DNA of 64,000 nt. Source: Cyanobacteria bacterium FACHB-471. GTDB taxonomy: Bacteria; Cyanobacteriota; Cyanobacteriia; Elainellales; Elainellaceae. Position numbers and translations under genes: made by a program. The stretch covers positions 186,001 through 250,000 of the forward strand of contig JACJOC010000115.1 of NCBI GenBank assembly GCA_014695345.1, written 5' to 3'. Shown piece after piece: positions 1-64,000 of the stretch; the stretch's first letter is position 1, and each line of letters opens with the position of its first letter. The notes beneath the pieces are model-generated. The model saw only the letters and a program-made list of their open reading frames with translations, ran no database searches and was not told the origin of the DNA.

Positions 1-158
1 CTCCTGCTGCTCCATAGAGAAAAGTTCGTCGTTTTGCCATATCACCCGTAGGCAGCTTCAGAGTTTCGTAGGATACGTTAGGCAACGCGATCCTCACCTG
101 TATGCTACGAAATTTTTGATGATGTGGTGAGTTGAAAGATAGGTGCGTAAATTTCGCG

Positions 159-929
159 TCACGATTCCACTGTTTGAATTTCAACTTTGGAGAGCACCGC
201 GTGTAAATTAACGACTGAGCCGATAACGGCGATCGCCGGAGCCTCAAAGCCCGTTTCCTCAATTTGCTGCACGATAGTTTCTAGTGTGCCAATTAATTCT
301 TCTTGCTCAGGACGGGTACCCCAGCGCACTAGAGCGATCGGCGTAGTGAGTGGTAAACCTGCTGTGTGAAGTTGCTCGACAATGTAGGAAAGGTTGTGAA
401 TACCCATGTAGATCACAATCGTTTCAGAGCCGTGGGCGATCGCCCCCCAATTGACTGCCGGACGATACTTCCCGGCGGACTCATGACCTGTCACAAACGT
501 TACTGAAGAACTGTGTAACCGATGCGTTAGGGGAATTCCAGCGTAAGCAGGAGCGGCAATTCCAGAAGTCACTCCCGGTACTACTTCGACAGACACACCT
601 GCCTTGATCAGATCTTCCATCTCTTCGCCACCCCGCCCAAACACAAACGGATCGCCACCTTTCAGCCGCACTACAATTGCGTGAGTTTGTGCCTTTTCGA
701 TTAAAAGCTGAGTAATTTCCTCTTGAATGAGCGAATGTCGCCCGCGCCTTTTGCCTGCGCTGATTTGCTCTGCTTGCGACCCGATCATCGCCAAAATTTG
801 CGGACTCACCAGCGCATCATAAACAACGACATCGGCACACTCCAGCAAGGTTTTTCCTTTCAAGGTAAATAGTCCGGGATCGCCTGGTCCGGCTCCAACT
901 AGGTAGACTTTGCCTGGAGTTTGATGCAT
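159..929 (-). CDS. cobA: Uroporphyrinogen-III C-methyltransferase
   Basis: Transfers two methyl groups from SAM to uroporphyrinogen III, giving precorrin-2, the branch-point precursor of siroheme and cobalamin; cytosolic. The N-terminal SAM-binding motif VGAGPGDPG lies at residues 11-19, the conserved [16 protein letters not shown] at 88-103 and VVPGVTSG at 116-123. At 256 residues this is the single-domain form without a CysG-type dehydrogenase/ferrochelatase part. The ATG at 929 is the natural start. The next gene upstream on the same strand is a CbiX-type chelatase that acts on the product, so the two may be co-transcribed across an 86-bp gap. Family assignment is secure; the siroheme versus B12 role cannot be separated. 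Confidence 0.95.
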
Positions 930-1015
930 GGAAGTGGGAGGGTTGGGTAAGTGAAGGTTAGAGCGTGTACACAGTAAAAAAAGGGAAAGGAGCTATAACT
1001 TTTAGGCAAGCAGCT

Positions 1016-1837
1016 TTAGGCAAGCAGCAGTTCTATAGCGATGTCAGCTAATTCGGCGTTGGCTCCGATCGGGTCTTCTAAATACAGGTGAATGTGAGGA
1101 AACCGCTGGGCCAGGTGGGGCAAGTGTTGAGCGATCGCATCCGTGATGCCTCCGGCAAACAAAAAGTAGGGCAGGATGGCGATCGCCTGATTGCCAGTTT
1201 CTACGAGTGCTGCGACCTGAGAATCTAGGCTGGGAGAGACTGACCAGTAAGCGGGGGCTGCTCCCATGTGTTGAGCGATCGCCTCTACAGGCTGGTTTCC
1301 TCCAGGTCGGCGACTGCCATGAGAAATTATCACTTTGGCAACTTCTGGTGGCGTATCTGCGGAGAGGGTGAGCAAAGTTCTGAGGCGAGGATGGCTGCCC
1401 AGATGGGTACACAAGCTAAGGCGAATACTCTCCCCTAGAGCAGCCTGGGCGATCGCCAGTTCAGCCGGAACGTCTTCCATCACATGCACACCGGGCAGCA
1501 AAAACAGGGGCAGAATTTTTACCTGACCGTAACCTGCGGCCCGGGCGCGATCGCCAAACCGCTGGATTTGCTGGTGCAGCGGCAAAGGAGCTAGCTCTAG
1601 AACGGCAGTACCTACAAGCGGCGATGATTCCATGACCCGCTGCGCTGGGCGGCGGGGAGCCTGTAGTCTAGCTTTACCAAAGGGCAACCGGAGGGGAGTT
1701 GTTTGTAGCTCCTCTGGGACAGGAATTTCGGCAGCCAGACGATCGCGAATCAAGCGTGCCAATTCTTCTATAGCAACTTGAGGGCGAGGATCACGGCTTC
1801 CGTGAGAAACCAATAAGTAGGCAGTAGAGAAATTCAA
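1016..1837 (-). CDS. cbiX: Sirohydrochlorin chelatase, CbiX family (two-domain)
   Basis: Predicted to insert Co2+ or Fe2+ into sirohydrochlorin, the step after CobA and precorrin-2 oxidation. Two CbiX-like halves are visible, each with a SHGSR motif (residues 11-15 and near 170), the usual site of a metal-ligating histidine. Both halves sit in one 273-residue chain as in long CbiX proteins. Residues about 41-71 form an Arg/Pro-rich segment (around PFGKARLQAPRRPAQR) that looks inserted into an otherwise compact first domain, just before the conserved PLVGTAVLELAPLPLH. Transcribed toward cobA. Whether it makes cobalt- or iron-porphyrin cannot be read from sequence. Confidence 0.85.
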   Translation of the reverse strand: MNFSTAYLLVSHGSRDPRPQVAIEELARLIRDRLAAEIPVPEELQTTPLRLPFGKARLQAPRRPAQRVMESSPLVGTAVLELAPLPLHQQIQRFGDRARAAGYGQVKILPLFLLPGVHVMEDVPAELAIAQAALGESIRLSLCTHLGSHPRLRTLLTLSADTPPEVAKVIISHGSRRPGGNQPVEAIAQHMGAAPAYWSVSPSLDSQVAALVETGNQAIAILPYFLFAGGITDAIAQHLPHLAQRFPHIHLYLEDPIGANAELADIAIELLLA

Positions 1838-2148
1838 CCGTTTAACTGTTCCAAACTAACTGTTCAACTCGACATAGAACCGTAACAGGGCTTTGTTACG
1901 AAAAATGTCTGATTGATCATACTGTATCGCCAGCAACAGCAACTTCTGTATCAGCCGTTTCTAAACTTCTGCCAAACTGCCGCAATCCCAAAATAAACTT
2001 GAGCGCGAAGGCGACACCTTCACGCTCAAATTCTTACCAAAGATAGGGGTGTTATGACATTAACTCAACCCTAACTTCAACCCTATTTCTAGTACAGTCC
2101 GCAGTCACGTTTCTGCTTTCAGCTTCTATCACGACTCAATCGCTGCAT
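1838..2148. other. Intergenic region cbiX-dps
   Basis: About 310 bases between two minus-strand genes. The only structure seen is the hairpin at 2001-2027 downstream of dps. The rest presumably contains the cbiX-cobA promoter, but I could not fix -35/-10 boxes. Confidence 0.5.
2001..2027 (-). terminator. Hairpin downstream of dps
   Basis: An 11-bp inverted repeat (GAGCGCGAAGG / CCTTCACGCTC, one G-U-type mismatch) with a 5-base loop. On the minus strand it is followed by a T-rich stretch, as expected for a rho-independent terminator about 120 bases after the dps stop codon. Confidence 0.55.
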
Positions 2149-2706
2149 CTAGTTGCTACCGTTAGCTAGCGCAAACGCTGGAGTGAGGCTATCGTGAGCC
2201 AGGAAATGATCGAGATGGAAAGCTCGATCTTCTGTCTCCATCAAGATTTTTTCGTAGAGGTAGCGGGTAGCGCGATCGCCCAAGCTCTCAGCTTGCCCAG
2301 CCTGACGACGAATCACCTGAATAACGGACTGCTCAGCCGCTAAATCATGCTCAACCATTTGCCGGCAAGAAAATACCCCATCCGATTCGGGAGTAAAGCA
2401 GCATAGCTCCGCCAATTTGGTGAAGCTAGCAGCCGGAACGCCACCTAGCCCATTCAGCCGCTCGCCAATTTCGTGAACGTGACCTTCTACTTCACCATAG
2501 CTATCTTGAAAGAACTCATGGAGCGAATAGAACTCAGCCCCTTCAACGACAAAATGGTGCTTTTGATATTGCAAATATAGTGCCTGAAAACTTGCTAGAA
2601 CAATGTTGAGCCCTTCGCAAACAGCCGTCGTTACATGGAGCTCTAATGCGATGGGATTTCCACGCATTTGCTCAAAGGACTGTAAGACTCCTTCAACTGT
2701 AGACAT
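2149..2706 (-). CDS. Dps/ferritin-like DNA-protection protein
   Basis: Dps proteins form dodecamers that oxidise Fe2+ with H2O2, store the iron and often coat DNA. The 185-residue protein has the hallmark region [23 protein letters not shown] (about residues 44-66), which matches the Dps KHHWxVxGxxFxxLHExF ferroxidase signature. It is followed by [14 protein letters not shown] (near 77-90), matching the IAERxxxLGG segment. Length is typical of cyanobacterial DpsA-type proteins. It stands alone, divergent from the non-coding stretch at 2707-3268. The ATG at 2706 is preceded on the coding strand by a purine-rich GGGGGAAAGAGG stretch, a good ribosome site. Confidence 0.88.
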
Positions 2707-2989
2707 ACCTCTTTCCCCCTATCAGCTAGTTGATGCTGTTTTATCTCTCTACCCCTCAATGTATCGAGGTTCATCTAGGGAGTCAACATTGCCTCTTTCT
2801 GCTGTTAGAAATCATTCTCAACACATTGGGTTATTTTCTACAAACAAATGTGGCTTTGAAGTTTGGAGCCCTTGGTTCAAAAGCATTTTAGCTATTCCAC
2901 AATGCAACAAATTCACAGAAAAAATTGTTTTCCCTGCACACATTTCGTAAGACTCTTAATTGATTGTTAAAGTTTGTTTTTGCAGCGGC

Positions 2990-3182
2990 TCCTCAGAGGA
3001 AATAGCAGAGTTTGAAAAGTAATAAACGTCCTTTGTAGGACGTAACACTCTTAAAAATACGCAATATGACGGAGATTCGCTCAGCAATTTGGAAATGCCG
3101 TGAGAAACATTTCGAGAGAAGATAGAAGTATGGAATTAGAAACTTCTTTTTAACCCCGGTCAGGCGATCGGGGTTATTTTTT
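2990..3182 (+). ncRNA. Candidate small RNA ending at an orphan terminator
   Basis: No convincing ORF lies here, yet three stems occur in a row on the plus strand: ACGTCCT/AGGACGT at 3026-3043, AGAAGT/ACTTCT at 3124-3147, and TAACCCCG/CGGGGTTA at 3151-3176 followed by six T. The last is a canonical intrinsic terminator with no coding gene upstream on that strand. This suggests a trans-acting sRNA of about 100-190 nt; the 5' end is a guess. The upstream neighbour dps is divergent, so read-through from it is excluded. I do not recognise a known family. Confidence 0.4.
3151..3182 (+). terminator. Strong intrinsic terminator, orphan
   Basis: An 8-bp GC-rich stem (TAACCCCG / CGGGGTTA) with a 10-base loop, then TTTTTT at 3177-3182. 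It lies about 90 bases upstream of the DMT permease start, so it also insulates that gene. Confidence 0.75.
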
Positions 3183-3268
3183 GGAGCACAAGGTTTTTCC
3201 CATCAAAAGGTTGAGCAATACCCAAGTCCGAAAATAGCCAGACTTTCTGCTGACAGGAGTTTTATGCT

Positions 3269-4207
3269 GTGGTCGTGCCGAAAGAGGCGATCGCCATGAA
3301 ACAACCTGCTAAGACCCCTACGATGACGACCACAGCGTGGCTTTTGCTGATTCTCTTATCTGTGCTGTGGGGAGGTTCTTTCTTTTTTATAGAACTCACG
3401 CTTCAGGATTTGCGACCTCTCACGGTGGTGTTGGGACGAGTGGTGTTAGCAGCGATCGCCCTCACCACGTTCGCCTATTTCCAGGGACATCAAATGCCTA
3501 CTTCAGCCAAACTTTGGCGTGAATTTTTAGTCATGGGCACTTTGAATAATCTGATTCCTTTTAGCTTGATTAGCTGGGGGCAACTGCATATTGATAGTAG
3601 TCTTGCCGCAATTCTCAATGCCACCACACCGGTATTTGGCGTAGTGTTAGCGCATTTTCTCACGGCTGACGAACGGCTGAGCGTCAATCGACTGTTGGGG
3701 GTCATTTGTGGTTTCTTCGGCGTAGCAGTTTTAGTGGGCACAGAAGTTCTTAGCGGATTGCAGCTCAGAGGGCTTGGGCAATTTGCCGTGTTGCTGGCTG
3801 CCTTTTCCTACGCTTGTGCAGGCATTTATGGACGACGGTTTCGGCAACTTCCGGCTACCGTCGCCGCTGCTGGAATGGTGAGTGGAACCGCAATCATGAT
3901 GGCTCCACTCACACTGGTGCTGGAGCGTCCCTGGACAGCAAACCCTGATTGGGTGAGCATGAGCGCACTGTTGGCATTAGGTCTGTTTAGTACCGCGATC
4001 GCCTATCTGCTTTACTTTCATATTCTGGCGATCGCAGGTGCAACAAACCTGTTGTTAGTGACTTTTTTGATTCCCCTGAGTGCGCTATTGCTGGGTGTAT
4101 TTGTGCTGGGTGAAAGTCTGGAGTGGAATGCTTTCGCAGGTATGGCGCTAATCTTTGTAGGGCTTGCAGCAATTGATGGACGCCTGTTTGCCAGGTTTAA
4201 GTTTTGA
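3269..4207 (+). CDS. EamA/DMT-superfamily permease
   Basis: A 312-residue inner-membrane protein with about ten hydrophobic segments in two EamA repeats. The first repeat carries LLSVLWGGSFFFIELTL near residue 32. The second starts near residue 168 and contains YLLYFHILAIAGATNLLLVTFLIPLSALLLG. Members export small metabolites or amino acids; the substrate is unknown. The GTG start at 3269 has AGGAG nine bases upstream; an ATG at 3296 is an alternative that would shorten it by nine residues. It converges on the kinase gene with a 7-bp gap. Confidence 0.88.
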   Translation: MVVPKEAIAMKQPAKTPTMTTTAWLLLILLSVLWGGSFFFIELTLQDLRPLTVVLGRVVLAAIALTTFAYFQGHQMPTSAKLWREFLVMGTLNNLIPFSLISWGQLHIDSSLAAILNATTPVFGVVLAHFLTADERLSVNRLLGVICGFFGVAVLVGTEVLSGLQLRGLGQFAVLLAAFSYACAGIYGRRFRQLPATVAAAGMVSGTAIMMAPLTLVLERPWTANPDWVSMSALLALGLFSTAIAYLLYFHILAIAGATNLLLVTFLIPLSALLLGVFVLGESLEWNAFAGMALIFVGLAAIDGRLFARFKF

Positions 4208-4214
4208 ATTACCC

Positions 4215-6335
4215 CTAGCGCCAGTCCCAGATTTTAATAGTTTTATCCTTACTGCCACTCACAAGAGTTCTTCCATCAGGGCTAAAAGTGAGTGCCAGCA
4301 CCCACTCTGTGTGTGCGTTTAGCGATCGCAACAGCCTTCCAGTTTTCAAATTCCAGGTTTTGAGAGTGTGGTCGGTGCTGCCTGTGGCGATCGTATTTCC
4401 ATCAGGGCTAATGGCGACTGCCAACACCCGGTCTTCGTGACCTTCCAGGACATGAAGCACCTGTCCAGTTTGCAGATCCCAAACTCTAGCGGTCTTGTCC
4501 CAACTGCCGCTCACCAGATATTTACCATCAGGGCTAATGGCGATCGCTCGGACTGCATCGCTGTGTCCAGAAAGGGTACGGAGCAACTTCCCATCCTGGA
4601 GGTTCCACAGCTTGATAGTGCCGTCATAGCTACAGCTCGCTAGAGTTTTGCCATCAGGGCTGATGGCGACCGACCAGATCGAGTCATAATGATCGGTCAG
4701 GGTTTGCCGCAGCTCTCCCGTTTGCGGATTCCACAGCTTGATGGTGCCGTCGTAGCTACCGCTGGCAAGGGTTTGTCCATCAGGGCTGATGGCGATCGAC
4801 CAGATTGGGCCAGAATGTCCAGAGAGGGTACGGATTAACTTTTGAGTTTGCAGATCCCAAATCCGAATGGTTTTGTCGCCGCTGCCACTGGCGAGGGTTT
4901 TGCCATCTGGGCTGTAGGCGATCGCCCGGACCGCATCCGAGTGAGCATTCACCGTTTGCAGCAATTCTCCAGTTAACGGATTCCAAAATTTAACGGTGCG
5001 GTCAAAGCTGGCACTGGCGAGAGTTTGCCCATTGGGGCTAATGGCAACTGCCCAAACGGTATCCATGTGTCCAGACAATGATTGTGCTGCCTCAGATTGA
5101 GGCTCCTGGACGACGACACTCGCCGGGGTTAGCGACGAGTTAGAAACTTCTTCAAGCGCATCGAATTTGCTGGTGCCCAGGAACGGCGACCACCCAGCAT
5201 AACTTCCTGCTGCAAGGAGCAGCACCGCTGTGATGCCCGATCCGGCTAGCAACAGGGCAAACCGAGTCATCAAACTAACTTTTGCAGCAGCATTAGGGAC
5301 GGGCGTAGGTAGAGGAGGGCTCACCGCCATCGTTGGCTCTGCCTCTGCTGGCTTGCGTGGTTTGATGGGTTTTCTAGCTGCCGTGGGAATGCGATCGCCA
5401 TTTTGGAAGGCCGCACGAAGCGCCTGGTTTAGCTCCATAACCGAGGCAAAGCGATCTGCCGGAGCTTTTTCTAAACATTTCATTACCACCGCTTCAACTG
5501 CGGGTGAAATGTCGTCGCAGCCAACCTGTTGTCGCAGCGGCAATGGCGATTTAGTCAAATGAGCCACTGCCCACTCTACCCCAGTTAACCGATGCTGCGT
5601 CTTACTTTCGGGGTCAAAGCTGTAGGGGTCAGAGCCAGAAAGCATTTCGTAGAGAATGATGCCCAGGCTATAAATATCTGCCCGCTCATCTAGATTTTCC
5701 TCCATGCCGTGCTGCTCTGGAGCCGCATAGCGAAACGTGCCCAAAAACATCTCTGTAACGTGAGTTTGCTCAGAGCGATCGCTGCGAATCTTGGCGATCC
5801 CAAAATCCAGGATTTTGACCCATTCTCCCAGTGTGGTAGTCACCAAAAAGATGTTGTCTGGTTTCAGGTCACGATGCACAACTTTGACCCGCTCAACCCC
5901 TACCTCCTGACGAAGCTGAACGCCTTGATGAGCCAGAAACAATCCAGAACAAACCTGATGAATGATGCTCACGGTTCTGGGAACGGACAGGCGCTTTTCT
6001 TGACGCAAAAGCTGCCCCAACGTCTGCCCGTGTAAATACTCCATCACATAAAACGGATTGCCTTCAGCCGTTACCCCATAATCCATCACCTGAACAATGT
6101 GATCGCTTTGCAACGCTGCAATCACTGCCACCTCTCGCTCAAACCGCTTTCTCAACTCTCCAACCACAAGCCGCTCATTTAAGACTTTCAGCGCAACGTG
6201 CTGACCCAACAGCGAATCGGTCGCCAAAAACACATCACCCATACCCCCATTGCTAATTAGGTCGGTAAGAAGATAACGCTGGCGATCGCCAACTAGGCGA
6301 CCGAGTCGAGTGTCAAGCGGTTGAGAAGGGGGCAT
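4215..6335 (-). CDS. Ser/Thr protein kinase with C-terminal seven-blade WD40 propeller
   Basis: A membrane-anchored eukaryotic-type (Hanks) kinase of 706 residues. The kinase domain spans about residues 20-310: glycine loop GGMG at 30-33, VALK lysine K50, catalytic HRDLKPDN at 154-161, DFG at 177-179 and APE at 205-207; it is an RD kinase with all core residues. A Pro-rich linker leads to one transmembrane helix (about 358-381). The extracytoplasmic-side half then has exactly seven WD40 repeats (about 420-706), each with a GH or HxD start and ISPDGxTLASGSxDxTIKxW core, enough for one closed propeller. This layout suggests a receptor kinase whose propeller binds a ligand or partner. The target is unknown. 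The promoter should lie in the long spacer 6336-7640. Confidence 0.93.
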   Translation of the reverse strand: MPPSQPLDTRLGRLVGDRQRYLLTDLISNGGMGDVFLATDSLLGQHVALKVLNERLVVGELRKRFEREVAVIAALQSDHIVQVMDYGVTAEGNPFYVMEYLHGQTLGQLLRQEKRLSVPRTVSIIHQVCSGLFLAHQGVQLRQEVGVERVKVVHRDLKPDNIFLVTTTLGEWVKILDFGIAKIRSDRSEQTHVTEMFLGTFRYAAPEQHGMEENLDERADIYSLGIILYEMLSGSDPYSFDPESKTQHRLTGVEWAVAHLTKSPLPLRQQVGCDDISPAVEAVVMKCLEKAPADRFASVMELNQALRAAFQNGDRIPTAARKPIKPRKPAEAEPTMAVSPPLPTPVPNAAAKVSLMTRFALLLAGSGITAVLLLAAGSYAGWSPFLGTSKFDALEEVSNSSLTPASVVVQEPQSEAAQSLSGHMDTVWAVAISPNGQTLASASFDRTVKFWNPLTGELLQTVNAHSDAVRAIAYSPDGKTLASGSGDKTIRIWDLQTQKLIRTLSGHSGPIWSIAISPDGQTLASGSYDGTIKLWNPQTGELRQTLTDHYDSIWSVAISPDGKTLASCSYDGTIKLWNLQDGKLLRTLSGHSDAVRAIAISPDGKYLVSGSWDKTARVWDLQTGQVLHVLEGHEDRVLAVAISPDGNTIATGSTDHTLKTWNLKTGRLLRSLNAHTEWVLALTFSPDGRTLVSGSKDKTIKIWDWR

Positions 6336-7640
6336 TCCGGGAACTCTATCTAAGCTTTAGGAATCTAAACTGTTAGAAATAAATAACGAAAGCAACAGCT
6401 CAATTAAGAGGAAATGTAGGTTGAAGAAGCTTAACAGTTCAACCCATTTTGGAGAGCCGGAGTGTAGATTTTCAGAGCCACATTCAAAACTTGAAGCTCA
6501 ACACGGCTTTTAGTCTAGACACAAAAAGTTAACTCCAAAACGAGCTAGATTGGCTTTCCATTTTGTTAGCTTATTCAGACAAAAAAAGCAGAATCCGTGT
6601 CTTTTAGAGACTGATTATGATCTTCTATGCACTTCAGAAAAATCTATCAGTCTGCCTGATTGTAGCAACCTAGCAGCTTCATGCTTTCTTTATGAGCGCA
6701 CCCTAATGTATCCGCAAATTTACTGAAGAACACTGAAATCCGCTGCTAGTCTGGCTCTTTTGATTCTTTCTCCAGGTAGAATAACCCAACAGTCAGTTCT
6801 ATCCTTAGCTCAGTGGGATAAAAGGTAGAAAACACAGGCTTTTCGCCGTTTTAACTGACTTTAATTCTTCAACTAATTATGGGTAAATTCTCAATCTTCT
6901 GGTTTAAAGCTTACGTAAAGTTACCGCAAAATTTGGGATGAACCCATTAGATTAGGATACACAGGGTATTAGAAATAACAGGGATCGAAAAGCTCTACCT
7001 TGCAAAACTCAATTTCTTTACAATCCCCTGCAAGATTGAATAAATCTGACTGAATACAGTTCGTTCTAAGGCTCCAACTGGAACGCAGAGTTGTTAGTGC
7101 CTTCTAAAACCCACTGGTTCTGAAGCTTCAGAGGCATCTCCAAGTGAAACCCCAAAATACTGACCCTAAGTCTGCTATGTTTCACAACCCTTGGCAAACA
7201 ATTGGTGCTGTCTCCTCTACTGAGTTTGATGCCTGGTTGACTGACAAAACTCCCAGAACTGTGGGTATCTCGTAGGTTGGGTGAAGCGAATGCGTAACCC
7301 ACCTGAATTCAGGTGGGTGTTGAGTTTCACGTTGTTTCACCCAACCTACATCAGAAAATTTGTCAGTCAATCAGGTTTGATGCAGAAACAAAGCCGTTAT
7401 TTCTGCTGTTAGGGACATTCATGAGTCTGTAGTAGTTATCACTTTGTGCCCGCTAGCAAGAGAACCTTTCTTCTAAAAATTCCTGCTGACATAACGCTTT
7501 AAAGCAGAACTTTAGGATAAAAACGTTTGCTTAAACTTATCCGTTTCTATCTCCAAGTCATCTTTTCGGTTCATTTATGGGGCTGAATTGAAAATTGTTT
7601 TTAGAAAAATTGACGCATTCACCTTTGGAAACAAAAGATT
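6336..7640. other. Long divergent intergenic region with a nested inverted repeat
   Basis: About 1.3 kb with no supportable gene; short ORFs here have no recognisable composition or motifs. It is AT-rich compared with the flanking genes. Notable structures are a 14-bp palindrome TCTGAAGCTTCAGA (7119-7132) and the nested inverted repeat at 7233-7374. It must contain the kinase promoter (minus) and the pentapeptide lipoprotein promoter (plus). The sequence before 7233 may be eroded coding DNA, but I cannot identify it. Confidence 0.5.
7233..7374. repeat. Nested inverted-repeat element (MITE/REP-like)
   Basis: Three symmetrical layers. Outer arms CTGGTTGACTGACAAA (7233-7248) and TTTGTCAGTCAATCAG (7359-7374) match at 15 of 16 positions. 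Middle arms GTAGGTTGGGTGAA (7272-7285) and TTCACCCAACCTAC (7336-7349) match perfectly. The core 7297-7318 is a 22-bp perfect palindrome centred on GAATTC. The word GTTTGATGC occurs in direct orientation on both sides (7225 and 7375). The GTAGGTTGGGTGAAGCGAA core is, from memory, a dispersed repeat in many cyanobacteria; no ORF is inside, so if mobile it is non-autonomous. Confidence 0.6.
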
Positions 7641-8885
7641 ATGCAATTAAGAGCGATCGCCACTGGAGCAATACTACTCACCTTTCTCTCCTCCTGCTCA
7701 TCTCAGGTAGCAGTACAAACCCCAAACCAAGCTTCAAATCAAAGCCCAGACAGTGTTCCAGCCGAATCGCAAGGAGTCTCCATTCCTGCACCAGATGAGG
7801 AAGATGTCCAACAACTGTTGAGCACTAAGGAATGTCAAGGTTGTAATTTGAGCAGCGCGGACTTGAGCAGCGCAGATTTACAGGGTGCAAATCTTCAAGG
7901 CGCAGATTTGCGAGGTGCCAACCTGAGCCAAGCTAATCTAAGTGGCGCAAACTTGGTTCAGGCAGATCTTAGGGCTGCAAACTTGGTTCAGGCAAATCTC
8001 ACCCAGGCGAGACTGACAGCCGCGCAAATGAGTTGGTCAGGCAACAGTGAAGGGGCTGAAGGCTACGGCAGAACCAATCTTAAGCAGGCTGACCTGAGCG
8101 GCGCTGATCTGATCACTTCTTACATTCGAGGCGCTGATCTGACTGAGGCAAACCTCACTGGTGCATTTCTCCATGCCGCAGATTTGAGTCAGGCAATTCT
8201 CACCCAAGCCAACTTTGATCGAGCCGATCTGTTTGGGGTGAAAATGCAAGAAGCCGACTTAACTGAAGCTAATCTCAGCGGGGTTGTGCTGCAAGGAGCA
8301 GATTTTAGTCGAGCTATCCTAACTGGGGCCGACTTAAGTAGCGCAAACTTATTTTGGGCAAAGCTTGGTGAAGCAAACTTGAGTAACGCCAATTTAGAGG
8401 GCACTAACTTTGCCGTAGCCATTCTAACTGGGGCTAACTTGAGTGGCGCAAATATGCAAAGCACCTATTTACACGCTGCAGAGTTAAGTGGCGCAGATTT
8501 AAGCAATGCCACTCTGACAAAGGCAGACTTGAGTGCTGCAATTCTGGTCGGGGCAAACTTGAACGGCGCTTTGCTTCAGGAAGCTAATGTAAAACGAGCC
8601 ACGCTGACCGGAGCCGACTTCACCAGCGCGAACCTACAAGGAGCAAACTTTCAGGGCGTTGATTTAGTTGGCGCAAACTTAAGTCAAGCGAATCTTGAAC
8701 AGACTGATCTGACAGAGGCATACATCACTGAGGCTAACCTCAGCCAAGCAAAATTGCGAGAAACCGTGCTGGTTGGAGCTAGATTGAGCAATACCAATCT
8801 GGAAGGAGCCAATATGGAAGAGGCGATCGCCGATGGACTTCCCGCTGTAGCCGAAGAGCAACCGCACCAACACTCTCAACAATAA
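7641..8885 (+). CDS. Pentapeptide-repeat lipoprotein
   Basis: A 414-residue protein with an N-terminal lipoprotein signal ending in the lipobox LSSC (Cys19), a low-complexity linker, then a KECQGCNLSSADL start motif near residues 63-75 that is common at the head of cyanobacterial pentapeptide arrays. From there to about residue 395 nearly every fifth residue is Leu (or Ile/Val/Phe) with A-D/N-L-x-x periodicity, forming a long right-handed quadrilateral beta-helix. The run is broken near residues 132-146 (WSGNSEGAEGYG) and again by less regular units. Expected to sit on the outer face of a membrane; molecular function unknown. At DNA level the gene is a dense tandem-like repeat of GGCGCAAAC/GATTTGAG words. 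A terminator follows at 8932-8969. Confidence 0.92.
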   Translation: MQLRAIATGAILLTFLSSCSSQVAVQTPNQASNQSPDSVPAESQGVSIPAPDEEDVQQLLSTKECQGCNLSSADLSSADLQGANLQGADLRGANLSQANLSGANLVQADLRAANLVQANLTQARLTAAQMSWSGNSEGAEGYGRTNLKQADLSGADLITSYIRGADLTEANLTGAFLHAADLSQAILTQANFDRADLFGVKMQEADLTEANLSGVVLQGADFSRAILTGADLSSANLFWAKLGEANLSNANLEGTNFAVAILTGANLSGANMQSTYLHAAELSGADLSNATLTKADLSAAILVGANLNGALLQEANVKRATLTGADFTSANLQGANFQGVDLVGANLSQANLEQTDLTEAYITEANLSQAKLRETVLVGARLSNTNLEGANMEEAIADGLPAVAEEQPHQHSQQ

Positions 8886-8931
8886 GAGACTCTGCCTCCA
8901 CTTTCTTAGCAGACTTTTTCTGACCTTTGAT

Positions 8932-8969
8932 CTCACTTTCTCTGACCGACAGAGGGAGTGAGTTTTTTT
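8932..8969 (+). terminator. Intrinsic terminator of the pentapeptide gene
   Basis: A 13-bp near-perfect stem (CTCACTTTCTCTG / CAGAGGGAGTGAG, two mismatches) with a 5-base loop, followed by seven T, 47 bases after the stop codon. Confidence 0.8.
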
Positions 8970-9111
8970 ATGCTAAGTGAATGTTGATCACGAGTTACTA
9001 GTTAATAACCATTAGTCATTAATCATTGATCAACTGGGAATTGCTGGGTTTACGAATAGCCCACCTTCAATCACTTTCGCTTGTGTAGAGCTACAGGAAA
9101 CAGGTTATATC

Positions 9112-9612
9112 ATGATTCATCACATTTCACTTGCAGTTGACAATCCGCGCCATGTTGCTCAAGTTTTAGCAGAACTATGGCAAGGGGAATTTGCTCCTTT
9201 TCCACCTTGTGACGGTGCCTATATGGTGCTCCCGTTGGACATCAACGGAACGCTAATTGAACTTTTGCCACGAGGAACTGAACTGATTCCTAGAACGGAA
9301 AAGAGGGCAGCCCAGTTTGCACAAAACCTCAATTCCTCTGCCTACACGGCAACTCACGCTGCAATTTCTGTTCCAGTGAGTGAGGAGGAGATTCGAGCGA
9401 TCGCCCAACGTGAAGACTGGCACATGATTCGTTGCAATCGTGACGACTATTTTGAGGTGATTGAGTTTTGGGTCGAAAACCACTTGCTGATCGAACTGTT
9501 GCCACCTGCGATCGCCTCTCGATATCTCTCATTTATGCATCCTCAAGCATTGCGGCCATTTCTCACCAATATGGCGATCGCTTCTCCTGAGGACATTACC
9601 CAAGCGGGTTGA
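9112..9612 (+). CDS. VOC-fold (glyoxalase-like) hypothetical protein
   Basis: A 166-residue soluble protein beginning MIHHISLAVDNP, the usual first beta strand of a vicinal-oxygen-chelate domain with its metal-ligand-type histidine. A second strand GTLIELLPRG (about 47-56) carries a Glu in the position expected of a metal ligand, and FWVENHLLIELLPP (near 121-134) resembles the second half of the fold. Such proteins can be dioxygenases, lyases or resistance proteins, so no substrate is proposed. It is a single gene with its own upstream spacer; the short gene at 9743 follows on the same strand. Confidence 0.6.
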   Translation: MIHHISLAVDNPRHVAQVLAELWQGEFAPFPPCDGAYMVLPLDINGTLIELLPRGTELIPRTEKRAAQFAQNLNSSAYTATHAAISVPVSEEEIRAIAQREDWHMIRCNRDDYFEVIEFWVENHLLIELLPPAIASRYLSFMHPQALRPFLTNMAIASPEDITQAG

Positions 9613-9742
9613 GCCAAAGTCAGAAACACTTCAACCCCAAGGCTGACCGGGGCGATCGCCCAACTATATCCACAACAAAATCTCAACGTAACTTACTACA
9701 CATTGCCCCACTGCAATATTAGACAAAACAAAGAGGCTTATT

Positions 9743-9979
9743 ATGTTGACTACTGCAATCAAGACCTGCTGGATTTTCGTTAAAGACAGCCGATTCGACA
9801 GAATTCGGCAACTGTTCACTACCAAGTCACCCGGTTCAACCGACCTTAAAGTTGTCTGGAAGAATAACCGTCAGGGCGAGCGTTACCTGCAAATTTACGA
9901 TGTGACGACAGAAAAACGTCATTATTTTGATTCTGAACAAGAAGCTCGGATTTGGCTGGAAAAGCGTTACAGCAGCTAA
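9743..9979 (+). CDS. Small hypothetical protein (78 aa)
   Basis: Not recognised by name. The sequence is charged and soluble, with no signal peptide or transmembrane helix. The C-terminal half (KVVWKNNRQGERYLQIYDVTTEKRHYFDSEQEARIWLEKRYSS in outline) looks like a small alpha/beta fold with a final helix, and Trp/Tyr-rich composition supports real coding. The ATG at 9743 is preceded by AAAGAGGC about eight bases upstream. It lies 58 bases before the GT39-like gene and could share its transcript. Confidence 0.6.
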   Translation: MLTTAIKTCWIFVKDSRFDRIRQLFTTKSPGSTDLKVVWKNNRQGERYLQIYDVTTEKRHYFDSEQEARIWLEKRYSS

Positions 9980-10037
9980 TACATCAATGTAACTCAGCGA
10001 ACGAACTCTCTTTTACCACCCCCGAGAAGATACTCCA

Positions 10038-11648
10038 ATGATGAAATACGAACAACCCTGGATACAGGGGTTGAAGATGACGCTGGCAATTGTAATAGTT
10101 TTTGGTGTTCTCTTTCGCCTAGTTAATCTAGACCAAAAGCCCTACTGGCACGATGAAACTTACACCTCTTTGCGAATTTCGGGGTTCAAAATTGAGGAGG
10201 TGATGCAGCTTTTTAACGGACAGATTATTGATGTGGAGGCATTACGCCCCTACCAGCAGGTTTCTCCTGAACATGGGGCGATCGCCACCATTCAACGTAT
10301 CGCCGAAGAAGATTCACAGCATACTCCCCTGTACTTTGTCATTGTGAGAGCCTGGGCAAAACTATTCGGCAGTTCCATTGTGTCGCTGCGAAGTTTGTCT
10401 GTCCTGTTCAGCATTCTGGCATTGCCGTTCATGTATTGGCTTTGTGTGGAGTTATTTGCCCTCCCGCTAGTTGGCTGGATGGCAACCGCACTGATGGCAA
10501 CCGCGCCGATTTATATTCGCTATGCACAGGAGGCAAGACCTTACAGTATGTGGATTTTGCTCATCCTGATTACTTCTACTTTCCTGTTGAAGGCAATACG
10601 GCAGAAGACAGCAGTAAGTTGGGGAATTTATGCGATCGCCATGATCGCGGCTCTTTACTGTCACGTATTTTCTGTACTGGTATTGGTGAGTCACGGAATG
10701 TATGTGTTGGTGGTACAGCGCTTTCGGCTGACTGGAGCGGCGATCGCCTACTTAATGAGTGCATCAATTGCCGTTCTCAGTTTTCTTCCCTGGCTACGAG
10801 TGATGTGGATGAGCCGAGAACGGCTGGTTCTCACCACAAATTGGGCAAAAGTGCCGCTGCCTTTTACGGAACTTGTCAAAAGCTGGAGCCTGAATCTCTG
10901 TCACGCTTTCGTGTCCATTCCATCATCTTCTCTGAATAGCGTGTTAATTGGTCTGAGTGCAGCCATTTTGCTGTTGATTGCGGGTGCAGTCTACTACCTT
11001 CAACGTCGCACCAGGCAAGTTTGGATACTGCTTTTTGCGCTAATGGGCGTTACGACTGCCGCATTTCTCTTGCCTGACTTAGTCACGGCGGGTCGGCGTT
11101 CTGCGGTCGATCGCTACTTCTTTATCTGCTACTTAGGAATTCATCTCACCGTTGCTTATCTGCTGGCATCTCAGCTTGTCCGCAACACCACAAATCTAGT
11201 TCGATTGAGACTGTGGCAAGGGATCACAGTGGTATTGCTCTCCGGCAGCATTCTTTCCAATGTAGTCACGATGCAGGCAGATACCTGGTGGGGATGGTCA
11301 GAGTTTGATGTGGAAGTTGCCGAACAAATTAATCAATCTCAGCAGCCACTTGTGATTTCTGACATGCCGTTTGGAGGAATTATGCCGGTTGGACATCGGC
11401 TTCACCCCAACACAAAACTGTTGCTGTTAACTGAAGCTACAGTTGATGAGTTGCAGTGGACTGAACATGAGTTTAGCGATGTGTTTGTCTACAACCCAAG
11501 CGATCGCCTTCAGTCTACGCTCACCCGGCAGGGCAAGGCACTCACGCCAATCTACCAGTTTAGGGACAATACATTGGCGATCGCCCTCTATCACGTTCAG
11601 CCCAGTGATACGAAAATCGGCACTGCTCATCAAACAATTGCGTTCTAA
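10038..11648 (+). CDS. GT39-like membrane glycosyltransferase
   Basis: A 536-residue polytopic membrane protein. Early in the chain PYWHDETYTSLRISG (about residues 35-49) holds the acidic D-E pair typical of the first periplasmic loop in GT39/ArnT/PMT-type enzymes, which move a sugar from a polyprenyl-phosphate donor to an acceptor outside the cytoplasmic membrane. About ten hydrophobic helices follow, with YAQEARPYSMWILL near residue 165 as another family-typical motif. Acceptor and sugar are unknown. It converges on a minus-strand membrane gene ending at 11698. Confidence 0.8.
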   Translation: MMKYEQPWIQGLKMTLAIVIVFGVLFRLVNLDQKPYWHDETYTSLRISGFKIEEVMQLFNGQIIDVEALRPYQQVSPEHGAIATIQRIAEEDSQHTPLYFVIVRAWAKLFGSSIVSLRSLSVLFSILALPFMYWLCVELFALPLVGWMATALMATAPIYIRYAQEARPYSMWILLILITSTFLLKAIRQKTAVSWGIYAIAMIAALYCHVFSVLVLVSHGMYVLVVQRFRLTGAAIAYLMSASIAVLSFLPWLRVMWMSRERLVLTTNWAKVPLPFTELVKSWSLNLCHAFVSIPSSSLNSVLIGLSAAILLLIAGAVYYLQRRTRQVWILLFALMGVTTAAFLLPDLVTAGRRSAVDRYFFICYLGIHLTVAYLLASQLVRNTTNLVRLRLWQGITVVLLSGSILSNVVTMQADTWWGWSEFDVEVAEQINQSQQPLVISDMPFGGIMPVGHRLHPNTKLLLLTEATVDELQWTEHEFSDVFVYNPSDRLQSTLTRQGKALTPIYQFRDNTLAIALYHVQPSDTKIGTAHQTIAF

Positions 11649-11697
11649 TTTGTATCTAGGCTTAAGCAACATTTGACAGCGTGAATTTGTTACTGAG

Positions 11698-12552
11698 TTA
11701 GTAGTTTGATGCTTGAGCAAGATTTCTATCAGCGTGTTGACCAACATTAAGATCAACATCCTGGATAAAGATAACCTTTAGGTTACACATTCTATTCGTT
11801 AGCGGCAGAAGCAACCGTCCATTCGTCAGGCTCAAATCGTACTGTTTGGTTTCACCACCGTTATTCACTTCAAGGAATGCAGATAAACCTTCATACCTGC
11901 CGTTTGCGGTGATTTGATAGGCCGATACTCGCAACTCACGAGTAAAGCGAGTGGGCAGCAAAAAAGAGGCGAAGTGAAGCAATGGAGCATCAAAAACCGT
12001 GCCAGCAGAAGTCTGTAGATGAATTGCACCCCTGGCATAACTCAAACAAACCTGAGCAGCGAGAGGTTGACCGTTTGAGGTAAGAGAAAAAGTACTTTGT
12101 CGATCTGTTCGTGTATCTTGCCGCAATTCTAATACAGTTCTGGAAGTAAGAATACCCTGACGAATCAGCATCAGCGGTATTGCTAACAACAATATGCTGA
12201 CGAGGGCACCCACCCAGAAACTCGTAGGATACTGCCAAATTACAGCTCCATGCACAAATAAGCTGGCTAACAGAGGAATCGTTAGAACTCCTAAATAGGC
12301 ATCTTCAGGGTGAACTGAACCGTTTCGAGCTGCTCTGGCGATCGCCATTACAATCAACCCATTTATCACACTTAATGACAGCACAGTTCCAACGCCTGCC
12401 CCAATACCGAGTTTGGCGATCGCCATCGGCACAGCTAACACGCTTTCTCCAAGGGTTTCAAGCAAAGTAAGGGTTAGCACAATCCAGAGAAGAGGCAAAG
12501 TTTCTAACCGAGCAATTAAAACAGACCATTGTGCGCGAAGTAAGTTGTTCAT
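11698..12552 (-). CDS. Hypothetical membrane protein (284 aa)
   Basis: No family recognised. Residues 1-140 carry about four to five hydrophobic segments (for example LLWIVLTLTLLETLG, VGTVLSLSVINGLIVMAIA, LLASLFVHGAVIW, ALVSILLLAIPLMLI). The remaining 140 residues are hydrophilic and beta-rich, with an immunoglobulin- or lipocalin-like look but no motif. Starts at an ATG at 12552. It precedes a small single-TM gene upstream on the same strand, with about 210 bases between them, so operon membership is uncertain. Confidence 0.7.
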   Translation of the reverse strand: MNNLLRAQWSVLIARLETLPLLWIVLTLTLLETLGESVLAVPMAIAKLGIGAGVGTVLSLSVINGLIVMAIARAARNGSVHPEDAYLGVLTIPLLASLFVHGAVIWQYPTSFWVGALVSILLLAIPLMLIRQGILTSRTVLELRQDTRTDRQSTFSLTSNGQPLAAQVCLSYARGAIHLQTSAGTVFDAPLLHFASFLLPTRFTRELRVSAYQITANGRYEGLSAFLEVNNGGETKQYDLSLTNGRLLLPLTNRMCNLKVIFIQDVDLNVGQHADRNLAQASNY

Positions 12553-12766
12553 GGGTTGACACGGCTGGGTAAGTGGGGCGATTTAAAGGGCGAATTTAGA
12601 GACTTGCATTTTCCAAAGAGAAAAGGGAGCCGGATTAAAGTCCCTCTCTGGTGGGAGAAGGATGTAGAGTGAGGGCCGTTCAGAAGACACACTAGATTAT
12701 TGTCATTTGTGATTCATCACGAGTTATCAAACTCACAACTTATGATGGACTCATGACAATCACCTC

Positions 12767-12994
12767 TTAATGACAATCATCTCTAGTCAAGTTGATTTGC
12801 CATAGCTGCTCTAGAACTGCGATCTGCTTTCGCAGGGCAGAAGCTCGATGTCTTTTGCGAAAAATAACTCCGACTGCGATCAAAAGCGGCAGGACGATGA
12901 TCAAAGTTCCGATTAGGCTGTCGTAAAAACTAACTTGTCCAACGTTAGGTTGAGCAGTGCTAGATACTTCTTGATAGCGTGAGGGGCGTTGCAT
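12767..12994 (-). CDS. Small single-pass membrane protein (75 aa)
   Basis: Function unknown. A short polar N-terminus is followed by one strong transmembrane helix (SLIGTLIIVLPLLIAVGVIF, about residues 26-45), then a basic KRHR cytoplasmic anchor and an amphipathic helix ending LEQLWQINL. The coding-strand sequence AAGGAG lies nine bases before the ATG at 12994, a good ribosome site that supports it as a real gene despite its size. I recall similar short TM proteins in cyanobacteria, without a named role. Confidence 0.65.
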   Translation of the reverse strand: MQRPSRYQEVSSTAQPNVGQVSFYDSLIGTLIIVLPLLIAVGVIFRKRHRASALRKQIAVLEQLWQINLTRDDCH

Positions 12995-13102
12995 GTACTT
13001 TGCTCCTTAATTCAGGGGAGGCTTTAAGAGCAATCGATTTTAGAGAAAATAGGGGACGTTGGGGCAAATGAGATATGTCCCCTATCTTTTAGTTCAGATC
13101 TA

Positions 13103-13194
13103 ATACCAATTCTTTTTAAGGCTGTATATTTTGGAGCGTGCCCCGCGTACGCGGGGCACGCTCCAAAATATACAGCTTCATGTAGAAACGGTAT
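13103..13194. repeat. 92-bp palindromic element with a 56-bp perfect inverted repeat
   Basis: Bases 13121-13148 and 13149-13176 are exact reverse complements with no loop (56 bp). The outer ends ATACCAATTCT (13103-13113) and AGAAACGGTAT (13184-13194) are imperfect terminal repeats (9 of 11), of the ATACC...GGTAT type seen at ends of some cyanobacterial miniature transposons. The element ends two bases before the DUF4278 stop codon. It could act as that gene's terminator, although no T-run follows. No coding capacity. Confidence 0.65.
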
Positions 13195-13196
13195 AA

Positions 13197-13427
13197 CTAG
13201 GCAGTTGCAGGTTGCCAGCCAGTATCGCCATTTCTTGTAGCACTGCGACGAGTTACACCAGGAGTGTAGGAAGTACCGCGATATTTCAACTCCTGTGTAA
13301 TTTGTGGCATTGCTGCGTATTGACGAAGCTGATAGTCGCTGCCACGATAATGACCCGTTGTAACCTGATCAAGGTTGATCTGAGTAGCAGACGAGTCATA
13401 GCTTGAGCCACGGTAAGTGAGTAACAT
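13197..13427 (-). CDS. DUF4278 domain protein
   Basis: A 76-residue protein opening MLLTYRGSSYD and repeating LKYRGTSYTPG near residues 48-58. The (K/T)YRGxxY motif is the signature of DUF4278, a small cyanobacterial family of unknown function, often induced by stress or light in expression studies. Also carries YRGSDYQLRQYA in between, so three YRG motifs in total. AGGAG lies seven bases before the ATG at 13427. The stop codon sits against a palindromic element (13103-13194). Confidence 0.82.
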   Translation of the reverse strand: MLLTYRGSSYDSSATQINLDQVTTGHYRGSDYQLRQYAAMPQITQELKYRGTSYTPGVTRRSATRNGDTGWQPATA

Positions 13428-13973
13428 GGTCGTTCTCCTGAAGATACTTAGTTAGGGGGCGTTGCTAAGCAAAGGAGCTAGCGGGGGCTAAACCATTTGC
13501 TCAATAAGCGAGGCTTAGTAGGAGCGGAGTGCAACCCGGCTGTTCCTGCAACTGAATCTAGTTTGGCTTTGATGCCCCCTATCAACAATCGGGGTTTAGG
13601 CTTTTAAGCAGGAACTTAAGCGGTTTTGAGTGAAAGATAGGCGATCGCCCTATTCTTAAAGGGTTGACCTATCAACACAACCACTGCCAGCAGATGAACA
13701 CGACTTAAGTCAGGAGCCGATAAGCTTATCTCAGAAAGAAATTCACTCAATTGAGTGATTTCACGTAAACTCAATTTGCACTAGCGCTGCTCCGTTTAGT
13801 TCTGCTTAATCCTAATAGAACGCGCGAAAACCCACGCCAGCCTTGGTATTCGCTTAGTTTTCACCTTCACGTAGACAACGATAGGCAATTTTGAAGAAAA
13901 ACTGTTTAGCAGCAGAGATACAAGGTATATAGTGTAAATACTGTTGCAAGTGTGTCTGACTGAATGTGTAGCT
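13428..13973. promoter_or_regulatory. Divergent control region with a 16-bp palindrome
   Basis: About 545 bases between the DUF4278 gene (minus) and the AAA-like operon (plus). It contains TCACTCAATTGAGTGA (13743-13758), a perfect 16-bp palindrome typical of dimeric repressor sites, about 215 bases before the ATG at 13974, and a shorter ATAAGCTTAT palindrome around 13720. Promoter boxes could not be fixed. No gene seen. Confidence 0.45.
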
Positions 13974-15329
13974 ATGGTACAAACTGGGCAACCAAAACGC
14001 AGACGCAGACGCGGTGTAATCCTCACTCCAGAGGGATTAGATCGGTTTCAACAGGCCAAATCGGACGCAGAATTTGAGGAAAATGCCGGACATCGCTACA
14101 CATTAGAGGCGCTGAGTGAGCGTACGGGTTTGGCTGTAGATACGCTGATGAAAATGCTAGCTTGTGAGGCAGGTGTAGACAAGCAAACTTTAAAGGTCGG
14201 TTTTAGGGCGTTTAAGCTGACTCTAAAGGAGGGTGATTATTATCATCCAGATGCTCAAGAGGAATCCGAAGGCTCAGAGGTGGAGGAGACAGGACTACAG
14301 TTACCCGATTTGCCGGGAGGGCAAGTTCCTTTAGATTCTACGTTTTATGTTGAACGAGCAGCGATCGAAGCGGACTGCTATAAAACGGTTCTGCAACCAG
14401 GTGGGCTAATTCGGATCAAAGCGCCTCGCCGCATGGGTAAGACCTCACTAATGAGCAGGATTTTGCGTCAGTCCGCTCAGCGCGGCTGTCAAACGGTATC
14501 GTTGAGTTTTCAGTTGGCGGATAAGGATATTTTTCGCGATCTTGATCCGTTCCTGCAATGGTTTTGTGCCAACGTGGGGCTAGGGTTACAGATTCCCAAA
14601 CGCTTGGACGAGTATTGGGACGATCTATTTGGCAGTAAGATTAGCTGCAAGATTTATTTCGAACAATATCTATTACCCCAAATCGCACAGCCGTTGGTTC
14701 TGGCATTAGATGATGTCGATCGCCTGTTTGAGTATCCTGATCTGGCAGATGAGTTTTTTGGACTATTGCGAACCTGGCACGAAGAAGCCAAAAATCGCGA
14801 TATTTGGAAGCAGTTGCGACTGGTGGTTGCTCACTCGACAGAAGTCTACATTCCGCTAAATGTAAACTCATCTCCATTTAATGTAGGTTTACCGATTGAG
14901 CTGAAAGCTTTTACAGGAGAGCAAGTCCAGGATTTAGCAGAGCGACATGGGCTGAACTGGGCAGAAGAACAGACTGACCATTTGATGAATTTGGTGGGAG
15001 GTTATCCTTACTTAATTCAGGTGGCGCTCTATCATATCTGGCATCAGGATGTCACTTTAGAGCAGATGTTGCAGCCTTCCACGATCGCCACTGGAATTTA
15101 CAGCGACCACCTGCAACGGCAGCTTTGGTATCTGCAACAGCACCCAGAGTTAGCCACTGCTTTTGCTCAAGTGGTTGCGGCGACAAAGCCCGTTGAATTG
15201 AGCTTGGTTCAAGCATTTCGGCTACAAAGTTTAGGTTTAGTGCATCTCCAGGGAAATCAGGCTGTTCCAAGCTGTGCGCTCTATGCTCAATATTTCCGCG
15301 ATCGCCTCGCCGAGAGAATTCCTACATGA
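13974..15329 (+). CDS. AAA-like (PF14516-type) ATPase with N-terminal helical module
   Basis: 451 residues from the ATG at 13974; an upstream in-frame TTG at 13944 would add ten unlikely residues. Residues about 14-85 ([13 protein letters not shown] ... [22 protein letters not shown] ... FRAF) form the small HTH-like module found at the N-terminus of many cyanobacterial STAND/WD40 proteins. The ATPase domain follows: [20 protein letters not shown], Walker [11 protein letters not shown] near residue 152, and Walker [14 protein letters not shown] near 241. No sensor or effector domain follows, so it probably works with a partner. Its stop overlaps the start of the next gene by four bases (ATGA), implying translational coupling to the 1327-residue sensor, which carries the same kind of ATPase domain. 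Confidence 0.8.
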
Positions 15330-18300
15330 CGAGATTACGTCCTTCATCATTGCGGGCGATTCTGATCGTTCCCTTTGTGCTACAGCTTGCCGGAGCGATT
15401 GGACTCGTTGGATATTTCTCCTTCCGCAATGGACAGGAAACCGTACAAGACCTGTCCTCTCAATTGCGTTATGAAATCACTGCCCGAATTGAACAACAGC
15501 TTCAATCTTATGTCGATATTCCTCACTCACTGAATCGGGTGAATGCCAGCGCTCTGGTGGAAGGGGATATCAACATTCTCGAAGCTGAAGGATTTAATCA
15601 ACTGTGGGAACAAGCCAAAATTTATCCCAATACCAACTTAATTTATTGCGCTAGTGAACAGGATGGATCATTACTGGGGGTCGGTCGCAACGAGAACGAT
15701 CGCTCTCTGCGACTGATCACCTATAACCAGAAGACGGGTCATCTGGGACATTATTACAACTTAAATAGCGTGGGCGATCGCACTACTTTACAGGGGGTCG
15801 GAAGCAACCAATTTGATGCCCGCGTTCGTCCCTGGTATGGAGCTGCCAAAGCCCGTGGGGATGCCTCCTGGAGCGAAATCTACTTAGACTTTGATACCCA
15901 ACTTCCCACTATCACTGCCAGTTCTCCAGTTTACGATCGCAATAACCAACTGATTGGGGTCTGTGCGACTGACTTTATCCTACCGGCTGAAATGAGTGCT
16001 TTCCTGAAAACCTTGAAAGTGGGGCGATCGGGAGAAACTTTTATAATGGAGCGTTCAGGCACTCTCGTTGCCACCTCTACCGAGGAAAAACTGATCGAAG
16101 AACAGGGAGACGACGTAAAATATCGCCTTGCCTCAGAAAGTACCGATCTGTTAATTCGCGGCACTGCCACTTATTTACAAGAACATTTCCAAAACTTCAG
16201 CGCCATTCAGCAGGCAGAACAGCTTAACTACAAACTCGACGGACAGCAACAGTTGGTGCAGGTCTTGCCCTTTCAAGATGGGCGCGGCATCGATTGGCTG
16301 ATTGTGGTAGTCGTCCCCGAAGCTGACTTCACGGGTGAAATTCGCGAAAACACTCGCGCCACGTTTATTCTCTATGTCCTTTCCCTCATCACCGCGATTG
16401 GTGTTGGCATTGTCACAGCCCGTTGGGTAACCAAACCTATCTTGCGCCTCAACGCTGCCGCCAAAGATATTGCCAAAGGTGAGTGGAACAAACCCGTTGA
16501 AACCAATCGTACAGATGAGTTAGGTGAGTTAGCCCAATCCTTTAACCAGATGGCAAGTCAACTTCAGGACTCCTTTATTGCCCTGGAAACGCGCAACGCA
16601 GACCTACAGAAAACCAAAGATGAGTTAGCCAATGCAAACGAACAGTTAGAGGCGGTGCTGGATGCGGTTCCCGGAGCGATTTCCTGGATTGCTTCGGACG
16701 GCATTTATTTAGGCATCAATTCTTACCTGGCTCAAAGCCTCCACCTCACGCCCGAAGCAATTGTGGGCAACCCGATTGGGACCGTTGGCAATAGCCCCAA
16801 ATACATTACCTTTGTCCAAAACTTCCTCAACAATTCCACCAACTCTGCCTCTGAAGAAATTCCGGTTCAGGTGAATGGTCAGGAGCGTTATTACCTGTTT
16901 GCGGCTCAAAAATACCAGCAGGGAGCGGCGATCGTTGTCGTCGGCATTGACATCACCGAACGCCAGCGCGCCCAGGAGGAATTGCGTCAGGCGCAACTCA
17001 CCAACCAGGCAATTGTTAGCGCTATTCCTGACTTACTCATGCGGATTCGCAGTGATGGCACCTACTTGGGGGCTATCCCCGGCAGAACGACCCGGATGCT
17101 GAAGGAAGACAGTTTTCACGTTGGCGTAAACATCTACGACCTGATGCCCCACCACAGTGCTCAAGAGCGAATGCACTACGTCCAACAAGCACTCAACACC
17201 AGTGAACTACAAGTTTATGAATATGACCTGGAACTGGAGGGAAACCATCACTACGAAGAGGCGCGACTGATTCCGCTCAACCCAGACGAAGTGTTAGTCA
17301 TTGTCCGAGACATGACGCAGCGCAAGCAATCCGAACAGGCGCTTCAGCAAAGTGAGGCAAACAATCGAGCTTTGATTGCAGCCATGCCAGATTTGCTGAT
17401 TCGGGTCAGTCGCGATGGCACCTATCGAGATATTCAGGGTAGAAATCGGCTGGCTATCCATAGCAGTGATCATTTTCAGATAGGAACCACGGTTTATGAA
17501 TCATTGCCGCCTGTAGAAGCTCAGCGACGGATGCACTACATCCAAAGAACGCTGCAAACTGGGGCAATGCAGGTCTACGAACAGCAGCTTTCGATTGACG
17601 GGCATTTGCAATATGAGGAAGTGCGAATGGTCGTCACGGGTAAGGATGAGGTGCTGATGATCATTCGCAACATTACGGAGCAAAAACGTGCAGAGGCAGC
17701 ACTCCAAATTGCAGAAGAAAACTATCGAGGCATTTTTGAGAATGCCCTAGAAGGGATTTACCAATCTACGCCACACGGTATCTTTATTCGCGTGAACCCA
17801 GCAATGGCAAGGATGTATGGCTACGCTTCTCCACATGAAATGATCGCTAGCGTGACTAACATTGAACAGCAAATGTATGTCGATCCGGTGGGGCGAGAGG
17901 CGTTTCGCCAATATATGTCAGACACCGGCGAAGTAAAAAACATGGTGTATCAAAGCTATCGCAAAGATGGCAGCATCATTTGGGTAGAAGAAAATGCACG
18001 GGCAGTGCGAAATGAAGATGGTCATCTGCTCTATTACGAAGGCATTATCGAAGATATCACTGACCAAAAGCGACAAAAGGAAATTTTGGAAGAAAAGGTC
18101 GTTGAGCGCACGCAAGAGTTATCCGAAACGCTGCAAATCCTCAAGGCAACGCAGGCAGAATTGATGATCGAAAATGCGCTGCTTAGAAGTGCAGAAGACG
18201 CAGTTACCTATGATTATCAGGTAGGCGGGAGCCTGCCGTTGGATGCCCCGACTTACGTGGTTCGACAAGCCGATCGCTACCTCTATGCCGGACTCAAACG

Positions 18301-19309
18301 GGGTGAGTTCTGCTATGTATTCAATGCTCGCCAAATGGGTAAATCGAGCTTACGGGTACAGATTATGCGACGACTTCAAGCTGAGGGCTTTGTCTGTGCA
18401 GCGATCGACATTTCTGAAATTGGCAATCGACGGCTTTCAGATGAGCAGTGGTATGCAGGATTTATCTATTCTCTTGCCAGCAACTTTAATTTGCTGGATC
18501 GGGTTGATATTCGAACTTGGTGGCGCGATCGCAGCTTTCTATCGCCCGTACAGCGTTTAGGAGACTTCCTTCACGATGTCTTACTGACTCACCTTCCCGA
18601 AAAAATTGTTATTTTCATCGATGAGATTGACAGCGTAATCAATCTCGACTTTGAGATTGACGACTTTTTTGTACTGCTTCGTGCCTGCTACAACAAACGC
18701 GCTGATCATGCTGATTATGCGCGTCTCACCTTTGCCTTATTTGGCGTTGCCACCCCTTCACAGCTGACTCACGACAAAATTCGTACTCCATTTAATATTG
18801 GGCAAGCCATTCCGCTCAAAGACTTTCAGCTTCACGAAGCACAACCTTTGCTGCAAGGTTTAGCAGAAAAAGTAAAAAACCCACAGGCCGTATTACGAGA
18901 AGTGATTAGCTGGACCAATGGACAGCCTTTCTTAACTCAAAAAATCTGTCGTTTGATTCGCAATGCTCAGTCTGAAATTCCAACGAATCAGGAAACTGCT
19001 TGGATTGAGGAATTGGTGCAAACTCACATCATTGAAAACTGGGAATTTAATGACGAACCAGAACATTTAAGGACGATTCGCGATCGCTTGCTCAAAGACC
19101 CTCTCCGCGCCATTGAACTGCTAACGCTCTATCGTAAAGTTTGGCAGCAAGAAGAAGTCACCACGGCTGACAACCCCGACCAGACAGAGCTTTTGCTATC
19201 AGGACTCGTTGTCAAACACACCAACAGGCTCGAAGTTCATAATCGCATCTACACCATCATTTTCAACTGCGACTGGATTGATCAAACACTCACTGCATTG
19301 CAAAAGTAA
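15326..19309 (+). CDS. Membrane sensor: dCache-HAMP-four PAS-AAA-like ATPase
   Basis: 1327 residues. A first transmembrane helix (about 9-33) and a second (about 345-368) flank an extracytoplasmic dCache-type ligand-binding region with the [11 protein letters not shown] motif near 170. A HAMP domain (about 365-420) and four successive PAS domains follow, starting near residues 441, 559, 679 and 798 (each with an A/E-x-x-L-D-G-I/T-Y pattern; the fourth has a PAC tail ending in DITDQK). After a coiled coil (about 925-955) comes an AAA-like domain from about 961: [17 protein letters not shown], Walker [11 protein letters not shown] near 1000 and Walker [10 protein letters not shown] near 1093. 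There is no kinase, GGDEF, EAL or methyl-accepting output, so signal output must go through the ATPase domain. PAS2 and PAS3 resemble each other closely and look like an internal duplication. Translationally coupled to the upstream ATPase gene. Confidence 0.88.
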
Positions 19310-19776
19310 CTCAAACTCTTAAATCTAGTGATTAAAATACTACGCCCTCAAAACTTTAGCTACTTAATACTTTTAATTCGGATCTATGCATTTAGTGTTC
19401 GCAAATTTCGTACAGGAACTATTTTATTCAAAGTTTACTGATTCCAAGAAACTATAAAGATTGGAAGAACTTAAAGTCGGAACATTGAATTATACTTCTA
19501 GCACTCATAGTATCTACGCATAGAGTAACGAGAATCTTAAAGCGTTTATAGCGTTACGTGCATACGCTAAGACGTTGGTTCTATGTAGAAATCCCGTGTA
19601 CTAAGGCTTCTATCCAGAAGAATCTAAATCTGGGCGCACAGCATCCTACCGACCAGTGGAATTGTATTAATTGCTACGATCTTCTGTTTACTTAAAAATA
19701 AGGCAACAGAGGTTTTTGACTCAGCGAATGTAGAAGTTTCAATAACAGAGTTTTCTTACTGTTCTTTCACCCTAAT
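19310..19776. other. Intergenic region before the glycosyltransferase group
   Basis: About 470 bases, AT-rich, no supportable gene or strong hairpin. It should contain the promoter of the gene at 19777; I could not assign it confidently. Confidence 0.4.
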
Positions 19777-20826
19777 GTGAAAATGTATAACGCAGCTAGT
19801 GAAATCAAGTCTCCCCCTAATTCGCTTCCTTTACTAACTTCGCTCCCACAGACTGTTTCGTCCTCAGATTCAACGCCTGATACGGTTCAGATTTCTGTAG
19901 TCGTCCCTTTGCATAATGAAGAACCCAATATCAACTATTTCTTTGAAAGACTAGAATCTGTCCTGGAGGGTCTTGGACTAGCTTATGAAATCGTGTGTGT
20001 GGATGATGGCAGCAAAGACAATACGCTCAGACAGCTCGTCGCTCATCACCACCGAAATCCGAGTATAAAAGTCGTGAGTCTCTCTCGAAATTTTGGCAAA
20101 GAAATTGCTTTGACAGCGGCGATCGACCATGCAATTGGTGCAGCAGTCATTCCCATTGATGCAGACCTTCAAGACCCGCCAGAGCTAATCGCCGATATGA
20201 TTGCCCAATGGCAACAAGGATATGACGTTGTTTATGCCACACGTAAATCGCGGCAGGGAGAAAGCTGGCTCAAACGCTTTACCGCTAACGTCTTTTATCG
20301 AGTGATAGGACGCATGAGTACAGTCGAAATTCCTCGGAACACAGGAGATTTTCGTTTACTCGACCGACGGGTTGTGGAAGTGCTCAAGCAAATGACAGAA
20401 AGAACCCGGTTTATGAAAGGTCTTTTTGCCTGGGTTGGATTTCGGCAAACTTTTGTTCTCTACGATCGAGCCGAACGTTATAAAGGTAGAACTAAATGGA
20501 ATTACTGGCGGCTTTGGAATCTTGCAGTAGATGGTATTACCTCTTTTAGTGTGCTACCTCTAAAGGTTTGGAGCTATGTGGGTTTCTCACTAGCGATCAC
20601 AACATTCCTTTATGCGATGTTTCTGATTGTTCGCACTTTAATATCAGGCATTGATGTTCCCGGATACGCATCACTCATGGTCGCAATTCTGTTTATCGGT
20701 GGAGTACAACTTTTAACTTTAGGCATCATTGGCGAATATCTTGGACGGGTATATGAGGAAGTAAAAGGACGACCGCTCTATTTGGTTCGCAACTCCTACG
20801 GCATTGATGTGCCTCCCACGAAGTAG
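19777..20826 (+). CDS. GT2 family polyprenyl-phosphate glycosyltransferase (GtrB/DPM-like)
   Basis: 349 residues. The GT-A domain has VVPLHNEEPNI near residue 48, CVDDGSKDNTL (the UDP-sugar-binding DD near 77) and DADLQDPPE (the metal-binding DAD and the QDPPE motif typical of DPM synthases, near 127). Two C-terminal transmembrane helices (about 262-285 and 297-320) are as in GtrB. It likely transfers a sugar from a nucleotide to undecaprenyl or dolichyl phosphate on the cytoplasmic face. The product would feed GT39/PMT-type enzymes such as the one encoded two genes downstream. GTG at 19777 or ATG at 19783 could be the start. Confidence 0.88.
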   Translation: MKMYNAASEIKSPPNSLPLLTSLPQTVSSSDSTPDTVQISVVVPLHNEEPNINYFFERLESVLEGLGLAYEIVCVDDGSKDNTLRQLVAHHHRNPSIKVVSLSRNFGKEIALTAAIDHAIGAAVIPIDADLQDPPELIADMIAQWQQGYDVVYATRKSRQGESWLKRFTANVFYRVIGRMSTVEIPRNTGDFRLLDRRVVEVLKQMTERTRFMKGLFAWVGFRQTFVLYDRAERYKGRTKWNYWRLWNLAVDGITSFSVLPLKVWSYVGFSLAITTFLYAMFLIVRTLISGIDVPGYASLMVAILFIGGVQLLTLGIIGEYLGRVYEEVKGRPLYLVRNSYGIDVPPTK

Positions 20827-20888
20827 TTCGATCTCCATCAAAACAAGAATCAAGCGGCAAACACTCTAGTGAAGTTAAATGTGATGTC

Positions 20889-21596
20889 ATGTCAAACGTT
20901 AAAGGCAGTCTTGTTTTACTTACGTTAATTTGTCTGGTAGCAACCGCTTTAGCAATGCATTTGCTGGGTGGGGTTGACCCAGAACAGATTCAGACATGGC
21001 TACAGCAAGCAGGGATCTGGGCACCCGTTATTTATGTGTTGGTGTATGTCGTCGCAACTTTATTGATCTTGCCTTCAACAGCGCTCAATCTGACAGGCGG
21101 AGCGATTTTTGGGCCCTGGGTCGGAACGTTCTGGACGAGCGTTGGAGCCATCGTCGCCGCAATTGTCGCCTTTGGCTTTACCCGCACCATTGGTCGTGAG
21201 TTTATAGAGAATCGGATGTCCGGCAAATGGCAAGCCATTGACAGTGAGATTCAGCATAGCGGGTTATTTTACATGTTCTCGATCCGGCTGCTGCCTATCA
21301 TTCCTTATGGTTTAGTTAACTTTGCCGCAGGGTTAACCTCTATCAAGTTCAAAGACTACTTGTTAGGTACAGCGATAGGAACCGTTCCCGGAGTTTTACC
21401 CTTTGTCATGTTGGGAAGTTCCGGCTTAAAGGCTTTAAGAGGGGGCGACATTCTCCCCCTCGTGACTTCGTTAACTTTAATTGGGATGTTAGTGGCTGGC
21501 GCGACATGGTATCGCCGTTCTCGTCAAGATACTCGTCAGTCACTACACAGAACAGAGAATTCTTCAGAACACGTAGACGTAGACGAGCCTAAATAG
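20889..21596 (+). CDS. TVP38/TMEM64 (DedA-like) membrane protein
   Basis: 235 residues with five to six transmembrane segments. The SNARE-associated/VTT core is clear: LNLTGGAIFGPWVGTFW near residue 64 and RLLPIIPYGLVNFAAGLTSIKFKDY near 133-157, with the conserved GTxPG. Proteins of this fold are thought to move or scramble lipids, including polyprenyl phosphates. Its place between a polyprenyl-phosphate glycosyltransferase and a second membrane glycosyltransferase fits lipid-carrier recycling, though that is inference. The gap to the preceding gene is 62 bases and to the next 71 bases. Confidence 0.88.
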   Translation: MSNVKGSLVLLTLICLVATALAMHLLGGVDPEQIQTWLQQAGIWAPVIYVLVYVVATLLILPSTALNLTGGAIFGPWVGTFWTSVGAIVAAIVAFGFTRTIGREFIENRMSGKWQAIDSEIQHSGLFYMFSIRLLPIIPYGLVNFAAGLTSIKFKDYLLGTAIGTVPGVLPFVMLGSSGLKALRGGDILPLVTSLTLIGMLVAGATWYRRSRQDTRQSLHRTENSSEHVDVDEPK

Positions 21597-21667
21597 TCTT
21601 TTGGACTCAGTTTCAATCCATTAGATCGGACAAGTAGATAGGACAAGTCATTAAAACCTTAGAACGG

Positions 21668-23683
21668 ATGGTGAAACCATCCCTCATAGTCATGCACACT
21701 TTTATCTTACTTCCAATCTTGAGCTTGGTTTTACTAGTTCTGCTTTTTAATAGAAAGGTGCTTGATTGGCGTAGGTCAATTCTGTTAGGAGCGATCGCCT
21801 GGGGATATACTTTAACCGCAATTACTGAAAGTCTGAGTTGGTTCAGCCTTTTATCCTTCAGCGGCTTAGCATTATCTTGGAGTGCGATTAATATCGCTTT
21901 AATAGGGCTATATGTTTTAGAGTTAAAACGGCATCAGGTGAGCAGTGGCTTAGCTTCAACTTCTGATTTAATTCGGAATTTTAAGATGCCTGCAATCTGT
22001 TGGGTTTGGCTGACGGGAACTATTTTCATCATCACAACAATAGGTCTAATCGCAATAGTAGCCCCTCCAAACACCTGGGACTCTATGACTTATCACATGA
22101 GTCGTGTTGCCCACTGGGAACAAAACCACAACGTTGCTCATTACCCCACTTATAACCTGCCCCAACTCTTTCACCCACCTTTTGCTGAGTTTGCCATTCT
22201 ACATCTACAAATATTGAGCAGGAGCGATCGCTTTGCCAATTTGGTGCAGTGGTTTTGCATGATTGGTAGTGCGATCGGGGTATCACTAATTGCCAAACAG
22301 TTGAGAGCAAATCTTCAAGGGCAGGTTATCGCCTCAGTATTTGCAGTCGCGATTCCAATGGGAATTTTACAGGCTTCAAGCACCCAAAATGATTATGTCG
22401 TTTGCTTCTGGGTTGTTTGTCTGGCTTACTTCGTGATTCAATCTGTCCAACAAAAACTTAATTTTTCAAATAGCATTGCGATTGGAGCAAGTCTTGGTTT
22501 GGCAATTTTGACAAAAGGCTCAGCCTATCTCTTAGCTTTTCCATTTATCGCTTTTCTTTTCCTGATCAAGGTACGACAAACAGGATGGAAAATCTGGAAA
22601 CCCTTGCTAGTAGTCAGCACTCTTTTTCTTACTCTTAACTTCAACCATTATCTGCGAAATCTAGATTTGTTTGGTTCTTTCTTAGGAACACCTGCTGATT
22701 TTGCTAAGGAATATAAGATTGAAGTGATAAGCTTACCTGCTTTTATCTCTAACTTAGTTAGAAATGCTTCTCTTCACGCTGATATCGTTAGATTTCTCAA
22801 CCTTGAAAAGTTGATTGTCCCTCTGAATGGGTTAGTAGAAAAAGCGATTCGTATCTCGCACTCAATTCTAGGAATAGATATTAATGACCCACGTACTACC
22901 CATCCTCCTGGCTGGTATCAAGTTCCCGGAATCTCATTTGATGAAAACACGGCTGGCAACCCGCTTCATTTAGTTTTCATTCTTGTATCCATTGCCCTGT
23001 TTTTAACGTATAGCCGTTTGCGATCGCAAAAATCATTAACACTGTATTTATTAGCAACTATAGGCGGGTTCGCTTTGATTTGCTTGTTACTAAAATTGCA
23101 GCCTTATCAGAGTCGCCATCATCTTTCCATATTTGTGCTTTTTTCTGCCTTTGTAGGAGTTGTCTTATCTCAAGCACTAAATCGCTACTTGGTTTCAGTT
23201 TTAATCGTCATTATGCTAATAGCTTCTACCCCTTGGGCACTAGAGAATAAGTATCGTCCTATTGCCGCAGAACAAAACATCTTCAACATGGATAGGATTG
23301 AACAATACTTTATCAATAGAGAACAGCTACAAGTTCCCTATGAGGAAGCAGTAAATTTTGTCAAAGCTCAACAATGCCAGAACGTTGGGCTTTGGCTAGG
23401 AACCAATGATTCTGTGGGAAATCGCTACTGGGAATATCCTTTTTGGGTTCTCTTTAACAGCACAAATACTCGATCGACTCGCCTAGAGCATGTCAAGGTT
23501 CAAAATATTTCTGCTGAAAAATCTAATCTGCTTCCCTACAGTCAGTTTGTTCCTTGTGCAGTTGTTTTCGTCCAGCCGAAGGATGAAGCGGTCGAAATTA
23601 AGCAAACTGATATTCAAGGGTATACTTACACCCCTACCTGGTCAAATGACACCATGGTTGTATTAGAAAGAGAAGAAAGCTAA
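21668..23683 (+). CDS. Polytopic membrane glycosyltransferase-like protein
   Basis: 671 residues with about eleven to twelve hydrophobic segments. The first large outside loop carries NTWDSMTYHMSRVAHW (near residue 137) and NLPQLFHPPFAEF (near 162), resembling the D/E-containing catalytic loop of GT-C enzymes (PMT/ArnT type). The C-terminal 150 residues form a soluble domain outside the membrane. It would use the lipid-linked sugar made by the GT2 enzyme at 19777. Substrate unknown. GTG/ATG start uncertain; the chosen ATG at 21668 gives MVKPSLIVMH. Confidence 0.72.
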   Translation: MVKPSLIVMHTFILLPILSLVLLVLLFNRKVLDWRRSILLGAIAWGYTLTAITESLSWFSLLSFSGLALSWSAINIALIGLYVLELKRHQVSSGLASTSDLIRNFKMPAICWVWLTGTIFIITTIGLIAIVAPPNTWDSMTYHMSRVAHWEQNHNVAHYPTYNLPQLFHPPFAEFAILHLQILSRSDRFANLVQWFCMIGSAIGVSLIAKQLRANLQGQVIASVFAVAIPMGILQASSTQNDYVVCFWVVCLAYFVIQSVQQKLNFSNSIAIGASLGLAILTKGSAYLLAFPFIAFLFLIKVRQTGWKIWKPLLVVSTLFLTLNFNHYLRNLDLFGSFLGTPADFAKEYKIEVISLPAFISNLVRNASLHADIVRFLNLEKLIVPLNGLVEKAIRISHSILGIDINDPRTTHPPGWYQVPGISFDENTAGNPLHLVFILVSIALFLTYSRLRSQKSLTLYLLATIGGFALICLLLKLQPYQSRHHLSIFVLFSAFVGVVLSQALNRYLVSVLIVIMLIASTPWALENKYRPIAAEQNIFNMDRIEQYFINREQLQVPYEEAVNFVKAQQCQNVGLWLGTNDSVGNRYWEYPFWVLFNSTNTRSTRLEHVKVQNISAEKSNLLPYSQFVPCAVVFVQPKDEAVEIKQTDIQGYTYTPTWSNDTMVVLEREES

Positions 23684-23749
23684 TTCAGCTTGCCCAAGAG
23701 CTTTTACTTGAACTAGCTACTCATTCTCAGTAAAAACTACTCTGCTCAG

Positions 23750-23967
23750 TGACCGTCAGCAAAAAGTACTCGTATTACGCCAAAACCGGGATCTTAAACT
23801 ATTGGATTTTGGACGTGAATGCTCGGTAAGTGTATATCTTTCGGGAACCGACTCAAGCAGGTTATCAGCAAAAAATAACGCTCTCTGCAAACACAATGCT
23901 GGCTCCCCTTGCCTTCCCCGATAGAGAAGTTCCGCTCAATCAACTTTTTCTGCAGAATGCTTTTTAA
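23750..23967 (+). pseudogene. Remnant of a Uma2-family endonuclease gene
   Basis: Reading from about 23766 gives YYAKTGILNYWILDVNAR, an in-frame TAA, then VYIFREPTQAGYQQKITLS and APLAFPDREVPLNQLF to a stop at 23965-23967. This is the C-terminal half of a Uma2 (DUF820, PD-(D/E)XK-like) protein, with the A-x-x-G-I-x-x-Y-W-I-x-D motif and the final P-x-A-F-P-D-x-x-x-x-L-x-x-L-F motif. The stop probably arose from CAA to TAA. Upstream, SDRQQK is in another frame, suggesting a frameshift, and the catalytic N-terminal part is gone. Confidence 0.7.
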
Positions 23968-23973
23968 GCTGAC

Positions 23974-24897
23974 TTAGAGATTCATCGAAGCCAAAAAGTT
24001 CTCAAGCTCCTGCAAATTAGGGAGCGAAGTTTGCGCCCCAGCTTTGGTGACAGAAAGGGCAGCGACTGCGGCTCCCCAAGTTACAGCCTTTTGGATGGAG
24101 AAATCTTGCGCGAGAGCAGCAGCTAAGCCACCGTTAAAGGCATCTCCGGCAGCAACTGTATCCACCACTTCCACTGGAAAAGCCGGAATTGAGAAAGTTT
24201 CCGCTGCGGTTTGGCAGAGTGCGCCCTGTTTGCCGAGTTTGATGATGGCTGTCTGCACTCCCCGCTGTCGCAAAACTGAGGCTGCTTTGGTAGCGGTTTC
24301 CGCATCCTCTACTGCAAAACCAACCAGTTGACTAGCTTCTACCTGATTAGGCGTGATCACGTCCACCAAAGGATAAAGTTCTGTGGGCAAATTGTCCTGT
24401 GCAGGAGCCGGATCTAAAATCACCGTCACACCTGCGGCTTTGGCGGCTTTGGCAGCAGCAGTTACCGCATCTAGGGGAACTTCTAACTGAAGTAGCAAGA
24501 CTTTTGCGGCTGACAAAATGGGCTGCAACCGTTCTACATCAGCTTGATCAACCCGTCCATTTGCGCCTGGAATGATGATGATGTGGTTTTCTCCTGCATC
24601 ATCGACTGCAATCACCGCAACGCCAGAAGTGGTGGATTGGTCACGCAGCAGGCGATCGCACCCCACACCCGCCATTTCCAAACTTGCGATCAGGTCTTGC
24701 CCAAAGCGATCGCCTCCCACTCGTCCCACCATCTGGGTAGGCACCCCCAGTCGGGCAACTGCAACCGCCTGGTTTGCACCTTTGCCTCCGGGAATAGTAT
24801 CAAACTGGTAGCCCGTTAGCGTTTCTCCTGGAACGGGTAGCCGAGGCACACGGGTTACCAGGTCCATATTGACGCTGCCAAATACAACAACCATCAT
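23974..24897 (-). CDS. rbsK: Ribokinase
   Basis: PfkB-family sugar kinase, 307 residues, predicted to phosphorylate D-ribose at O5. Motifs: FGSVNMDLVTRVPRLPVPGET at the N-terminus, GGKGANQAVAVARLG (about 38-52, the first PfkB signature with the substrate-binding GGKGAN), and DTVAAGDAFNGGLAAAL (about 252-268) with the catalytic Asp in GAGD/AAGD. Length is standard. It is not next to an rbs transporter; the nucleoside hydrolase at 28062, which releases ribose, is a plausible functional partner 3 kb away on the same strand. Start ATG 24897 or 24894. Confidence 0.9.
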   Translation of the reverse strand: MMVVVFGSVNMDLVTRVPRLPVPGETLTGYQFDTIPGGKGANQAVAVARLGVPTQMVGRVGGDRFGQDLIASLEMAGVGCDRLLRDQSTTSGVAVIAVDDAGENHIIIIPGANGRVDQADVERLQPILSAAKVLLLQLEVPLDAVTAAAKAAKAAGVTVILDPAPAQDNLPTELYPLVDVITPNQVEASQLVGFAVEDAETATKAASVLRQRGVQTAIIKLGKQGALCQTAAETFSIPAFPVEVVDTVAAGDAFNGGLAAALAQDFSIQKAVTWGAAVAALSVTKAGAQTSLPNLQELENFLASMNL

Positions 24898-24960
24898 GCG
24901 ACCTCCTGCATGAGTACTGCTTGATGAGTCACTGTTTCATGAGTCACTATTTAAAGCGTA

Positions 24961-24991
24961 AATGGCAGCGCGACAAAGCTACGCTGCCATT
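24961..24991 (-). terminator. Hairpin downstream of the amino-acid transporter operon
   Basis: A 10-bp perfect stem AATGGCAGCG / CGCTGCCATT with an 11-base loop, about 55 bases after the glnQ-type stop codon. It is followed on the minus strand by a T/A-rich stretch. Between it and the stop lie two copies of a 20-bp direct repeat. Confidence 0.55.
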
Positions 24992-24997
24992 CACAAA

Positions 24998-25046
24998 CTG
25001 TTGAAGTGAGTCTGGCTTGAGTCTGGCTGTTGAAGTGAGTCTGGCT
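24998..25046. repeat. 20-bp direct repeat at the 3' end of the ATPase gene
   Basis: CTGTTGAAGTGAGTCTGGCT occurs at 24998-25017 and again at 25027-25046, with a partial copy (TGAGTCTGGCT) between. The second copy overlaps the stop codon of the ABC ATPase gene (25045-25047), suggesting a local slippage duplication. Confidence 0.7.
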
Positions 25047-25767
25047 ACAGCATCTTTTCTAAGAATTGACAGGCGCGATCGCTCTTAGGATTGGTGAAAA
25101 ACTCACTCGGTGGAGAGTCTTCCACCAGTCGCCCTTCATCCAGGAATAAAATCCGGTTAGCAACCTCACGAGCAAAGCCCATTTCATGGGTGACAATCGC
25201 CATTGTAATGCCCGTATTAGCCAGAGATTTGATGACTTCAAGCACCTCTTTTACCATCTCTGGGTCAAGTGCAGAAGTTGGCTCATCAAACAGCATTACT
25301 TCTGGCTCCATTGCCAAGGCACGGGCGATCGCTACCCGCTGCTTTTGACCGCCAGACAGCTTCGACGGATAGACATTCGCCTTCTCCGACAGTCCTACCT
25401 TTGACAGCAGATCCATCGCAACCTTATGAGCATTTTCCTTTGACATCTTTTTCACAGTCATGGGCGCATAGGTAATATTTTGCAACACCGTCTTGTGAGG
25501 AAATAGATGAAAGTGTTGGAATACCATGCCTACGTTTTGCCGCACTTTGAGGATGTCGGTTTTTGGCAGCGTAATATCCTTGCCATCTACATAAACCCTG
25601 CCGCGAGTTGGTACCTCTAGCAGGTTCATGCAGCGCAGCAGGGTTGATTTGCCTGATCCAGAAGGGCCAATAATGGCAACAACCTCGCCTTTTTTAACTT
25701 CAGTTGAAATGTCTTTTAAGACATTCAATTCACCAAAAGATTTGCAAAGAAATTCAACTCTAATCAC
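25045..25767 (-). CDS. Polar amino-acid ABC transporter ATP-binding protein (GlnQ-like)
   Basis: 240 residues, the usual length for GlnQ/HisP. Walker A GPSGSGKST near residue 34, the Q-loop GMVFQHFHLFPH near 80, signature LSGGQKQRVAIARAL near 137 and Walker B MLFDEPTSALDPE near 158, then the H-loop VTHEMGFA. It powers the permease encoded immediately upstream; the two coding regions overlap by eight bases, implying coupled translation. Together with the substrate-binding lipoprotein at 26827 it makes a complete three-part importer. Confidence 0.93.
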   Translation of the reverse strand: MIRVEFLCKSFGELNVLKDISTEVKKGEVVAIIGPSGSGKSTLLRCMNLLEVPTRGRVYVDGKDITLPKTDILKVRQNVGMVFQHFHLFPHKTVLQNITYAPMTVKKMSKENAHKVAMDLLSKVGLSEKANVYPSKLSGGQKQRVAIARALAMEPEVMLFDEPTSALDPEMVKEVLEVIKSLANTGITMAIVTHEMGFAREVANRILFLDEGRLVEDSPPSEFFTNPKSDRACQFLEKML

Positions 25768-26419
25768 TGCGCCTCATCCTCACTTCTAGTTTCTGTGCTG
25801 CCCAGGTCAAAGCCATCACCATGACGTAGTAGATCAGTCCAACGAAGAGCAATGGTTCAAAGTAAATAAACTTCTCGGCTGCCACGACCACACCGCGTCG
25901 CATCAAGTCCAGCGCGCCAATGGTGGAAACCAGAGCAGAGTCTTTTAAGAGGGCAATGCTCTCATTGACCAGGGCAGGCAAAATGTTTTTGAAGGCTTGT
26001 GGCAAAATGATATCCCACATCATCTGGCGATAGGGAACTCCCAAAGATAGAGAAGCTTCTCGCTGCCCCTTATCCACTGCCATGATGCCGCCCCTAATTG
26101 TTTCTGAACTATAGGCAGCGGAGTTAAGCGCAAAGGTAATGACACCCGCTTCAAGTGGCTTAATTGCGTACCCTGTGATTTGAGGGGTTGCAAAATAAAC
26201 CAGCGATAGCTGCAAGATTAATGGAGTACCTCTAAAAATAGACGTGTAAGCTACTGCAAACCAATGAAGCGGTTTAATGTTTGAAATTTTGAACAGGGAT
26301 AAAAGTGTGCCTAGAGTAAACCCAAATAGGGCTGACAATAGGGTAAACATGAGCGTCACCCTGATTCCTTGCAAAATGTAAGGAATTGAGGGCAAAATCT
26401 GTGTGAAATCTAAATCCAT
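25760..26419 (-). CDS. Polar amino-acid ABC transporter permease (GlnP/HisM-like)
   Basis: 219 residues with five transmembrane segments. The EAA loop that docks on the ATPase is visible as EASLSLGVPYRQMMWDIILPQAFKNILP (about 130-157), preceded by SAAYSSETIRGGI, a motif of the HEQRO family. The family imports polar amino acids such as glutamine, glutamate, arginine or histidine; which one is unknown. Followed directly by the ATPase gene. A hairpin at 26538-26561 lies between it and the substrate-binding gene. Confidence 0.92.
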   Translation of the reverse strand: MDLDFTQILPSIPYILQGIRVTLMFTLLSALFGFTLGTLLSLFKISNIKPLHWFAVAYTSIFRGTPLILQLSLVYFATPQITGYAIKPLEAGVITFALNSAAYSSETIRGGIMAVDKGQREASLSLGVPYRQMMWDIILPQAFKNILPALVNESIALLKDSALVSTIGALDLMRRGVVVAAEKFIYFEPLLFVGLIYYVMVMALTWAAQKLEVRMRRSD

Positions 26420-26826
26420 GCCCGAATACTTGCCTTTGGGAAATGTTACAACGCAACCTTTGGAAAGGAATGAAAGTATCCATAAAAAGGGTTTTGTAGG
26501 TTAAGCAAAGAATTCAGCTATTGTTTGACCAATCTACGGGGGTGAACGATCGTTTGCCCCCTTATGGGAACTTCCCAACTGAATTCTTAATCTCCTATAA
26601 ACCTCTTGTTTTAAGCTGAATGGCGATCGCCATCAATACAGCATGAGCCATTGCTTGAATAACTCGTCTCTACCCTGTTCTCTACACTGTGTCGAGATTC
26701 CTAAATTGATCTACTCAGTAGAATACAGGGCAGGAGAAGGTTGAGTTGGTATCGGAAGATTCCTTCGGATCTGTAGAGAGCCAAATTTCTGCGATCGCCC
26801 CTTCTCCTGATATAAAAAACAGTAGA
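26420..26826. other. Intergenic region within the transporter locus
   Basis: About 400 bases between the substrate-binding protein and the permease, long for an operon spacer. It holds the hairpin at 26538-26561 and complementary words GGAGAAGG (26733-26740) and CCTTCTCC (26801-26808) that could pair. This would fit partial termination, giving more binding protein than permease. No gene seen. Confidence 0.45.
26538..26561 (-). terminator. Possible attenuating hairpin between binding protein and permease
   Basis: GGGGGTGAAC and GTTTGCCCCC pair with two G-U wobbles around a GATC loop. No strong T-run follows, so termination would be partial. Confidence 0.4.
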
Positions 26827-27747
26827 TCAGCTAGGAGGAGAAGCTTCTGGTTCTGCAGGAGCGGCTTCTGGGGATTCGGTTGCTTCTGGAGACTCAGTTC
26901 CCTCTGCAGGTGCCTCGGTGCCAGCTTCTGGCTGCTCTGGAATCGGTTGACCAAACCACTTCTCGACCAGCTTTTCTAGCTCTCCGTTTTCCTTCATCTC
27001 AGCAATCACCCGGTCAAACTCACTGACTAACTCTGAACCTTTAGGAAACGCAATAGCTGAACCCGCTTCTTCGGCATTTGGAATAGTGTTGAATTCTAAA
27101 TCAGGGTTGTTTTCGACATAGCCTTTGGCAACTGTATCTTCAACAATTGCCGCGTCAATTCGTCCCGCTTTGAGTTCTTGAATGATTTCATTAATCCGGT
27201 TCAAAGGAACTACATTTGCCCCTTCAATTTCTTTTGCAGCTTCTTCTTGAATGGTGCCAAGCTGAACGCCAACCTGTAAACCAGACAGACTTGTCGGCTC
27301 AGTTAGATTGCTGCCTTCGGGAGCCACAATCGTATTTTTAGCTTCGTAATAGATTTGGGAGAAATCGACGTTTTGCTTGCGTTCTTCAGTAGGGGTCATG
27401 CCTGCCATAACGAAGTCAGCCCGATCAGCCTGCAATGCTGGAATCAGTCCGTTGAAATCAATATTAGTGACTTCCAGTTCATAACCCAATTCACTCGTGA
27501 TGTAGTTGGCAATATCTACATCAAAGCCTTGAATATCTTGCTGTCCGCTGGACGTATCAATGAATTCGTAAGGAGGATAGTCTGCTGAGGTTGCCATGAC
27601 TAGCGTTTCACCGCCGCTACCGCCTGACTCACCTGAAGCAGCAGGATCACTGGGTGCTTCACCCTGAGAGTTACAGCCCGTGACAATTGCAATTGTCAGA
27701 ACTGCAGTTAGTAGAACAGTAAACAAAAACTTGAGTCTTTTCATCAT
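26827..27747 (-). CDS. Polar amino-acid ABC transporter substrate-binding lipoprotein
   Basis: About 307 residues from the ATG at 27747 (an upstream in-frame start at 27783 would put twelve unlikely residues before the signal peptide). The signal MKRLKFLFTVLLTAVLTIAIVTGC ends in lipobox VTGC. Then comes a SBP_bac_3 domain: TSADYPPYEFID, GFDVDIANYITSELGYE, FVMAGMTPTEERKQNVDFS and LQVGVQLGTIQEE are its standard segments. An Ala/Glu/Pro-rich tail of about 45 residues at the C-terminus is unusual and probably a disordered spacer. First gene of the transporter locus. Confidence 0.92.
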   Translation of the reverse strand: MMKRLKFLFTVLLTAVLTIAIVTGCNSQGEAPSDPAASGESGGSGGETLVMATSADYPPYEFIDTSSGQQDIQGFDVDIANYITSELGYELEVTNIDFNGLIPALQADRADFVMAGMTPTEERKQNVDFSQIYYEAKNTIVAPEGSNLTEPTSLSGLQVGVQLGTIQEEAAKEIEGANVVPLNRINEIIQELKAGRIDAAIVEDTVAKGYVENNPDLEFNTIPNAEEAGSAIAFPKGSELVSEFDRVIAEMKENGELEKLVEKWFGQPIPEQPEAGTEAPAEGTESPEATESPEAAPAEPEASPPS

Positions 27748-28061
27748 GATTATTTGCTCGGTTGCTATTGCTGAATTTGGCATCGTTCGATAGAAATACT
27801 TTTAGGTGAAACATTGAATTTCATCCGCAATATTTCTAAGATCTGTACAATGCTTGAATTCGAAATTTAGTGCTGAGTACTGATGTATCGTGCAGTAGCA
27901 TTAACACAAATTTAGTATCTCACGATACAGAATTAAGCTGATTAAATACTTCTAAAATCAAAAAATTTCTTTAAGTTTCAAGTCATTAAAAGTAGCTCGT
28001 GATGTTTTTAACGTGATTTTGAAAACTATAGGAGCAAATTTACGGAGCGGTGAATGTAGAT
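27748..28061 (-). promoter_or_regulatory. Upstream region of the amino-acid binding protein
   Basis: AT-rich 314-base spacer that should hold the transporter promoter. GTATCGTG (27885-27892) and CACGATAC (27921-27928) are exact inverted copies 28 bases apart, and GTATC/GATAC (27915-27928) makes a smaller internal inverted repeat. These could be operator half-sites. Confidence 0.4.
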
Positions 28062-28994
28062 TTATAGTTCTGCTAAACGCTCAATTAGCAGTTGATAAAA
28101 TCTTTCAGAATCGGCAGTTTGAGCGACTTTAGTGTTTGGCGATCGCCCGCTACTATTCCACAAATCTACTACCGTTCGCCCGAGCGTGAGTTCACTCGCC
28201 ATCTCAATTTCTACATAACAGTTGCGATAATTAAACAGATCAGGCTGCAACAGATACGCAATCACACAAGGATCGTGAAGTGGACCGCCCGTCATCTCAA
28301 ATCGCTCAGCATCACGGCTACTGTAGTGTCCTAATAGGTTTGCAGCGGCAGTGCCAACCGGAGTAGTGATCGCCCGAATCTTTTCTAACCGTTCTGGTGT
28401 AGTGAGTACCTGATGAGTCACATCCAGGCTAAACATAGTTAGCTTGATGCCGCTGCTAAACACTACATGCGCTGCGTGGGGATCGACATAAAGGTTAAAC
28501 TCAGCCGAAGCAGTGACATTGCCCTGAGAAATTGCGCCGCCCATCAGCACGACTTCTAGAATTTTGGCAGCGATGCGTGGTTCTTTGATCAGGGCGATCG
28601 CCAAATTAGTCAACGGTCCAAGGGTGGCAACGGTAATTTCACCCGACGAACTCATCAACGTGTCAATTAAAAAGTCAACTCCATGTTGAGATTGAAGTGG
28701 CATCTGCGGTTCCGGCAGATCTACGCCTTCCAGACCTGTTTTGCCATGAACTTCTTCTGCGGTGGTAAGCGATCGCATCATCGGACGAGAGCAACCTGCA
28801 TACACTGGGATCTGCGTTCGTCCAGCTAATTCACAAATTTTGCGAGCATTTTTTGCGGTCAGGGAAAGCGGCACATTTCCGGCAACCGTTGTGATTCCCA
28901 ATAGGTTCAGTTCAGGAGAGGCGAAAGCAAGCAGCAGGGCGATCGCATCATCTACTCCCGGATCGCAATCAATGATGATGGGTTTTGCAGCCAT
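28062..28994 (-). CDS. Inosine/uridine-preferring nucleoside hydrolase
   Basis: 310 residues of the IunH family, which cleaves the N-glycosidic bond of nucleosides to ribose and free base. The Ca2+-binding DCDPGVDDA motif is at residues 9-17, near the N-terminus as expected. VAGNVPL, GPLTNLA (near 126) and the late PLHDPCVIAYLL with its catalytic-type His and metal-binding Asp are also present. Divergent from the SLH lipoprotein gene. It may cooperate with the ribokinase at 23974. Confidence 0.92.
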   Translation of the reverse strand: MAAKPIIIDCDPGVDDAIALLLAFASPELNLLGITTVAGNVPLSLTAKNARKICELAGRTQIPVYAGCSRPMMRSLTTAEEVHGKTGLEGVDLPEPQMPLQSQHGVDFLIDTLMSSSGEITVATLGPLTNLAIALIKEPRIAAKILEVVLMGGAISQGNVTASAEFNLYVDPHAAHVVFSSGIKLTMFSLDVTHQVLTTPERLEKIRAITTPVGTAAANLLGHYSSRDAERFEMTGGPLHDPCVIAYLLQPDLFNYRNCYVEIEMASELTLGRTVVDLWNSSGRSPNTKVAQTADSERFYQLLIERLAEL

Positions 28995-29069
28995 AGAGAT
29001 TTCTTCAAAGATTGATGGATGGGCGGCCCAACACCAGCAGAATAGCAGACGATCAATCTTTCGATCGTT

Positions 29070-29083
29070 CTACGCTAGCGTAG
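29070..29083. promoter_or_regulatory. 14-bp palindrome in a divergent promoter
   Basis: CTACGCTAGCGTAG is a perfect palindrome in the 130-bp gap between the nucleoside hydrolase (minus) and the SLH lipoprotein (plus), placed 42 bases before the latter's start. Operator role is inference. Confidence 0.35.
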
Positions 29084-29124
29084 GATTACGATGTGATTCT
29101 TGATGGTACGCTGCTACCTCCAAA

Positions 29125-30597
29125 ATGTTGCCCCTAAAACGACTTCCCAAACGTTTGTTTCTTCTAGGTTTTGCGGTTGCTTTGCTGCCGCTGGCTTCCT
29201 GCGCTAATAGCCCACTGGGGGAAACGCTCCAGCGCTCCCTGGCGGCTGACCCCCAGCTAGAGGAAAATCCGGTTTTGTTTGGCGGTACGCCTACCCCAGA
29301 GGCGACTCCGTCCGGAGTCGCTGAACTGCCCGCCAACTTTCCTGCCGAAATTCCGCGCTATCCGGGAGCGGAGCTAGTCGAGGTAATTCAGCCGAATGGC
29401 GACAATCCTAACGCGGAAGTGCAAACGCGCTGGCAGACTTCTGACCCGATTGAGCAAGTGCGCCGGTTTTACCAGGAAGCCTTTGCCTCAGACAATTGGA
29501 ATTTGGATCAGTCAGTAGAGGAAGCGATCGCCGCAGCACGAGACGGACTACGGGTAACGGTTGCACCAGTCTCTAATGCGGCAACTTTAACCGCTGCGAC
29601 CCCCACTGAATTTACGCTGCAATACGCTTTCACCAGTGATGCGGCTGTATCGTCGGAGCCAACCAACTCACCAAGGAATTCAGCTTCAGATAATTCAACT
29701 TCAGATAATTCAGCTTCAGACGATGCTGACGAAACGGCGGCTGTGCCACAACCCGGGGATCCTGACTTTATTGGACCCGTACCGCCAGCCGATTTTGGCA
29801 CCGATGCAAACAGCGATGCTGCTGCCCGTCCTACTTCTCAGCGCTTTAGCGACCTTGACCAGGCTCCCGAAGAATTGCGCCAATACGTTACAGATCTAGC
29901 GGAATTAGGCGTTTTTGGCGATCAGGCTAGCAACGAATTTAAGCCCAATCAAGAAATCACTCGACGGGAATATGCGCGCTGGCTAGTAGCAGCGAATAAT
30001 TTGATTTATGGCGATCGCCCTGCTAGTCGCATCCGTTTAGGCAACGGCAGTTCCCAGCCTGCCTTTCAGGACGTGCCGCGCAACGATCCCGACTTTGCCG
30101 CAATTCAAGGATTGGCAGAAGCAGGCTTGATTCCCAGCCCTCTTTCCGGCGATTCGACCACGGTCACCTTTCGCCCAGATGCACCTCTGACTCGCGAAAA
30201 CTTGATTCTCTGGAAAATGCCAATCGACACTCGCCAAACTTTACCGAATGCGTCACTAGAGGCAGTGCAGCAAACCTGGGGTTTCCAGGACACCGCTCGA
30301 ATTGACCCCAAGGCGCTACGGGCAGTTTTGGCAGACTTCCAAAATGGCGAACTGTCTAATATCCGTCGTGCCTTTGGCTATACCACCCTGTTTCAGCCGA
30401 AGAAAACCGTGACTCGTGCCGAAGCCACTGCCGTCCTCTGGTATTTCGGCATTCAAGGCGAAGGGCTATCCGCAAAAGATGCACTTCAAACTGAACAGCG
30501 AACCGAGCAGCAGACCGAACGACCACTCCAGCAACAGCCCACCAGCCAGCAGTCTAACCAGCAGCCCAACCAGCCATCTGGCTCACAGTCCAGGTAA
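29125..30597 (+). CDS. SLH-domain lipoprotein
   Basis: 490 residues. A signal sequence (RLFLLGFAVALLPLASC) ends in lipobox LASC, so the protein is predicted to be lipid-anchored. A mid domain (ELPANFPAEIPRYPGAELVEVIQP to about residue 160) is a small alpha/beta unit often seen before SLH domains in cyanobacteria. A Ser/Asp-rich linker with a 15-nt DNA repeat (three near-copies from about 29684) follows. SLH-type segments then include YVTDLAELGVFGD..FKPNQEITRREYARWLV (about 251-285) and PAFQDVP..AAIQGLAEAGLIP (about 310-340), and a degenerate third. The last 35 residues are Gln-rich. SLH domains bind peptidoglycan-linked polymer, so it may link a membrane to the wall. Confidence 0.85.
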   Translation: MLPLKRLPKRLFLLGFAVALLPLASCANSPLGETLQRSLAADPQLEENPVLFGGTPTPEATPSGVAELPANFPAEIPRYPGAELVEVIQPNGDNPNAEVQTRWQTSDPIEQVRRFYQEAFASDNWNLDQSVEEAIAAARDGLRVTVAPVSNAATLTAATPTEFTLQYAFTSDAAVSSEPTNSPRNSASDNSTSDNSASDDADETAAVPQPGDPDFIGPVPPADFGTDANSDAAARPTSQRFSDLDQAPEELRQYVTDLAELGVFGDQASNEFKPNQEITRREYARWLVAANNLIYGDRPASRIRLGNGSSQPAFQDVPRNDPDFAAIQGLAEAGLIPSPLSGDSTTVTFRPDAPLTRENLILWKMPIDTRQTLPNASLEAVQQTWGFQDTARIDPKALRAVLADFQNGELSNIRRAFGYTTLFQPKKTVTRAEATAVLWYFGIQGEGLSAKDALQTEQRTEQQTERPLQQQPTSQQSNQQPNQPSGSQSR

Positions 30598-30614
30598 TTT
30601 ACCCGCTGATTCTT

Positions 30615-31703
30615 ATGCACAGGCTACAAAAACATTGTCTAGCAGCGGGAGTGGCGCTTCTGCCATTTCTGTTTCCGATCGCAGCCAAGGCAGCAACCTT
30701 CAGCCAGGCGTATGTGTTTGGTGATAGCCTCTCAGACACAGGCAATGTATATAGACGAACACTCCGACTCTATCCCCGTCCGCCCTACTTCAAAGGGCGA
30801 TTTTCTAACGGGCTAGTTTGGAATGAGTACGTCACTCAAGGACTGAGACTCGAAGCCGATCGCGATAACAACTATGCTTACGGTGGCACCACGACCGGAG
30901 AGGATGACGCAGTCTCCCTCCCGCTACTGGAATTTCCTGGATTACAGAAGCAGGTGAGAAGTTTTGTTGAAGACAACCCTGCTGCCGATCCCAATGCGCT
31001 GTATCTCGTCTGGTCAGGCGCAAATGACTATCTTGGCAGCAACGTCACAAACCCCGCAATTCCCCCAGCTAACTTATCCTCAGCAATCACAACTCTTGCC
31101 CAAGCAGGAGCGCGAACAATCATGGTGGGCAACCTGCCCGACTTGGGACGATTGCCTTCCACCCGCCAAACAGCGGAGTCTGGCAGGTTAAACCGCTTGA
31201 GCAGTCGGCATAATGTTAATTTGGCGAGACAGCTACGGCGGTTAGATCGCACCCTCAATCCGCAAGTGAATTTGCTGACGCTTGATGTAGACACTTTGTT
31301 TGACCAAGCACAAGCTAATCCCACCGCGTATGGCTTCAGGAATGTCACTCGCTCTTGTCTCTCAGTGCCATCTTGCCGCTCAACTCCGAGTTTGCAGAAT
31401 CGCTATCTATTTTGGGATGACATCCACCCCACAACTGCTGGGCATCGACAGATTGCCCAACTCGCGCTGGATCTGCTAGCTGAACCTGCTCGTGAAGTGC
31501 AGCCTCAAGTTGGGCTTGCCGTTGCAGAAGCTCGCTCTGAAGCACAAACACCTCAACCTGCTAGTCAAGCCGCGCCAGCCAGTGTTCCTGAACCAACTTC
31601 GGTTGCAGGGCTGCTCACAATTACTATGCTGGGAATTACACTACGACGCAAAGCAGGGCGATCGCCCCATTCCATTCCTCCTTCAAATCATGCCTCTATC
31701 TGA
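30615..31703 (+). CDS. Secreted SGNH/GDSL hydrolase with PEP-CTERM anchor
   Basis: 362 residues. Signal peptide to about residue 26 (AKA). Block I FGDSLSDTGN has the nucleophile Ser38, block III SGANDYL has Asn137 and block V WDDIHPTTAGH supplies Asp268/His271, so the Ser-Asp-His triad is complete. These are esterases or lipases of the outer-membrane GDSL subgroup. The C-terminus VPEPTSVAGLL, a hydrophobic stretch, then LRRKAGR is a PEP-CTERM sorting signal, processed by exosortase. It starts 17 bases after the SLH gene and overlaps the next gene by 14 bases, so the three may form an operon. Confidence 0.9.
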   Translation: MHRLQKHCLAAGVALLPFLFPIAAKAATFSQAYVFGDSLSDTGNVYRRTLRLYPRPPYFKGRFSNGLVWNEYVTQGLRLEADRDNNYAYGGTTTGEDDAVSLPLLEFPGLQKQVRSFVEDNPAADPNALYLVWSGANDYLGSNVTNPAIPPANLSSAITTLAQAGARTIMVGNLPDLGRLPSTRQTAESGRLNRLSSRHNVNLARQLRRLDRTLNPQVNLLTLDVDTLFDQAQANPTAYGFRNVTRSCLSVPSCRSTPSLQNRYLFWDDIHPTTAGHRQIAQLALDLLAEPAREVQPQVGLAVAEARSEAQTPQPASQAAPASVPEPTSVAGLLTITMLGITLRRKAGRSPHSIPPSNHASI

Positions 31704-32748
31704 CCCCGATCGCCTGTTTGACCTGATCGAAACGCTCGTTCTCCATCATTCTCCCAGCGGCGCAGAGGCAGAAATTGACGGTTTTTTGCTCGACCAGTTC
31801 AAAGCACTGGGAGTCGAAGCCTGGTTAGATGAGGCTGGAAATGCGATCGCCAAAATCCCCGGTCGCGATTCGACCAAATCTCTCGCCATCACCGCCCACA
31901 AAGACGAAATCGGCGGCATCGTCAAATCCATCGGCAAACACGGTCGAGTAGAAGTGCGGAAATTGGGCGGCTCCTTTCCCTGGGTTTATGGGGAAGGCGT
32001 TGTCGATTTGTTGGGCGATCGCCAGACGCTCAGCGGCATTCTCAGCTTTGGCTCGCGTCACGTTTCCCACGAATCGCCCCAAAAGGCGCTGCAAGAAGAC
32101 AAAGTGTTGCGCTGGGAAGATACCTGGGTCGAAACCAAATGCACTGATGCAGAATTAGAGGCAGCGGGCATTCGCCCTGGCACTCGTGTCGTCGTTGGTA
32201 AACACCGCAAGCGTCCTTTTCGGATGAAAAACTACATCGCTAGCTACACCCTCGACAACAAAGCCTCGATCGCCATTCTGCTAGGGCTAGCCGAAGTTCT
32301 AAAAGAACCCGCGATCGACATCTATTTAGTTGCCTCCTCTAAAGAAGAAGTAGGAGCCGTAGGAGCGCTCTATTTTTCCCGCAATCAACGGTTAGATGCC
32401 TTAATTGCGCTAGAAATTTGTCCGCTGTCCACTGAGTATCCGATTCAAGACGGAGACATTCCCGTTTTGCTCTCTCAAGATGCCTATGGACTTTACGATG
32501 AAACCCTGAATGCTCAGATTCGGGAAGCATCTGTGCAGATTGGCGTTCCGCTTCAGTTTGCCACTATCAGCGGCTTTGGCAGCGATGGCTCGATCGCCAT
32601 GAAAAATGGTCACGTTGCCCGTGCCGCCTGTCTCGGCTTTCCCACCCAAAACACCCACGGGTACGAAATTGCAGACCTGGGAGCGATCGCCAACTGCATC
32701 GACATTCTCAAAGCCTATTGCAGTGATGTAACGACCTGTGAACCATAA
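31690..32748 (+). CDS. M42-family metallopeptidase
   Basis: 352 residues from the ATG at 31690 (MPLSDPDRLF); the frame is open further upstream, but that region codes for the GDSL protein. Family features: ITAHKDEIGGIV with the first metal-ligand His, SYTLDNKASIAILLGLAE with the bridging Asp, ASSKEEVGAVGA with the catalytic Glu-Glu pair, and GFPTQNTHGYEI with the last His ligand. M42 enzymes (glutamyl/deblocking aminopeptidases) form tetrahedral dodecamers that degrade peptides in the cytosol. It overlaps the preceding coding region by 14 bases. Confidence 0.9.
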   Translation: MPLSDPDRLFDLIETLVLHHSPSGAEAEIDGFLLDQFKALGVEAWLDEAGNAIAKIPGRDSTKSLAITAHKDEIGGIVKSIGKHGRVEVRKLGGSFPWVYGEGVVDLLGDRQTLSGILSFGSRHVSHESPQKALQEDKVLRWEDTWVETKCTDAELEAAGIRPGTRVVVGKHRKRPFRMKNYIASYTLDNKASIAILLGLAEVLKEPAIDIYLVASSKEEVGAVGALYFSRNQRLDALIALEICPLSTEYPIQDGDIPVLLSQDAYGLYDETLNAQIREASVQIGVPLQFATISGFGSDGSIAMKNGHVARAACLGFPTQNTHGYEIADLGAIANCIDILKAYCSDVTTCEP

Positions 32749-32812
32749 ACGGACGATCCCCGCGATTCCCTACAATGAGAGTAAAGGTTCCGTTGAGTAG
32801 TTCCGGCGAAAT

Positions 32813-33277
32813 ATGCCCACAACTGTTGCTGATGTCATGAGCCACGACCCTATCGTGGTCAAGCCCGAAACACCACTGAAAGAAGCTATCCACCTGATTG
32901 CTGAAAAACGAGTCAGTGGACTGCCAGTCATCGATGAGCAAGGCAAGTTGGTTGGGGTAATCTCAGAAACTGACCTGATGTGGCAGGAAACAGGAGCCAC
33001 CCCTCCGCCTTACATCATGGTTTTAGACAGCGTTATTTATCTAGAAAACCCGGCCCGCTACGAGCAAGAACTGCACAAAGCACTGGGGCAAACCGTTGGC
33101 GAAGTCATGACCAAGGAAGCGATCACGACCAAGCCTGACCAACCTTTGCGTGAAGCAGCCCAGTTGATGCACGACCGTGATGTGCGTCGGTTGCCCGTGG
33201 TTGACCCCACTGGTAAGGTCGTTGGAGTTTTGACTCGTGGCGACATCGTGCGCTTTATGGCAGCAAATCAGGATTAG
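32813..33277 (+). CDS. CBS-domain-pair protein
   Basis: 154 residues made up of two CBS motifs and little else. The first is TVADVMSHDPIVVKPETPLKEAIHLIAEKRVSGLPVIDEQGKLVGVISETDL (from residue 3) and the second TVGEVMTKEAITTKPDQPLREAAQLMHDRDVRRLPVVDPTGKVVGVLTRGDIVR (from about residue 91). A linker of about 35 residues between them is aromatic. Such stand-alone Bateman modules bind adenine nucleotides and regulate a partner; the partner is unknown here. Its stop lies 10 bases before the start of the HEAT-repeat gene, so the two are likely co-transcribed. Confidence 0.9.
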   Translation: MPTTVADVMSHDPIVVKPETPLKEAIHLIAEKRVSGLPVIDEQGKLVGVISETDLMWQETGATPPPYIMVLDSVIYLENPARYEQELHKALGQTVGEVMTKEAITTKPDQPLREAAQLMHDRDVRRLPVVDPTGKVVGVLTRGDIVRFMAANQD

Positions 33278-33288
33278 TGGAGAATTTA

Positions 33289-33945
33289 ATGAGCATTACC
33301 CCTGAGTCGGTTAAACAACTCTTGGATTCCGAAGATTTTGGAGAGCGGTTGAGCGCAGTCAATCAGATGCGCCAGCTTGACCCGGCGATCGCCTTTGATC
33401 TCATCCAGGTCGCTGCCCAAGACAAGAGCGCGCGTGTGCGCTATGCCGCTATCAGCCAAATCTCTAGCTTGGGTAAGCAAGATTTAGAAACCGCTTTGCC
33501 CCTTTTGCGCGATCGTCTGCTCAATGACAGCGAGCCAGATGTCCAGGCGGCGGCGGCTGACTCTTTGGGAGCGCTAAAGCTCACTGATGCGTTTGAAGAC
33601 TTGCAGCAGCTTTATCACAGCACTTCTGAATGGTTAGTCAAATTCAGTATCATTGCAGCTTTGGGAGAGTTAGGAGACAGCCGCTCCTTTGACCTGTTAG
33701 AATCCGCGCTAAACGCAGATAACGAACTCGTTAAGACAGCGGCGATCGGTTCCCTAGGTGAATTGGGAGACAGCCGTGCGCTGCCTCTGCTGATTCCCTT
33801 CGTCTCTCATCCCGATTGGCAAATTCGCTACAGGCTCGTGCAAGCCCTGAGTCACTTTGACCATCCAGACGCAAAAGCAGCCTTGCAAAGTCTTTCCCAG
33901 GACGAAATGCAGCCTGTCGCTCAAGAAGCAAAAACACACCTCTAG
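33289..33945 (+). CDS. HEAT-repeat protein, NblB-like
   Basis: 218 residues from the ATG at 33289, with GGAG five bases upstream; an in-frame GTG at 33277 is less likely. Five or six HEAT-type helical pairs are visible, with the recurrent pattern D..VR..A...L..LGD..A...L (for example AAIGSLGELGDSRALPLL). The opening MSITPESVKQLLDSEDFGERLSAVNQ resembles NblB, a phycobilisome-degradation factor related to phycobilin lyases. The same fold occurs in bilin lyase subunits (CpcE/F), so NblB is the best but not the only reading. Confidence 0.7.
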   Translation: MSITPESVKQLLDSEDFGERLSAVNQMRQLDPAIAFDLIQVAAQDKSARVRYAAISQISSLGKQDLETALPLLRDRLLNDSEPDVQAAAADSLGALKLTDAFEDLQQLYHSTSEWLVKFSIIAALGELGDSRSFDLLESALNADNELVKTAAIGSLGELGDSRALPLLIPFVSHPDWQIRYRLVQALSHFDHPDAKAALQSLSQDEMQPVAQEAKTHL

Positions 33946-33982
33946 ACCTATTAGGCAAGGCAGCATAGTGCCGATCACTCAA

Positions 33983-34038
33983 GTTAGGACAAAAGAGAGA
34001 GGCGGGGCTAAAGCCCCGCCTCTCTCTTTTGTCCTAAC
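33983..34038. terminator. Large perfect hairpin after the HEAT gene
   Basis: 27-bp perfectly complementary arms (33983-34009 and 34012-34038) with a two-base AA loop. The stem contains GGCGGGGC/GCCCCGCC and an internal TCTCTCTTTT run in the right arm. It lies 38 bases after the stop at 33945 and can act as a bidirectional terminator; the length and perfection also fit a small mobile palindromic repeat. Confidence 0.65.
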
Positions 34039-34491
34039 CTTTATAACTACAGCTGTACCCCTGAAGTAACTAGCGCTTTTCACCACTCTTTTCACATCGG
34101 CCACGCTTTATTTCACCAAGGGTTTGTATTCAAAACAACAAACTTGAAGAGACGGTGAACTGTACTGCTCTGCCGATGACAAACTTTCGGTAAATGTGAG
34201 TACATGAAAACGTGGGTCGCGTAAGTTTACCTAAAAACCAGATTTAGCTTCTATAAGCTCGGTCTCCCTACTGAAATAGGTTCTGCATTTACCTCACTAC
34301 ATCTACCAACGGCGAAATTGTCTTTTGACTTTCAAAGCCAGTGCCGTCCCCTAAATGCAGAAACAAGACTGGAGTCTGGTTCATTCATCACTCACCACAC
34401 GTGGCCTTACCAGGGAAATGTGACCTACCTGTCAGCTATTTGACGAACTATCGAATTTCTACTGAATTTACTGAATTTAAGGAAGACAGCA
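34039..34491. promoter_or_regulatory. Leader region of the first PEP-CTERM protein (copy A)
   Basis: About 450 bases without a gene. The stretch 34121-34210 is clearly related to 35389-35480 upstream of the second PEP-CTERM gene: shared words include CAACAAACTTGAAGA, GCCGATGACAA and TGTGAGTA in the same order and spacing. A weaker match (CATCTACC) continues past 34300. The conserved block probably contains a shared promoter or regulator site. Confidence 0.55.
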
Positions 34492-35166
34492 ATGAAGCTT
34501 CGTGGATATCTTTTTGCAGCCGCTACAGCCGCTACAGCCGTAGCAGGACTAACAGTTCCCGCTCAAGCTGCCACTTTTGGCAACACCGGTATCACCTTTG
34601 ACAAAGATACCACTGTAAACTTTTCATTCCAGGAATCTCACGGTAGATTTCGGTCAGACCTGGGTATCCAGCAAGTAGGCGCACCCGGCAGTTTCACCAC
34701 CCTGTTTAGCGAAGCAAACCCTGGCTATGACAGCAGTGCGAATGATTGGGCTGGAAGCTGCGGTAACACTGTACAAAACTGCGACACCTCCTTCAAGTTT
34801 GAGGCAGGTAAGACTTATAGCTTCGTTTTGACCAGAAACTCCGGCACGAATGGCGTATCTGCTAACCGGGTTTTCTCCACCAACTCACTCAACAGCAACA
34901 ACTCCAAGCAGGCTATTTTTACGGGTGACCTGTTCAGTGGCGGTGCCACCATCGCCTTTGAGGACATTGGTGGAACTGCCAATGGCGCAACTTGTGCAGC
35001 TCAAGGCAGCAATCCTAAGGCTGATTGCGACTTCAACGACTTCATCGTTACAGCCCAAGCTGAAAGTGAAACTAGCGAGTCTGTTCCCGAACCCGCAACT
35101 CTTGCTGGTCTAGGCGCAGTAGCGGCTGGCTTTGTTGCGTCTCGTCGTCGTCGCAAAACGGCTTAA
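34492..35166 (+). CDS. PEP-CTERM protein, DUF4114-like (copy 1)
   Basis: 224 residues, exported. Signal peptide MKLRGYLFAAATAATAVAGLTVPAQA is cleaved after AQA. The body is beta-rich with four cysteines in pairs, and ends with the DCDFNDFIVT motif typical of the acidic Ca-binding-like end of DUF4114. The terminus SVPEPATLAGLGAVAAGFVASRRRRK is a textbook PEP-CTERM signal for exosortase. AAGGAAGA precedes the ATG. Paralogue of the gene at 35750: the first 26 coding bases are identical. Expected role: surface or extracellular matrix protein. Confidence 0.88.
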   Translation: MKLRGYLFAAATAATAVAGLTVPAQAATFGNTGITFDKDTTVNFSFQESHGRFRSDLGIQQVGAPGSFTTLFSEANPGYDSSANDWAGSCGNTVQNCDTSFKFEAGKTYSFVLTRNSGTNGVSANRVFSTNSLNSNNSKQAIFTGDLFSGGATIAFEDIGGTANGATCAAQGSNPKADCDFNDFIVTAQAESETSESVPEPATLAGLGAVAAGFVASRRRRKTA

Positions 35167-35197
35167 GTTGCTGAATTCATTGCTCCTTGAATAACTT

Positions 35198-35235
35198 AAT
35201 GAATGGTAGCGTGGCTAGCTGCGCTACCATTCATT
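35198..35235 (+). terminator. Hairpin after PEP-CTERM copy 1
   Basis: 14-bp perfect arms (35198-35211 and 35222-35235, containing AATGGTAGCG / CGCTACCATT) with a 10-base loop, about 30 bases after the stop codon. No T-run. Confidence 0.55.
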
Positions 35236-35749
35236 GCCTCAAAAGAGATTCAGGTGAAGGGAGATTTAGGTGAAAGGACGGTTCAGGTAGCAGAGCGATC
35301 GCCCACCTAATCTCCCCAACTTCCCTATCCCTTTTCGTGCCGGCAAATCATTAGCAACAAAGCCTGCTCTGAACCACAGTTCATCAAGGTTTTGTATTGA
35401 AAGCAACAAACTTGAAGAATAGGTAAACAAAGGCACCACGCCGATGACAATCTCTCGGAGAGTGTGAGTAGATAAGAACATAGACCAGTACATTCACTTA
35501 GCCTCCAAAGTTTACGAGAAGTACTAAATAGCAGCCCATCTAATGACTCTGTATCTATCTCATCGCATCTACCTTAAATAATAGGGATTTAACTTCCGAG
35601 TTATAAAAGCGATTGTTGATACGATCAAAACACGGAGAAGCTTCGGTCTATTTTGAGACAGTCTGAGTAATGCCTATCCGCCCCATGAAGGATTACTCAA
35701 CACTCACAAGTCAAAATCATCCAATCTCTCCCCATCAAGGAAAATAGCA
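35236..35749. promoter_or_regulatory. Leader region of the second PEP-CTERM protein (copy B)
   Basis: About 510 bases. 35389-35480 is the partner of the block at 34121-34210. AGGAAAATAGCA precedes the ATG at 35750, as AGGAAGACAGCA does at copy 1, so even the ribosome sites are alike. No gene seen. Confidence 0.5.
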
Positions 35750-36445
35750 ATGAAGCTTCGTGGATATCTTTTTGCCGCAGCTACCGCCGTTACTGCCGCA
35801 TGTTTAACCGTTCCTGCTCAAGCAGCAAGCTTATTCAACAACAGTAATCCGATCTCATTCAGCAAAGACACCAGAGTTGAATTCAAGTTTCATGCTTCTC
35901 ATGGTGCTTATCAATCTACCCTTGCTGTGTATAACAGCAACAGACAACGGCTGCAAAATCTGTTCGTAGAAGATTTACCACGTGACCCAATTTCGGGCGG
36001 TAAAACTAATCAATACAACAACGTAGACTCTCGCGGAACTTGTGGAGTCACAGTTAATCCTGCGCCTTGCGTCACCACATACACTTTTCTGGCTAACACC
36101 TCTTACTATCTGGGTTTAAGTTCCTTAGGAATTAACACAACCGTTTTTTCAGATGATCCTGTCGGAGGTGCTACCCCTGGTGGCTTTAGATTCGTTGCGG
36201 ATGTTGATTCTGTTCTTTATCCAACCAAGTATGCACCACCTACCGGTGCTAACTTTAAGTCTTTACCGCTCCAGAATGGCGAGACGGCAATCCTGATTAA
36301 TGATTCCTCGCCTGTTGACCGAGATGCAAATGATTTTGTTGTTACGGCTAAGTCTGTACCAGAACCAGCAACTCTGGCTGGATTGGGTGTAGTCGCGGCT
36401 GGACTAGCAGCTTCCCGCCGCCGTAAGGCAGGGCAAACAGCTTAG
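35750..36445 (+). CDS. PEP-CTERM protein (copy 2)
   Basis: 231 residues, exported; signal peptide MKLRGYLFAAATAVTAACLTVPAQA. The body shares with copy 1 the early SxxISFSKDTxVEFKFxxSHG strand pattern and the late DRDANDFVVTAKS motif, but the middle has diverged. The C-terminal SVPEPATLAGLGVVAAGLAASRRRK is again a PEP-CTERM signal. A tandem duplicate of the gene at 34492, including upstream DNA. Function unknown; a cell-surface or sheath role is likely. Confidence 0.87.
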   Translation: MKLRGYLFAAATAVTAACLTVPAQAASLFNNSNPISFSKDTRVEFKFHASHGAYQSTLAVYNSNRQRLQNLFVEDLPRDPISGGKTNQYNNVDSRGTCGVTVNPAPCVTTYTFLANTSYYLGLSSLGINTTVFSDDPVGGATPGGFRFVADVDSVLYPTKYAPPTGANFKSLPLQNGETAILINDSSPVDRDANDFVVTAKSVPEPATLAGLGVVAAGLAASRRRKAGQTA

Positions 36446-36912
36446 TTCAATACTTGACCCAATAGCTTGAATTATTTGGGCTAGTTAAAAAATTGTGTGA
36501 GCTTCCTGATTGGAAATAGCAGAGTGTGACGAATCGCACTCCGGGGCTAGAGAGTCAAGAGATGACTGGAAGTTCATAGTGTCTTTGACGGGAGTTGGAA
36601 CCGTAGGGGTGTTCCAACTCCCATTTCTTGTAAGCATTTCTCAGAATATAGGCGCCAAGATAGATATGTTAGTATTTAAATATATGGGCTTAAGCTCTAG
36701 CAAACACTGCGAGAGTTAGCTTTAAAGGATAAGTCTTGCTGCTTATTCTAATTGCGATAGCTTCGGTTAGCTTGACATTCGATCGGGTTAACTTGTAGCT
36801 ATTTGCAGAGTTATTTCAATAATTGTCCCTGAAAGCCTCCAGAACTGAGTATGCTGCTGCATAAGGTCAGGAAATGTTTGTTTTATATCCCTGAAACTGT
36901 GAGGTTTTTCTT
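36446..36912. other. Intergenic region after the PEP-CTERM pair
   Basis: About 465 bases. Contains the terminator-like hairpin at 36590-36622 and AT-rich sequence before the anti-sigma gene. A short ORF here has no motif and is not accepted. Confidence 0.5.
36590..36622 (+). terminator. Hairpin after PEP-CTERM copy 2
   Basis: 12-bp perfect arms GGGAGTTGGAAC / GTTCCAACTCCC with a 9-base loop, about 145 bases past the stop; followed by ATTTCTT. A probable intrinsic terminator. Confidence 0.6.
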
Positions 36913-37365
36913 GTGATTGCCATCTCACTGCGCCCGACCGGACGCAAGTGGGGCACAGTTAGCTTCGCCTCCACTCTTCATCTCTGTCCCGTTTTAGATC
37001 TGCTCATGACGGATGTTCCGGCTCGATGGCGAGCGGAAGTCAGACTTGGATTACAAGAAGCTCTGGTCAATGCTGCCAAGCACGGTAACAAGCTAGATCC
37101 AAATAAAACGGTTTTGGTTGAGTTTTACATTCTAGAAAACGAATACTGGTGGGTCATTTCTGATCAAGGCTCTGGGTTTTCTCCTACTTGTTCCCATACG
37201 CTTGACCGCCCTGAGGGCAAAGATATTCACCAGGTAGGTGAGTGTGGGAGAGGACTTTTTATCCTTCATCAAGTTTTTGATCAGGTTCACTGGAATCAGC
37301 AGGGCACGGAATTAAGGCTTTGTAAGCAGATTAAGAGCCGTTCAAAGCTCTCTTTAGGGCACTAG
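36913..37365 (+). CDS. Anti-sigma factor-like ATPase (RsbW/HATPase_c)
   Basis: 150 residues forming a single GHKL ATPase domain without a histidine-kinase dimerisation part. N box [13 protein letters not shown] (about 46-58), G1 SDQGSGF and G2 [12 protein letters not shown] are all present. Stand-alone domains like this are serine kinases/anti-sigma factors of partner-switching systems (RsbW/SpoIIAB type). No anti-sigma antagonist (STAS) or PP2C gene is adjacent; the PP2C at 56026 is far away. GTG start at 36913. Its stop overlaps the convergent larC stop by four bases. Confidence 0.85.
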
Positions 37366-38819
37366 TTTTTGGATTGCTGCCAGGTTGTCAGAGCAAGCTG
37401 ATGAACCTCACGCCAGGGAATGGTGTGCTTTTTTGCTAAAGCTGCACAGTCCTCGTACTCTGGCTGCACATTGGCGATCGCCCCTCCTTCCCCCCAAGCC
37501 ACTTTCACCCTGATTTCTCCTAGAGTTGTCTGCACTGTCTGCATCTCTCGATGCAAAACGCTGCGCTGCTGAACAGCGTGACGAATTCCTAACGTTGTGG
37601 TTTCCCGAAAGATCACGGCTTCACACTGCTGCACCCGCTCCGGATGACAAATAACTGTGAGTAGAATGCCAGGACGCGACTTTTTCATTCCAATCGCTTG
37701 CGTAAATACGTCTACTGCACCTACTGCAAACAGAGCATCAAAGATGTAGCCGATCGCCTGTGGATTCAGGTCGTCGATTTGGGTTTCTAGCACTGCAATG
37801 GATTGTTGGGATGGGAGGGTGGAAGTGGGGGAGTGTGAGAGTGGAGTCTCCGGCGATGGGTTGGTATGGAAGGTCAGCTTGGTTTCTTCTGTAGTTCCTG
37901 GTCCCTCACCCAACCAGAGCCGCAAGATGTTGGGAATGGGCAAATCGCGAGAGCCTGCACCGAGTCCAACCCGTTGCAGCATCATGGTGGGAGGAGCACC
38001 AAACTGAACAGCAAGGGTAGTGGCGATCGCAGCCCCAGTTGGTGTTACCAGTTCTCGCTCAATGCCATTGCTGTAAATTGGCACCTTGCGCATTTCCCAT
38101 AGCTTGAGGACGGCAGGTGCAGGTACAGGTAACCGTCCATGTGCCGCTCGAATTGTGCCACCGCCGGTTGGCAAGGGTGAACAGTAGAGTTGGTCAATTC
38201 CCAGCCAATCTAACCCGAGGCAGGTGCCTACAATATCGGCGATCGCATCCGTTGCTCCCACCTCATGAAAATGAACCTGGTCCGCCGGAATACCGTGTAC
38301 TGCGCCTTCTGCCTCTGCCAACTGACGAAATACGGCTAGACTCCAGGTTTCTGCTCTTGCAGGTAACCCTGCGGCTCGGATCATCGCCTCAATTTCTGGC
38401 AAATGACGAGTGCCATGAGCAGGGTTGGTTGAGTCGTGAGGGCGATCGCCATGACCATGAGCATCATGACTGTGACTGCCTCGACTATGGGTATCGTGAC
38501 TATGACTGCCTGGATCGGAACTGCGTGGCGATATCATGGGAAAGCCAGTGCGATCAAACGTAGGAGTGGGATCAACCCCTACTTCCAGGTTTGATTGGGT
38601 AGGAAGATTAGCCGCCGCGACTAATTCGACATGCACTTTGGTTGCTCGCTGACCATTGCGCTGAGCCTGTTCTGTCCAGAGGCGATATTCCTCAGATATT
38701 CCCAGTAGCTTGAGTTTGTCAATTAAATAGTCTAGTGGAACGCCTGCATCCACTAGAGCACCCAAACACATATCTCCAGCCAGACCCGTTGGGCACTCCA
38801 AATACGCTAGTTTCTTCAT
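37362..38819 (-). CDS. larC: Nickel pincer cofactor nickel-insertion protein LarC
   Basis: 485 residues. LarC (formerly UPF0272/DUF111) inserts nickel into the pyridinium-derived pincer cofactor used by lactate racemase LarA and relatives. Motifs: [18 protein letters not shown] (residues 9-26), [18 protein letters not shown] near 182, and a C-terminal [37 protein letters not shown]. Here LarC1 and LarC2 are one continuous reading frame, whereas in Lactobacillus a programmed frameshift joins them. A His-rich loop (ten histidines between residues 106 and 139) could store or deliver nickel. larA, larB and larE are not in the window. Confidence 0.92.
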
Positions 38820-38845
38820 AGTTTAATAAGTCCGATAGACACAAT

Positions 38846-38889
38846 TAAGAACCAGGGAAGCGTCCCTTTGGGGCTCTCCCCGGTTCTTA
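38846..38889. promoter_or_regulatory. Stem-loop between larC and tsaC
   Basis: AAGAACC (38847-38853) pairs with GGTTCTT (38882-38888); after a one-base internal mismatch GGG pairs with CCC. A smaller GGG/CCC-rich loop structure lies inside. It sits in the leader of both divergent genes, so it might be an RNA regulatory hairpin. No known riboswitch recognised. Confidence 0.35.
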
Positions 38890-38946
38890 TAAAGATAATT
38901 TCCAAGCAGTGTGGCGGTTTGCAGTTAAAAGTCCTAAGAGAAAATT

Positions 38947-39591
38947 ATGGCAACGGTTTTTACAATCCATCCGGACACGCCTCAAATGCGTTGGATAGAG
39001 AAAATTATGGACGCTTTGCGAGACGGGGCAGTGTTGCTATACCCAACGGATACAGTCTACGCGATCGGGTGTGATCTCAATGTTAAATCGGCAGTGGAGC
39101 GGGTACGGCAGATTAAGCAACTGTCCAGCGACAAACCCTTAACCTTCCTTTGTTCTTCGCTATCTGACATTGCTAGCTATGCTTATGTGACGGATTCAGC
39201 CTACCGCACTCTCAAACGGCTGATTCCTGGACCCTACACCTTCTTGTTGCCTGCGACCAAGCTGGTTCCCCGACTGGTGATGAGCCCAAAGCGTAAGACG
39301 ACAGGCATTCGTGTTCCTGATAATGCTATTTGTCAGGCGTTGCTTCAGGCTTTGGGCAACCCGATTATTTCAACTTCTGCACCGACCGCCTGTCACAAGG
39401 CTGACACCCAAATTTCTAAGGCAGAGCTGTTTGACCAGCTCGATGGGTTGGTCGACGTGATGATTGAGGACGGTGAGCCGGTTGGCTATCAGGTTTCCAC
39501 GATGCTGGATTTGACCGGAAAGGAACCCGTCATTACCCGAAAAGGATTGGGATGGGAAGCGGCAGCGGCATGGGCTGTAGAGGCAAGTTAA
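38947..39591 (+). CDS. L-threonylcarbamoyladenylate synthase (TsaC/Sua5/YrdC family)
   Basis: 214 residues of one YrdC domain. Makes threonylcarbamoyl-AMP from Thr, bicarbonate and ATP for the t6A37 modification of tRNAs reading ANN codons. Conserved: LLYPTDTVYAIGCDL (near residue 31), RIKxLSSDKPLTFLCSS, RLIPGPYTFLLPAT and GIRVPDN. It lacks the C-terminal Sua5 domain, as in short TsaC-like proteins. The ATG at 38947 is preceded by AAGAG; a later in-frame ATG at 39007 would cut the N-terminal strand. Confidence 0.9.
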   Translation: MATVFTIHPDTPQMRWIEKIMDALRDGAVLLYPTDTVYAIGCDLNVKSAVERVRQIKQLSSDKPLTFLCSSLSDIASYAYVTDSAYRTLKRLIPGPYTFLLPATKLVPRLVMSPKRKTTGIRVPDNAICQALLQALGNPIISTSAPTACHKADTQISKAELFDQLDGLVDVMIEDGEPVGYQVSTMLDLTGKEPVITRKGLGWEAAAAWAVEAS

Positions 39592-39917
39592 GAACCAGTT
39601 AGCCGATTGTCCTATGCAGACGCAGGATTGGAAGACTTTGTTGCCGGATAAAAACTTTCGGCAGAATTTAGTATGGAGCTGATTCTCAAAGGGTTTGATA
39701 GGAGAGCTAGCCACCTAGAAGGAGCGATCGCCCCTTCTATCGACTCCGGCCCAGACAGCTACCCCGAAGGCTAATTCAAAGAGTGACACACGACTGTCAC
39801 AGTAAACTGGCATAGCCGCATAAAGTCAAAGTGTAGTCGGTTGGGAGGGTGAAACCTAAACGCTCCCTTGCCCCCAATTCTCTACACTTGTTAACGTGCA
39901 TCACCCAAGGTCAAGCC
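39592..39917. other. Intergenic region before the HetZ-like gene
   Basis: About 325 bases up to the ATG at 39918. An in-frame GTG at 39849 could start the gene earlier. No further structure noted. Confidence 0.4.
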
Positions 39918-41243
39918 ATGAATGTCGAACCTGTGAATTCTGCTGGCTCCTCTAGCCAGAATGAAGGCGATGCCCTGCACACAGGGCTGCAACCTGATGA
40001 TCAGTCCATTGCTTCCGTTGAATCTGCAAACGACGAGTTTAACGCCTCCAATTCTCAAGTCCAACCCGGATCGCAAACCATCAGGCTGGTGCAACTCATA
40101 CTTTCTGAACTTCAAGCAGAAATTCACACTTTATCGGCAAGCGCTGAGGCGGTCGCAACCCGCATTGCAACCGAGGTTGAGCGAATTTGTGCAAAAAGCG
40201 ATCGCATTCAAACCTCGGGTCAAATTCAGTCCTGGCAAAACACCCTGGCCCGCCATCGGCTACAAAAGTGCATCGAATATTATCGGCTAGGCTCCCGGCG
40301 TGGCAGGGTCGATCTACACAGCCATTTGAGTGCGATTGTCTATCGTCATGTGGCAACCAGTCGAGCGCAGCTAGGGTTTCAGGGACGCTACAGCCTGATC
40401 GAAGACTTCTTGCAGGGCTTCTATATTGAGGTGCTAAAAGCCTTCCGGCGAGAGAACCAGCTCCCTGAGAACTATAGCCCCCGCACACGGCTAGAACTGG
40501 CGGAATACATGGCATTCACTGAACAGTACGCCAAACGTCGGATCACGCTACCAGGACATCGCAATCAGCAGTTGGTGGTACTGCGAGCTCAAGGCTTTTC
40601 TCGCCGCCAACCTCCAGAAACAGCCCTCGATATTGAGATGGCGGTTGAGTCTGCTAAAGGCGAAGAGGCAGAAGCTTACAGCCGCGCCCCCGTAGTGCAG
40701 CAGGTGCGAGAGCAAATGGTTGCAGATGCAACTGATCCGGCAGAATCGGTATTGCGCGATCGCGTAGTTACCGAGTTGGTGCAATATCTAGAATCTCAGG
40801 GACAGTCTGACTGCATCGACTATCTCACCCTGAAGCTGCAAGACCTGTCTGCTCCTGAAATTGACTCAATTTTGGGACTGTCTGCCCGCCAGCGCGACTA
40901 CTTACAGCAGCGATTTAAGTATCATGTTGAAAAGTTTGCTCGCTCTCATCGCTGGCAGTTGGTACATCAGTGGCTCGGTGCAGACCTGGATCAAAATCTG
41001 GGAATGCCCCAAAAAGAATGGCGAGCTTTTGTTGAGCGGCTATCGCCCGAACAGCGCCAATTAATGCAGCTCAAAGGAATGCAGATTGGAGAGCAGCGTC
41101 CCGTTAATCCCAACACTTTGTCCCCTCGCTCTGACGAAGAGATCGCCAAAACGCTCAAATGCACTCCTAAGCAGGTCCACAAGCGCTGGGTACAGATCCT
41201 AGAATTAGCTTGGCAAACCCGCAACCACAGCAACGTAGATTAA
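39918..41243 (+). CDS. HetZ-family regulator
   Basis: 441 residues from the ATG at 39918, which has AAGG eight bases upstream; a GTG at 39849 would add 23 residues. The N-terminal 55 residues are low-complexity. The core begins near residue 80 (ATRIATEVERICAKSDRIQTSGQIQSWQ) and carries RLGSRRGRVDLHSHLSAIVYRHVA, QARY/QGRYSLIEDFLQGFYIEVLKAFRRE and RTRLELAEYMAFTEQYAKRRI. This matches, from memory, HetZ or HetZ-related proteins of filamentous cyanobacteria. HetZ acts early in heterocyst differentiation with PatU3 and HetR. A late helix-turn-helix-like part (SDEEIAKTLKCTPKQVHKRWVQ) supports DNA binding. HetZ homologues also occur in non-heterocystous filamentous species. No patU or hetR nearby. 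Confidence 0.7.
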   Translation: MNVEPVNSAGSSSQNEGDALHTGLQPDDQSIASVESANDEFNASNSQVQPGSQTIRLVQLILSELQAEIHTLSASAEAVATRIATEVERICAKSDRIQTSGQIQSWQNTLARHRLQKCIEYYRLGSRRGRVDLHSHLSAIVYRHVATSRAQLGFQGRYSLIEDFLQGFYIEVLKAFRRENQLPENYSPRTRLELAEYMAFTEQYAKRRITLPGHRNQQLVVLRAQGFSRRQPPETALDIEMAVESAKGEEAEAYSRAPVVQQVREQMVADATDPAESVLRDRVVTELVQYLESQGQSDCIDYLTLKLQDLSAPEIDSILGLSARQRDYLQQRFKYHVEKFARSHRWQLVHQWLGADLDQNLGMPQKEWRAFVERLSPEQRQLMQLKGMQIGEQRPVNPNTLSPRSDEEIAKTLKCTPKQVHKRWVQILELAWQTRNHSNVD

Positions 41244-41605
41244 TCTACCAACGCTCTTGAAGTGCTCTTAAAGTGATGTTCCCATTACAGAACCGCAGTG
41301 CAACTTGTACCTGCAACTTAAACCAAAATCCATCAGGGTAAATATTTCTTGTACAGGGGCAAAGCATTGTATAGGAGAGCTTAGAAAAGTTTCAAAGTAA
41401 TAAAAAAGCTTCATCTCAAGGCTTCGTTCCTAAAAAAACTTAAACCTGTGTTTACGTCTATTAATGAGTGGGTATTCTCTGCTTGAGAGGGCATAAAAGA
41501 GAAGAGTTTCTATGCTCTTGTCTCTACCTTAATCCTGAACTTCAGTCATGAAAGAAAATGTAGTGGCATCCTTTCTTATAGGAATAGGGATGGGGGAATT
41601 AAGCT
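41244..41605. other. Intergenic region before the hybrid kinase
   Basis: About 360 AT-rich bases; no gene or strong hairpin seen. GGGGATGGGGGAA ten or so bases before the ATG at 41606 is a plausible ribosome site. Confidence 0.4.
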
Positions 41606-43348
41606 ATGTTAGAGCACCAACTTGCCGAACCGATGCCCTCGTTACAGTCAGAACAGTTGCTTCATCTGCTGATTGTTGAAGATTCACCAGCAGACCTGAA
41701 TCTGGCAATCATCACGCTTGAGGAAGCAGGTCTTCAAATTACTTACGACAATGTAGACACGATCGCTGATTGCCAACAGTGTTTAGAGCAGCACACCTAT
41801 GATGCGCTGCTGTCTGACTATCGGTTACCTGGTTTTGACGCGTATGTGGTTCTGGAGCTACTTCAGCAGTCGAAACAGGACATTCCCCTGATTTTGATGA
41901 CCGGGACGCTGGGCGAAGAGGCCGCAGTAGAGTGCATCAAAGCAGGAATGACAGACTATGTATTGAAAGATCGGTTGTTTCGGCTGCCGACGGTGCTGGA
42001 GCGATCGCTCCAGGAAGTTGCCCTGCGTCGTCAAAAGCAGGAGGCGATCGCCCAGATCCAACAGCAAGCTCAGCGAGAGCAGTTGCTTAACCAGATTAGC
42101 CAATCTCTTAATTCCAGCCTCGATCCAGACTATATTCTGCAGCAGATTGTAACTCGCACGGGAGAGTGCTTCGGCGTTGATCGGGTGACCATTTTCTCGC
42201 TTGACTCTGAATACGTAAAGGTCTTGAATGAGTGGCGAGCTAATGACCAGGTTCCTTCTGTTAAAAACTTCAAGCTTCTTTTATCGGTGCTACCTGAGAA
42301 TTTAGTGCCAAACTCGGAAACATCATGGTATCGAGTGCTGCACGCACCCAGATTTTTAGAGAGTCCTCGCGCTCCAGACTATCAAGCCCAAGTGCAGGCA
42401 ACGCAAACGCTCTCTGTGCTCAGAGTGCCGATCTTTATTCGCGATCAGCTCTTTGGCGGCTTGGTTCTGCAAATGACGACCGCCTACAGAACGTTCACAG
42501 AGGCCGAAATTCATCTGCTTCAGCGAATTGCCGAGCAGACGGCGATCGCTCTTTATAATGCCCAGAGCTATGAACATCTAGAGCGACTGGTTCAAGAACG
42601 TACCCAACAGCTAGAGCAAGAAAAATTGCTCTCCGACGCTGCCAATCGCGCTAAGACTGAATTCTTGGCACACATGAGTCATGAACTACGGACACCGTTG
42701 ACCGGAATACTGGGTTTCTCTAGCCTGCTCTCAAAACAAGTGTTTGGATCGCTCAATGAGAAACAATTGCAGTACGTCAACGGCATCTCTTCCTGTGGAC
42801 AGCACCTACTCGAACTGATCAACGATTTGTTGGATCTGTCCAAGATTGAGGCGGGCAAAGAAGAACTAGTGTTTGAGCTGGTCGTCATTCAGGAAGTCTG
42901 TGAAGCCTGCATCAGCATGATTCGAGAACTGGCAAGCGATCGCAAACTACAGCTGAGCCTAGACATCAATCCAAACTTAACGATTTGCACCGCCGATAAG
43001 CGACGACTCAAGCAAATTCTATTTAATCTACTCTCTAACGCGGTTAAGTTTACGACTGCTGGCTCGGTTCGTCTGGAGGTTGGGCAGCGAGAAGGCTTTA
43101 TCGAATTTGCTGTAATCGATACAGGCATCGGTATTTCAGTTGCCAATCAAACGAAACTATTCCAGTCTTTCCAGCAGTTAGATGGCGGGTTGGATCGCCG
43201 CTACGAAGGAACGGGTTTAGGACTAGCTTTAGCCCGCAAACTCGCTCAGCTTCACAAGGGCGACATCCTTGTTGTTTCAGAACTGGGCAAGGGAAGCTGT
43301 TTTACCCTGCGGTTGCCTCTCGATCTCGAACCACAAGAATGCTTATAA
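41606..43348 (+). CDS. Hybrid sensor histidine kinase (REC-GAF-HisKA-HATPase)
   Basis: 580 residues, cytosolic. Receiver domain at about 20-140 with LLIVEDSPAD, phosphoacceptor Asp71 (LLSDYRLPG) and the later LMTGTLGEEAA and VLKDRL segments. A GAF domain spans about 170-315 (starting LNQISQSLNSSLDPDYILQQI, ending IAEQTAIALYNA). A short coiled coil leads to HisKA with H-box HMSHELRTPL (His359) and HATPase_c with N, G1 (DTGIGI) and G2 (GTGLGLALA) boxes. The receiver at the N-terminus means the kinase is probably itself switched by another kinase. No Cys of a bilin-binding phytochrome GAF is obvious. Stop overlaps the convergent map gene by six bases. Confidence 0.92.
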   Translation: MLEHQLAEPMPSLQSEQLLHLLIVEDSPADLNLAIITLEEAGLQITYDNVDTIADCQQCLEQHTYDALLSDYRLPGFDAYVVLELLQQSKQDIPLILMTGTLGEEAAVECIKAGMTDYVLKDRLFRLPTVLERSLQEVALRRQKQEAIAQIQQQAQREQLLNQISQSLNSSLDPDYILQQIVTRTGECFGVDRVTIFSLDSEYVKVLNEWRANDQVPSVKNFKLLLSVLPENLVPNSETSWYRVLHAPRFLESPRAPDYQAQVQATQTLSVLRVPIFIRDQLFGGLVLQMTTAYRTFTEAEIHLLQRIAEQTAIALYNAQSYEHLERLVQERTQQLEQEKLLSDAANRAKTEFLAHMSHELRTPLTGILGFSSLLSKQVFGSLNEKQLQYVNGISSCGQHLLELINDLLDLSKIEAGKEELVFELVVIQEVCEACISMIRELASDRKLQLSLDINPNLTICTADKRRLKQILFNLLSNAVKFTTAGSVRLEVGQREGFIEFAVIDTGIGISVANQTKLFQSFQQLDGGLDRRYEGTGLGLALARKLAQLHKGDILVVSELGKGSCFTLRLPLDLEPQECL

Positions 43349-44209
43349 AGTCAGGATTTCTACTCCGTTGGGGATGACAGCGACCGTATGCTCAAATTGG
43401 GCGGAAAGCTTGCCGTCTTTGGTAACCACTGTCCAGCGATCGCCCAAAATTCTGAAATCATACGTCCCCTCGTTCAGCATTGGTTCCACCGTAAACACCA
43501 TTCCGGGTTTGAGCCGTAACCCGCGCCCGCGTTGACCAAAATGGGGAACAGAAGGCTCTGTGTGAAACTGCCTGCCTACGCCGTGACCGACAAAATCTCG
43601 AACCACTGCAAAGCCATTTGCCTCAGCGTGTGCTTGAATAGCTGCTCCGATGTCACCGATGCGTGCTCCTGGTTTGATTTCAGCAATTCCTCGCAGCATA
43701 CACTCATGAGTCACCTGAACCAGCTTTTGGGCAGAGGGGGAAGGATTTCCTACAAAAAATGTTCTGGAGGTGTCACCGTGATAGCCCTCCAGGAGAGGTG
43801 TAACGTCAATATTGACAATGTCTCCTGCTTTGAGAATTTGTTGGCGACTGGGAATACCATGACAAATCACTTCGTTGACACTGGTGCAGATTGAGCCAGG
43901 AAAGGGAGGATGCCCAGGGGGAGTGTAGCCAAGCTGAGCGCTGGTTGCTCCGTGTGCTTGAGTCCAGCGTTCTGCTTCGCCATTTAAGTCTTGAGTGCTG
44001 ATTCCTGGTTGCACCATCGGTTCAAGGTGATTCAGCAACTCAGCCGCGAGGCGACCTACCCGACGCATTTTGTCTAGCTCTTTGTCAGAAAGCAGGACGA
44101 GTCCTATGGAGGGCTGCGATCGCATCAGCGGCAAACTTTTTTCGGCGGGCGATCGCTGCTTCAACTGTTTTTCCCAAACCTGAAGCCTATCTTCTTTCAT
44201 CGCTTTCAA
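43343..44209 (-). CDS. map: Type I methionine aminopeptidase
   Basis: Removes the initiator Met from nascent proteins. 288 residues, about 30 more than the E. coli enzyme owing to a charged N-terminal extension (MKAMKEDRLQVWEKQLKQRSPAEK). The five metal ligands fit the family: the Asp of NIDVTP, the Asp of GYHGDTSRTF, the His of GHGVGRQFHTEP, the Glu of FTVEPML and the Glu of QFEHTVAV. YTPPGHPPFPGSICTSVNEVICHGIPS is the usual substrate-pocket segment. Cyanobacteria usually have several map genes; this is one of them by inference. Confidence 0.93.
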   Translation of the reverse strand: MKAMKEDRLQVWEKQLKQRSPAEKSLPLMRSQPSIGLVLLSDKELDKMRRVGRLAAELLNHLEPMVQPGISTQDLNGEAERWTQAHGATSAQLGYTPPGHPPFPGSICTSVNEVICHGIPSRQQILKAGDIVNIDVTPLLEGYHGDTSRTFFVGNPSPSAQKLVQVTHECMLRGIAEIKPGARIGDIGAAIQAHAEANGFAVVRDFVGHGVGRQFHTEPSVPHFGQRGRGLRLKPGMVFTVEPMLNEGTYDFRILGDRWTVVTKDGKLSAQFEHTVAVIPNGVEILTL

Positions 44210-44342
44210 CCTGACGAACTGCTGTTACAGCATAACACAGCAAGGAGTGGCAAGGAGTAAGCTGTGCTGTGAGAGCGTAGGCTGAGGCGTTAAGATAAGA
44301 TACAGCAAGCATCCTATCTCTCAACGCAGGCAACATCAAAGT

Positions 44343-44531
44343 ATGGGCGGCAAGACAGATCTAGATAGAGTGACGGCTTACGTTCCTCCCGAATGGAAGC
44401 AAGAATTAGAGGAATGGGCAGAGGCAGAAGAGCGTTCTATCTCATGGTTAGTTTCTAAGCTGATTGGCAGCGCCCTTCAAGAACGCCGTGAGCAATCGCA
44501 ACCGGAAGCTGTCGATGCTGAAACAAAATAA
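44343..44531 (+). CDS. Small ribbon-helix-helix-like protein (62 aa)
   Basis: DRVTAYVPPEWKQELEEWAEAEERSISWLVSKLIGSALQERRE has the layout of a CopG/Arc-type RHH DNA-binding domain: a short beta strand (VTAYVP), helix, turn (RSIS) and second helix. Such proteins are often antitoxins or autoregulators; no toxin gene is adjacent on either side. Starts at ATG 44343. The gene ends 14 bases before the convergent hydrolase stop. Confidence 0.65.
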   Translation: MGGKTDLDRVTAYVPPEWKQELEEWAEAEERSISWLVSKLIGSALQERREQSQPEAVDAETK

Positions 44532-44544
44532 CCAGGCTGTAGAT

Positions 44545-45246
44545 TCACGCCAGGTACTTTGCCCAAACTTCTAGCGCTTGAGGAGAGCCATACCAAAGTC
44601 TTCCAGGACGCGGCGAGTGAAACACGCCTTCTAACACGAGGTTTTCTGCACCTTCTAGATGGGCTGCCTCGACAGGCGTGATGCCATCTCCCCAGCAGCC
44701 ACCCGTGCCGCAGGTCATCTCATAACTGCTGTAGGCAAACCAGTTTTGCCACTTGCGATCGCCATACAGAGCCTTTCCTGCCACACAAACATAGCGAACA
44801 GATGGGTAAAATGCGCCCGGATAGTTGTTTTTAACAAAGTCCAGGTTTCGCAGCGTCCAACGTTCGCGGCTAACCTGGGGCGTTCCTAATGTAACTAGCG
44901 TCGCTACGATCGGGTGGGCTTGCCATAGACAAACCCGGTTCTTATCGGCTGGATGCACGCTATACGGCTTTTCGCCCAGATAAATCCGCGAGATCCAGCC
45001 GCCTGCTGAATGTCCGACCAAGTTAATGCGATCGCTGCCATACTGCTGCATTACCCGCTTTACCGTCTGGTCAAGCTGCTGCAAAATCGGAGTCACTGAC
45101 CTGCCGCCCAAGGTCGGCACCCAGTCTCGCCGCTTTAAAGGAACAGTGGTAGTGGGAAAACCCAAATCTCCCAAAGCTCGCTCCATCTCCAAGTAAGCAT
45201 TTGCGCCAGCTAAATATCCTGGCAAGATCACAGTCGGTAAAGACAT
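44545..45246 (-). CDS. Alpha/beta hydrolase (lipase/esterase-like)
   Basis: 233 residues. VILPGYLAGANAY is the first strand with the oxyanion region, and GHSAGGWISRIYLG (near residue 81) the nucleophile elbow with the Ser. The late EGVFHSPRPG probably supplies the catalytic His. The internal CGTGGCWGDGITPVEAAHLEGA segment is reminiscent of plastid acylglycerol lipases, which hydrolyse membrane lipids. It follows another alpha/beta hydrolase on the same strand with a 49-bp gap. Substrate unknown. Confidence 0.85.
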   Translation of the reverse strand: MSLPTVILPGYLAGANAYLEMERALGDLGFPTTTVPLKRRDWVPTLGGRSVTPILQQLDQTVKRVMQQYGSDRINLVGHSAGGWISRIYLGEKPYSVHPADKNRVCLWQAHPIVATLVTLGTPQVSRERWTLRNLDFVKNNYPGAFYPSVRYVCVAGKALYGDRKWQNWFAYSSYEMTCGTGGCWGDGITPVEAAHLEGAENLVLEGVFHSPRPGRLWYGSPQALEVWAKYLA

Positions 45247-45295
45247 GGAAATTAGGGGCTGTTAGGGGCTATTAGAAAGTGCAGAAACGTTTAGA

Positions 45296-46210
45296 TTATG
45301 TCCCTGTGGGAAACTTAACGTTAAGCCAATTCAACATGAGCTGATTGACCTTGTCTGGACATTCATCGTGGGGACAGTGCCCTGCATTGGGAATTGAAGC
45401 AAATTGTACGCTACGCCCTGCATCAACTGCCTGCTTTGCTAGATCTTGATAAATTCTCGCGCCCTTAATCGGTGTCCAGGGATCTGCTTCTCCCCACAGC
45501 ACTAACAGCGGAGCGTTCACTAGAGGCAACAGTTCCTCGGGTGAAGGACCAGGGGGAGCAGTCAGGATAGAGGCAAACACTTTTTGCGCGCCCGGATCAC
45601 ACGAAGGCTGGTAGATCAGGTCAATTAACTCGTCTGTTACAGCTTGGCGATCGCGATACACCTGAAGCAGGGTTTGCCGCAATCGGGTCTTTTGACGAAT
45701 TCGGTTAAACAAAAGTGGGCCAATTGCATCCGAGCTAACCAACTTCGTGAATGTACCCATCACAACTCTGAGCGGCAGGTTTAACTCTTGAGGACGGTGA
45801 TTTAGCCCTCCAGCGCAGTTCAGCAAAACGCCACCTGCTGCGATTTCGGGATGATGAGCCATCACCATCAGACACAGCAATCCGCCAATCGAATTACCTG
45901 CAAACACGGCAGGTTGCTGTACCTGCTCAGTCCAAAAATCTTTGAGTAGTTCTTCCCATAGCTCCAGGTTGTAGTCTAGAGGCGGTTTCTCAGAGCCACC
46001 AAAGCCCAGCAAATCCAGTGCAAATACACGATAACCTGCTGCAGCCAGAACGGGAATATTTTTGCGCCAGTGTCCGATCGCCGCCCCAAACCCGTGAATT
46101 AAGATCAAAGGTCTACCGCTACCTACAGCGGTATAACGAATCCGGTATCCTTTCCAGGTCCAATCCAGCAGCGGAAAGGGGCTGACAGGGCCAAGTTGCT
46201 GAGTCGTCAC
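45296..46210 (-). CDS. Alpha/beta hydrolase
   Basis: 304 residues. Standard alpha/beta-hydrolase core: LILIHGFGAAIGHWRKN near residue 35, YRVFALDLLGFGGSEKP near 58, nucleophile elbow GNSIGG near 105, acid in VLWGEADPWTP near 237 and catalytic His in NAGHCPHDE near 275. GTG start at 46210. The pattern is close to plant and cyanobacterial chloroplast-type hydrolases such as pheophytinase-like proteins, but this is not strong enough to name. Upstream member of a possible two-gene unit with the hydrolase at 44545. Confidence 0.88.
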   Translation of the reverse strand: MTTQQLGPVSPFPLLDWTWKGYRIRYTAVGSGRPLILIHGFGAAIGHWRKNIPVLAAAGYRVFALDLLGFGGSEKPPLDYNLELWEELLKDFWTEQVQQPAVFAGNSIGGLLCLMVMAHHPEIAAGGVLLNCAGGLNHRPQELNLPLRVVMGTFTKLVSSDAIGPLLFNRIRQKTRLRQTLLQVYRDRQAVTDELIDLIYQPSCDPGAQKVFASILTAPPGPSPEELLPLVNAPLLVLWGEADPWTPIKGARIYQDLAKQAVDAGRSVQFASIPNAGHCPHDECPDKVNQLMLNWLNVKFPTGT

Positions 46211-46349
46211 GGTAGTTTTTTAACGATTCTTAAACTACCTTCATAATACTGCTTCCTGGCATTGCTGTTTTGTCAAGGGGAGACGTAACCTCAACACCTG
46301 GATTGTCTAAGCAGATTGTTTAAGCAGATTGTCTGAGCAGGCGATCGCT

Positions 46350-46718
46350 CTACTTAATAAATGCTCGAATCCGGGTCAGCAGTTCGTCAAAGTCGATAGG
46401 TTTGCGGATGAAGTCATCCGCTCCAATCTCTAAGCCCTCAGTGGCGTTGGCTTCATCGTGAGCAGACACCAGCATAATCGGAATAGAGAGTGCCTTGTTG
46501 TGGCGGATGTGGCGTGTCACCTCATAGCCATTCATGTCTGGCATCATGATATCCAGCAGAAGCAGGTCGGGGGGTGAAGCTTCGACCTTGGCGATCGCTG
46601 CACTGCCGTTATCAGCAGTTTCAACGCCATACCCTTCTGCCTCTAAAAACATTTGCAGTAAGAGCAAATTGTCTTCAACATCATCCACTACTAAAATTTG
46701 ATAGCCTGAGGAACGCAT
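46350..46718 (-). CDS. Receiver-only response regulator
   Basis: 122 residues from the ATG at 46718 (a TTG at 46730 is an alternative). YQILVVDDVEDNLLLLQMFLEAEGYGVETA opens the receiver, LLLDIMMPDMNGYEV carries the phosphoacceptor Asp, then LVSAHDE and the DDFIRKPID Lys. No output domain. CheY/PilH-like proteins of this kind shuttle signals between kinases or to motility machines; partner unknown, although the hybrid kinase at 41606 is a candidate in the same region. Confidence 0.9.
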   Translation of the reverse strand: MRSSGYQILVVDDVEDNLLLLQMFLEAEGYGVETADNGSAAIAKVEASPPDLLLLDIMMPDMNGYEVTRHIRHNKALSIPIMLVSAHDEANATEGLEIGADDFIRKPIDFDELLTRIRAFIK

Positions 46719-47053
46719 CACATCAAACAACCTTTTTGTTGATCACACCGAAGAACAGCTTTAGCTGCGACTACCTTAACTCATCGCTTTCAATAAACTT
46801 GACGAACAATGAATCTGGCAGTCACAGCGTCCTCCCAAATGGAGGCACACTTAGATGCACTGAAATACCCTTATTTCAGGTATAAATTCTCTGGGACCCC
46901 GCATAGTATTACTTGGGAGTGATTTCTAGTTCTTCTTTAGAAAGCCTTTAGATTTGGTCTCGTAGAAATTCCTTTTATGAAGTTATGAAGGAAACTTTTA
47001 CAAAAAGACCACTGTAGTTTAGTAACGCCTATTAGGGTTTGGTTTTTCTTACA
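46719..47053. other. Divergent intergenic region regulator-pipY
   Basis: About 330 bases, carrying promoters for both directions. The CAAATGGAGGCACACTTAGATGC stretch and a GGGACCCC palindrome-like word near 46893 are visible but not interpretable. No gene. Confidence 0.35.
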
Positions 47054-47719
47054 ATGAGTGCGATCGCAGAACGCCTTGCTCAAATTCGGCAAACGCTTCC
47101 CCCTTCTACCCGTTTGATTGCCGTGACCAAGCAGGTTTCCGTTGAGGCAATGCGAGATGCTTATGCTGCTGGAGTGCGGGACTTTGGTGAAAGTCGTATT
47201 CAAGAAGCCACCCAGAAGCAAGACCAACTTCAAGATTTGACTGATATCAGATGGCACTTGATTGGGCACCTCCAAACCAACAAAGCGGCAAAGGCACTGG
47301 AGCTATTTCAATGGATTCATTCGCTTGATAGCCTCAAGCTTGCCCAGAGGTTAGACCAACTTGCCGCAAACTTACCCCAAAAACCGAATCTTTGCCTTCA
47401 GGTAAAAATCTTGCCAGACCCAAACAAGTATGGCTGGACTATTTCTGAATTATTGGATGATTTGCCGCAGCTGGACCAATATTCTCACTTGAATATTGTC
47501 GGATTGATGGCAATTCCCCCCTATGGGTTAGACCCCCATCAAACCCTTTCTGTGTTCACTCAAACACACGACTTAGCTGAGAAGATTCGCCAGCAAAGTT
47601 GGCACAATATCCAAATGCAAGAGCTATCGATCGGGATGTCAGGAGACTATCCCTTAGCAGTACAAGCAGGAGCGACGATGATTCGTCTGGGACGAATCTT
47701 GTTTGGGGAACGAGCATGA
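47054..47719 (+). CDS. pipY: PLP homeostasis protein, YggS/PipY family
   Basis: 221 residues from the ATG at 47054. A single-domain PLP-binding TIM barrel: the Schiff-base Lys is K26 in LIAVTKQV, followed by FGESRIQEA, WHLIGHLQTNK and GLMAIPP, and finally SIGMSGDYPLAVQAGATMIRLGRILFG, all family hallmarks. It keeps PLP and amino-acid/keto-acid pools balanced. In cyanobacteria pipY is often followed by sepF and proC, as here, although pipX is not seen upstream. Confidence 0.92.
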   Translation: MSAIAERLAQIRQTLPPSTRLIAVTKQVSVEAMRDAYAAGVRDFGESRIQEATQKQDQLQDLTDIRWHLIGHLQTNKAAKALELFQWIHSLDSLKLAQRLDQLAANLPQKPNLCLQVKILPDPNKYGWTISELLDDLPQLDQYSHLNIVGLMAIPPYGLDPHQTLSVFTQTHDLAEKIRQQSWHNIQMQELSIGMSGDYPLAVQAGATMIRLGRILFGERA

Positions 47720-48396
47720 GGCGATCGCCCTTTCTCAACCCCTAGTATTGAACTCAGCATTGGCTGTCGAAACCAAAGGCTACTATAAACCTGAGAACGC
47801 GGTTCAATATTTTAGACTGGCTTTAGCCTGTAGGAATTGAATCGCTGAATCCAATGCTAGAAGGTTCTTAACAGGCACCATTGCTGGCTCACAGGCATTA
47901 CCGAATCACCTCAATTGTGTAGTGCAATACCTAAACACGTGGTTCTATAAATCAGCACTACTTATCAGTGGTTAGGCAGCAAAACAAAATACGTTTTTGC
48001 AGCTTAATCTTTAAGCCAGGAGGTATTGTAAGATTGCAACCGTTCAGTCACCAATCAGCATTTCTAAATTTGCTCAATTTCAAATGAATTGGTTAAAATT
48101 CTCTAGCAAATGAATGAAGGGTTTGAGGCTGGATTTCGAATTTCCCGAAAGTCAATGCAATTAAGGTATTGGATTCAAGAAATTGATGTATACTGATGAC
48201 TCAAATCTACAGCACTAAAACAGGGTGATTGTGATTCCATTCTAGGGGTGAAGATCGTTAATTTCTTGTTTGATCCTGCCCCAAGACCTGAGACCTGAGG
48301 CGATTCTTCAAAAATCTGGACTTTTCCTATATTTGCCACTTGGCCAAAGGCTCTTCTCTTTGAATAAACCCTAGTAGTCGTTATGGAGCGCGAACA
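47720..48396. promoter_or_regulatory. Long spacer before sepF
   Basis: About 680 bases with no supportable gene. GATGTATACTGATG near 48190 contains a -10-like TATACT, without a well-placed -35. TTTGCCACTTGGCCAAAGG (around 48334) has a TTGGCCAA palindrome. The length suggests sepF has its own promoter and perhaps a long leader. Confidence 0.4.
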
Positions 48397-48984
48397 GTGA
48401 ACAATATTTTCACAAAGCTACGAGATTTTGTTGGGCTAAATGACCCAGTCGATTATGAATATGAGTATGACGAAATGGATGGTGAAGAGTACCAGAATCT
48501 CTACCAAGAAGAGAACGCTCACCCTGTTCAAGAAGAAGAACCTCGCCGCCGTCGTCTAAGAGAGCGGGCTATGCTTTCTACTGAACCCGGAGCCACACCA
48601 ACCATGAGCAATGTAATCGGAATGCCTGGTGCTGTAAATGGCATGTCTGAGGTAGTTGTGATGGAGCCGCGCACCTTTGAAGAAATGCCCCAAGCGATTC
48701 GGGCACTGCGTGAGCGCAAGTCTGTTGTGCTGAACCTGACCATCATGGACCCAGATCAGGCGCAGCGTGCTGTAGATTTTGTGGCAGGCGGCACCTACGC
48801 AATTGACGGTCATCAAGAAAGAATTGGTGAAAGCATCTTTTTGTTCACACCTAACTGCGTTCAAGTCAGCACTCAACTGGGCGTTCCAAACGACATCCCA
48901 ATTCACCAGCCTCAACCTAGAACTGCTCGCCCAACCACTCCTGCACCTGCATGGACTGGCAGCGATCAGGCTCGCATGGCTTAA
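48397..48984 (+). CDS. sepF: Cell division protein SepF
   Basis: 195 residues. SepF tethers FtsZ to the membrane and shapes the septum; in cyanobacteria it replaces FtsA, which they lack. N-terminal membrane-binding helix [14 protein letters not shown], then an acidic Tyr-rich linker, then the globular domain [70 protein letters not shown] (about 90-155). The C-terminal tail is Pro/Thr-rich. GTG start. Neighbouring pipY and proC match the conserved cyanobacterial and Gram-positive order. Confidence 0.95.
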
Positions 48985-49193
48985 AACGCAAGGGTTGTTG
49001 AAAGTCAGAATCCATCCGTTGGAGGCAAGCGGTGGTTGAGCTAACTGCGGGTTGGTGAACTAAAGGTGAACTGGTTTAAGGATTGTTCCTGCGATCGCAC
49101 TTCAAAGGTTTCACCAGCCCAAATGTTTGGTTATTTGAAACTGCTTTATTTTTTCTTCGGTAATTTGTTAAGCATCAGGAGAATGTCGTCCAG

Positions 49194-49994
49194 GTGTCTG
49201 TAAAGCTTGGCATTATTGGCGGCGGCGTAATGGGAGAAGCTCTGCTCTCTCGCCTGGTTCAGCAGCAAGTTTATTCACCTGACCAAATTCTAGTCAGCGA
49301 TCCTCAGCGATCGCGTCAAGATTTTTTGTCAAAAGAATATGGGGTTGGCGTTACGGCAGATAACCAGGCTGTTGTGTCAGACGCACAAACGTTGCTACTC
49401 GCAATTAAGCCTCAACTCTTCAAAACGGTTACTGCCACTCTAAAGCCTACTCTCAGGGAGCAGGTCGTAATCTCGATTCTGGCAGGTACACCACTCAGTC
49501 AATTAGAAGCGGTGTTTCCAGGTCAGCCCGTGATTCGAGCCATGCCCAACACGCCAGCACGAGTGGGAGCAGGTATGACGGCGATCGCTCCCGGACAACA
49601 CACTCAACCTTCTCATCTAGAGCTAGCGCAGCAAATTTTTCGGGCGGTAGGTGAAGTCGTTGAGGTGTCAGAAGTTCAGATGGACGCAGTCACCGGATTG
49701 TCGGGGTCTGGACCAGGCTACGTGGCAGTGATGATTGAGGCATTGACCGATGGCGGCGTGGCGGCAGGGTTGCCGAGGGCGATCGCTGCTCAACTAGCAC
49801 TACAAACTGTGCGCGGCACCGCCGAACTGCTGCAATCTACAGGAATGCACCCCGCCGAACTGAAAGATGGAGTTACCAGCCCTGGTGGTACAACAATTAC
49901 CGGAATTGCTCACCTGGAAAAAGCAGGCTTTCGCTCAGCCCTGATCGAAGCAGTGGTTGCAGCTTATCGGCGATCGCAGGCGTTAGGAGGCTGA
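49194..49994 (+). CDS. proC: Pyrroline-5-carboxylate reductase
   Basis: Last step of proline synthesis: NAD(P)H-dependent reduction of pyrroline-5-carboxylate. 266 residues, usual length. Rossmann motif IIGGGVMGEAL at residues 8-18, MPNTPARVGAGMTAI near 116, GLSGSGPGYVAVMIEAL near 168 and DGVTSPGGTTITGI near 225. GTG start at 49194; an overlapping ATG at 49183 reads into an immediate stop, so it is not the start. Third gene of the pipY-sepF-proC neighbourhood. Confidence 0.95.
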   Translation: MSVKLGIIGGGVMGEALLSRLVQQQVYSPDQILVSDPQRSRQDFLSKEYGVGVTADNQAVVSDAQTLLLAIKPQLFKTVTATLKPTLREQVVISILAGTPLSQLEAVFPGQPVIRAMPNTPARVGAGMTAIAPGQHTQPSHLELAQQIFRAVGEVVEVSEVQMDAVTGLSGSGPGYVAVMIEALTDGGVAAGLPRAIAAQLALQTVRGTAELLQSTGMHPAELKDGVTSPGGTTITGIAHLEKAGFRSALIEAVVAAYRRSQALGG

Positions 49995-50030
49995 CACTCC
50001 AATGGACATTCCCATCTGATTGTTCAGATT

Positions 50031-50297
50031 GTGATTGCCATTCTTTGTGCCGGAATTGCTACCATCCTGATTCCGCGCCGCATTCCGGGCAAGCTAATCG
50101 GCATGATTGTGATCGGGCTAACTGGAGTTTGGCTAGGCGAATGGGGAACTGGGCTGTTGCGACAGCGCTATGCCATCAACTACAGCTTCCTAAACTGGAG
50201 CATTGAAGGGGTTCCCATCGTTCCCGCTATCATCGGCTCAGCCGTCATTCTCTATCTGGTAACCAGCTTTCTCAAATGGGGAAGATATTACAAATGA
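50031..50297 (+). CDS. Small membrane protein, GlsB/YeaQ/YmgE-like
   Basis: 88 residues with three hydrophobic segments. IAILCAGIATILIPRRIPGKLIGMIVIGLTGVWLGEWGTG resembles the transglycosylase-associated GlsB/YeaQ/YmgE family (glycine-rich TM pairs), and the last segment IIGSAVILYLVTSFLKW matches its third helix. Function unknown; family members are linked to envelope stress. It begins 36 bases after proC, so it may be part of that transcript. GTG start. Confidence 0.65.
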   Translation: MIAILCAGIATILIPRRIPGKLIGMIVIGLTGVWLGEWGTGLLRQRYAINYSFLNWSIEGVPIVPAIIGSAVILYLVTSFLKWGRYYK

Positions 50298-50320
50298 GAA
50301 TTGGGGATCAGAGAACGGAC

Positions 50321-50410
50321 TTTTCCCCAACCCCCAAAAGTTTTCCACAGAACGATCTAGTTTTCCACAGCTTTTCGTAGGTTTTCCACAAAAAACTTTG
50401 GAAAACTGTG
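50321..50410. other. Phased array of DnaA-box-like sequences (candidate origin or titration site)
   Basis: TTTTCCACA, the DnaA-box consensus used by cyanobacteria, occurs at 50341-50349, 50361-50369 and 50382-50390. TTTTCCCCA, one mismatch, lies at 50321-50329, and a reverse near-match (TTTGGAAAA) at 50397-50405. Forward starts are spaced 20, 20 and 21 bases, about two helical turns. The array lies between two convergent genes, so it is not a promoter for either. I noticed no other perfect copy in the window. The flanks are not strongly AT-rich, so an unwinding element is not obvious. Confidence 0.6.
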
Positions 50411-50439
50411 ACGATGTACACATCCCAAGGTAGACAGCA

Positions 50440-52080
50440 CTATTCCCACTCGATTGTGCCGGGCGGCTTGGACGTGATGTCGTACACAACACGGTTAACG
50501 CCCCTAACTTCATTCACAATCCGCGTAGAAATGGTTTCTAGCAGATCGTAAGGAACTCGTGACCAGTCAGCGGTCATGCCATCTTCGCTAGAGACAAATC
50601 GCAACACGATTGGATAAGCGTAGGTGCGCTGATCGCCCATCACACCAACACTGCGGATAGGGAGTAAAACTGCAAACGCCTGCCAATAATCGTGATATAC
50701 ACCCTGTCGGTTGATTTCTTGCCGCACGATATAGTCTGCGTCTCGCAAGATATCTAACTTTTCTGCTGTGACTTCACCCAAGATCCGAATTGCCAAGCCT
50801 GGACCAGGAAATGGATGTCGTCTTACGATTTCTTCGGGCAAACCAATCGACCGCCCTAGCTTGCGAACTTCGTCTTTAAACAGCTTTCGCAATGGCTCTA
50901 CTAGCTTAAAGCGTAAATCCTTAGGTAACCCGCCAACATTGTGATGACTTTTAATTTTGACCGCAACTCGCTCTCCAGTTTGGGGATCAATGTTGGTGTC
51001 GGCTGACTCGATCACATCTGGGTAAAGCGTTCCTTGAGCCAAATAGTCAAATGGTCCGAGACGCTTGGATTCTTCTTCAAATACTTGGATAAACTCATGC
51101 CCGATCCGCTTTCGTTTTTCTTCGGGATCGTCGATTCCTTCAATTTTTTGGAGGAAGCGTTCACGAGCATTGACGTACTCGACCGGAATGTGAAACTGCT
51201 CCTGGAACAGCTTGACTAGCCGCTCTGGCTCATACTTTCGCATGAAGCCCTGGTCGATAAATACGCAGCTTAGCTGATCGCCAATTGCTCTGTGCAGTAA
51301 GAAAGCTAGGGTAGAAGAATCTACACCACCTGATAGGGCCAACAGCACCCTTTTGTCACCGACTCTAGCGCGAATTTCCCGAATTGACTCTTCGACAAAT
51401 GCGTCAGTTGTCCAAGTTGGTTCACACTCGCAAACGTGATAGACAAAGTTGCGGATCAGCGCTAACCCACCTAACGAGTGCACAACTTCAGGATGAAACT
51501 GAACGCCATACAGCTTGTGATCGTGGTGGGCGATCGCCGCGCAGGAGGTGTTCTCGGTATGGGCCAATAGCTCGAACCCTTCAGGCAATCGAGTCACCGA
51601 GTCACCGTGACTCATCCACATTGTGGTGCCATCTTCTACATTGGTCAGCAAATCCGTTGGGTCATCAATGTGGAGCGAGGCTTTACCATATTCTCCTCTT
51701 TCAGCCCGCTCTACATCGCCGCCAAGTTGCTGCACCATCAGCTGCATTCCATAGCACACGCCCAAAATAGGAATGCCCAAACCCCAGATACCCGGGTCAC
51801 AATGAGGCGCACCTGCGTCATACACCGAGTTGGGACCACCGGAGAGAATGATGCCTTTGGGGTTAAGCTGCTGAAGCTGCTCAGGCGTAGTGCGGTAGGA
51901 CAGCACCTCTGAGTAGACTTGAGTCTCACGGATGCGTCGGGCAATCAGTTCAGAATACTGAGAGCCAAAATCCAGAATCACAATCATCTGGCGATCAAGC
52001 CGTTCTACGGATGGCGTATACGGCGGTTGTTCAGTTTGTAGAGTCACCGATGAGTCCTGATGAAAGTCAGTAGTGGACAA
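50440..52080 (-). CDS. guaA: GMP synthase (glutamine-hydrolysing)
   Basis: 546 residues; converts XMP to GMP with glutamine as amino donor. Class I glutamine amidotransferase part: [11 protein letters not shown], nucleophile Cys in GVCYGMQLM, and GVQFHPEV with the catalytic His. The ATP-pyrophosphatase P-loop follows as [14 protein letters not shown] near residue 249, and the C-terminal dimerisation domain ends [13 protein letters not shown], the canonical terminus. An extra N-terminal stretch of about 25 residues (before [20 protein letters not shown]) is as in cyanobacteria. Confidence 0.97.
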
Positions 52081-52163
52081 AGATAACGGAACTATAAGAA
52101 ACGACTTTGTGAAACGAAGGGAACTTATAAAGCTTGTGTAGGAAATTCGATATTCTGATTAGC

Positions 52164-53297
52164 TTAACAAACCTGAGTGAGGAATGTGGAGCCAATTTTG
52201 CTTTGAACGATAATTTGGCGATCGCGATCAAACAAAATAGAGCCAACTTGAACCCGGCGATCGCTATGAGCATGAATGTAGGTGTGCGATCGCTGGTCAA
52301 TTTGCTGGGCGATCGCCCCATAAATTTGCTCAACCCAGCAACTCCCGGTGGTTGAGTCGAGGTGGCGGAGGTGTTGAAGTGCTGCCTCTGCGGTCGGGCT
52401 TTTAAAAACAAGCTGTACGTCTGCGGTCGGCAATCCCTGATTGGCAGCATGAGCCGCAAAGATTTCCTGTCGTCCGTCGGCGACATGATGGTGGGTGTGA
52501 AAAATGCCTCCTGCAAGCTTAATCAGCTTGCCGTGATAGCCAAATAGCAGAATCTTTTGAATTCCTTGCAGTCCGGCTTCGACCAGCATCGGACCAAGCC
52601 AGTTTGCAGTTTTGAGCAGGCGATCGCCCTTCACACCCATCTGCTTCGCCAAATCCAGCCCATTTTCGCCCACACAAAACACCAGACAGTCATATTCTGC
52701 TCGTTGTCGCAACGTTTCTCGGTAAACAGCAAGCTGATCTGGCGCACTGAGTGGTTGGGAAATTCCCGAAGTTCCCAGCAAGGAAAGGCCTTCGACTACG
52801 CCAAAAGCTGCGTTAGAGGTGCGTTCAGCCAGTGCCCGACCTTCTGGCAAAATGATTGTCACTCGAATCTTTTCTCCTGGCTCCAGTTCCCGGCTCAAGT
52901 TCTCGTGCAGCAGCCGACGAGCATAGGCATAAATTGCGGGCTTGTCGTTCTGATCATGCCGTCCAATCCCCTCACCTCCTTGAAGGGTGATCGCCTCCGT
53001 CTGTTCTGGCAATCCAAACTCCACGAGTGCCCAAATGGGAGTATCGCGAGTCAAATCCAGATTGTCTCCCGGATCGCTGTAAGCAATCGCTAATGCAGCA
53101 TCGGCACGAAGGCTAGCACTTTGCTCGATTGGAATCTCAACCGTTTCTGAGGGCTCCACTAGATCGACCAATACCGATGAAATGGGGGAAGTAACTTGAT
53201 GAATGCGCCGCAGTGCAGCGATCGCAGCAGCACAAGCAAACACAGGCAGCGTATATCCTGGGCGTGCTTTAGAGTAAGCGAGAGGGTCACGGGTCAT
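52164..53297 (-). CDS. cbiD: Cobalt-precorrin-5B C1-methyltransferase CbiD
   Basis: 377 residues. Anaerobic-type cobalamin synthesis: C1 methylation of cobalt-precorrin-5B. Recognised by YTLPVFACAAAIAAL (replacing the typical YTTGSCAAAAAKAA), SVxKYAGDDPDVT-like region degenerated to YSDPGDNLDLTRD, GEGIGR, FGVVEGLSLLGTSGI and GYHGKLIKLAGGIFHTHHHVADGR, a strong CbiD signature. Its presence with cobA and cbiX supports a cobalt-early B12 route. Divergent from moaA. Confidence 0.92.
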   Translation of the reverse strand: MTRDPLAYSKARPGYTLPVFACAAAIAALRRIHQVTSPISSVLVDLVEPSETVEIPIEQSASLRADAALAIAYSDPGDNLDLTRDTPIWALVEFGLPEQTEAITLQGGEGIGRHDQNDKPAIYAYARRLLHENLSRELEPGEKIRVTIILPEGRALAERTSNAAFGVVEGLSLLGTSGISQPLSAPDQLAVYRETLRQRAEYDCLVFCVGENGLDLAKQMGVKGDRLLKTANWLGPMLVEAGLQGIQKILLFGYHGKLIKLAGGIFHTHHHVADGRQEIFAAHAANQGLPTADVQLVFKSPTAEAALQHLRHLDSTTGSCWVEQIYGAIAQQIDQRSHTYIHAHSDRRVQVGSILFDRDRQIIVQSKIGSTFLTQVC

Positions 53298-53377
53298 TAT
53301 GAAAACGGTATCAGACCGCTATAGTTATACAAACATCTCAGCCTAGCCTCATATACAGCCTCGATGCTTTCTGTACG

Positions 53378-54406
53378 ATGGAAGAAGGGCAGTTATCACA
53401 AGTGTGTCGGAGTGAGAAGTTGAACCAGGTCGATTATCTTCGCATTAGTCTGATTGACCGCTGCAACTTTCAGTGTCAGTACTGTATGCCTGAAGGCTCA
53501 GAACTGGAATATGTTCGACGACAGGACATTTTAAGTCAGGATGAGTTACTGACGCTGCTACGTGAAGTATTCATCCCCAATGGGTTTACTCGCTTTCGCT
53601 TGACCGGAGGGGAGCCGCTGCTGCGTCCGGGTGTGGTGGAATTGGTGCGGGCGATCGCTGCTCTGCCTCAAACCCAAGATCTCTCCATGACCACTAACGC
53701 ATTTTTGCTGACAGACCTAGCCCAAGACCTACACGACGCTGGGCTACGCCGCATCAACATTAGCCTCGACTCGCTAGAGCCAGAAACCTTTGATCGAATT
53801 GTAGGCAATCGAGGGCGATCGCGCTGGCAGCAAGTCTGGCAGGGCATTCAGGTTGCCCATCAGGTTGGGTTTGACCCGCTGAAGCTGAATGTAGTGGTTA
53901 TTCCAGGAGTGAATGACCATGAAGTGCCGAATCTTGCGGCCCTTAGCATCGAGCGAGAATGGCACGTCCGATTCATTGAATTCATGCCAATTGGCAATGC
54001 TGGCTTATTTCAGGACAAAGGCTGGGTTGCCTCAGAAGCACTGCGACAGCAAATCCGCGATCGCTGGGGGTTAGTTGAAGCTACGGTTTGCGGCAATGGT
54101 CCCGCCGATGTCTTTAAAATTCCTGGCGCAAAAGGTACTTTAGGTTTCATTAGCCAGATGTCCGAGTGTTTTTGCGATCGCTGCAACCGCATGAGACTAT
54201 CAGCAGACGGGTGGCTTCGTCCCTGCCTGCTCAATGAAATCGGTCAGCTTGATTTGAAAACGGCTCTGCGGTCAGGCATCCCGCTCTCTGAAATTCGGTT
54301 ACAGGTGCAGCAACTGCTGTCCGCCAAACCTGAAATCAACTACAAAGAGCGAGAATCCGGCACGGGCGGAGCTTATGTTCGCACGATGTCTCAGATAGGA
54401 GGCTAA
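53378..54406 (+). CDS. moaA: GTP 3',8-cyclase MoaA
   Basis: 342 residues; radical-SAM enzyme that starts molybdenum cofactor synthesis. The N-terminal [4Fe-4S] cluster motif [10 protein letters not shown] holds Cys29, Cys33 and Cys36. The C-terminal cluster ligands are in [20 protein letters not shown]. The essential GG terminus is present (RTMSQIGG). [11 protein letters not shown] and [12 protein letters not shown] are further family segments. No moaC or moaE neighbour in the window. Confidence 0.96.
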
Positions 54407-54464
54407 GCACACAGATAATTCAGCAGGTCGCAATATCGAATTGCACCCCCAAAAGTTGAAACTA

Positions 54465-54506
54465 AAAAATGGGGCATGAGATTGAAAACCATCATGCCCC
54501 ATTTTT
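54465..54506. terminator. Bidirectional terminator between moaA and rpsD
   Basis: 15-bp perfect arms AAAAATGGGGCATGA / TCATGCCCCATTTTT with a 12-base loop, placed between convergent genes. Each strand ends in a T-run, so it serves both. Confidence 0.88.
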
Positions 54507-54543
54507 ATATTCTAAGTAGCCAGCACATTCTAAAGAAGCAGCA

Positions 54544-55152
54544 TTAAGCCTGTCTAGAATAGTACTCAACCACAAGCAGTTCATTAATTTGTAGAGCGAC
54601 CCACTCCCGCTCAACCACATTGTTGACCTTGCCAACAAATTTGTTCTTGTCAAACTCTAAATGGCTGGGGAGGTGAGCCAAGCCAGGAAACTGGAGATTT
54701 TGCTCTACCAATTTACGAGAGCGATCGCGATCTCTTACCCCGACCACGTCTCCAGGTCTGCACTGATAGCTAGCAATGTCTACAACCCGTCCATTCACTG
54801 TGACGTGCCCGTGGTTGACCAGCTGTCGCGCACCAGGAATGGTAGGAGCCATACCCATCCGAAAAACAGTATTGTCCAAACGCATTTCAAGCAGTTGCAA
54901 GAGCGTCTGCCCAGTAGAACCAGATGCTCGTCTTGCCTTACGCACATAGCGAAGAAGCTGACGCTCAGTCAAACCGTAGTTAAACCGCAGCTTTTGCTTC
55001 TCCTCCAGACGAACTGCATACTCCGAGCGCTTTTTCCGCGCCTGTCCGTGTTGCCCCGGTGGATATGCCCGTCTAGGACTTTTGCGTGACAGACCTGGTA
55101 ATTCTCCCAGGCGGCGTACAACTCTGAGGCGCGGACCTCGATATCGCGACAT
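54544..55152 (-). CDS. rpsD: 30S ribosomal protein S4
   Basis: 202 residues, full length. N-terminus [36 protein letters not shown] is the cyanobacterial/plastid S4 type, with no zinc-binding Cys. The S4 RNA-binding domain [39 protein letters not shown] follows at about 91-130, and the C-terminus ends VVEYYSRQA. It nucleates 16S rRNA assembly. Alone, as in many cyanobacteria. Confidence 0.98.
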
Positions 55153-55632
55153 TTAGCTCTCCCTCTGTAACCTTAAAGCTTCCCAAAACCCTTATTATAG
55201 CCTCAACAATCTCAGGTTGAAACCGCACAAGACATTATTCGCTATAAAAGCCGAGCAAATCTGCAAATCTACTTCTAGCACAGACAGCTTGCTCAAGCTT
55301 CTCCTGACTTTTATATAAGCAGGCAGGATGCCTACGTTACAGCCATTTCAACGGAGAGTCAATATCTTAAGGCTATTTCCTTAAGTTAACCTATTTGTCG
55401 GGAAGCCCATCTTAATTTTTTTGGGAAGCCCACATTATGCGGTCGCATAATGTCATAATGTACAGAGTAACAAGGCGCACAGAAAAACTGCTGAAATTTG
55501 TAACAGCAAGATTTTTCGTGATATGTTACTATATTAGAGATTAGGCCTAACAGCATTTCGTAAAGCCGCATACAGAGGTGCTGTATTTCAATTAGGCAAT
55601 TTCTTTGAAGATATTTGAAAAATTCAATCATC
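55153..55632. promoter_or_regulatory. Divergent region rpsD / DUF4327-like gene
   Basis: About 480 bases. ACATTATGCG / CGCATAATGT (55432-55453) is an inverted repeat with a two-base loop, followed by a direct repeat CATAATGT at 55446 and 55454. Two near copies of GGGAAGCCCA occur at 55411 and 55424. These are candidate operator elements for the gene at 55633. No gene here. Confidence 0.45.
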
Positions 55633-55869
55633 ATGCCTGAAAGTGTTATGGAGCAACAAGTTGCTCACCCAATGGTGAAGCTTCAGCGTCAAGTGCGATC
55701 GCTTGTAGACTCAAAGCTGCTAAAGCCAACAGACAGCATTTGGAAGATTGCCCTTCTGTATGGCGACGACTGGTCATACTGGAAAAAAGAACTGGAAGAT
55801 TTCGAATTTTCCATGCAAGACCCGGTTATTGACCTCATAGAGGTTGAAACTTGGGAGGAAGACAACTAA
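55633..55869 (+). CDS. Small protein resembling DUF4327
   Basis: 78 residues from the ATG at 55633; a TTG at 55615 and an ATG at 55648 are alternatives. The core HPMVKLQRQVRSLVDSKLLKPTDSIWKIALLYGDDWSYWKKELEDFEFSMQDPVIDLIEVETWE closely recalls the cyanobacterial DUF4327 family (Pxx-KLQRxVxSLV, D-x-IWKxALLYGDDWxYW). No function is known. Preceded by the palindrome at 55432-55453 and followed by a strong terminator, so it is a stand-alone transcription unit. Confidence 0.7.
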   Translation: MPESVMEQQVAHPMVKLQRQVRSLVDSKLLKPTDSIWKIALLYGDDWSYWKKELEDFEFSMQDPVIDLIEVETWEEDN

Positions 55870-55962
55870 AGCAATCGTGTTTAGTAGGAATAATTTTTGA
55901 GAGGAGTTAAGCAAAGCTGCACGCCCACTCAAGAATGTTCCTAACCTCAATCACATAATTTG

Positions 55963-56003
55963 AACCTTGGGGGCAACGACGTTTGTTTTCCCCAAGGTTT
56001 TTA
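55963..56003 (+). terminator. Terminator between the DUF4327-like gene and PP2C gene
   Basis: 10-bp perfect stem AACCTTGGGG / CCCCAAGGTT with a 17-base loop, followed on the plus strand by a run TTTTATTTT. Located 23 bases from the convergent phosphatase stop. Confidence 0.8.
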
Positions 56004-56025
56004 TTTTGCCTGAATTCTAGGAATC

Positions 56026-58155
56026 TTAAGACTTCAATTGTTCAAGGTTAGGACGTACCTTAGCTCGAATTGTCACAACCGTAATATTGTCGTGCCCATT
56101 GTACTGATTTGCCAGTTCAATTAACTGTTGAACGCCCAGCTCCAGGTTGGTTTGAGCATTCAACAAGGGGTCAAGATGGGTTCGCCAATGAGTTTCGAGC
56201 AAATCGTTGTCTGTCATGCCATCAGAGCAGAGGATTAGCAACAAATCCTCGTTGAGTTCAATGAACTCTACATCTGGGCTGATAAAGTTCTCATCTCTGG
56301 GCCCTAGTGCCTGAGTAAGTTGATAGGCATCAGGGCGAGCATAGGCGATCGCAGGATCTACGCCGCGCTGGATCTCTCGTTGACCAACTTCGTGATCGAC
56401 CGTGACCTGCTCTAGCCCCCGTCTACGGCTAAAGCGGTAAAGGCGGCTATCTCCTACATGGGCGATCGCTGCTTCCGTATCTTGAATTAGCACCAAAACT
56501 AGTGTCGTCCCCATACGACCGCTACCAGAGCGAGCATTTTGCTGGTTCAGGTCGTAGATTGCTTTGTTTGCCTGGTGAATGCCCGCTCGGATAGCTTCCT
56601 CGTTGGGTAGCTGATTGTCGCGCCAGTTTTCAGCAAAATATTGCCTGAGCGTATCAACAGCCAGGGCGCTTGCCACCTCACCCCCTGCGTGTCCGCCCAT
56701 ACCATCGCAAAGAATGTACAGCCCTCTAGCGTGCAGAGTGCGTCCGGTTGGGCTTTCTAATTTCTCTGTTTCAGTTTGAACGCTGAAATAATCTTCGTTG
56801 TGGTCGCGTTGGCGACCAATATCAGTACGCCCTGCATCTTCCAGGCTCATCAGCTTCATAGGCAACACAACGGTTGGCACATCGTCACTGTCACCTGGAA
56901 TCTCCTCGTCGGGCACACCCAACTCTAGCCGAGTGGGGCTATCAGAATCGCTCAGATCTGCGGCTGAAGAGGGTATGGCTGGGTTCATGCTTAAGTCCGT
57001 CACGCCAACCGCATTAGGGTTCAAGTTAGACGCAGCCCCTTGGGAGGTTTCCACCGCGCTGGGTGTTGCATCAGAATTAGCTGGATCGATAGGAAGTTCG
57101 GGCATAGCCTTTGGCGTTAAGTCAGGTGTATGGTCGTCAGGCTGAAGTTCGTTAGCGATCGCTTCTAGACGCGATCGCAGTTCATTCAGAGCCGAGATGT
57201 TCCCCACCTCCAAATCCTGGCACAACTGCGCTAGAGATCCAAGCTGAGTTCGTTGAGACTGCTGAAACAACAGTAGCCACACCCGCCCTAAGTCCTTTAG
57301 CTCCAGTGGGCCTTCGGGTTTCTCTAAATACAGGCGTTGTAAACACAAAAGCTGGTCTTCATCCACCCGTAAGTTGTTCAGCTCCAAAAGACTCTGACAG
57401 CAATGTTGAATCTGTAACACGGCCCAAAGTTCCGTCATTTCATGGAGCCAATGCAAAACCTGAATGGGCAGCACATTTGGATCACTCCACAAATCCATTA
57501 GCAGCGGTAAATGTGTTCGATCCTCCAGCAGAACTACAGTTTGCCCGTCACGTTCCCAGGCATCATGAATCAGCGGCAAGGAGGGATAAAGCTGTTCCTG
57601 TAGCGTTAAATAGATTTGAGCGATCGGTGAAATAGCCGTCTTTACAGCACTTTCAGATTGTCCAATTAAGTCAATTGCTTGAATAGAATCAGACTCAGCA
57701 GCAGTGGCAGTCGAATCTTCTGCTTCGATCGATTCTTCATCTAGAGGGTAGCCTAACAACACTTCCAGGGGGGAAAGCTGAAACGGTTGGCAGTCCAGTA
57801 CCCTGACCTCTACATCCGTTGCCATTGACGATGCTGGTAGAGGCGCAAGGAGTCGATAGCGCTGCTGAATGTCAAGATAAGCTCCGACTGGCAGAGACTT
57901 CAAGGAGTTAGCAACTTCTGCTTGCGTGGACTGCTGCACTGCTGCACTAGCAGAACCTTGAGCCAGTAAAGACCTAGAAACAATTGCCTGCCAGGTCGTA
58001 CCAACGACCGCACCACACTGTGAGCAGTTTTCAACATTGAGCAGATTTGCAGATTCGCAAATTGGGCAGACCCGCTCGGTTAAAGAAAGCCCACAGTTTT
58101 GGCAAAACTTCCCGCTGTCAGGGTTGTCAAACTGGCAGTTAGGACAAACAAGCAT
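56026..58155 (-). CDS. Zinc-ribbon PP2C-type protein phosphatase
   Basis: 709 residues from the ATG at 58155 (MLVCPNCQFDNPD); the frame extends 33 residues further upstream but without conserved sequence. N-terminal double zinc ribbon: CPNC..FCQNC and CPIC..CSQC within the first 50 residues. A central helical region (about 90-370) resembles a degenerate protein-kinase-like fold by composition only. The PP2C domain (about 455-700) has RQRDHNEDYF, LCDGMGGHAGGEVAS, GTTLVLVLI, HVGDSRLYR, CSDGMTDNDL and GHDNITVV, so the metal-binding Asp residues are intact. It dephosphorylates Ser/Thr, possibly opposing the kinase at 4215. Lies downstream of the FHA gene on the same strand with a 204-bp gap. Confidence 0.92.
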   Translation of the reverse strand: MLVCPNCQFDNPDSGKFCQNCGLSLTERVCPICESANLLNVENCSQCGAVVGTTWQAIVSRSLLAQGSASAAVQQSTQAEVANSLKSLPVGAYLDIQQRYRLLAPLPASSMATDVEVRVLDCQPFQLSPLEVLLGYPLDEESIEAEDSTATAAESDSIQAIDLIGQSESAVKTAISPIAQIYLTLQEQLYPSLPLIHDAWERDGQTVVLLEDRTHLPLLMDLWSDPNVLPIQVLHWLHEMTELWAVLQIQHCCQSLLELNNLRVDEDQLLCLQRLYLEKPEGPLELKDLGRVWLLLFQQSQRTQLGSLAQLCQDLEVGNISALNELRSRLEAIANELQPDDHTPDLTPKAMPELPIDPANSDATPSAVETSQGAASNLNPNAVGVTDLSMNPAIPSSAADLSDSDSPTRLELGVPDEEIPGDSDDVPTVVLPMKLMSLEDAGRTDIGRQRDHNEDYFSVQTETEKLESPTGRTLHARGLYILCDGMGGHAGGEVASALAVDTLRQYFAENWRDNQLPNEEAIRAGIHQANKAIYDLNQQNARSGSGRMGTTLVLVLIQDTEAAIAHVGDSRLYRFSRRRGLEQVTVDHEVGQREIQRGVDPAIAYARPDAYQLTQALGPRDENFISPDVEFIELNEDLLLILCSDGMTDNDLLETHWRTHLDPLLNAQTNLELGVQQLIELANQYNGHDNITVVTIRAKVRPNLEQLKS

Positions 58156-58359
58156 CTTGAGACTTCCTTGGGGACTCTTTACTCTGGCGATCGCACCAGA
58201 GGGGACACATACCAGCCCATTACCCTTTAATGCACGGCTCCTAAGCAAGTACACAACACCCAGTGAGTGCTGCGAAACGCCTTAAAAGCTGCCTTGTGTA
58301 CAGGTTACACGATATAAGCAAAACCCGTATTCGGTAAATTTTTTTTAGGGTACCCAGGT

Positions 58360-59274
58360 TTAGGAAAACTGGAACAAGAAACTAACCTTATCGCCTTTAC
58401 CAAACGAAATCCGGTCGCCCGGACGCAATCGATGGCGATCGCCCGGTTGCAGCGGCAGGTTGTTCACATAAGTTCCATTTGAACTGCCCAAATCTTCCAA
58501 ATAGAACATATCTCCCTCAACCCGGATGTCAGCATGTACGCGCGACACAATATCGGAGTCGGTCATGCCTGACAGATCAATATCGGGTGGAATCTGACCA
58601 TTGGGCTTACCGATGTGAATGACGTTGACGTGAAGTGGCAACTCAATCACGCTGTTGCTTTGAACGTGAAACAAACGAGCAGCCGTTTGCTGGAGCCGAG
58701 TGCTAGTATCTGGAACTCTACTACCCGCAGCCGCTGGAGATGGCGGTTGAGTGACATCAGGGGCGGAAGCACTGCCAGCAGCCTGACCAGAATCGGCACT
58801 GCCGGAAATAATGGGAGGCAAGTCAGAAGAATTTTGAGATACGGCAGGTTCCATCTGTGCAGCGGGTGATAGCGGATCAGGAGCCTCAGACCCCGGTGCT
58901 TCCGTCGAGGACATTGCGGACACTGAAGTCCCAGCTAACGCAGGAGGAACATCTGGTGGCAAAGAGACAGGGTCAGGTGGAACAGGATGCTGAGGCATAG
59001 AAGTTTCGTCTCCTGTATTCTCAATTTCTCCTGTATTTCCAATTATGGTAGGAGCAAGCGGTTGAGATGGCGGTGCCGGAGGCTGCACTGGAAGCTGTCC
59101 CTGAGATTCGCTCTGGTGCAAGTCGTGTCCACATTGCCCACAAAAGTGAGCCGCTGCTGACACTCTAGCGCTGCAGTTAGGGCAGGAAATCAGCGCTGGT
59201 AAAGGCGTATAGCAAGCCTCGCATTCTGTTGCCGTTTCTGGATTGGCGTGGGCGCAATTTGGACAAGTAATCAT
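58360..59274 (-). CDS. Zinc-ribbon FHA-domain protein
   Basis: 304 residues from the ATG at 59274 (MITCPNC); an ATG at 59286 would add four residues. N-terminal double zinc ribbon with CPNC..CEAC and CPNC..FCGQC, the same type as in the neighbouring phosphatase. A Pro/Ser-rich disordered linker (about 55-200) leads to a C-terminal FHA domain: VNVIHIGKPNG, SDIVSRVHADI and DLGSSNGTYVNN, the phospho-Thr-binding motif set (SxxH and NG). Likely adaptor that recruits phosphorylated partners to the phosphatase. Confidence 0.92.
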   Translation of the reverse strand: MITCPNCAHANPETATECEACYTPLPALISCPNCSARVSAAAHFCGQCGHDLHQSESQGQLPVQPPAPPSQPLAPTIIGNTGEIENTGDETSMPQHPVPPDPVSLPPDVPPALAGTSVSAMSSTEAPGSEAPDPLSPAAQMEPAVSQNSSDLPPIISGSADSGQAAGSASAPDVTQPPSPAAAGSRVPDTSTRLQQTAARLFHVQSNSVIELPLHVNVIHIGKPNGQIPPDIDLSGMTDSDIVSRVHADIRVEGDMFYLEDLGSSNGTYVNNLPLQPGDRHRLRPGDRISFGKGDKVSFLFQFS

Positions 59275-59364
59275 AAAAAACGTCAAGTTTCTGAGAGTTT
59301 TGCCTACGTTGACCTTAAATAAAGTTGAGAATATCCCAAACAGTGCGGTTGATCCGCTAGAACC

Positions 59365-59685
59365 GTGGTAGGTAGTAATGAAATGATGACAATGATAGAG
59401 GGAGATCTATCAGAGATGAAACCAGATATAAAGCAAATCAAGGTAAAGCAGGAAAACTTAGCAATTGAGGACAATGCAATTCCTGAATCTCTGAAAAAGA
59501 CGCTAGATAGCATTGCAGCTAAAGCGGCTGATCGGAAGGATGAAGTTGTTAATGTGTTGAGCAATGAGCAGCCAGCTAAAAGCCGCATGGTGGACGATTC
59601 CTATATTCAGTGTACTTGGTGGGAAGGTTGCTACTATTGCCAGGATGAAGACAAGAACTGGCACCGAGTTAAGTGTTTCGCGTAG
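59365..59685 (+). CDS. Small Cys/Trp-rich hypothetical protein (up to 106 aa)
   Basis: Not recognised. The reading frame has a lysine/acid-rich N-terminal part with predicted helices (KTLDSIAAKAADRKDEVVNVL, about 45-65) and a distinct C-terminal 30 residues rich in Trp/Tyr/Cys (four Cys at 83, 89, 92 and 104). This looks like a leader-plus-core arrangement or a small Cys4 metal site. Start could be GTG 59365, ATG 59383 or ATG 59416 (GGGAG 11 bases upstream). It overlaps the convergent DUF4349 stop by 17 bases. Real coding is probable because composition differs from shadow frames, but unproven. Confidence 0.5.
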   Translation: MVGSNEMMTMIEGDLSEMKPDIKQIKVKQENLAIEDNAIPESLKKTLDSIAAKAADRKDEVVNVLSNEQPAKSRMVDDSYIQCTWWEGCYYCQDEDKNWHRVKCFA

Positions 59686-60601
59686 TTGCTTCTGAGGTAG
59701 CAGGAGCAGAGTGCGATCGCTGCTGTTTTAAGTGGCGATATCCCCAAACAGTGGCTCCTGCAAAGATCAAAAGATAGGGGCTATAAACCGCTAGCCAAAT
59801 GCTGAGCTGAATGAAATCAACTGTCAGCTTGCCCATTGAGTGAGAGGCGCTTTCCCAGGTTTCCCGAAGCTGGATGCCGAGCGCCCGCTGAGCTGGAGCA
59901 TCGGCGATCGCCCCTTCTAAGCTCAAGTTGATGGTTGAATATGCTACCCGATTTTGCAGGCTGCTAAGCTGAGCGTCGATCTGCTCAACCGAGTTGCGAA
60001 TTGTGCTGAGTTCTTGAGCGACCTTCAGCACTTCACCGAGGTCGCCCGATCGCTCCATAATTTGCAGCAGCATTTCCTCTGACTTTCGCAGGTTTCTTAG
60101 CCGCGCCTGAAAATCTACAAGCTGGGTTGAGACATCTTCAGCCGTAATGGACTGCCGCTGTACAGTTCCCAATTCGCCGAGTGCCTCTAAAGTTAGCTCT
60201 AGCCGCTCTTGAGGCACTCGCATTTGAAGTGAAGCGGTGTGGCGGTAGTAGTCATTGGGCGGAGTCTGGTTTTGTAAACCTAATATATCGCCTTGCTGCT
60301 GTTGAGCGATCGCCGTTGCCCGTTGAAGGCTCTCATCCACTGCATCCACCACAACTGTAATGTCTGCCGTTTTGATCATTTGAGGAAGCAGTCGCGGCAC
60401 TTCAGCAACCACAGGTGCTGCCGCTACGTCGGCTGTTTCAGCAAAATTTTGCCCTGCCATTGGAGTTCCCGTTGAAGCTGGGGCACTCGCCGTCGAATCA
60501 CCCGCAGGCAAGGGAGAGCTAGCACAACCAACTAGCATTGCACCTCCACACAGAGCTACACCAAGCAAACCTCGCCTGAGCAAGTATTTAGAGTCGTTCA
60601 C
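59669..60601 (-). CDS. DUF4349 lipoprotein
   Basis: 310 residues. Lipoprotein signal: LLGVALCGGAMLVGC (lipobox LVGC near residue 26). The DUF4349 domain follows: MIKTADITVVVDAVDESLQRATAIAQQQQGDILG (about 75-108), a long coiled-coil helix pair with QRQSITAEDVSTQLVDFQARLRNLRKSEEMLLQIMERSGDLGEVLKVAQELSTIRNSVEQIDAQLSSLQN in the middle, and one C-terminal TM helix (LAVYSPYLLIFAGATVWGY). Function unknown; likely envelope-stress or scaffold role. Convergent overlap of 17 bases with the small Cys-rich gene. Confidence 0.85.
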   Translation of the reverse strand: MNDSKYLLRRGLLGVALCGGAMLVGCASSPLPAGDSTASAPASTGTPMAGQNFAETADVAAAPVVAEVPRLLPQMIKTADITVVVDAVDESLQRATAIAQQQQGDILGLQNQTPPNDYYRHTASLQMRVPQERLELTLEALGELGTVQRQSITAEDVSTQLVDFQARLRNLRKSEEMLLQIMERSGDLGEVLKVAQELSTIRNSVEQIDAQLSSLQNRVAYSTINLSLEGAIADAPAQRALGIQLRETWESASHSMGKLTVDFIQLSIWLAVYSPYLLIFAGATVWGYRHLKQQRSHSAPATSEATTRNT

Positions 60602-60713
60602 TGTAGCTAATTTCCTTAAGCTTCAAAGTTGAATGCTGCGAGTATGACTATTTCCAATGCCAAAATTTGGATAGTTGCAATTTAAGAAACACGCCTATCC
60701 CTCCACCCCTCCA

Positions 60714-61196
60714 GTGCAGCTTAAAACAGGAGCAACCTTCGACCCCACAGGCACCTACCGCTATTCCCTATGGCGAGAATGGGATGCAAACGCACCAAAA
60801 GTTGGATTCATCATGCTGAACCCTAGTTCCGCAGATGCCGAAAAGAACGATCCAACGATTCGCCGCTGCATCAGCTTTGCTCAGTCTTGGAGATATGGCT
60901 GTTTGGAAGTGGTCAATCTGTTTGCCTATCGTGCGACGCACTTGAAGGATTTGCTGCAAGCAACTGACCCAATTGGGAACAAAAATGACCGTTATCTGAG
61001 TGCAGCTATGCAAACTGCTGAGATGCTGGTTGTAGCATGGGGTAACTGGGGCAGATTGAACCAACGAGATCAAGCCGTTTTGCAGTTAGTCTCTGAGCAT
61101 CGGCGTGTTTGCTGTCTGACTGTTAATCAATCAGGACAGCCACGCCATCCGCTCTATGTAAGAAGTGATACTCGTCCGATTCCTTTCCAATCTTGA
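60714..61196 (+). CDS. DUF1643 protein
   Basis: 160 residues from the GTG at 60714; a TTG at 60675 would add 13, and neither has a clear ribosome site. RYSLWREWD, FIMLNPSSADAEKNDPTIRRCISFAQSWRYG, VVNLFAYRATHLKDLL and VVAWGNWG match DUF1643, a family of unknown function sometimes found in phage and mobile genes and sometimes in chromosomes. The LNPSSADAxxxDPTxRR motif is the hallmark. Its flanks give no hint of mobility. Confidence 0.85.
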   Translation: MQLKTGATFDPTGTYRYSLWREWDANAPKVGFIMLNPSSADAEKNDPTIRRCISFAQSWRYGCLEVVNLFAYRATHLKDLLQATDPIGNKNDRYLSAAMQTAEMLVVAWGNWGRLNQRDQAVLQLVSEHRRVCCLTVNQSGQPRHPLYVRSDTRPIPFQS

Positions 61197-61295
61197 CGAT
61201 TTCTTCAACCTGCTTTAACACAACTTTCCCTAATTCAGGCGGGAGCTTGGGCAGTCTAGATACAGACATTCAGCCTGTATCTAAGTATTTTCCCA

Positions 61296-61592
61296 ATGAG
61301 CCAGAAAAAATTAATGCTTACGTTCGGTTCAGTTTTGGCAACGGCTACAGTTTTGCTGACTGCGGGAGCAGCGCTAGCTGACTTTCGGGTTGGCAATGGC
61401 ACAGGTGGCAACTATGCCTATGAACTTTGGAGAACGGATGATGGTGCTCAGTACTACTTAAAAATTTGGACTCGACGCGGTTACCCGAACGGTAGCCCTA
61501 TTCAATCAGACAGCTTTGAATCAAGCCGAGATGCATTGAATTATTTTGATTGTCGTTATGCTGAGCGATCGCTTCCTAGCTGCCCCAACTAG
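61296..61592 (+). CDS. Small secreted hypothetical protein (98 aa)
   Basis: Signal peptide MSQKKLMLTFGSVLATATVLLTAGAALA cleaved after ALA, then a 70-residue mature part: DFRVGNGTGGNYAYELWRTDDGAQYYLKIWTRRGYP..., with a Cys pair near the end (DCRYAERSLPSCPN) that may form a disulfide. No family recognised. Followed directly by the palindrome at 61601-61648. Confidence 0.65.
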   Translation: MSQKKLMLTFGSVLATATVLLTAGAALADFRVGNGTGGNYAYELWRTDDGAQYYLKIWTRRGYPNGSPIQSDSFESSRDALNYFDCRYAERSLPSCPN

Positions 61593-61600
61593 TATCGCTT

Positions 61601-61648
61601 CAAACTAAGAACGGGAGAGGGCTTAAGCCCTCTCCCGTTCTTAGTTTG
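61601..61648. terminator. 48-bp perfect palindrome between convergent genes
   Basis: Two exact 24-base reverse-complementary arms (61601-61624 and 61625-61648) centred on GCTTAAGC, with no loop. It lies nine bases after the stop of the small secreted protein and contains the stop codon (61641-61643) and last codon of the thioredoxin-NHL gene. Best read as a bidirectional terminator, or a mobile palindromic repeat that landed at the gene end. Confidence 0.7.
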
Positions 61649-63167
61649 TTGGAAAGCAAACGTTTGGCGCGCAGAGTCCAGCAAAGGATAGGGTACTCAC
61701 AGTCAGAGTATCGAGCGCAACGCGGCGGATAGCGTGATTGTTGGTGTCGGCAATGTATAAGAAGTTTCCAGCGAAGCTTAAGCCTGAGGGTTCTGAGAAT
61801 TGGGTGGCGATCGCCTCTCCATCCCTCAGCCCAGCCTCGCCATTCCCCAAAACGGTTCGACAAAATCCGGTTTGTAAATCGACCTGCTTAATTTTGTGGT
61901 TGTAGGTGTCAGCGATCCAAAGCTGTCCGTTGGTTCCAGGCTCCACCCCTAAGCAGTGTTGCAGTCTGGCTTCTGTGCCCTTCCCATCGACATCACCAAA
62001 GCCAAACAGTTCTCCACTACCGCAAACAGTTCGCACTTTGGGCATTTCAGCTAAACCGATCGCCCGAATTGAACTGGATTCACTATCTGCCACATAAAGT
62101 TCCTGCCCATCAGTTGCAATGCCGCTGGGTTGTGCAAAAACGGCATCGTTGACTAGCCCATCTACGCAAGATTCGGCTCCTGTGCCTGCGTAGGTACTGA
62201 CGATGCCGCTTTCCAGATTCATTTGCCAAATCTGGTGTGAACCTGCCATTGCAATAAACAAATGATTACCCAGTTTGACCAAATCCCAGGGAGAATTTAG
62301 GGCAGTTTTTAGCCCAATGCCGCTGTGAGGACGGATGTTGCGGCTTTGTTCTCCAGTTCCTGCCAGGGTAAGAACGGTTTGGTGCTGGAAGTCAACCTGG
62401 CGAATTGCGTGATTCTCTGTGTCTGCAACGTAGAGAAGCTGAGTTTCTGCATCCCACGCCATGCCTTGGGGTGAAGCAAACTGAGCATCGGCAAAGCTGC
62501 CGTCTTGCAGTCCCACTGTTCCAGTGCCAATGGTGTGTTTGATGGCTCCATCAAGGCTGGTGACAACAAGGCGGTGATATCCAGAATCAGCGATGAAGAG
62601 GGTATCGCTAGCTGCGTCTGCTAAAACTTTTCCGGGAAAGGCAAGTGGGGTGGTGAGGGGCGATCGCTCCTTCTCCAGCACTAAGCTCAATTTCTCAAAA
62701 TTAACGGTTCCTTTTTGGCGATGCTCCTGGATCATCTGCTCAATCAGGTCGTCGAGCGCTTGCCGATGTCCCTCACCTGAAACGGAGCCAACCACATATC
62801 CAGTTGGGTCAATTACCATCAACGTTGGCCAGGCTCGAACTGCGTACTGTTGCCAAACATTGAAGTCTTGGTCTAACAGCACTGGATGCTCAATGTCATG
62901 GCGCAGAATTGCCTGACGCACGTTCTCTACATCCTTTTCGTGGTCAAATTTGGCAGAGTGAACGCCAATGACGGTGAGGCAATTTTTGTATTTTTGCTCC
63001 AAATATTTCAAATCTGGCAGAACGTGCAGGCAGTTGATGCAGCAATACGTCCAGAAATCTAATAGAACAACTCTGCCCCGCAATGCTTTGAGCGCAAGGG
63101 GGCGATCGCTATTCAACCAGGGATAGTCTTGGGGTAATTCTGGTGCTCGAACGCGATCGCGCTGCAT
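61641..63167 (-). CDS. Thioredoxin-fold/NHL-repeat protein
   Basis: 508 residues. N-terminal TlpA-like thioredoxin domain: RVVLLDFWTYCCINCLHVLPDLKYLEQKY with the CCINC redox site near residues 42-46, then VIGVHSAKFDHEKD and a PTLMVIDPTGYVVG cis-Pro region. From about residue 165 to the end there are about six NHL repeats (ASPQGMAWDAETQLLYVADTENHAIRQVD is typical), forming a beta-propeller. The layout matches NHLRC2. Cytosolic or periplasmic cannot be settled: no signal peptide seen. The stop codon lies inside a perfect palindrome. Confidence 0.9.
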   Translation of the reverse strand: MQRDRVRAPELPQDYPWLNSDRPLALKALRGRVVLLDFWTYCCINCLHVLPDLKYLEQKYKNCLTVIGVHSAKFDHEKDVENVRQAILRHDIEHPVLLDQDFNVWQQYAVRAWPTLMVIDPTGYVVGSVSGEGHRQALDDLIEQMIQEHRQKGTVNFEKLSLVLEKERSPLTTPLAFPGKVLADAASDTLFIADSGYHRLVVTSLDGAIKHTIGTGTVGLQDGSFADAQFASPQGMAWDAETQLLYVADTENHAIRQVDFQHQTVLTLAGTGEQSRNIRPHSGIGLKTALNSPWDLVKLGNHLFIAMAGSHQIWQMNLESGIVSTYAGTGAESCVDGLVNDAVFAQPSGIATDGQELYVADSESSSIRAIGLAEMPKVRTVCGSGELFGFGDVDGKGTEARLQHCLGVEPGTNGQLWIADTYNHKIKQVDLQTGFCRTVLGNGEAGLRDGEAIATQFSEPSGLSFAGNFLYIADTNNHAIRRVALDTLTVSTLSFAGLCAPNVCFPTN

Positions 63168-63224
63168 AAAAATTCCTTTGGGGTGAGAAGGATTGGCACT
63201 AGGGAGACGTAATTTGTTGCCTCT

Positions 63225-64000
63225 CTACAAGGCGATCGCCCTAATGCTTAAAGCCAATAGGATGGCGGCGATCGCTCCAATCAGGGTATTCAGAATGTTG
63301 ACTACTTCATTCGTCAACCAGTCAAACTTGGATTGTAAGGTTGCACCGATCACGCTTTCTAAGTTGGTGGCGATGAAGGCAGCAATCACGCACAGCAGCA
63401 CACCCAGCGGATTGATCAGATTGACTGCCCAACCGATTAGAGCGATCGCCACCGAAGCGACTACGCCTGCCAGTGTTCCTTCCAGGCTAACCGCTCCCTC
63501 AGTTCCAGGTGGTACGGGTTTGAGGGTGGTGATCAAGAAGGTGTGCTTACCGTAAGCTTTACCAACCTCACTAGCAGAGGTGTCCGAAAGTTTGGTACTG
63601 AGACTGGCAACATATCCCAACAGCAGCAGGGGAATGAATGTTTGTAACTCCGCCGATTCACTAAAGCCGAGCACATAGGCAGCTAGGGCACAAATCGTAC
63701 CCGTCAAGGCAGATCCCCAAACGTTTTCTGGTCCGCGTGCCCCCGATCGCTTTTCGGCAATGCCCGCCGCTTCTTTTTTTGCCATGCCGATTCGCGTCAC
63801 AGCAGAGCCAACCAGGAAGTAGAACATCATCACTACGTAACCTCGCCAGCCCAACGTTCCCCAGAGGATGACTCCCAAAATCCAGGCGTGAATGTATCCC
63901 GCTGGGGTCAGGAGCTTTTTGGGGGCAAAATAGGCGATCGCTAGTAGAACTGCGTTGAGCCCAGTACCAATCAACCAAGGAGCTATGAAATCAGGAGAGA
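63225..64000 (-). CDS. DUF92/VTE6-type phytyl-phosphate kinase homologue (partial, 5' end outside window)
   Basis: At least 249 residues and still open upstream to the window edge, so the true start probably lies beyond 64000; the first in-frame TTG at 63974 is not convincing. Polytopic: five to six TM helices including FLVGSAVTRIGMAKKEAAGIAEKRSGARGPENVWGSALTG, LLGYVASLSTKLSDTSASEVGKAYGKHTFLITTLKPVPPGTEGAVSLEGTLAG, the family signature. Plant VTE6 and its cyanobacterial homologues phosphorylate phytyl phosphate to phytyl diphosphate for tocopherol and phylloquinone synthesis. Confidence 0.9.
   Translation of the reverse strand, partial: SPDFIAPWLIGTGLNAVLLAIAYFAPKKLLTPAGYIHAWILGVILWGTLGWRGYVVMMFYFLVGSAVTRIGMAKKEAAGIAEKRSGARGPENVWGSALTGTICALAAYVLGFSESAELQTFIPLLLLGYVASLSTKLSDTSASEVGKAYGKHTFLITTLKPVPPGTEGAVSLEGTLAGVVASVAIALIGWAVNLINPLGVLLCVIAAFIATNLESVIGATLQSKFDWLTNEVVNILNTLIGAIAAILLALSIRAIAL

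Follow-up and report, generated by a model that had tools for sequence, protein, structure and literature searches.

A phased DnaA-box array 3' of guaA is kept across many cyanobacteria and probably helps to control the DnaA free to start replication

An array of DnaA boxes located 3' of guaA is kept across many cyanobacteria and probably helps to control the amount of DnaA that is free to start replication. The array was analyzed in a 64-kb stretch of DNA (here called the window), which corresponds to positions 186001-250000 of contig C19 in a draft genome of 7.15 Mb and 118 contigs (G000, the host genome). The closest relatives of its GuaA protein in the genome collection were found in cyanobacteria such as Pantanalinema and Elainella. 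The original prediction for this site, a chromosomal origin (oriC) or a DnaA titration site, is only partly retained: the origin is assigned to a bigger box cluster at dnaN, and titration is kept as the best-fitting, putative function.

The array in the gap between guaA and its convergent neighbor

The predicted array is real. All of its five elements, namely three perfect copies of the box TTTTCCACA, one copy with a single mismatch, and an inverted near-match, were found at the predicted positions (Table 1), and the box-to-box spacings are 20, 20, and 21 bp when the one-mismatch box at 50321 is counted. Conservation as boxes in the sister genomes G001-G003 is limited to the three perfect copies; the other two elements, which had been included in the predicted array, were not kept there. 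The box TTTTCCCCA falls within a terminator-like stem of the opposite strand, and the same variant is also present in phase in the array of genome G006. The near-match TTTTCCAAA is probably a hairpin arm rather than a box, and together with its hairpin it looks like a local addition. In the 64-kb window, perfect copies of TTTTCCACA occur at 50341, 50361, and 50382 only, and two boxes within 30 bp were obtained in 0 of 100 dinucleotide shuffles of the window. The location of the array between convergent genes agrees with the earlier view that promoter regulation is improbable. A family search with the 88-aa open reading frame (ORF) on the far side of the gap gave no match.

Table 1. Features of the guaA array and its flanks (window coordinates)
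Feature	Position	Strand	Remark
DnaA box 1, TTTTCCACA, perfect	50341..50349	+	conserved in sister genomes G001, G002, G003
DnaA box 2, TTTTCCACA, perfect	50361..50369	+	conserved in sister genomes G001, G002, G003
DnaA box 3, TTTTCCACA, perfect	50382..50390	+	conserved in sister genomes G001, G002, G003
One-mismatch box TTTTCCCCA, in phase, doubtful member	50321..50329	+	not kept in G001-G003
Inverted one-mismatch near-match TTTTCCAAA	50397..50405	-	no counterpart box in G001-G003
Intergenic gap, 142 bp, containing the array	50298..50439	.	convergent genes on both sides
guaA, glutamine-hydrolysing GMP synthase	50440..52080	-	conserved neighbor of the array; 3' end at 50440
88-aa ORF	50031..50297	+	other, non-conserved neighbor of the array; behind proC

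The gap also has features of a structured RNA. Its guaA-sense transcript (50300-50440) folds unusually well (z = -5.8), a terminator-like stem is located at 50301-50337, and one stem of the guaA-sense RNA pairs the inverted near-match with box 2, which raises the alternative that an RNA hairpin or terminator is the actual element at the guaA 3' end and the boxes are incidental to it. This explanation is highly improbable. In whole or in part, the hairpin formed by the near-match is common to G000-G003; in many other genomes it is weak or missing. Such folding is not general among the array-bearing relatives, whereas the exact 9-mer and its phase of 20-22 bp are, and the spacers, which make up much of the stem in the host, are near-random elsewhere. 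As a general explanation, a terminator or palindrome was rejected because the hairpin is not shared among relatives.

Conservation of the array and its genomic neighbors

The presence of the array at guaA is not due to chance. Among 79 guaA loci, which were picked from the genome collection by protein and regardless of boxes, 14 carry two or more perfect boxes in the 600 bp that follow guaA on its 3' side, as compared with 2 of 1377 control windows, defined as the other 600-nt windows of the same loci (P = 7e-17, a value that overstates the number of independent events, since the loci share ancestry). In the genome-wide searches for arrays described below, a reversed control pattern gave 0 matches with three boxes and 1 match with two boxes. 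The spacers are just 32% alike, little more than unrelated sequence would be, while the boxes themselves are perfect, a pattern indicative of selection on the boxes. In a sample of 60 genomes of relatives, 57 have a guaA match, and in at least 31 of these the array is located 32-545 bp 3' of guaA; in a class-wide sample of 145 genomes 28 of the 70 three-box arrays sit 3' of guaA. In total, the array was found 3' of guaA in at least 43 genomes from nine families, and every one of these arrays points against guaA; these counts are not independent, because 16 genomes belong to both samples and the 79 loci partly stem from the sampled genomes. The guaA site is not universal, as most of the guaA loci of Nostocales are without boxes.

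The phase of the boxes is shared as well. For neighboring boxes on the same strand, the usual distance is 20, 21, or 22 bp (28, 99, and 51 unique pairs, respectively), which is approximately two helical turns; the loci were gathered with patterns allowing 17-25 bp, and therefore the sharpness inside this range is informative and the rarity of other spacings is not. The nucleotide G is common immediately before and immediately after the box.

All 36 sampled genomes of the host's family possess the array, located either at guaA or at a gene of the uncharacterized family TIGR04376, and in two of them it is degenerate. The boxes of G006 and G027, missed by the strict pattern, occupy the same gap in phase and are partly degraded; in G002, the contig stops inside guaA, and an alignment served to place the array. 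In G007, G025, and several other members of the family, the array is found between TIGR04376 and guaA, with both genes pointing at it. This arrangement looks ancestral, and TIGR04376 is likely the ancestral neighbor of the array. Eight genomes (G004, G012, G013, G016, G019, G020, G028, and G035) have the array at TIGR04376 without guaA, and others have it at guaA without TIGR04376, including the host, where the TIGR04376 gene is located on contig C81. Because the array stays with guaA or with TIGR04376 when the two are separated, as expected of a self-acting element that holds DnaA, it more likely acts by itself than regulates one gene. On the far side from guaA, the neighbor of the array varies among TIGR04376, a probable cation-efflux transporter (assigned by resemblance), and the 88-aa ORF of the host; on the guaA side, cbiD-like and moaA-like genes recur (loci L218-L225, window positions 50031-55152).

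The recurrent position and orientation, 3' of guaA across nine families and without exception against the gene, might alternatively reflect an action of DnaA on transcription. As a roadblock or insulator at the convergent 3' ends, the bound protein would shape the 3' end of guaA or stop read-through or antisense RNA, thereby tying GMP supply to the DnaA level, and DnaA does regulate nucleotide-synthesis genes in E. coli (PMC11317965). We nevertheless consider such a role rather unlikely: the eight genomes with the array at TIGR04376 weaken a tie to guaA expression alone, promoter-like sites in the gap are not above chance, and the common orientation may be just inherited.

Box clusters of the host genome and the location of oriC

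Genome-wide pattern searches identified 69 perfect boxes in the host genome, with tandem pairs within 30 bp at only three places. Such a count of clusters had been suggested as a check of the original prediction, and it revealed a bigger cluster than the guaA array: five perfect boxes, versus three at guaA, and three one-mismatch boxes in 196 bp (C19:303756-303951), the largest cluster of the genome. It is located outside the window on the same contig, where it directly adjoins dnaN on the upstream side; 67.5 kb separate it from the guaA array, and 66 kb separate the array from the dnaN gene itself (C19:302422-303378). The two clusters use the identical box TTTTCCACA, and the AT content reaches 65% at the dnaN cluster versus 57% in the 100-bp bin with the boxes of the guaA array. 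Most predicted cyanobacterial origins adjoin dnaN and contain this very box (PMC4674748), and DnaA binds the cyanobacterial box in vitro as well as, at oriC, in vivo (PMC4674748; PMC7198777). The cluster upstream of dnaN is thus the probable oriC of the host genome.

The boxes at guaA are also clustered, phased, and of the cyanobacterial DnaA type, and multiple origins have been reported for some cyanobacteria (PMC7198777). It is nonetheless very unlikely that the guaA array serves as the chromosomal origin or as an additional one: in contrast to a typical cyanobacterial oriC, it is situated away from dnaN, has fewer boxes, and is less AT-rich, and the gap that contains it is just 142 bp long. 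An origin at guaA was rejected because the larger, more AT-rich cluster adjoins dnaN, where cyanobacterial origins are expected. The absence of dnaA and dnaN from the window, correctly noted before, had been called not unusual for filamentous cyanobacteria, in which the location of origins varies; this remark is not needed, since the host genome has an ordinary dnaN-adjacent cluster, and dnaA is located on a different contig from that cluster (C63:11004). The GC skew, also suggested as a check, was followed along the whole 344.5-kb contig and has no switch at the guaA array or at the dnaN cluster; hence it does not discriminate between the two sites. GC skew has been described as unusable for locating cyanobacterial oriC (PMC5987646).

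In the class-wide sample, dnaA is present in 142 of the 145 genomes. For G166, a genome of high completeness (3.8 Mb, one contig), the thresholds applied yielded matches to none of dnaA (PF08299), guaA, and TIGR04376, and a three-box array was not found either. Extra dnaN-like genes, with 38-40% identity to the main DnaN, were observed in G001, G002, G003, and G013, with up to three of them in G002; none was seen in G000 at this identity threshold.

A putative DnaA-holding site

The best explanation of these observations is that the guaA array is a conserved cluster of DnaA boxes outside oriC that holds DnaA, similarly to the DnaA-box clusters (DBCs) of B. subtilis, a reading that we regard as about equally likely to be right or wrong. 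DnaA would bind the three same-facing boxes, one per approximately two helical turns, and neighboring molecules would end up on one face of the DNA, where binding to the phased boxes may be cooperative. The occupied array would remove DnaA from the free pool, and with less free DnaA, initiation at the dnaN-side origin would be damped or delayed. The conservation of the boxes lends indirect support to binding by DnaA. Between convergent genes, a stable DnaA complex would block no promoter. Three boxes in a polyploid genome of 7 Mb may by themselves hold an amount of DnaA too small to be of consequence, and the orientation and place of the array could be kept in part by shared ancestry.

The DBCs of B. 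subtilis are clusters of DnaA boxes outside the origin that were proposed to limit free DnaA, and control partly returned when a single DBC was put back at various sites (Okumura et al. 2012, as reviewed in PMC5295017). The guaA array likewise consists of several boxes clustered outside the origin. The array differs from the DBCs in phylum and box consensus, in its tandem, two-turn-phased arrangement, and in its association with guaA or TIGR04376. The ability of a DBC to work from various places has a counterpart in the variable distance between array and oriC. In genomes with dnaN and the array on one contig, this distance is 35 kb in G011, about 67 kb in the host, 479 kb in G025, 573 kb of 5.5 Mb in G010, and 1589 kb of 4.7 Mb in G053, and a TIGR04376-side array is 2441 kb from oriC; a fixed distance was looked for and not found (35 kb to 1589 kb). 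The variability does not favor a sink that must double early and speaks against a timing role in the strict sense of datA; it is more readily reconciled with the DBCs.

A further alternative is that the array alters the nucleotide state of DnaA, by datA-like ATP hydrolysis or DARS-like ADP release, and does not merely hold the protein. We judge it unlikely. The core of DARS consists of boxes in mixed orientation, whereas the three conserved boxes of the host array all face the same way, although tandem and inverted boxes are combined in some relatives (G014, G032, and G010). Like the guaA array, the E. coli elements datA, DARS1, and DARS2 are non-coding clusters outside oriC, and their sequence and place are kept among E. 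coli strains (PMC4585315); however, the positions of datA and DARS are not only conserved but also matter (PMC4585315), unlike the varying distance of the guaA array from oriC. The datA locus, once regarded as a DnaA sink (PMC5295017), has five boxes over approximately 1 kb, is IHF-dependent, and is found at a conserved distance from oriC (PMC4585315; PMC5295017), whereas the guaA array has three boxes in 50 bp. DARS1 and DARS2 release ADP from DnaA, and DARS2 requires IHF and Fis (PMC5295017).

A holding function of the guaA array is further favored by its box, identical to that of the dnaN cluster and to the cyanobacterial box that DnaA binds, and by the only other accessory cluster of the host, which likewise recurs in relatives. 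This cluster (C85:67940-68005, outside the window) contains four boxes spaced by 21-22 bp, two of them perfect and two with one mismatch, with a further perfect box at 68335, and is located approximately 400 bp upstream of a gene of the DUF2811 family, which has no known function, followed by hemJ. Among the 52 arrays of relatives that lie, by coordinates, at neither guaA nor dnaN, 31 have the DUF2811 gene downstream in the same direction. Judged from these positions, the guaA array seems to belong to a small group of arrays that recur. Three recurrent cyanobacterial arrays, at the dnaN origin, 3' of guaA or TIGR04376, and upstream of DUF2811-hemJ, might jointly buffer DnaA in polyploid cells, a tentative idea against which we would lean mildly. 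If true, the buffering of DnaA by three arrays would be a replication-control circuit, for which no description in this phylum was found in the open-access literature searched. The same search returned no paper linking DnaA boxes with guaA and no description of DnaA titration sites in cyanobacteria, both of which are weak evidence of novelty.

The findings also caution against taking a cluster of boxes in a cyanobacterial genome, on its own, as evidence of an origin. DnaA is dispensable in some cyanobacteria (PMC7198777), and the way in which polyploid cyanobacteria decide their chromosome copy number is poorly known. A small array outside oriC, kept in at least nine families while its surroundings change, provides a concrete element to delete or multiply.
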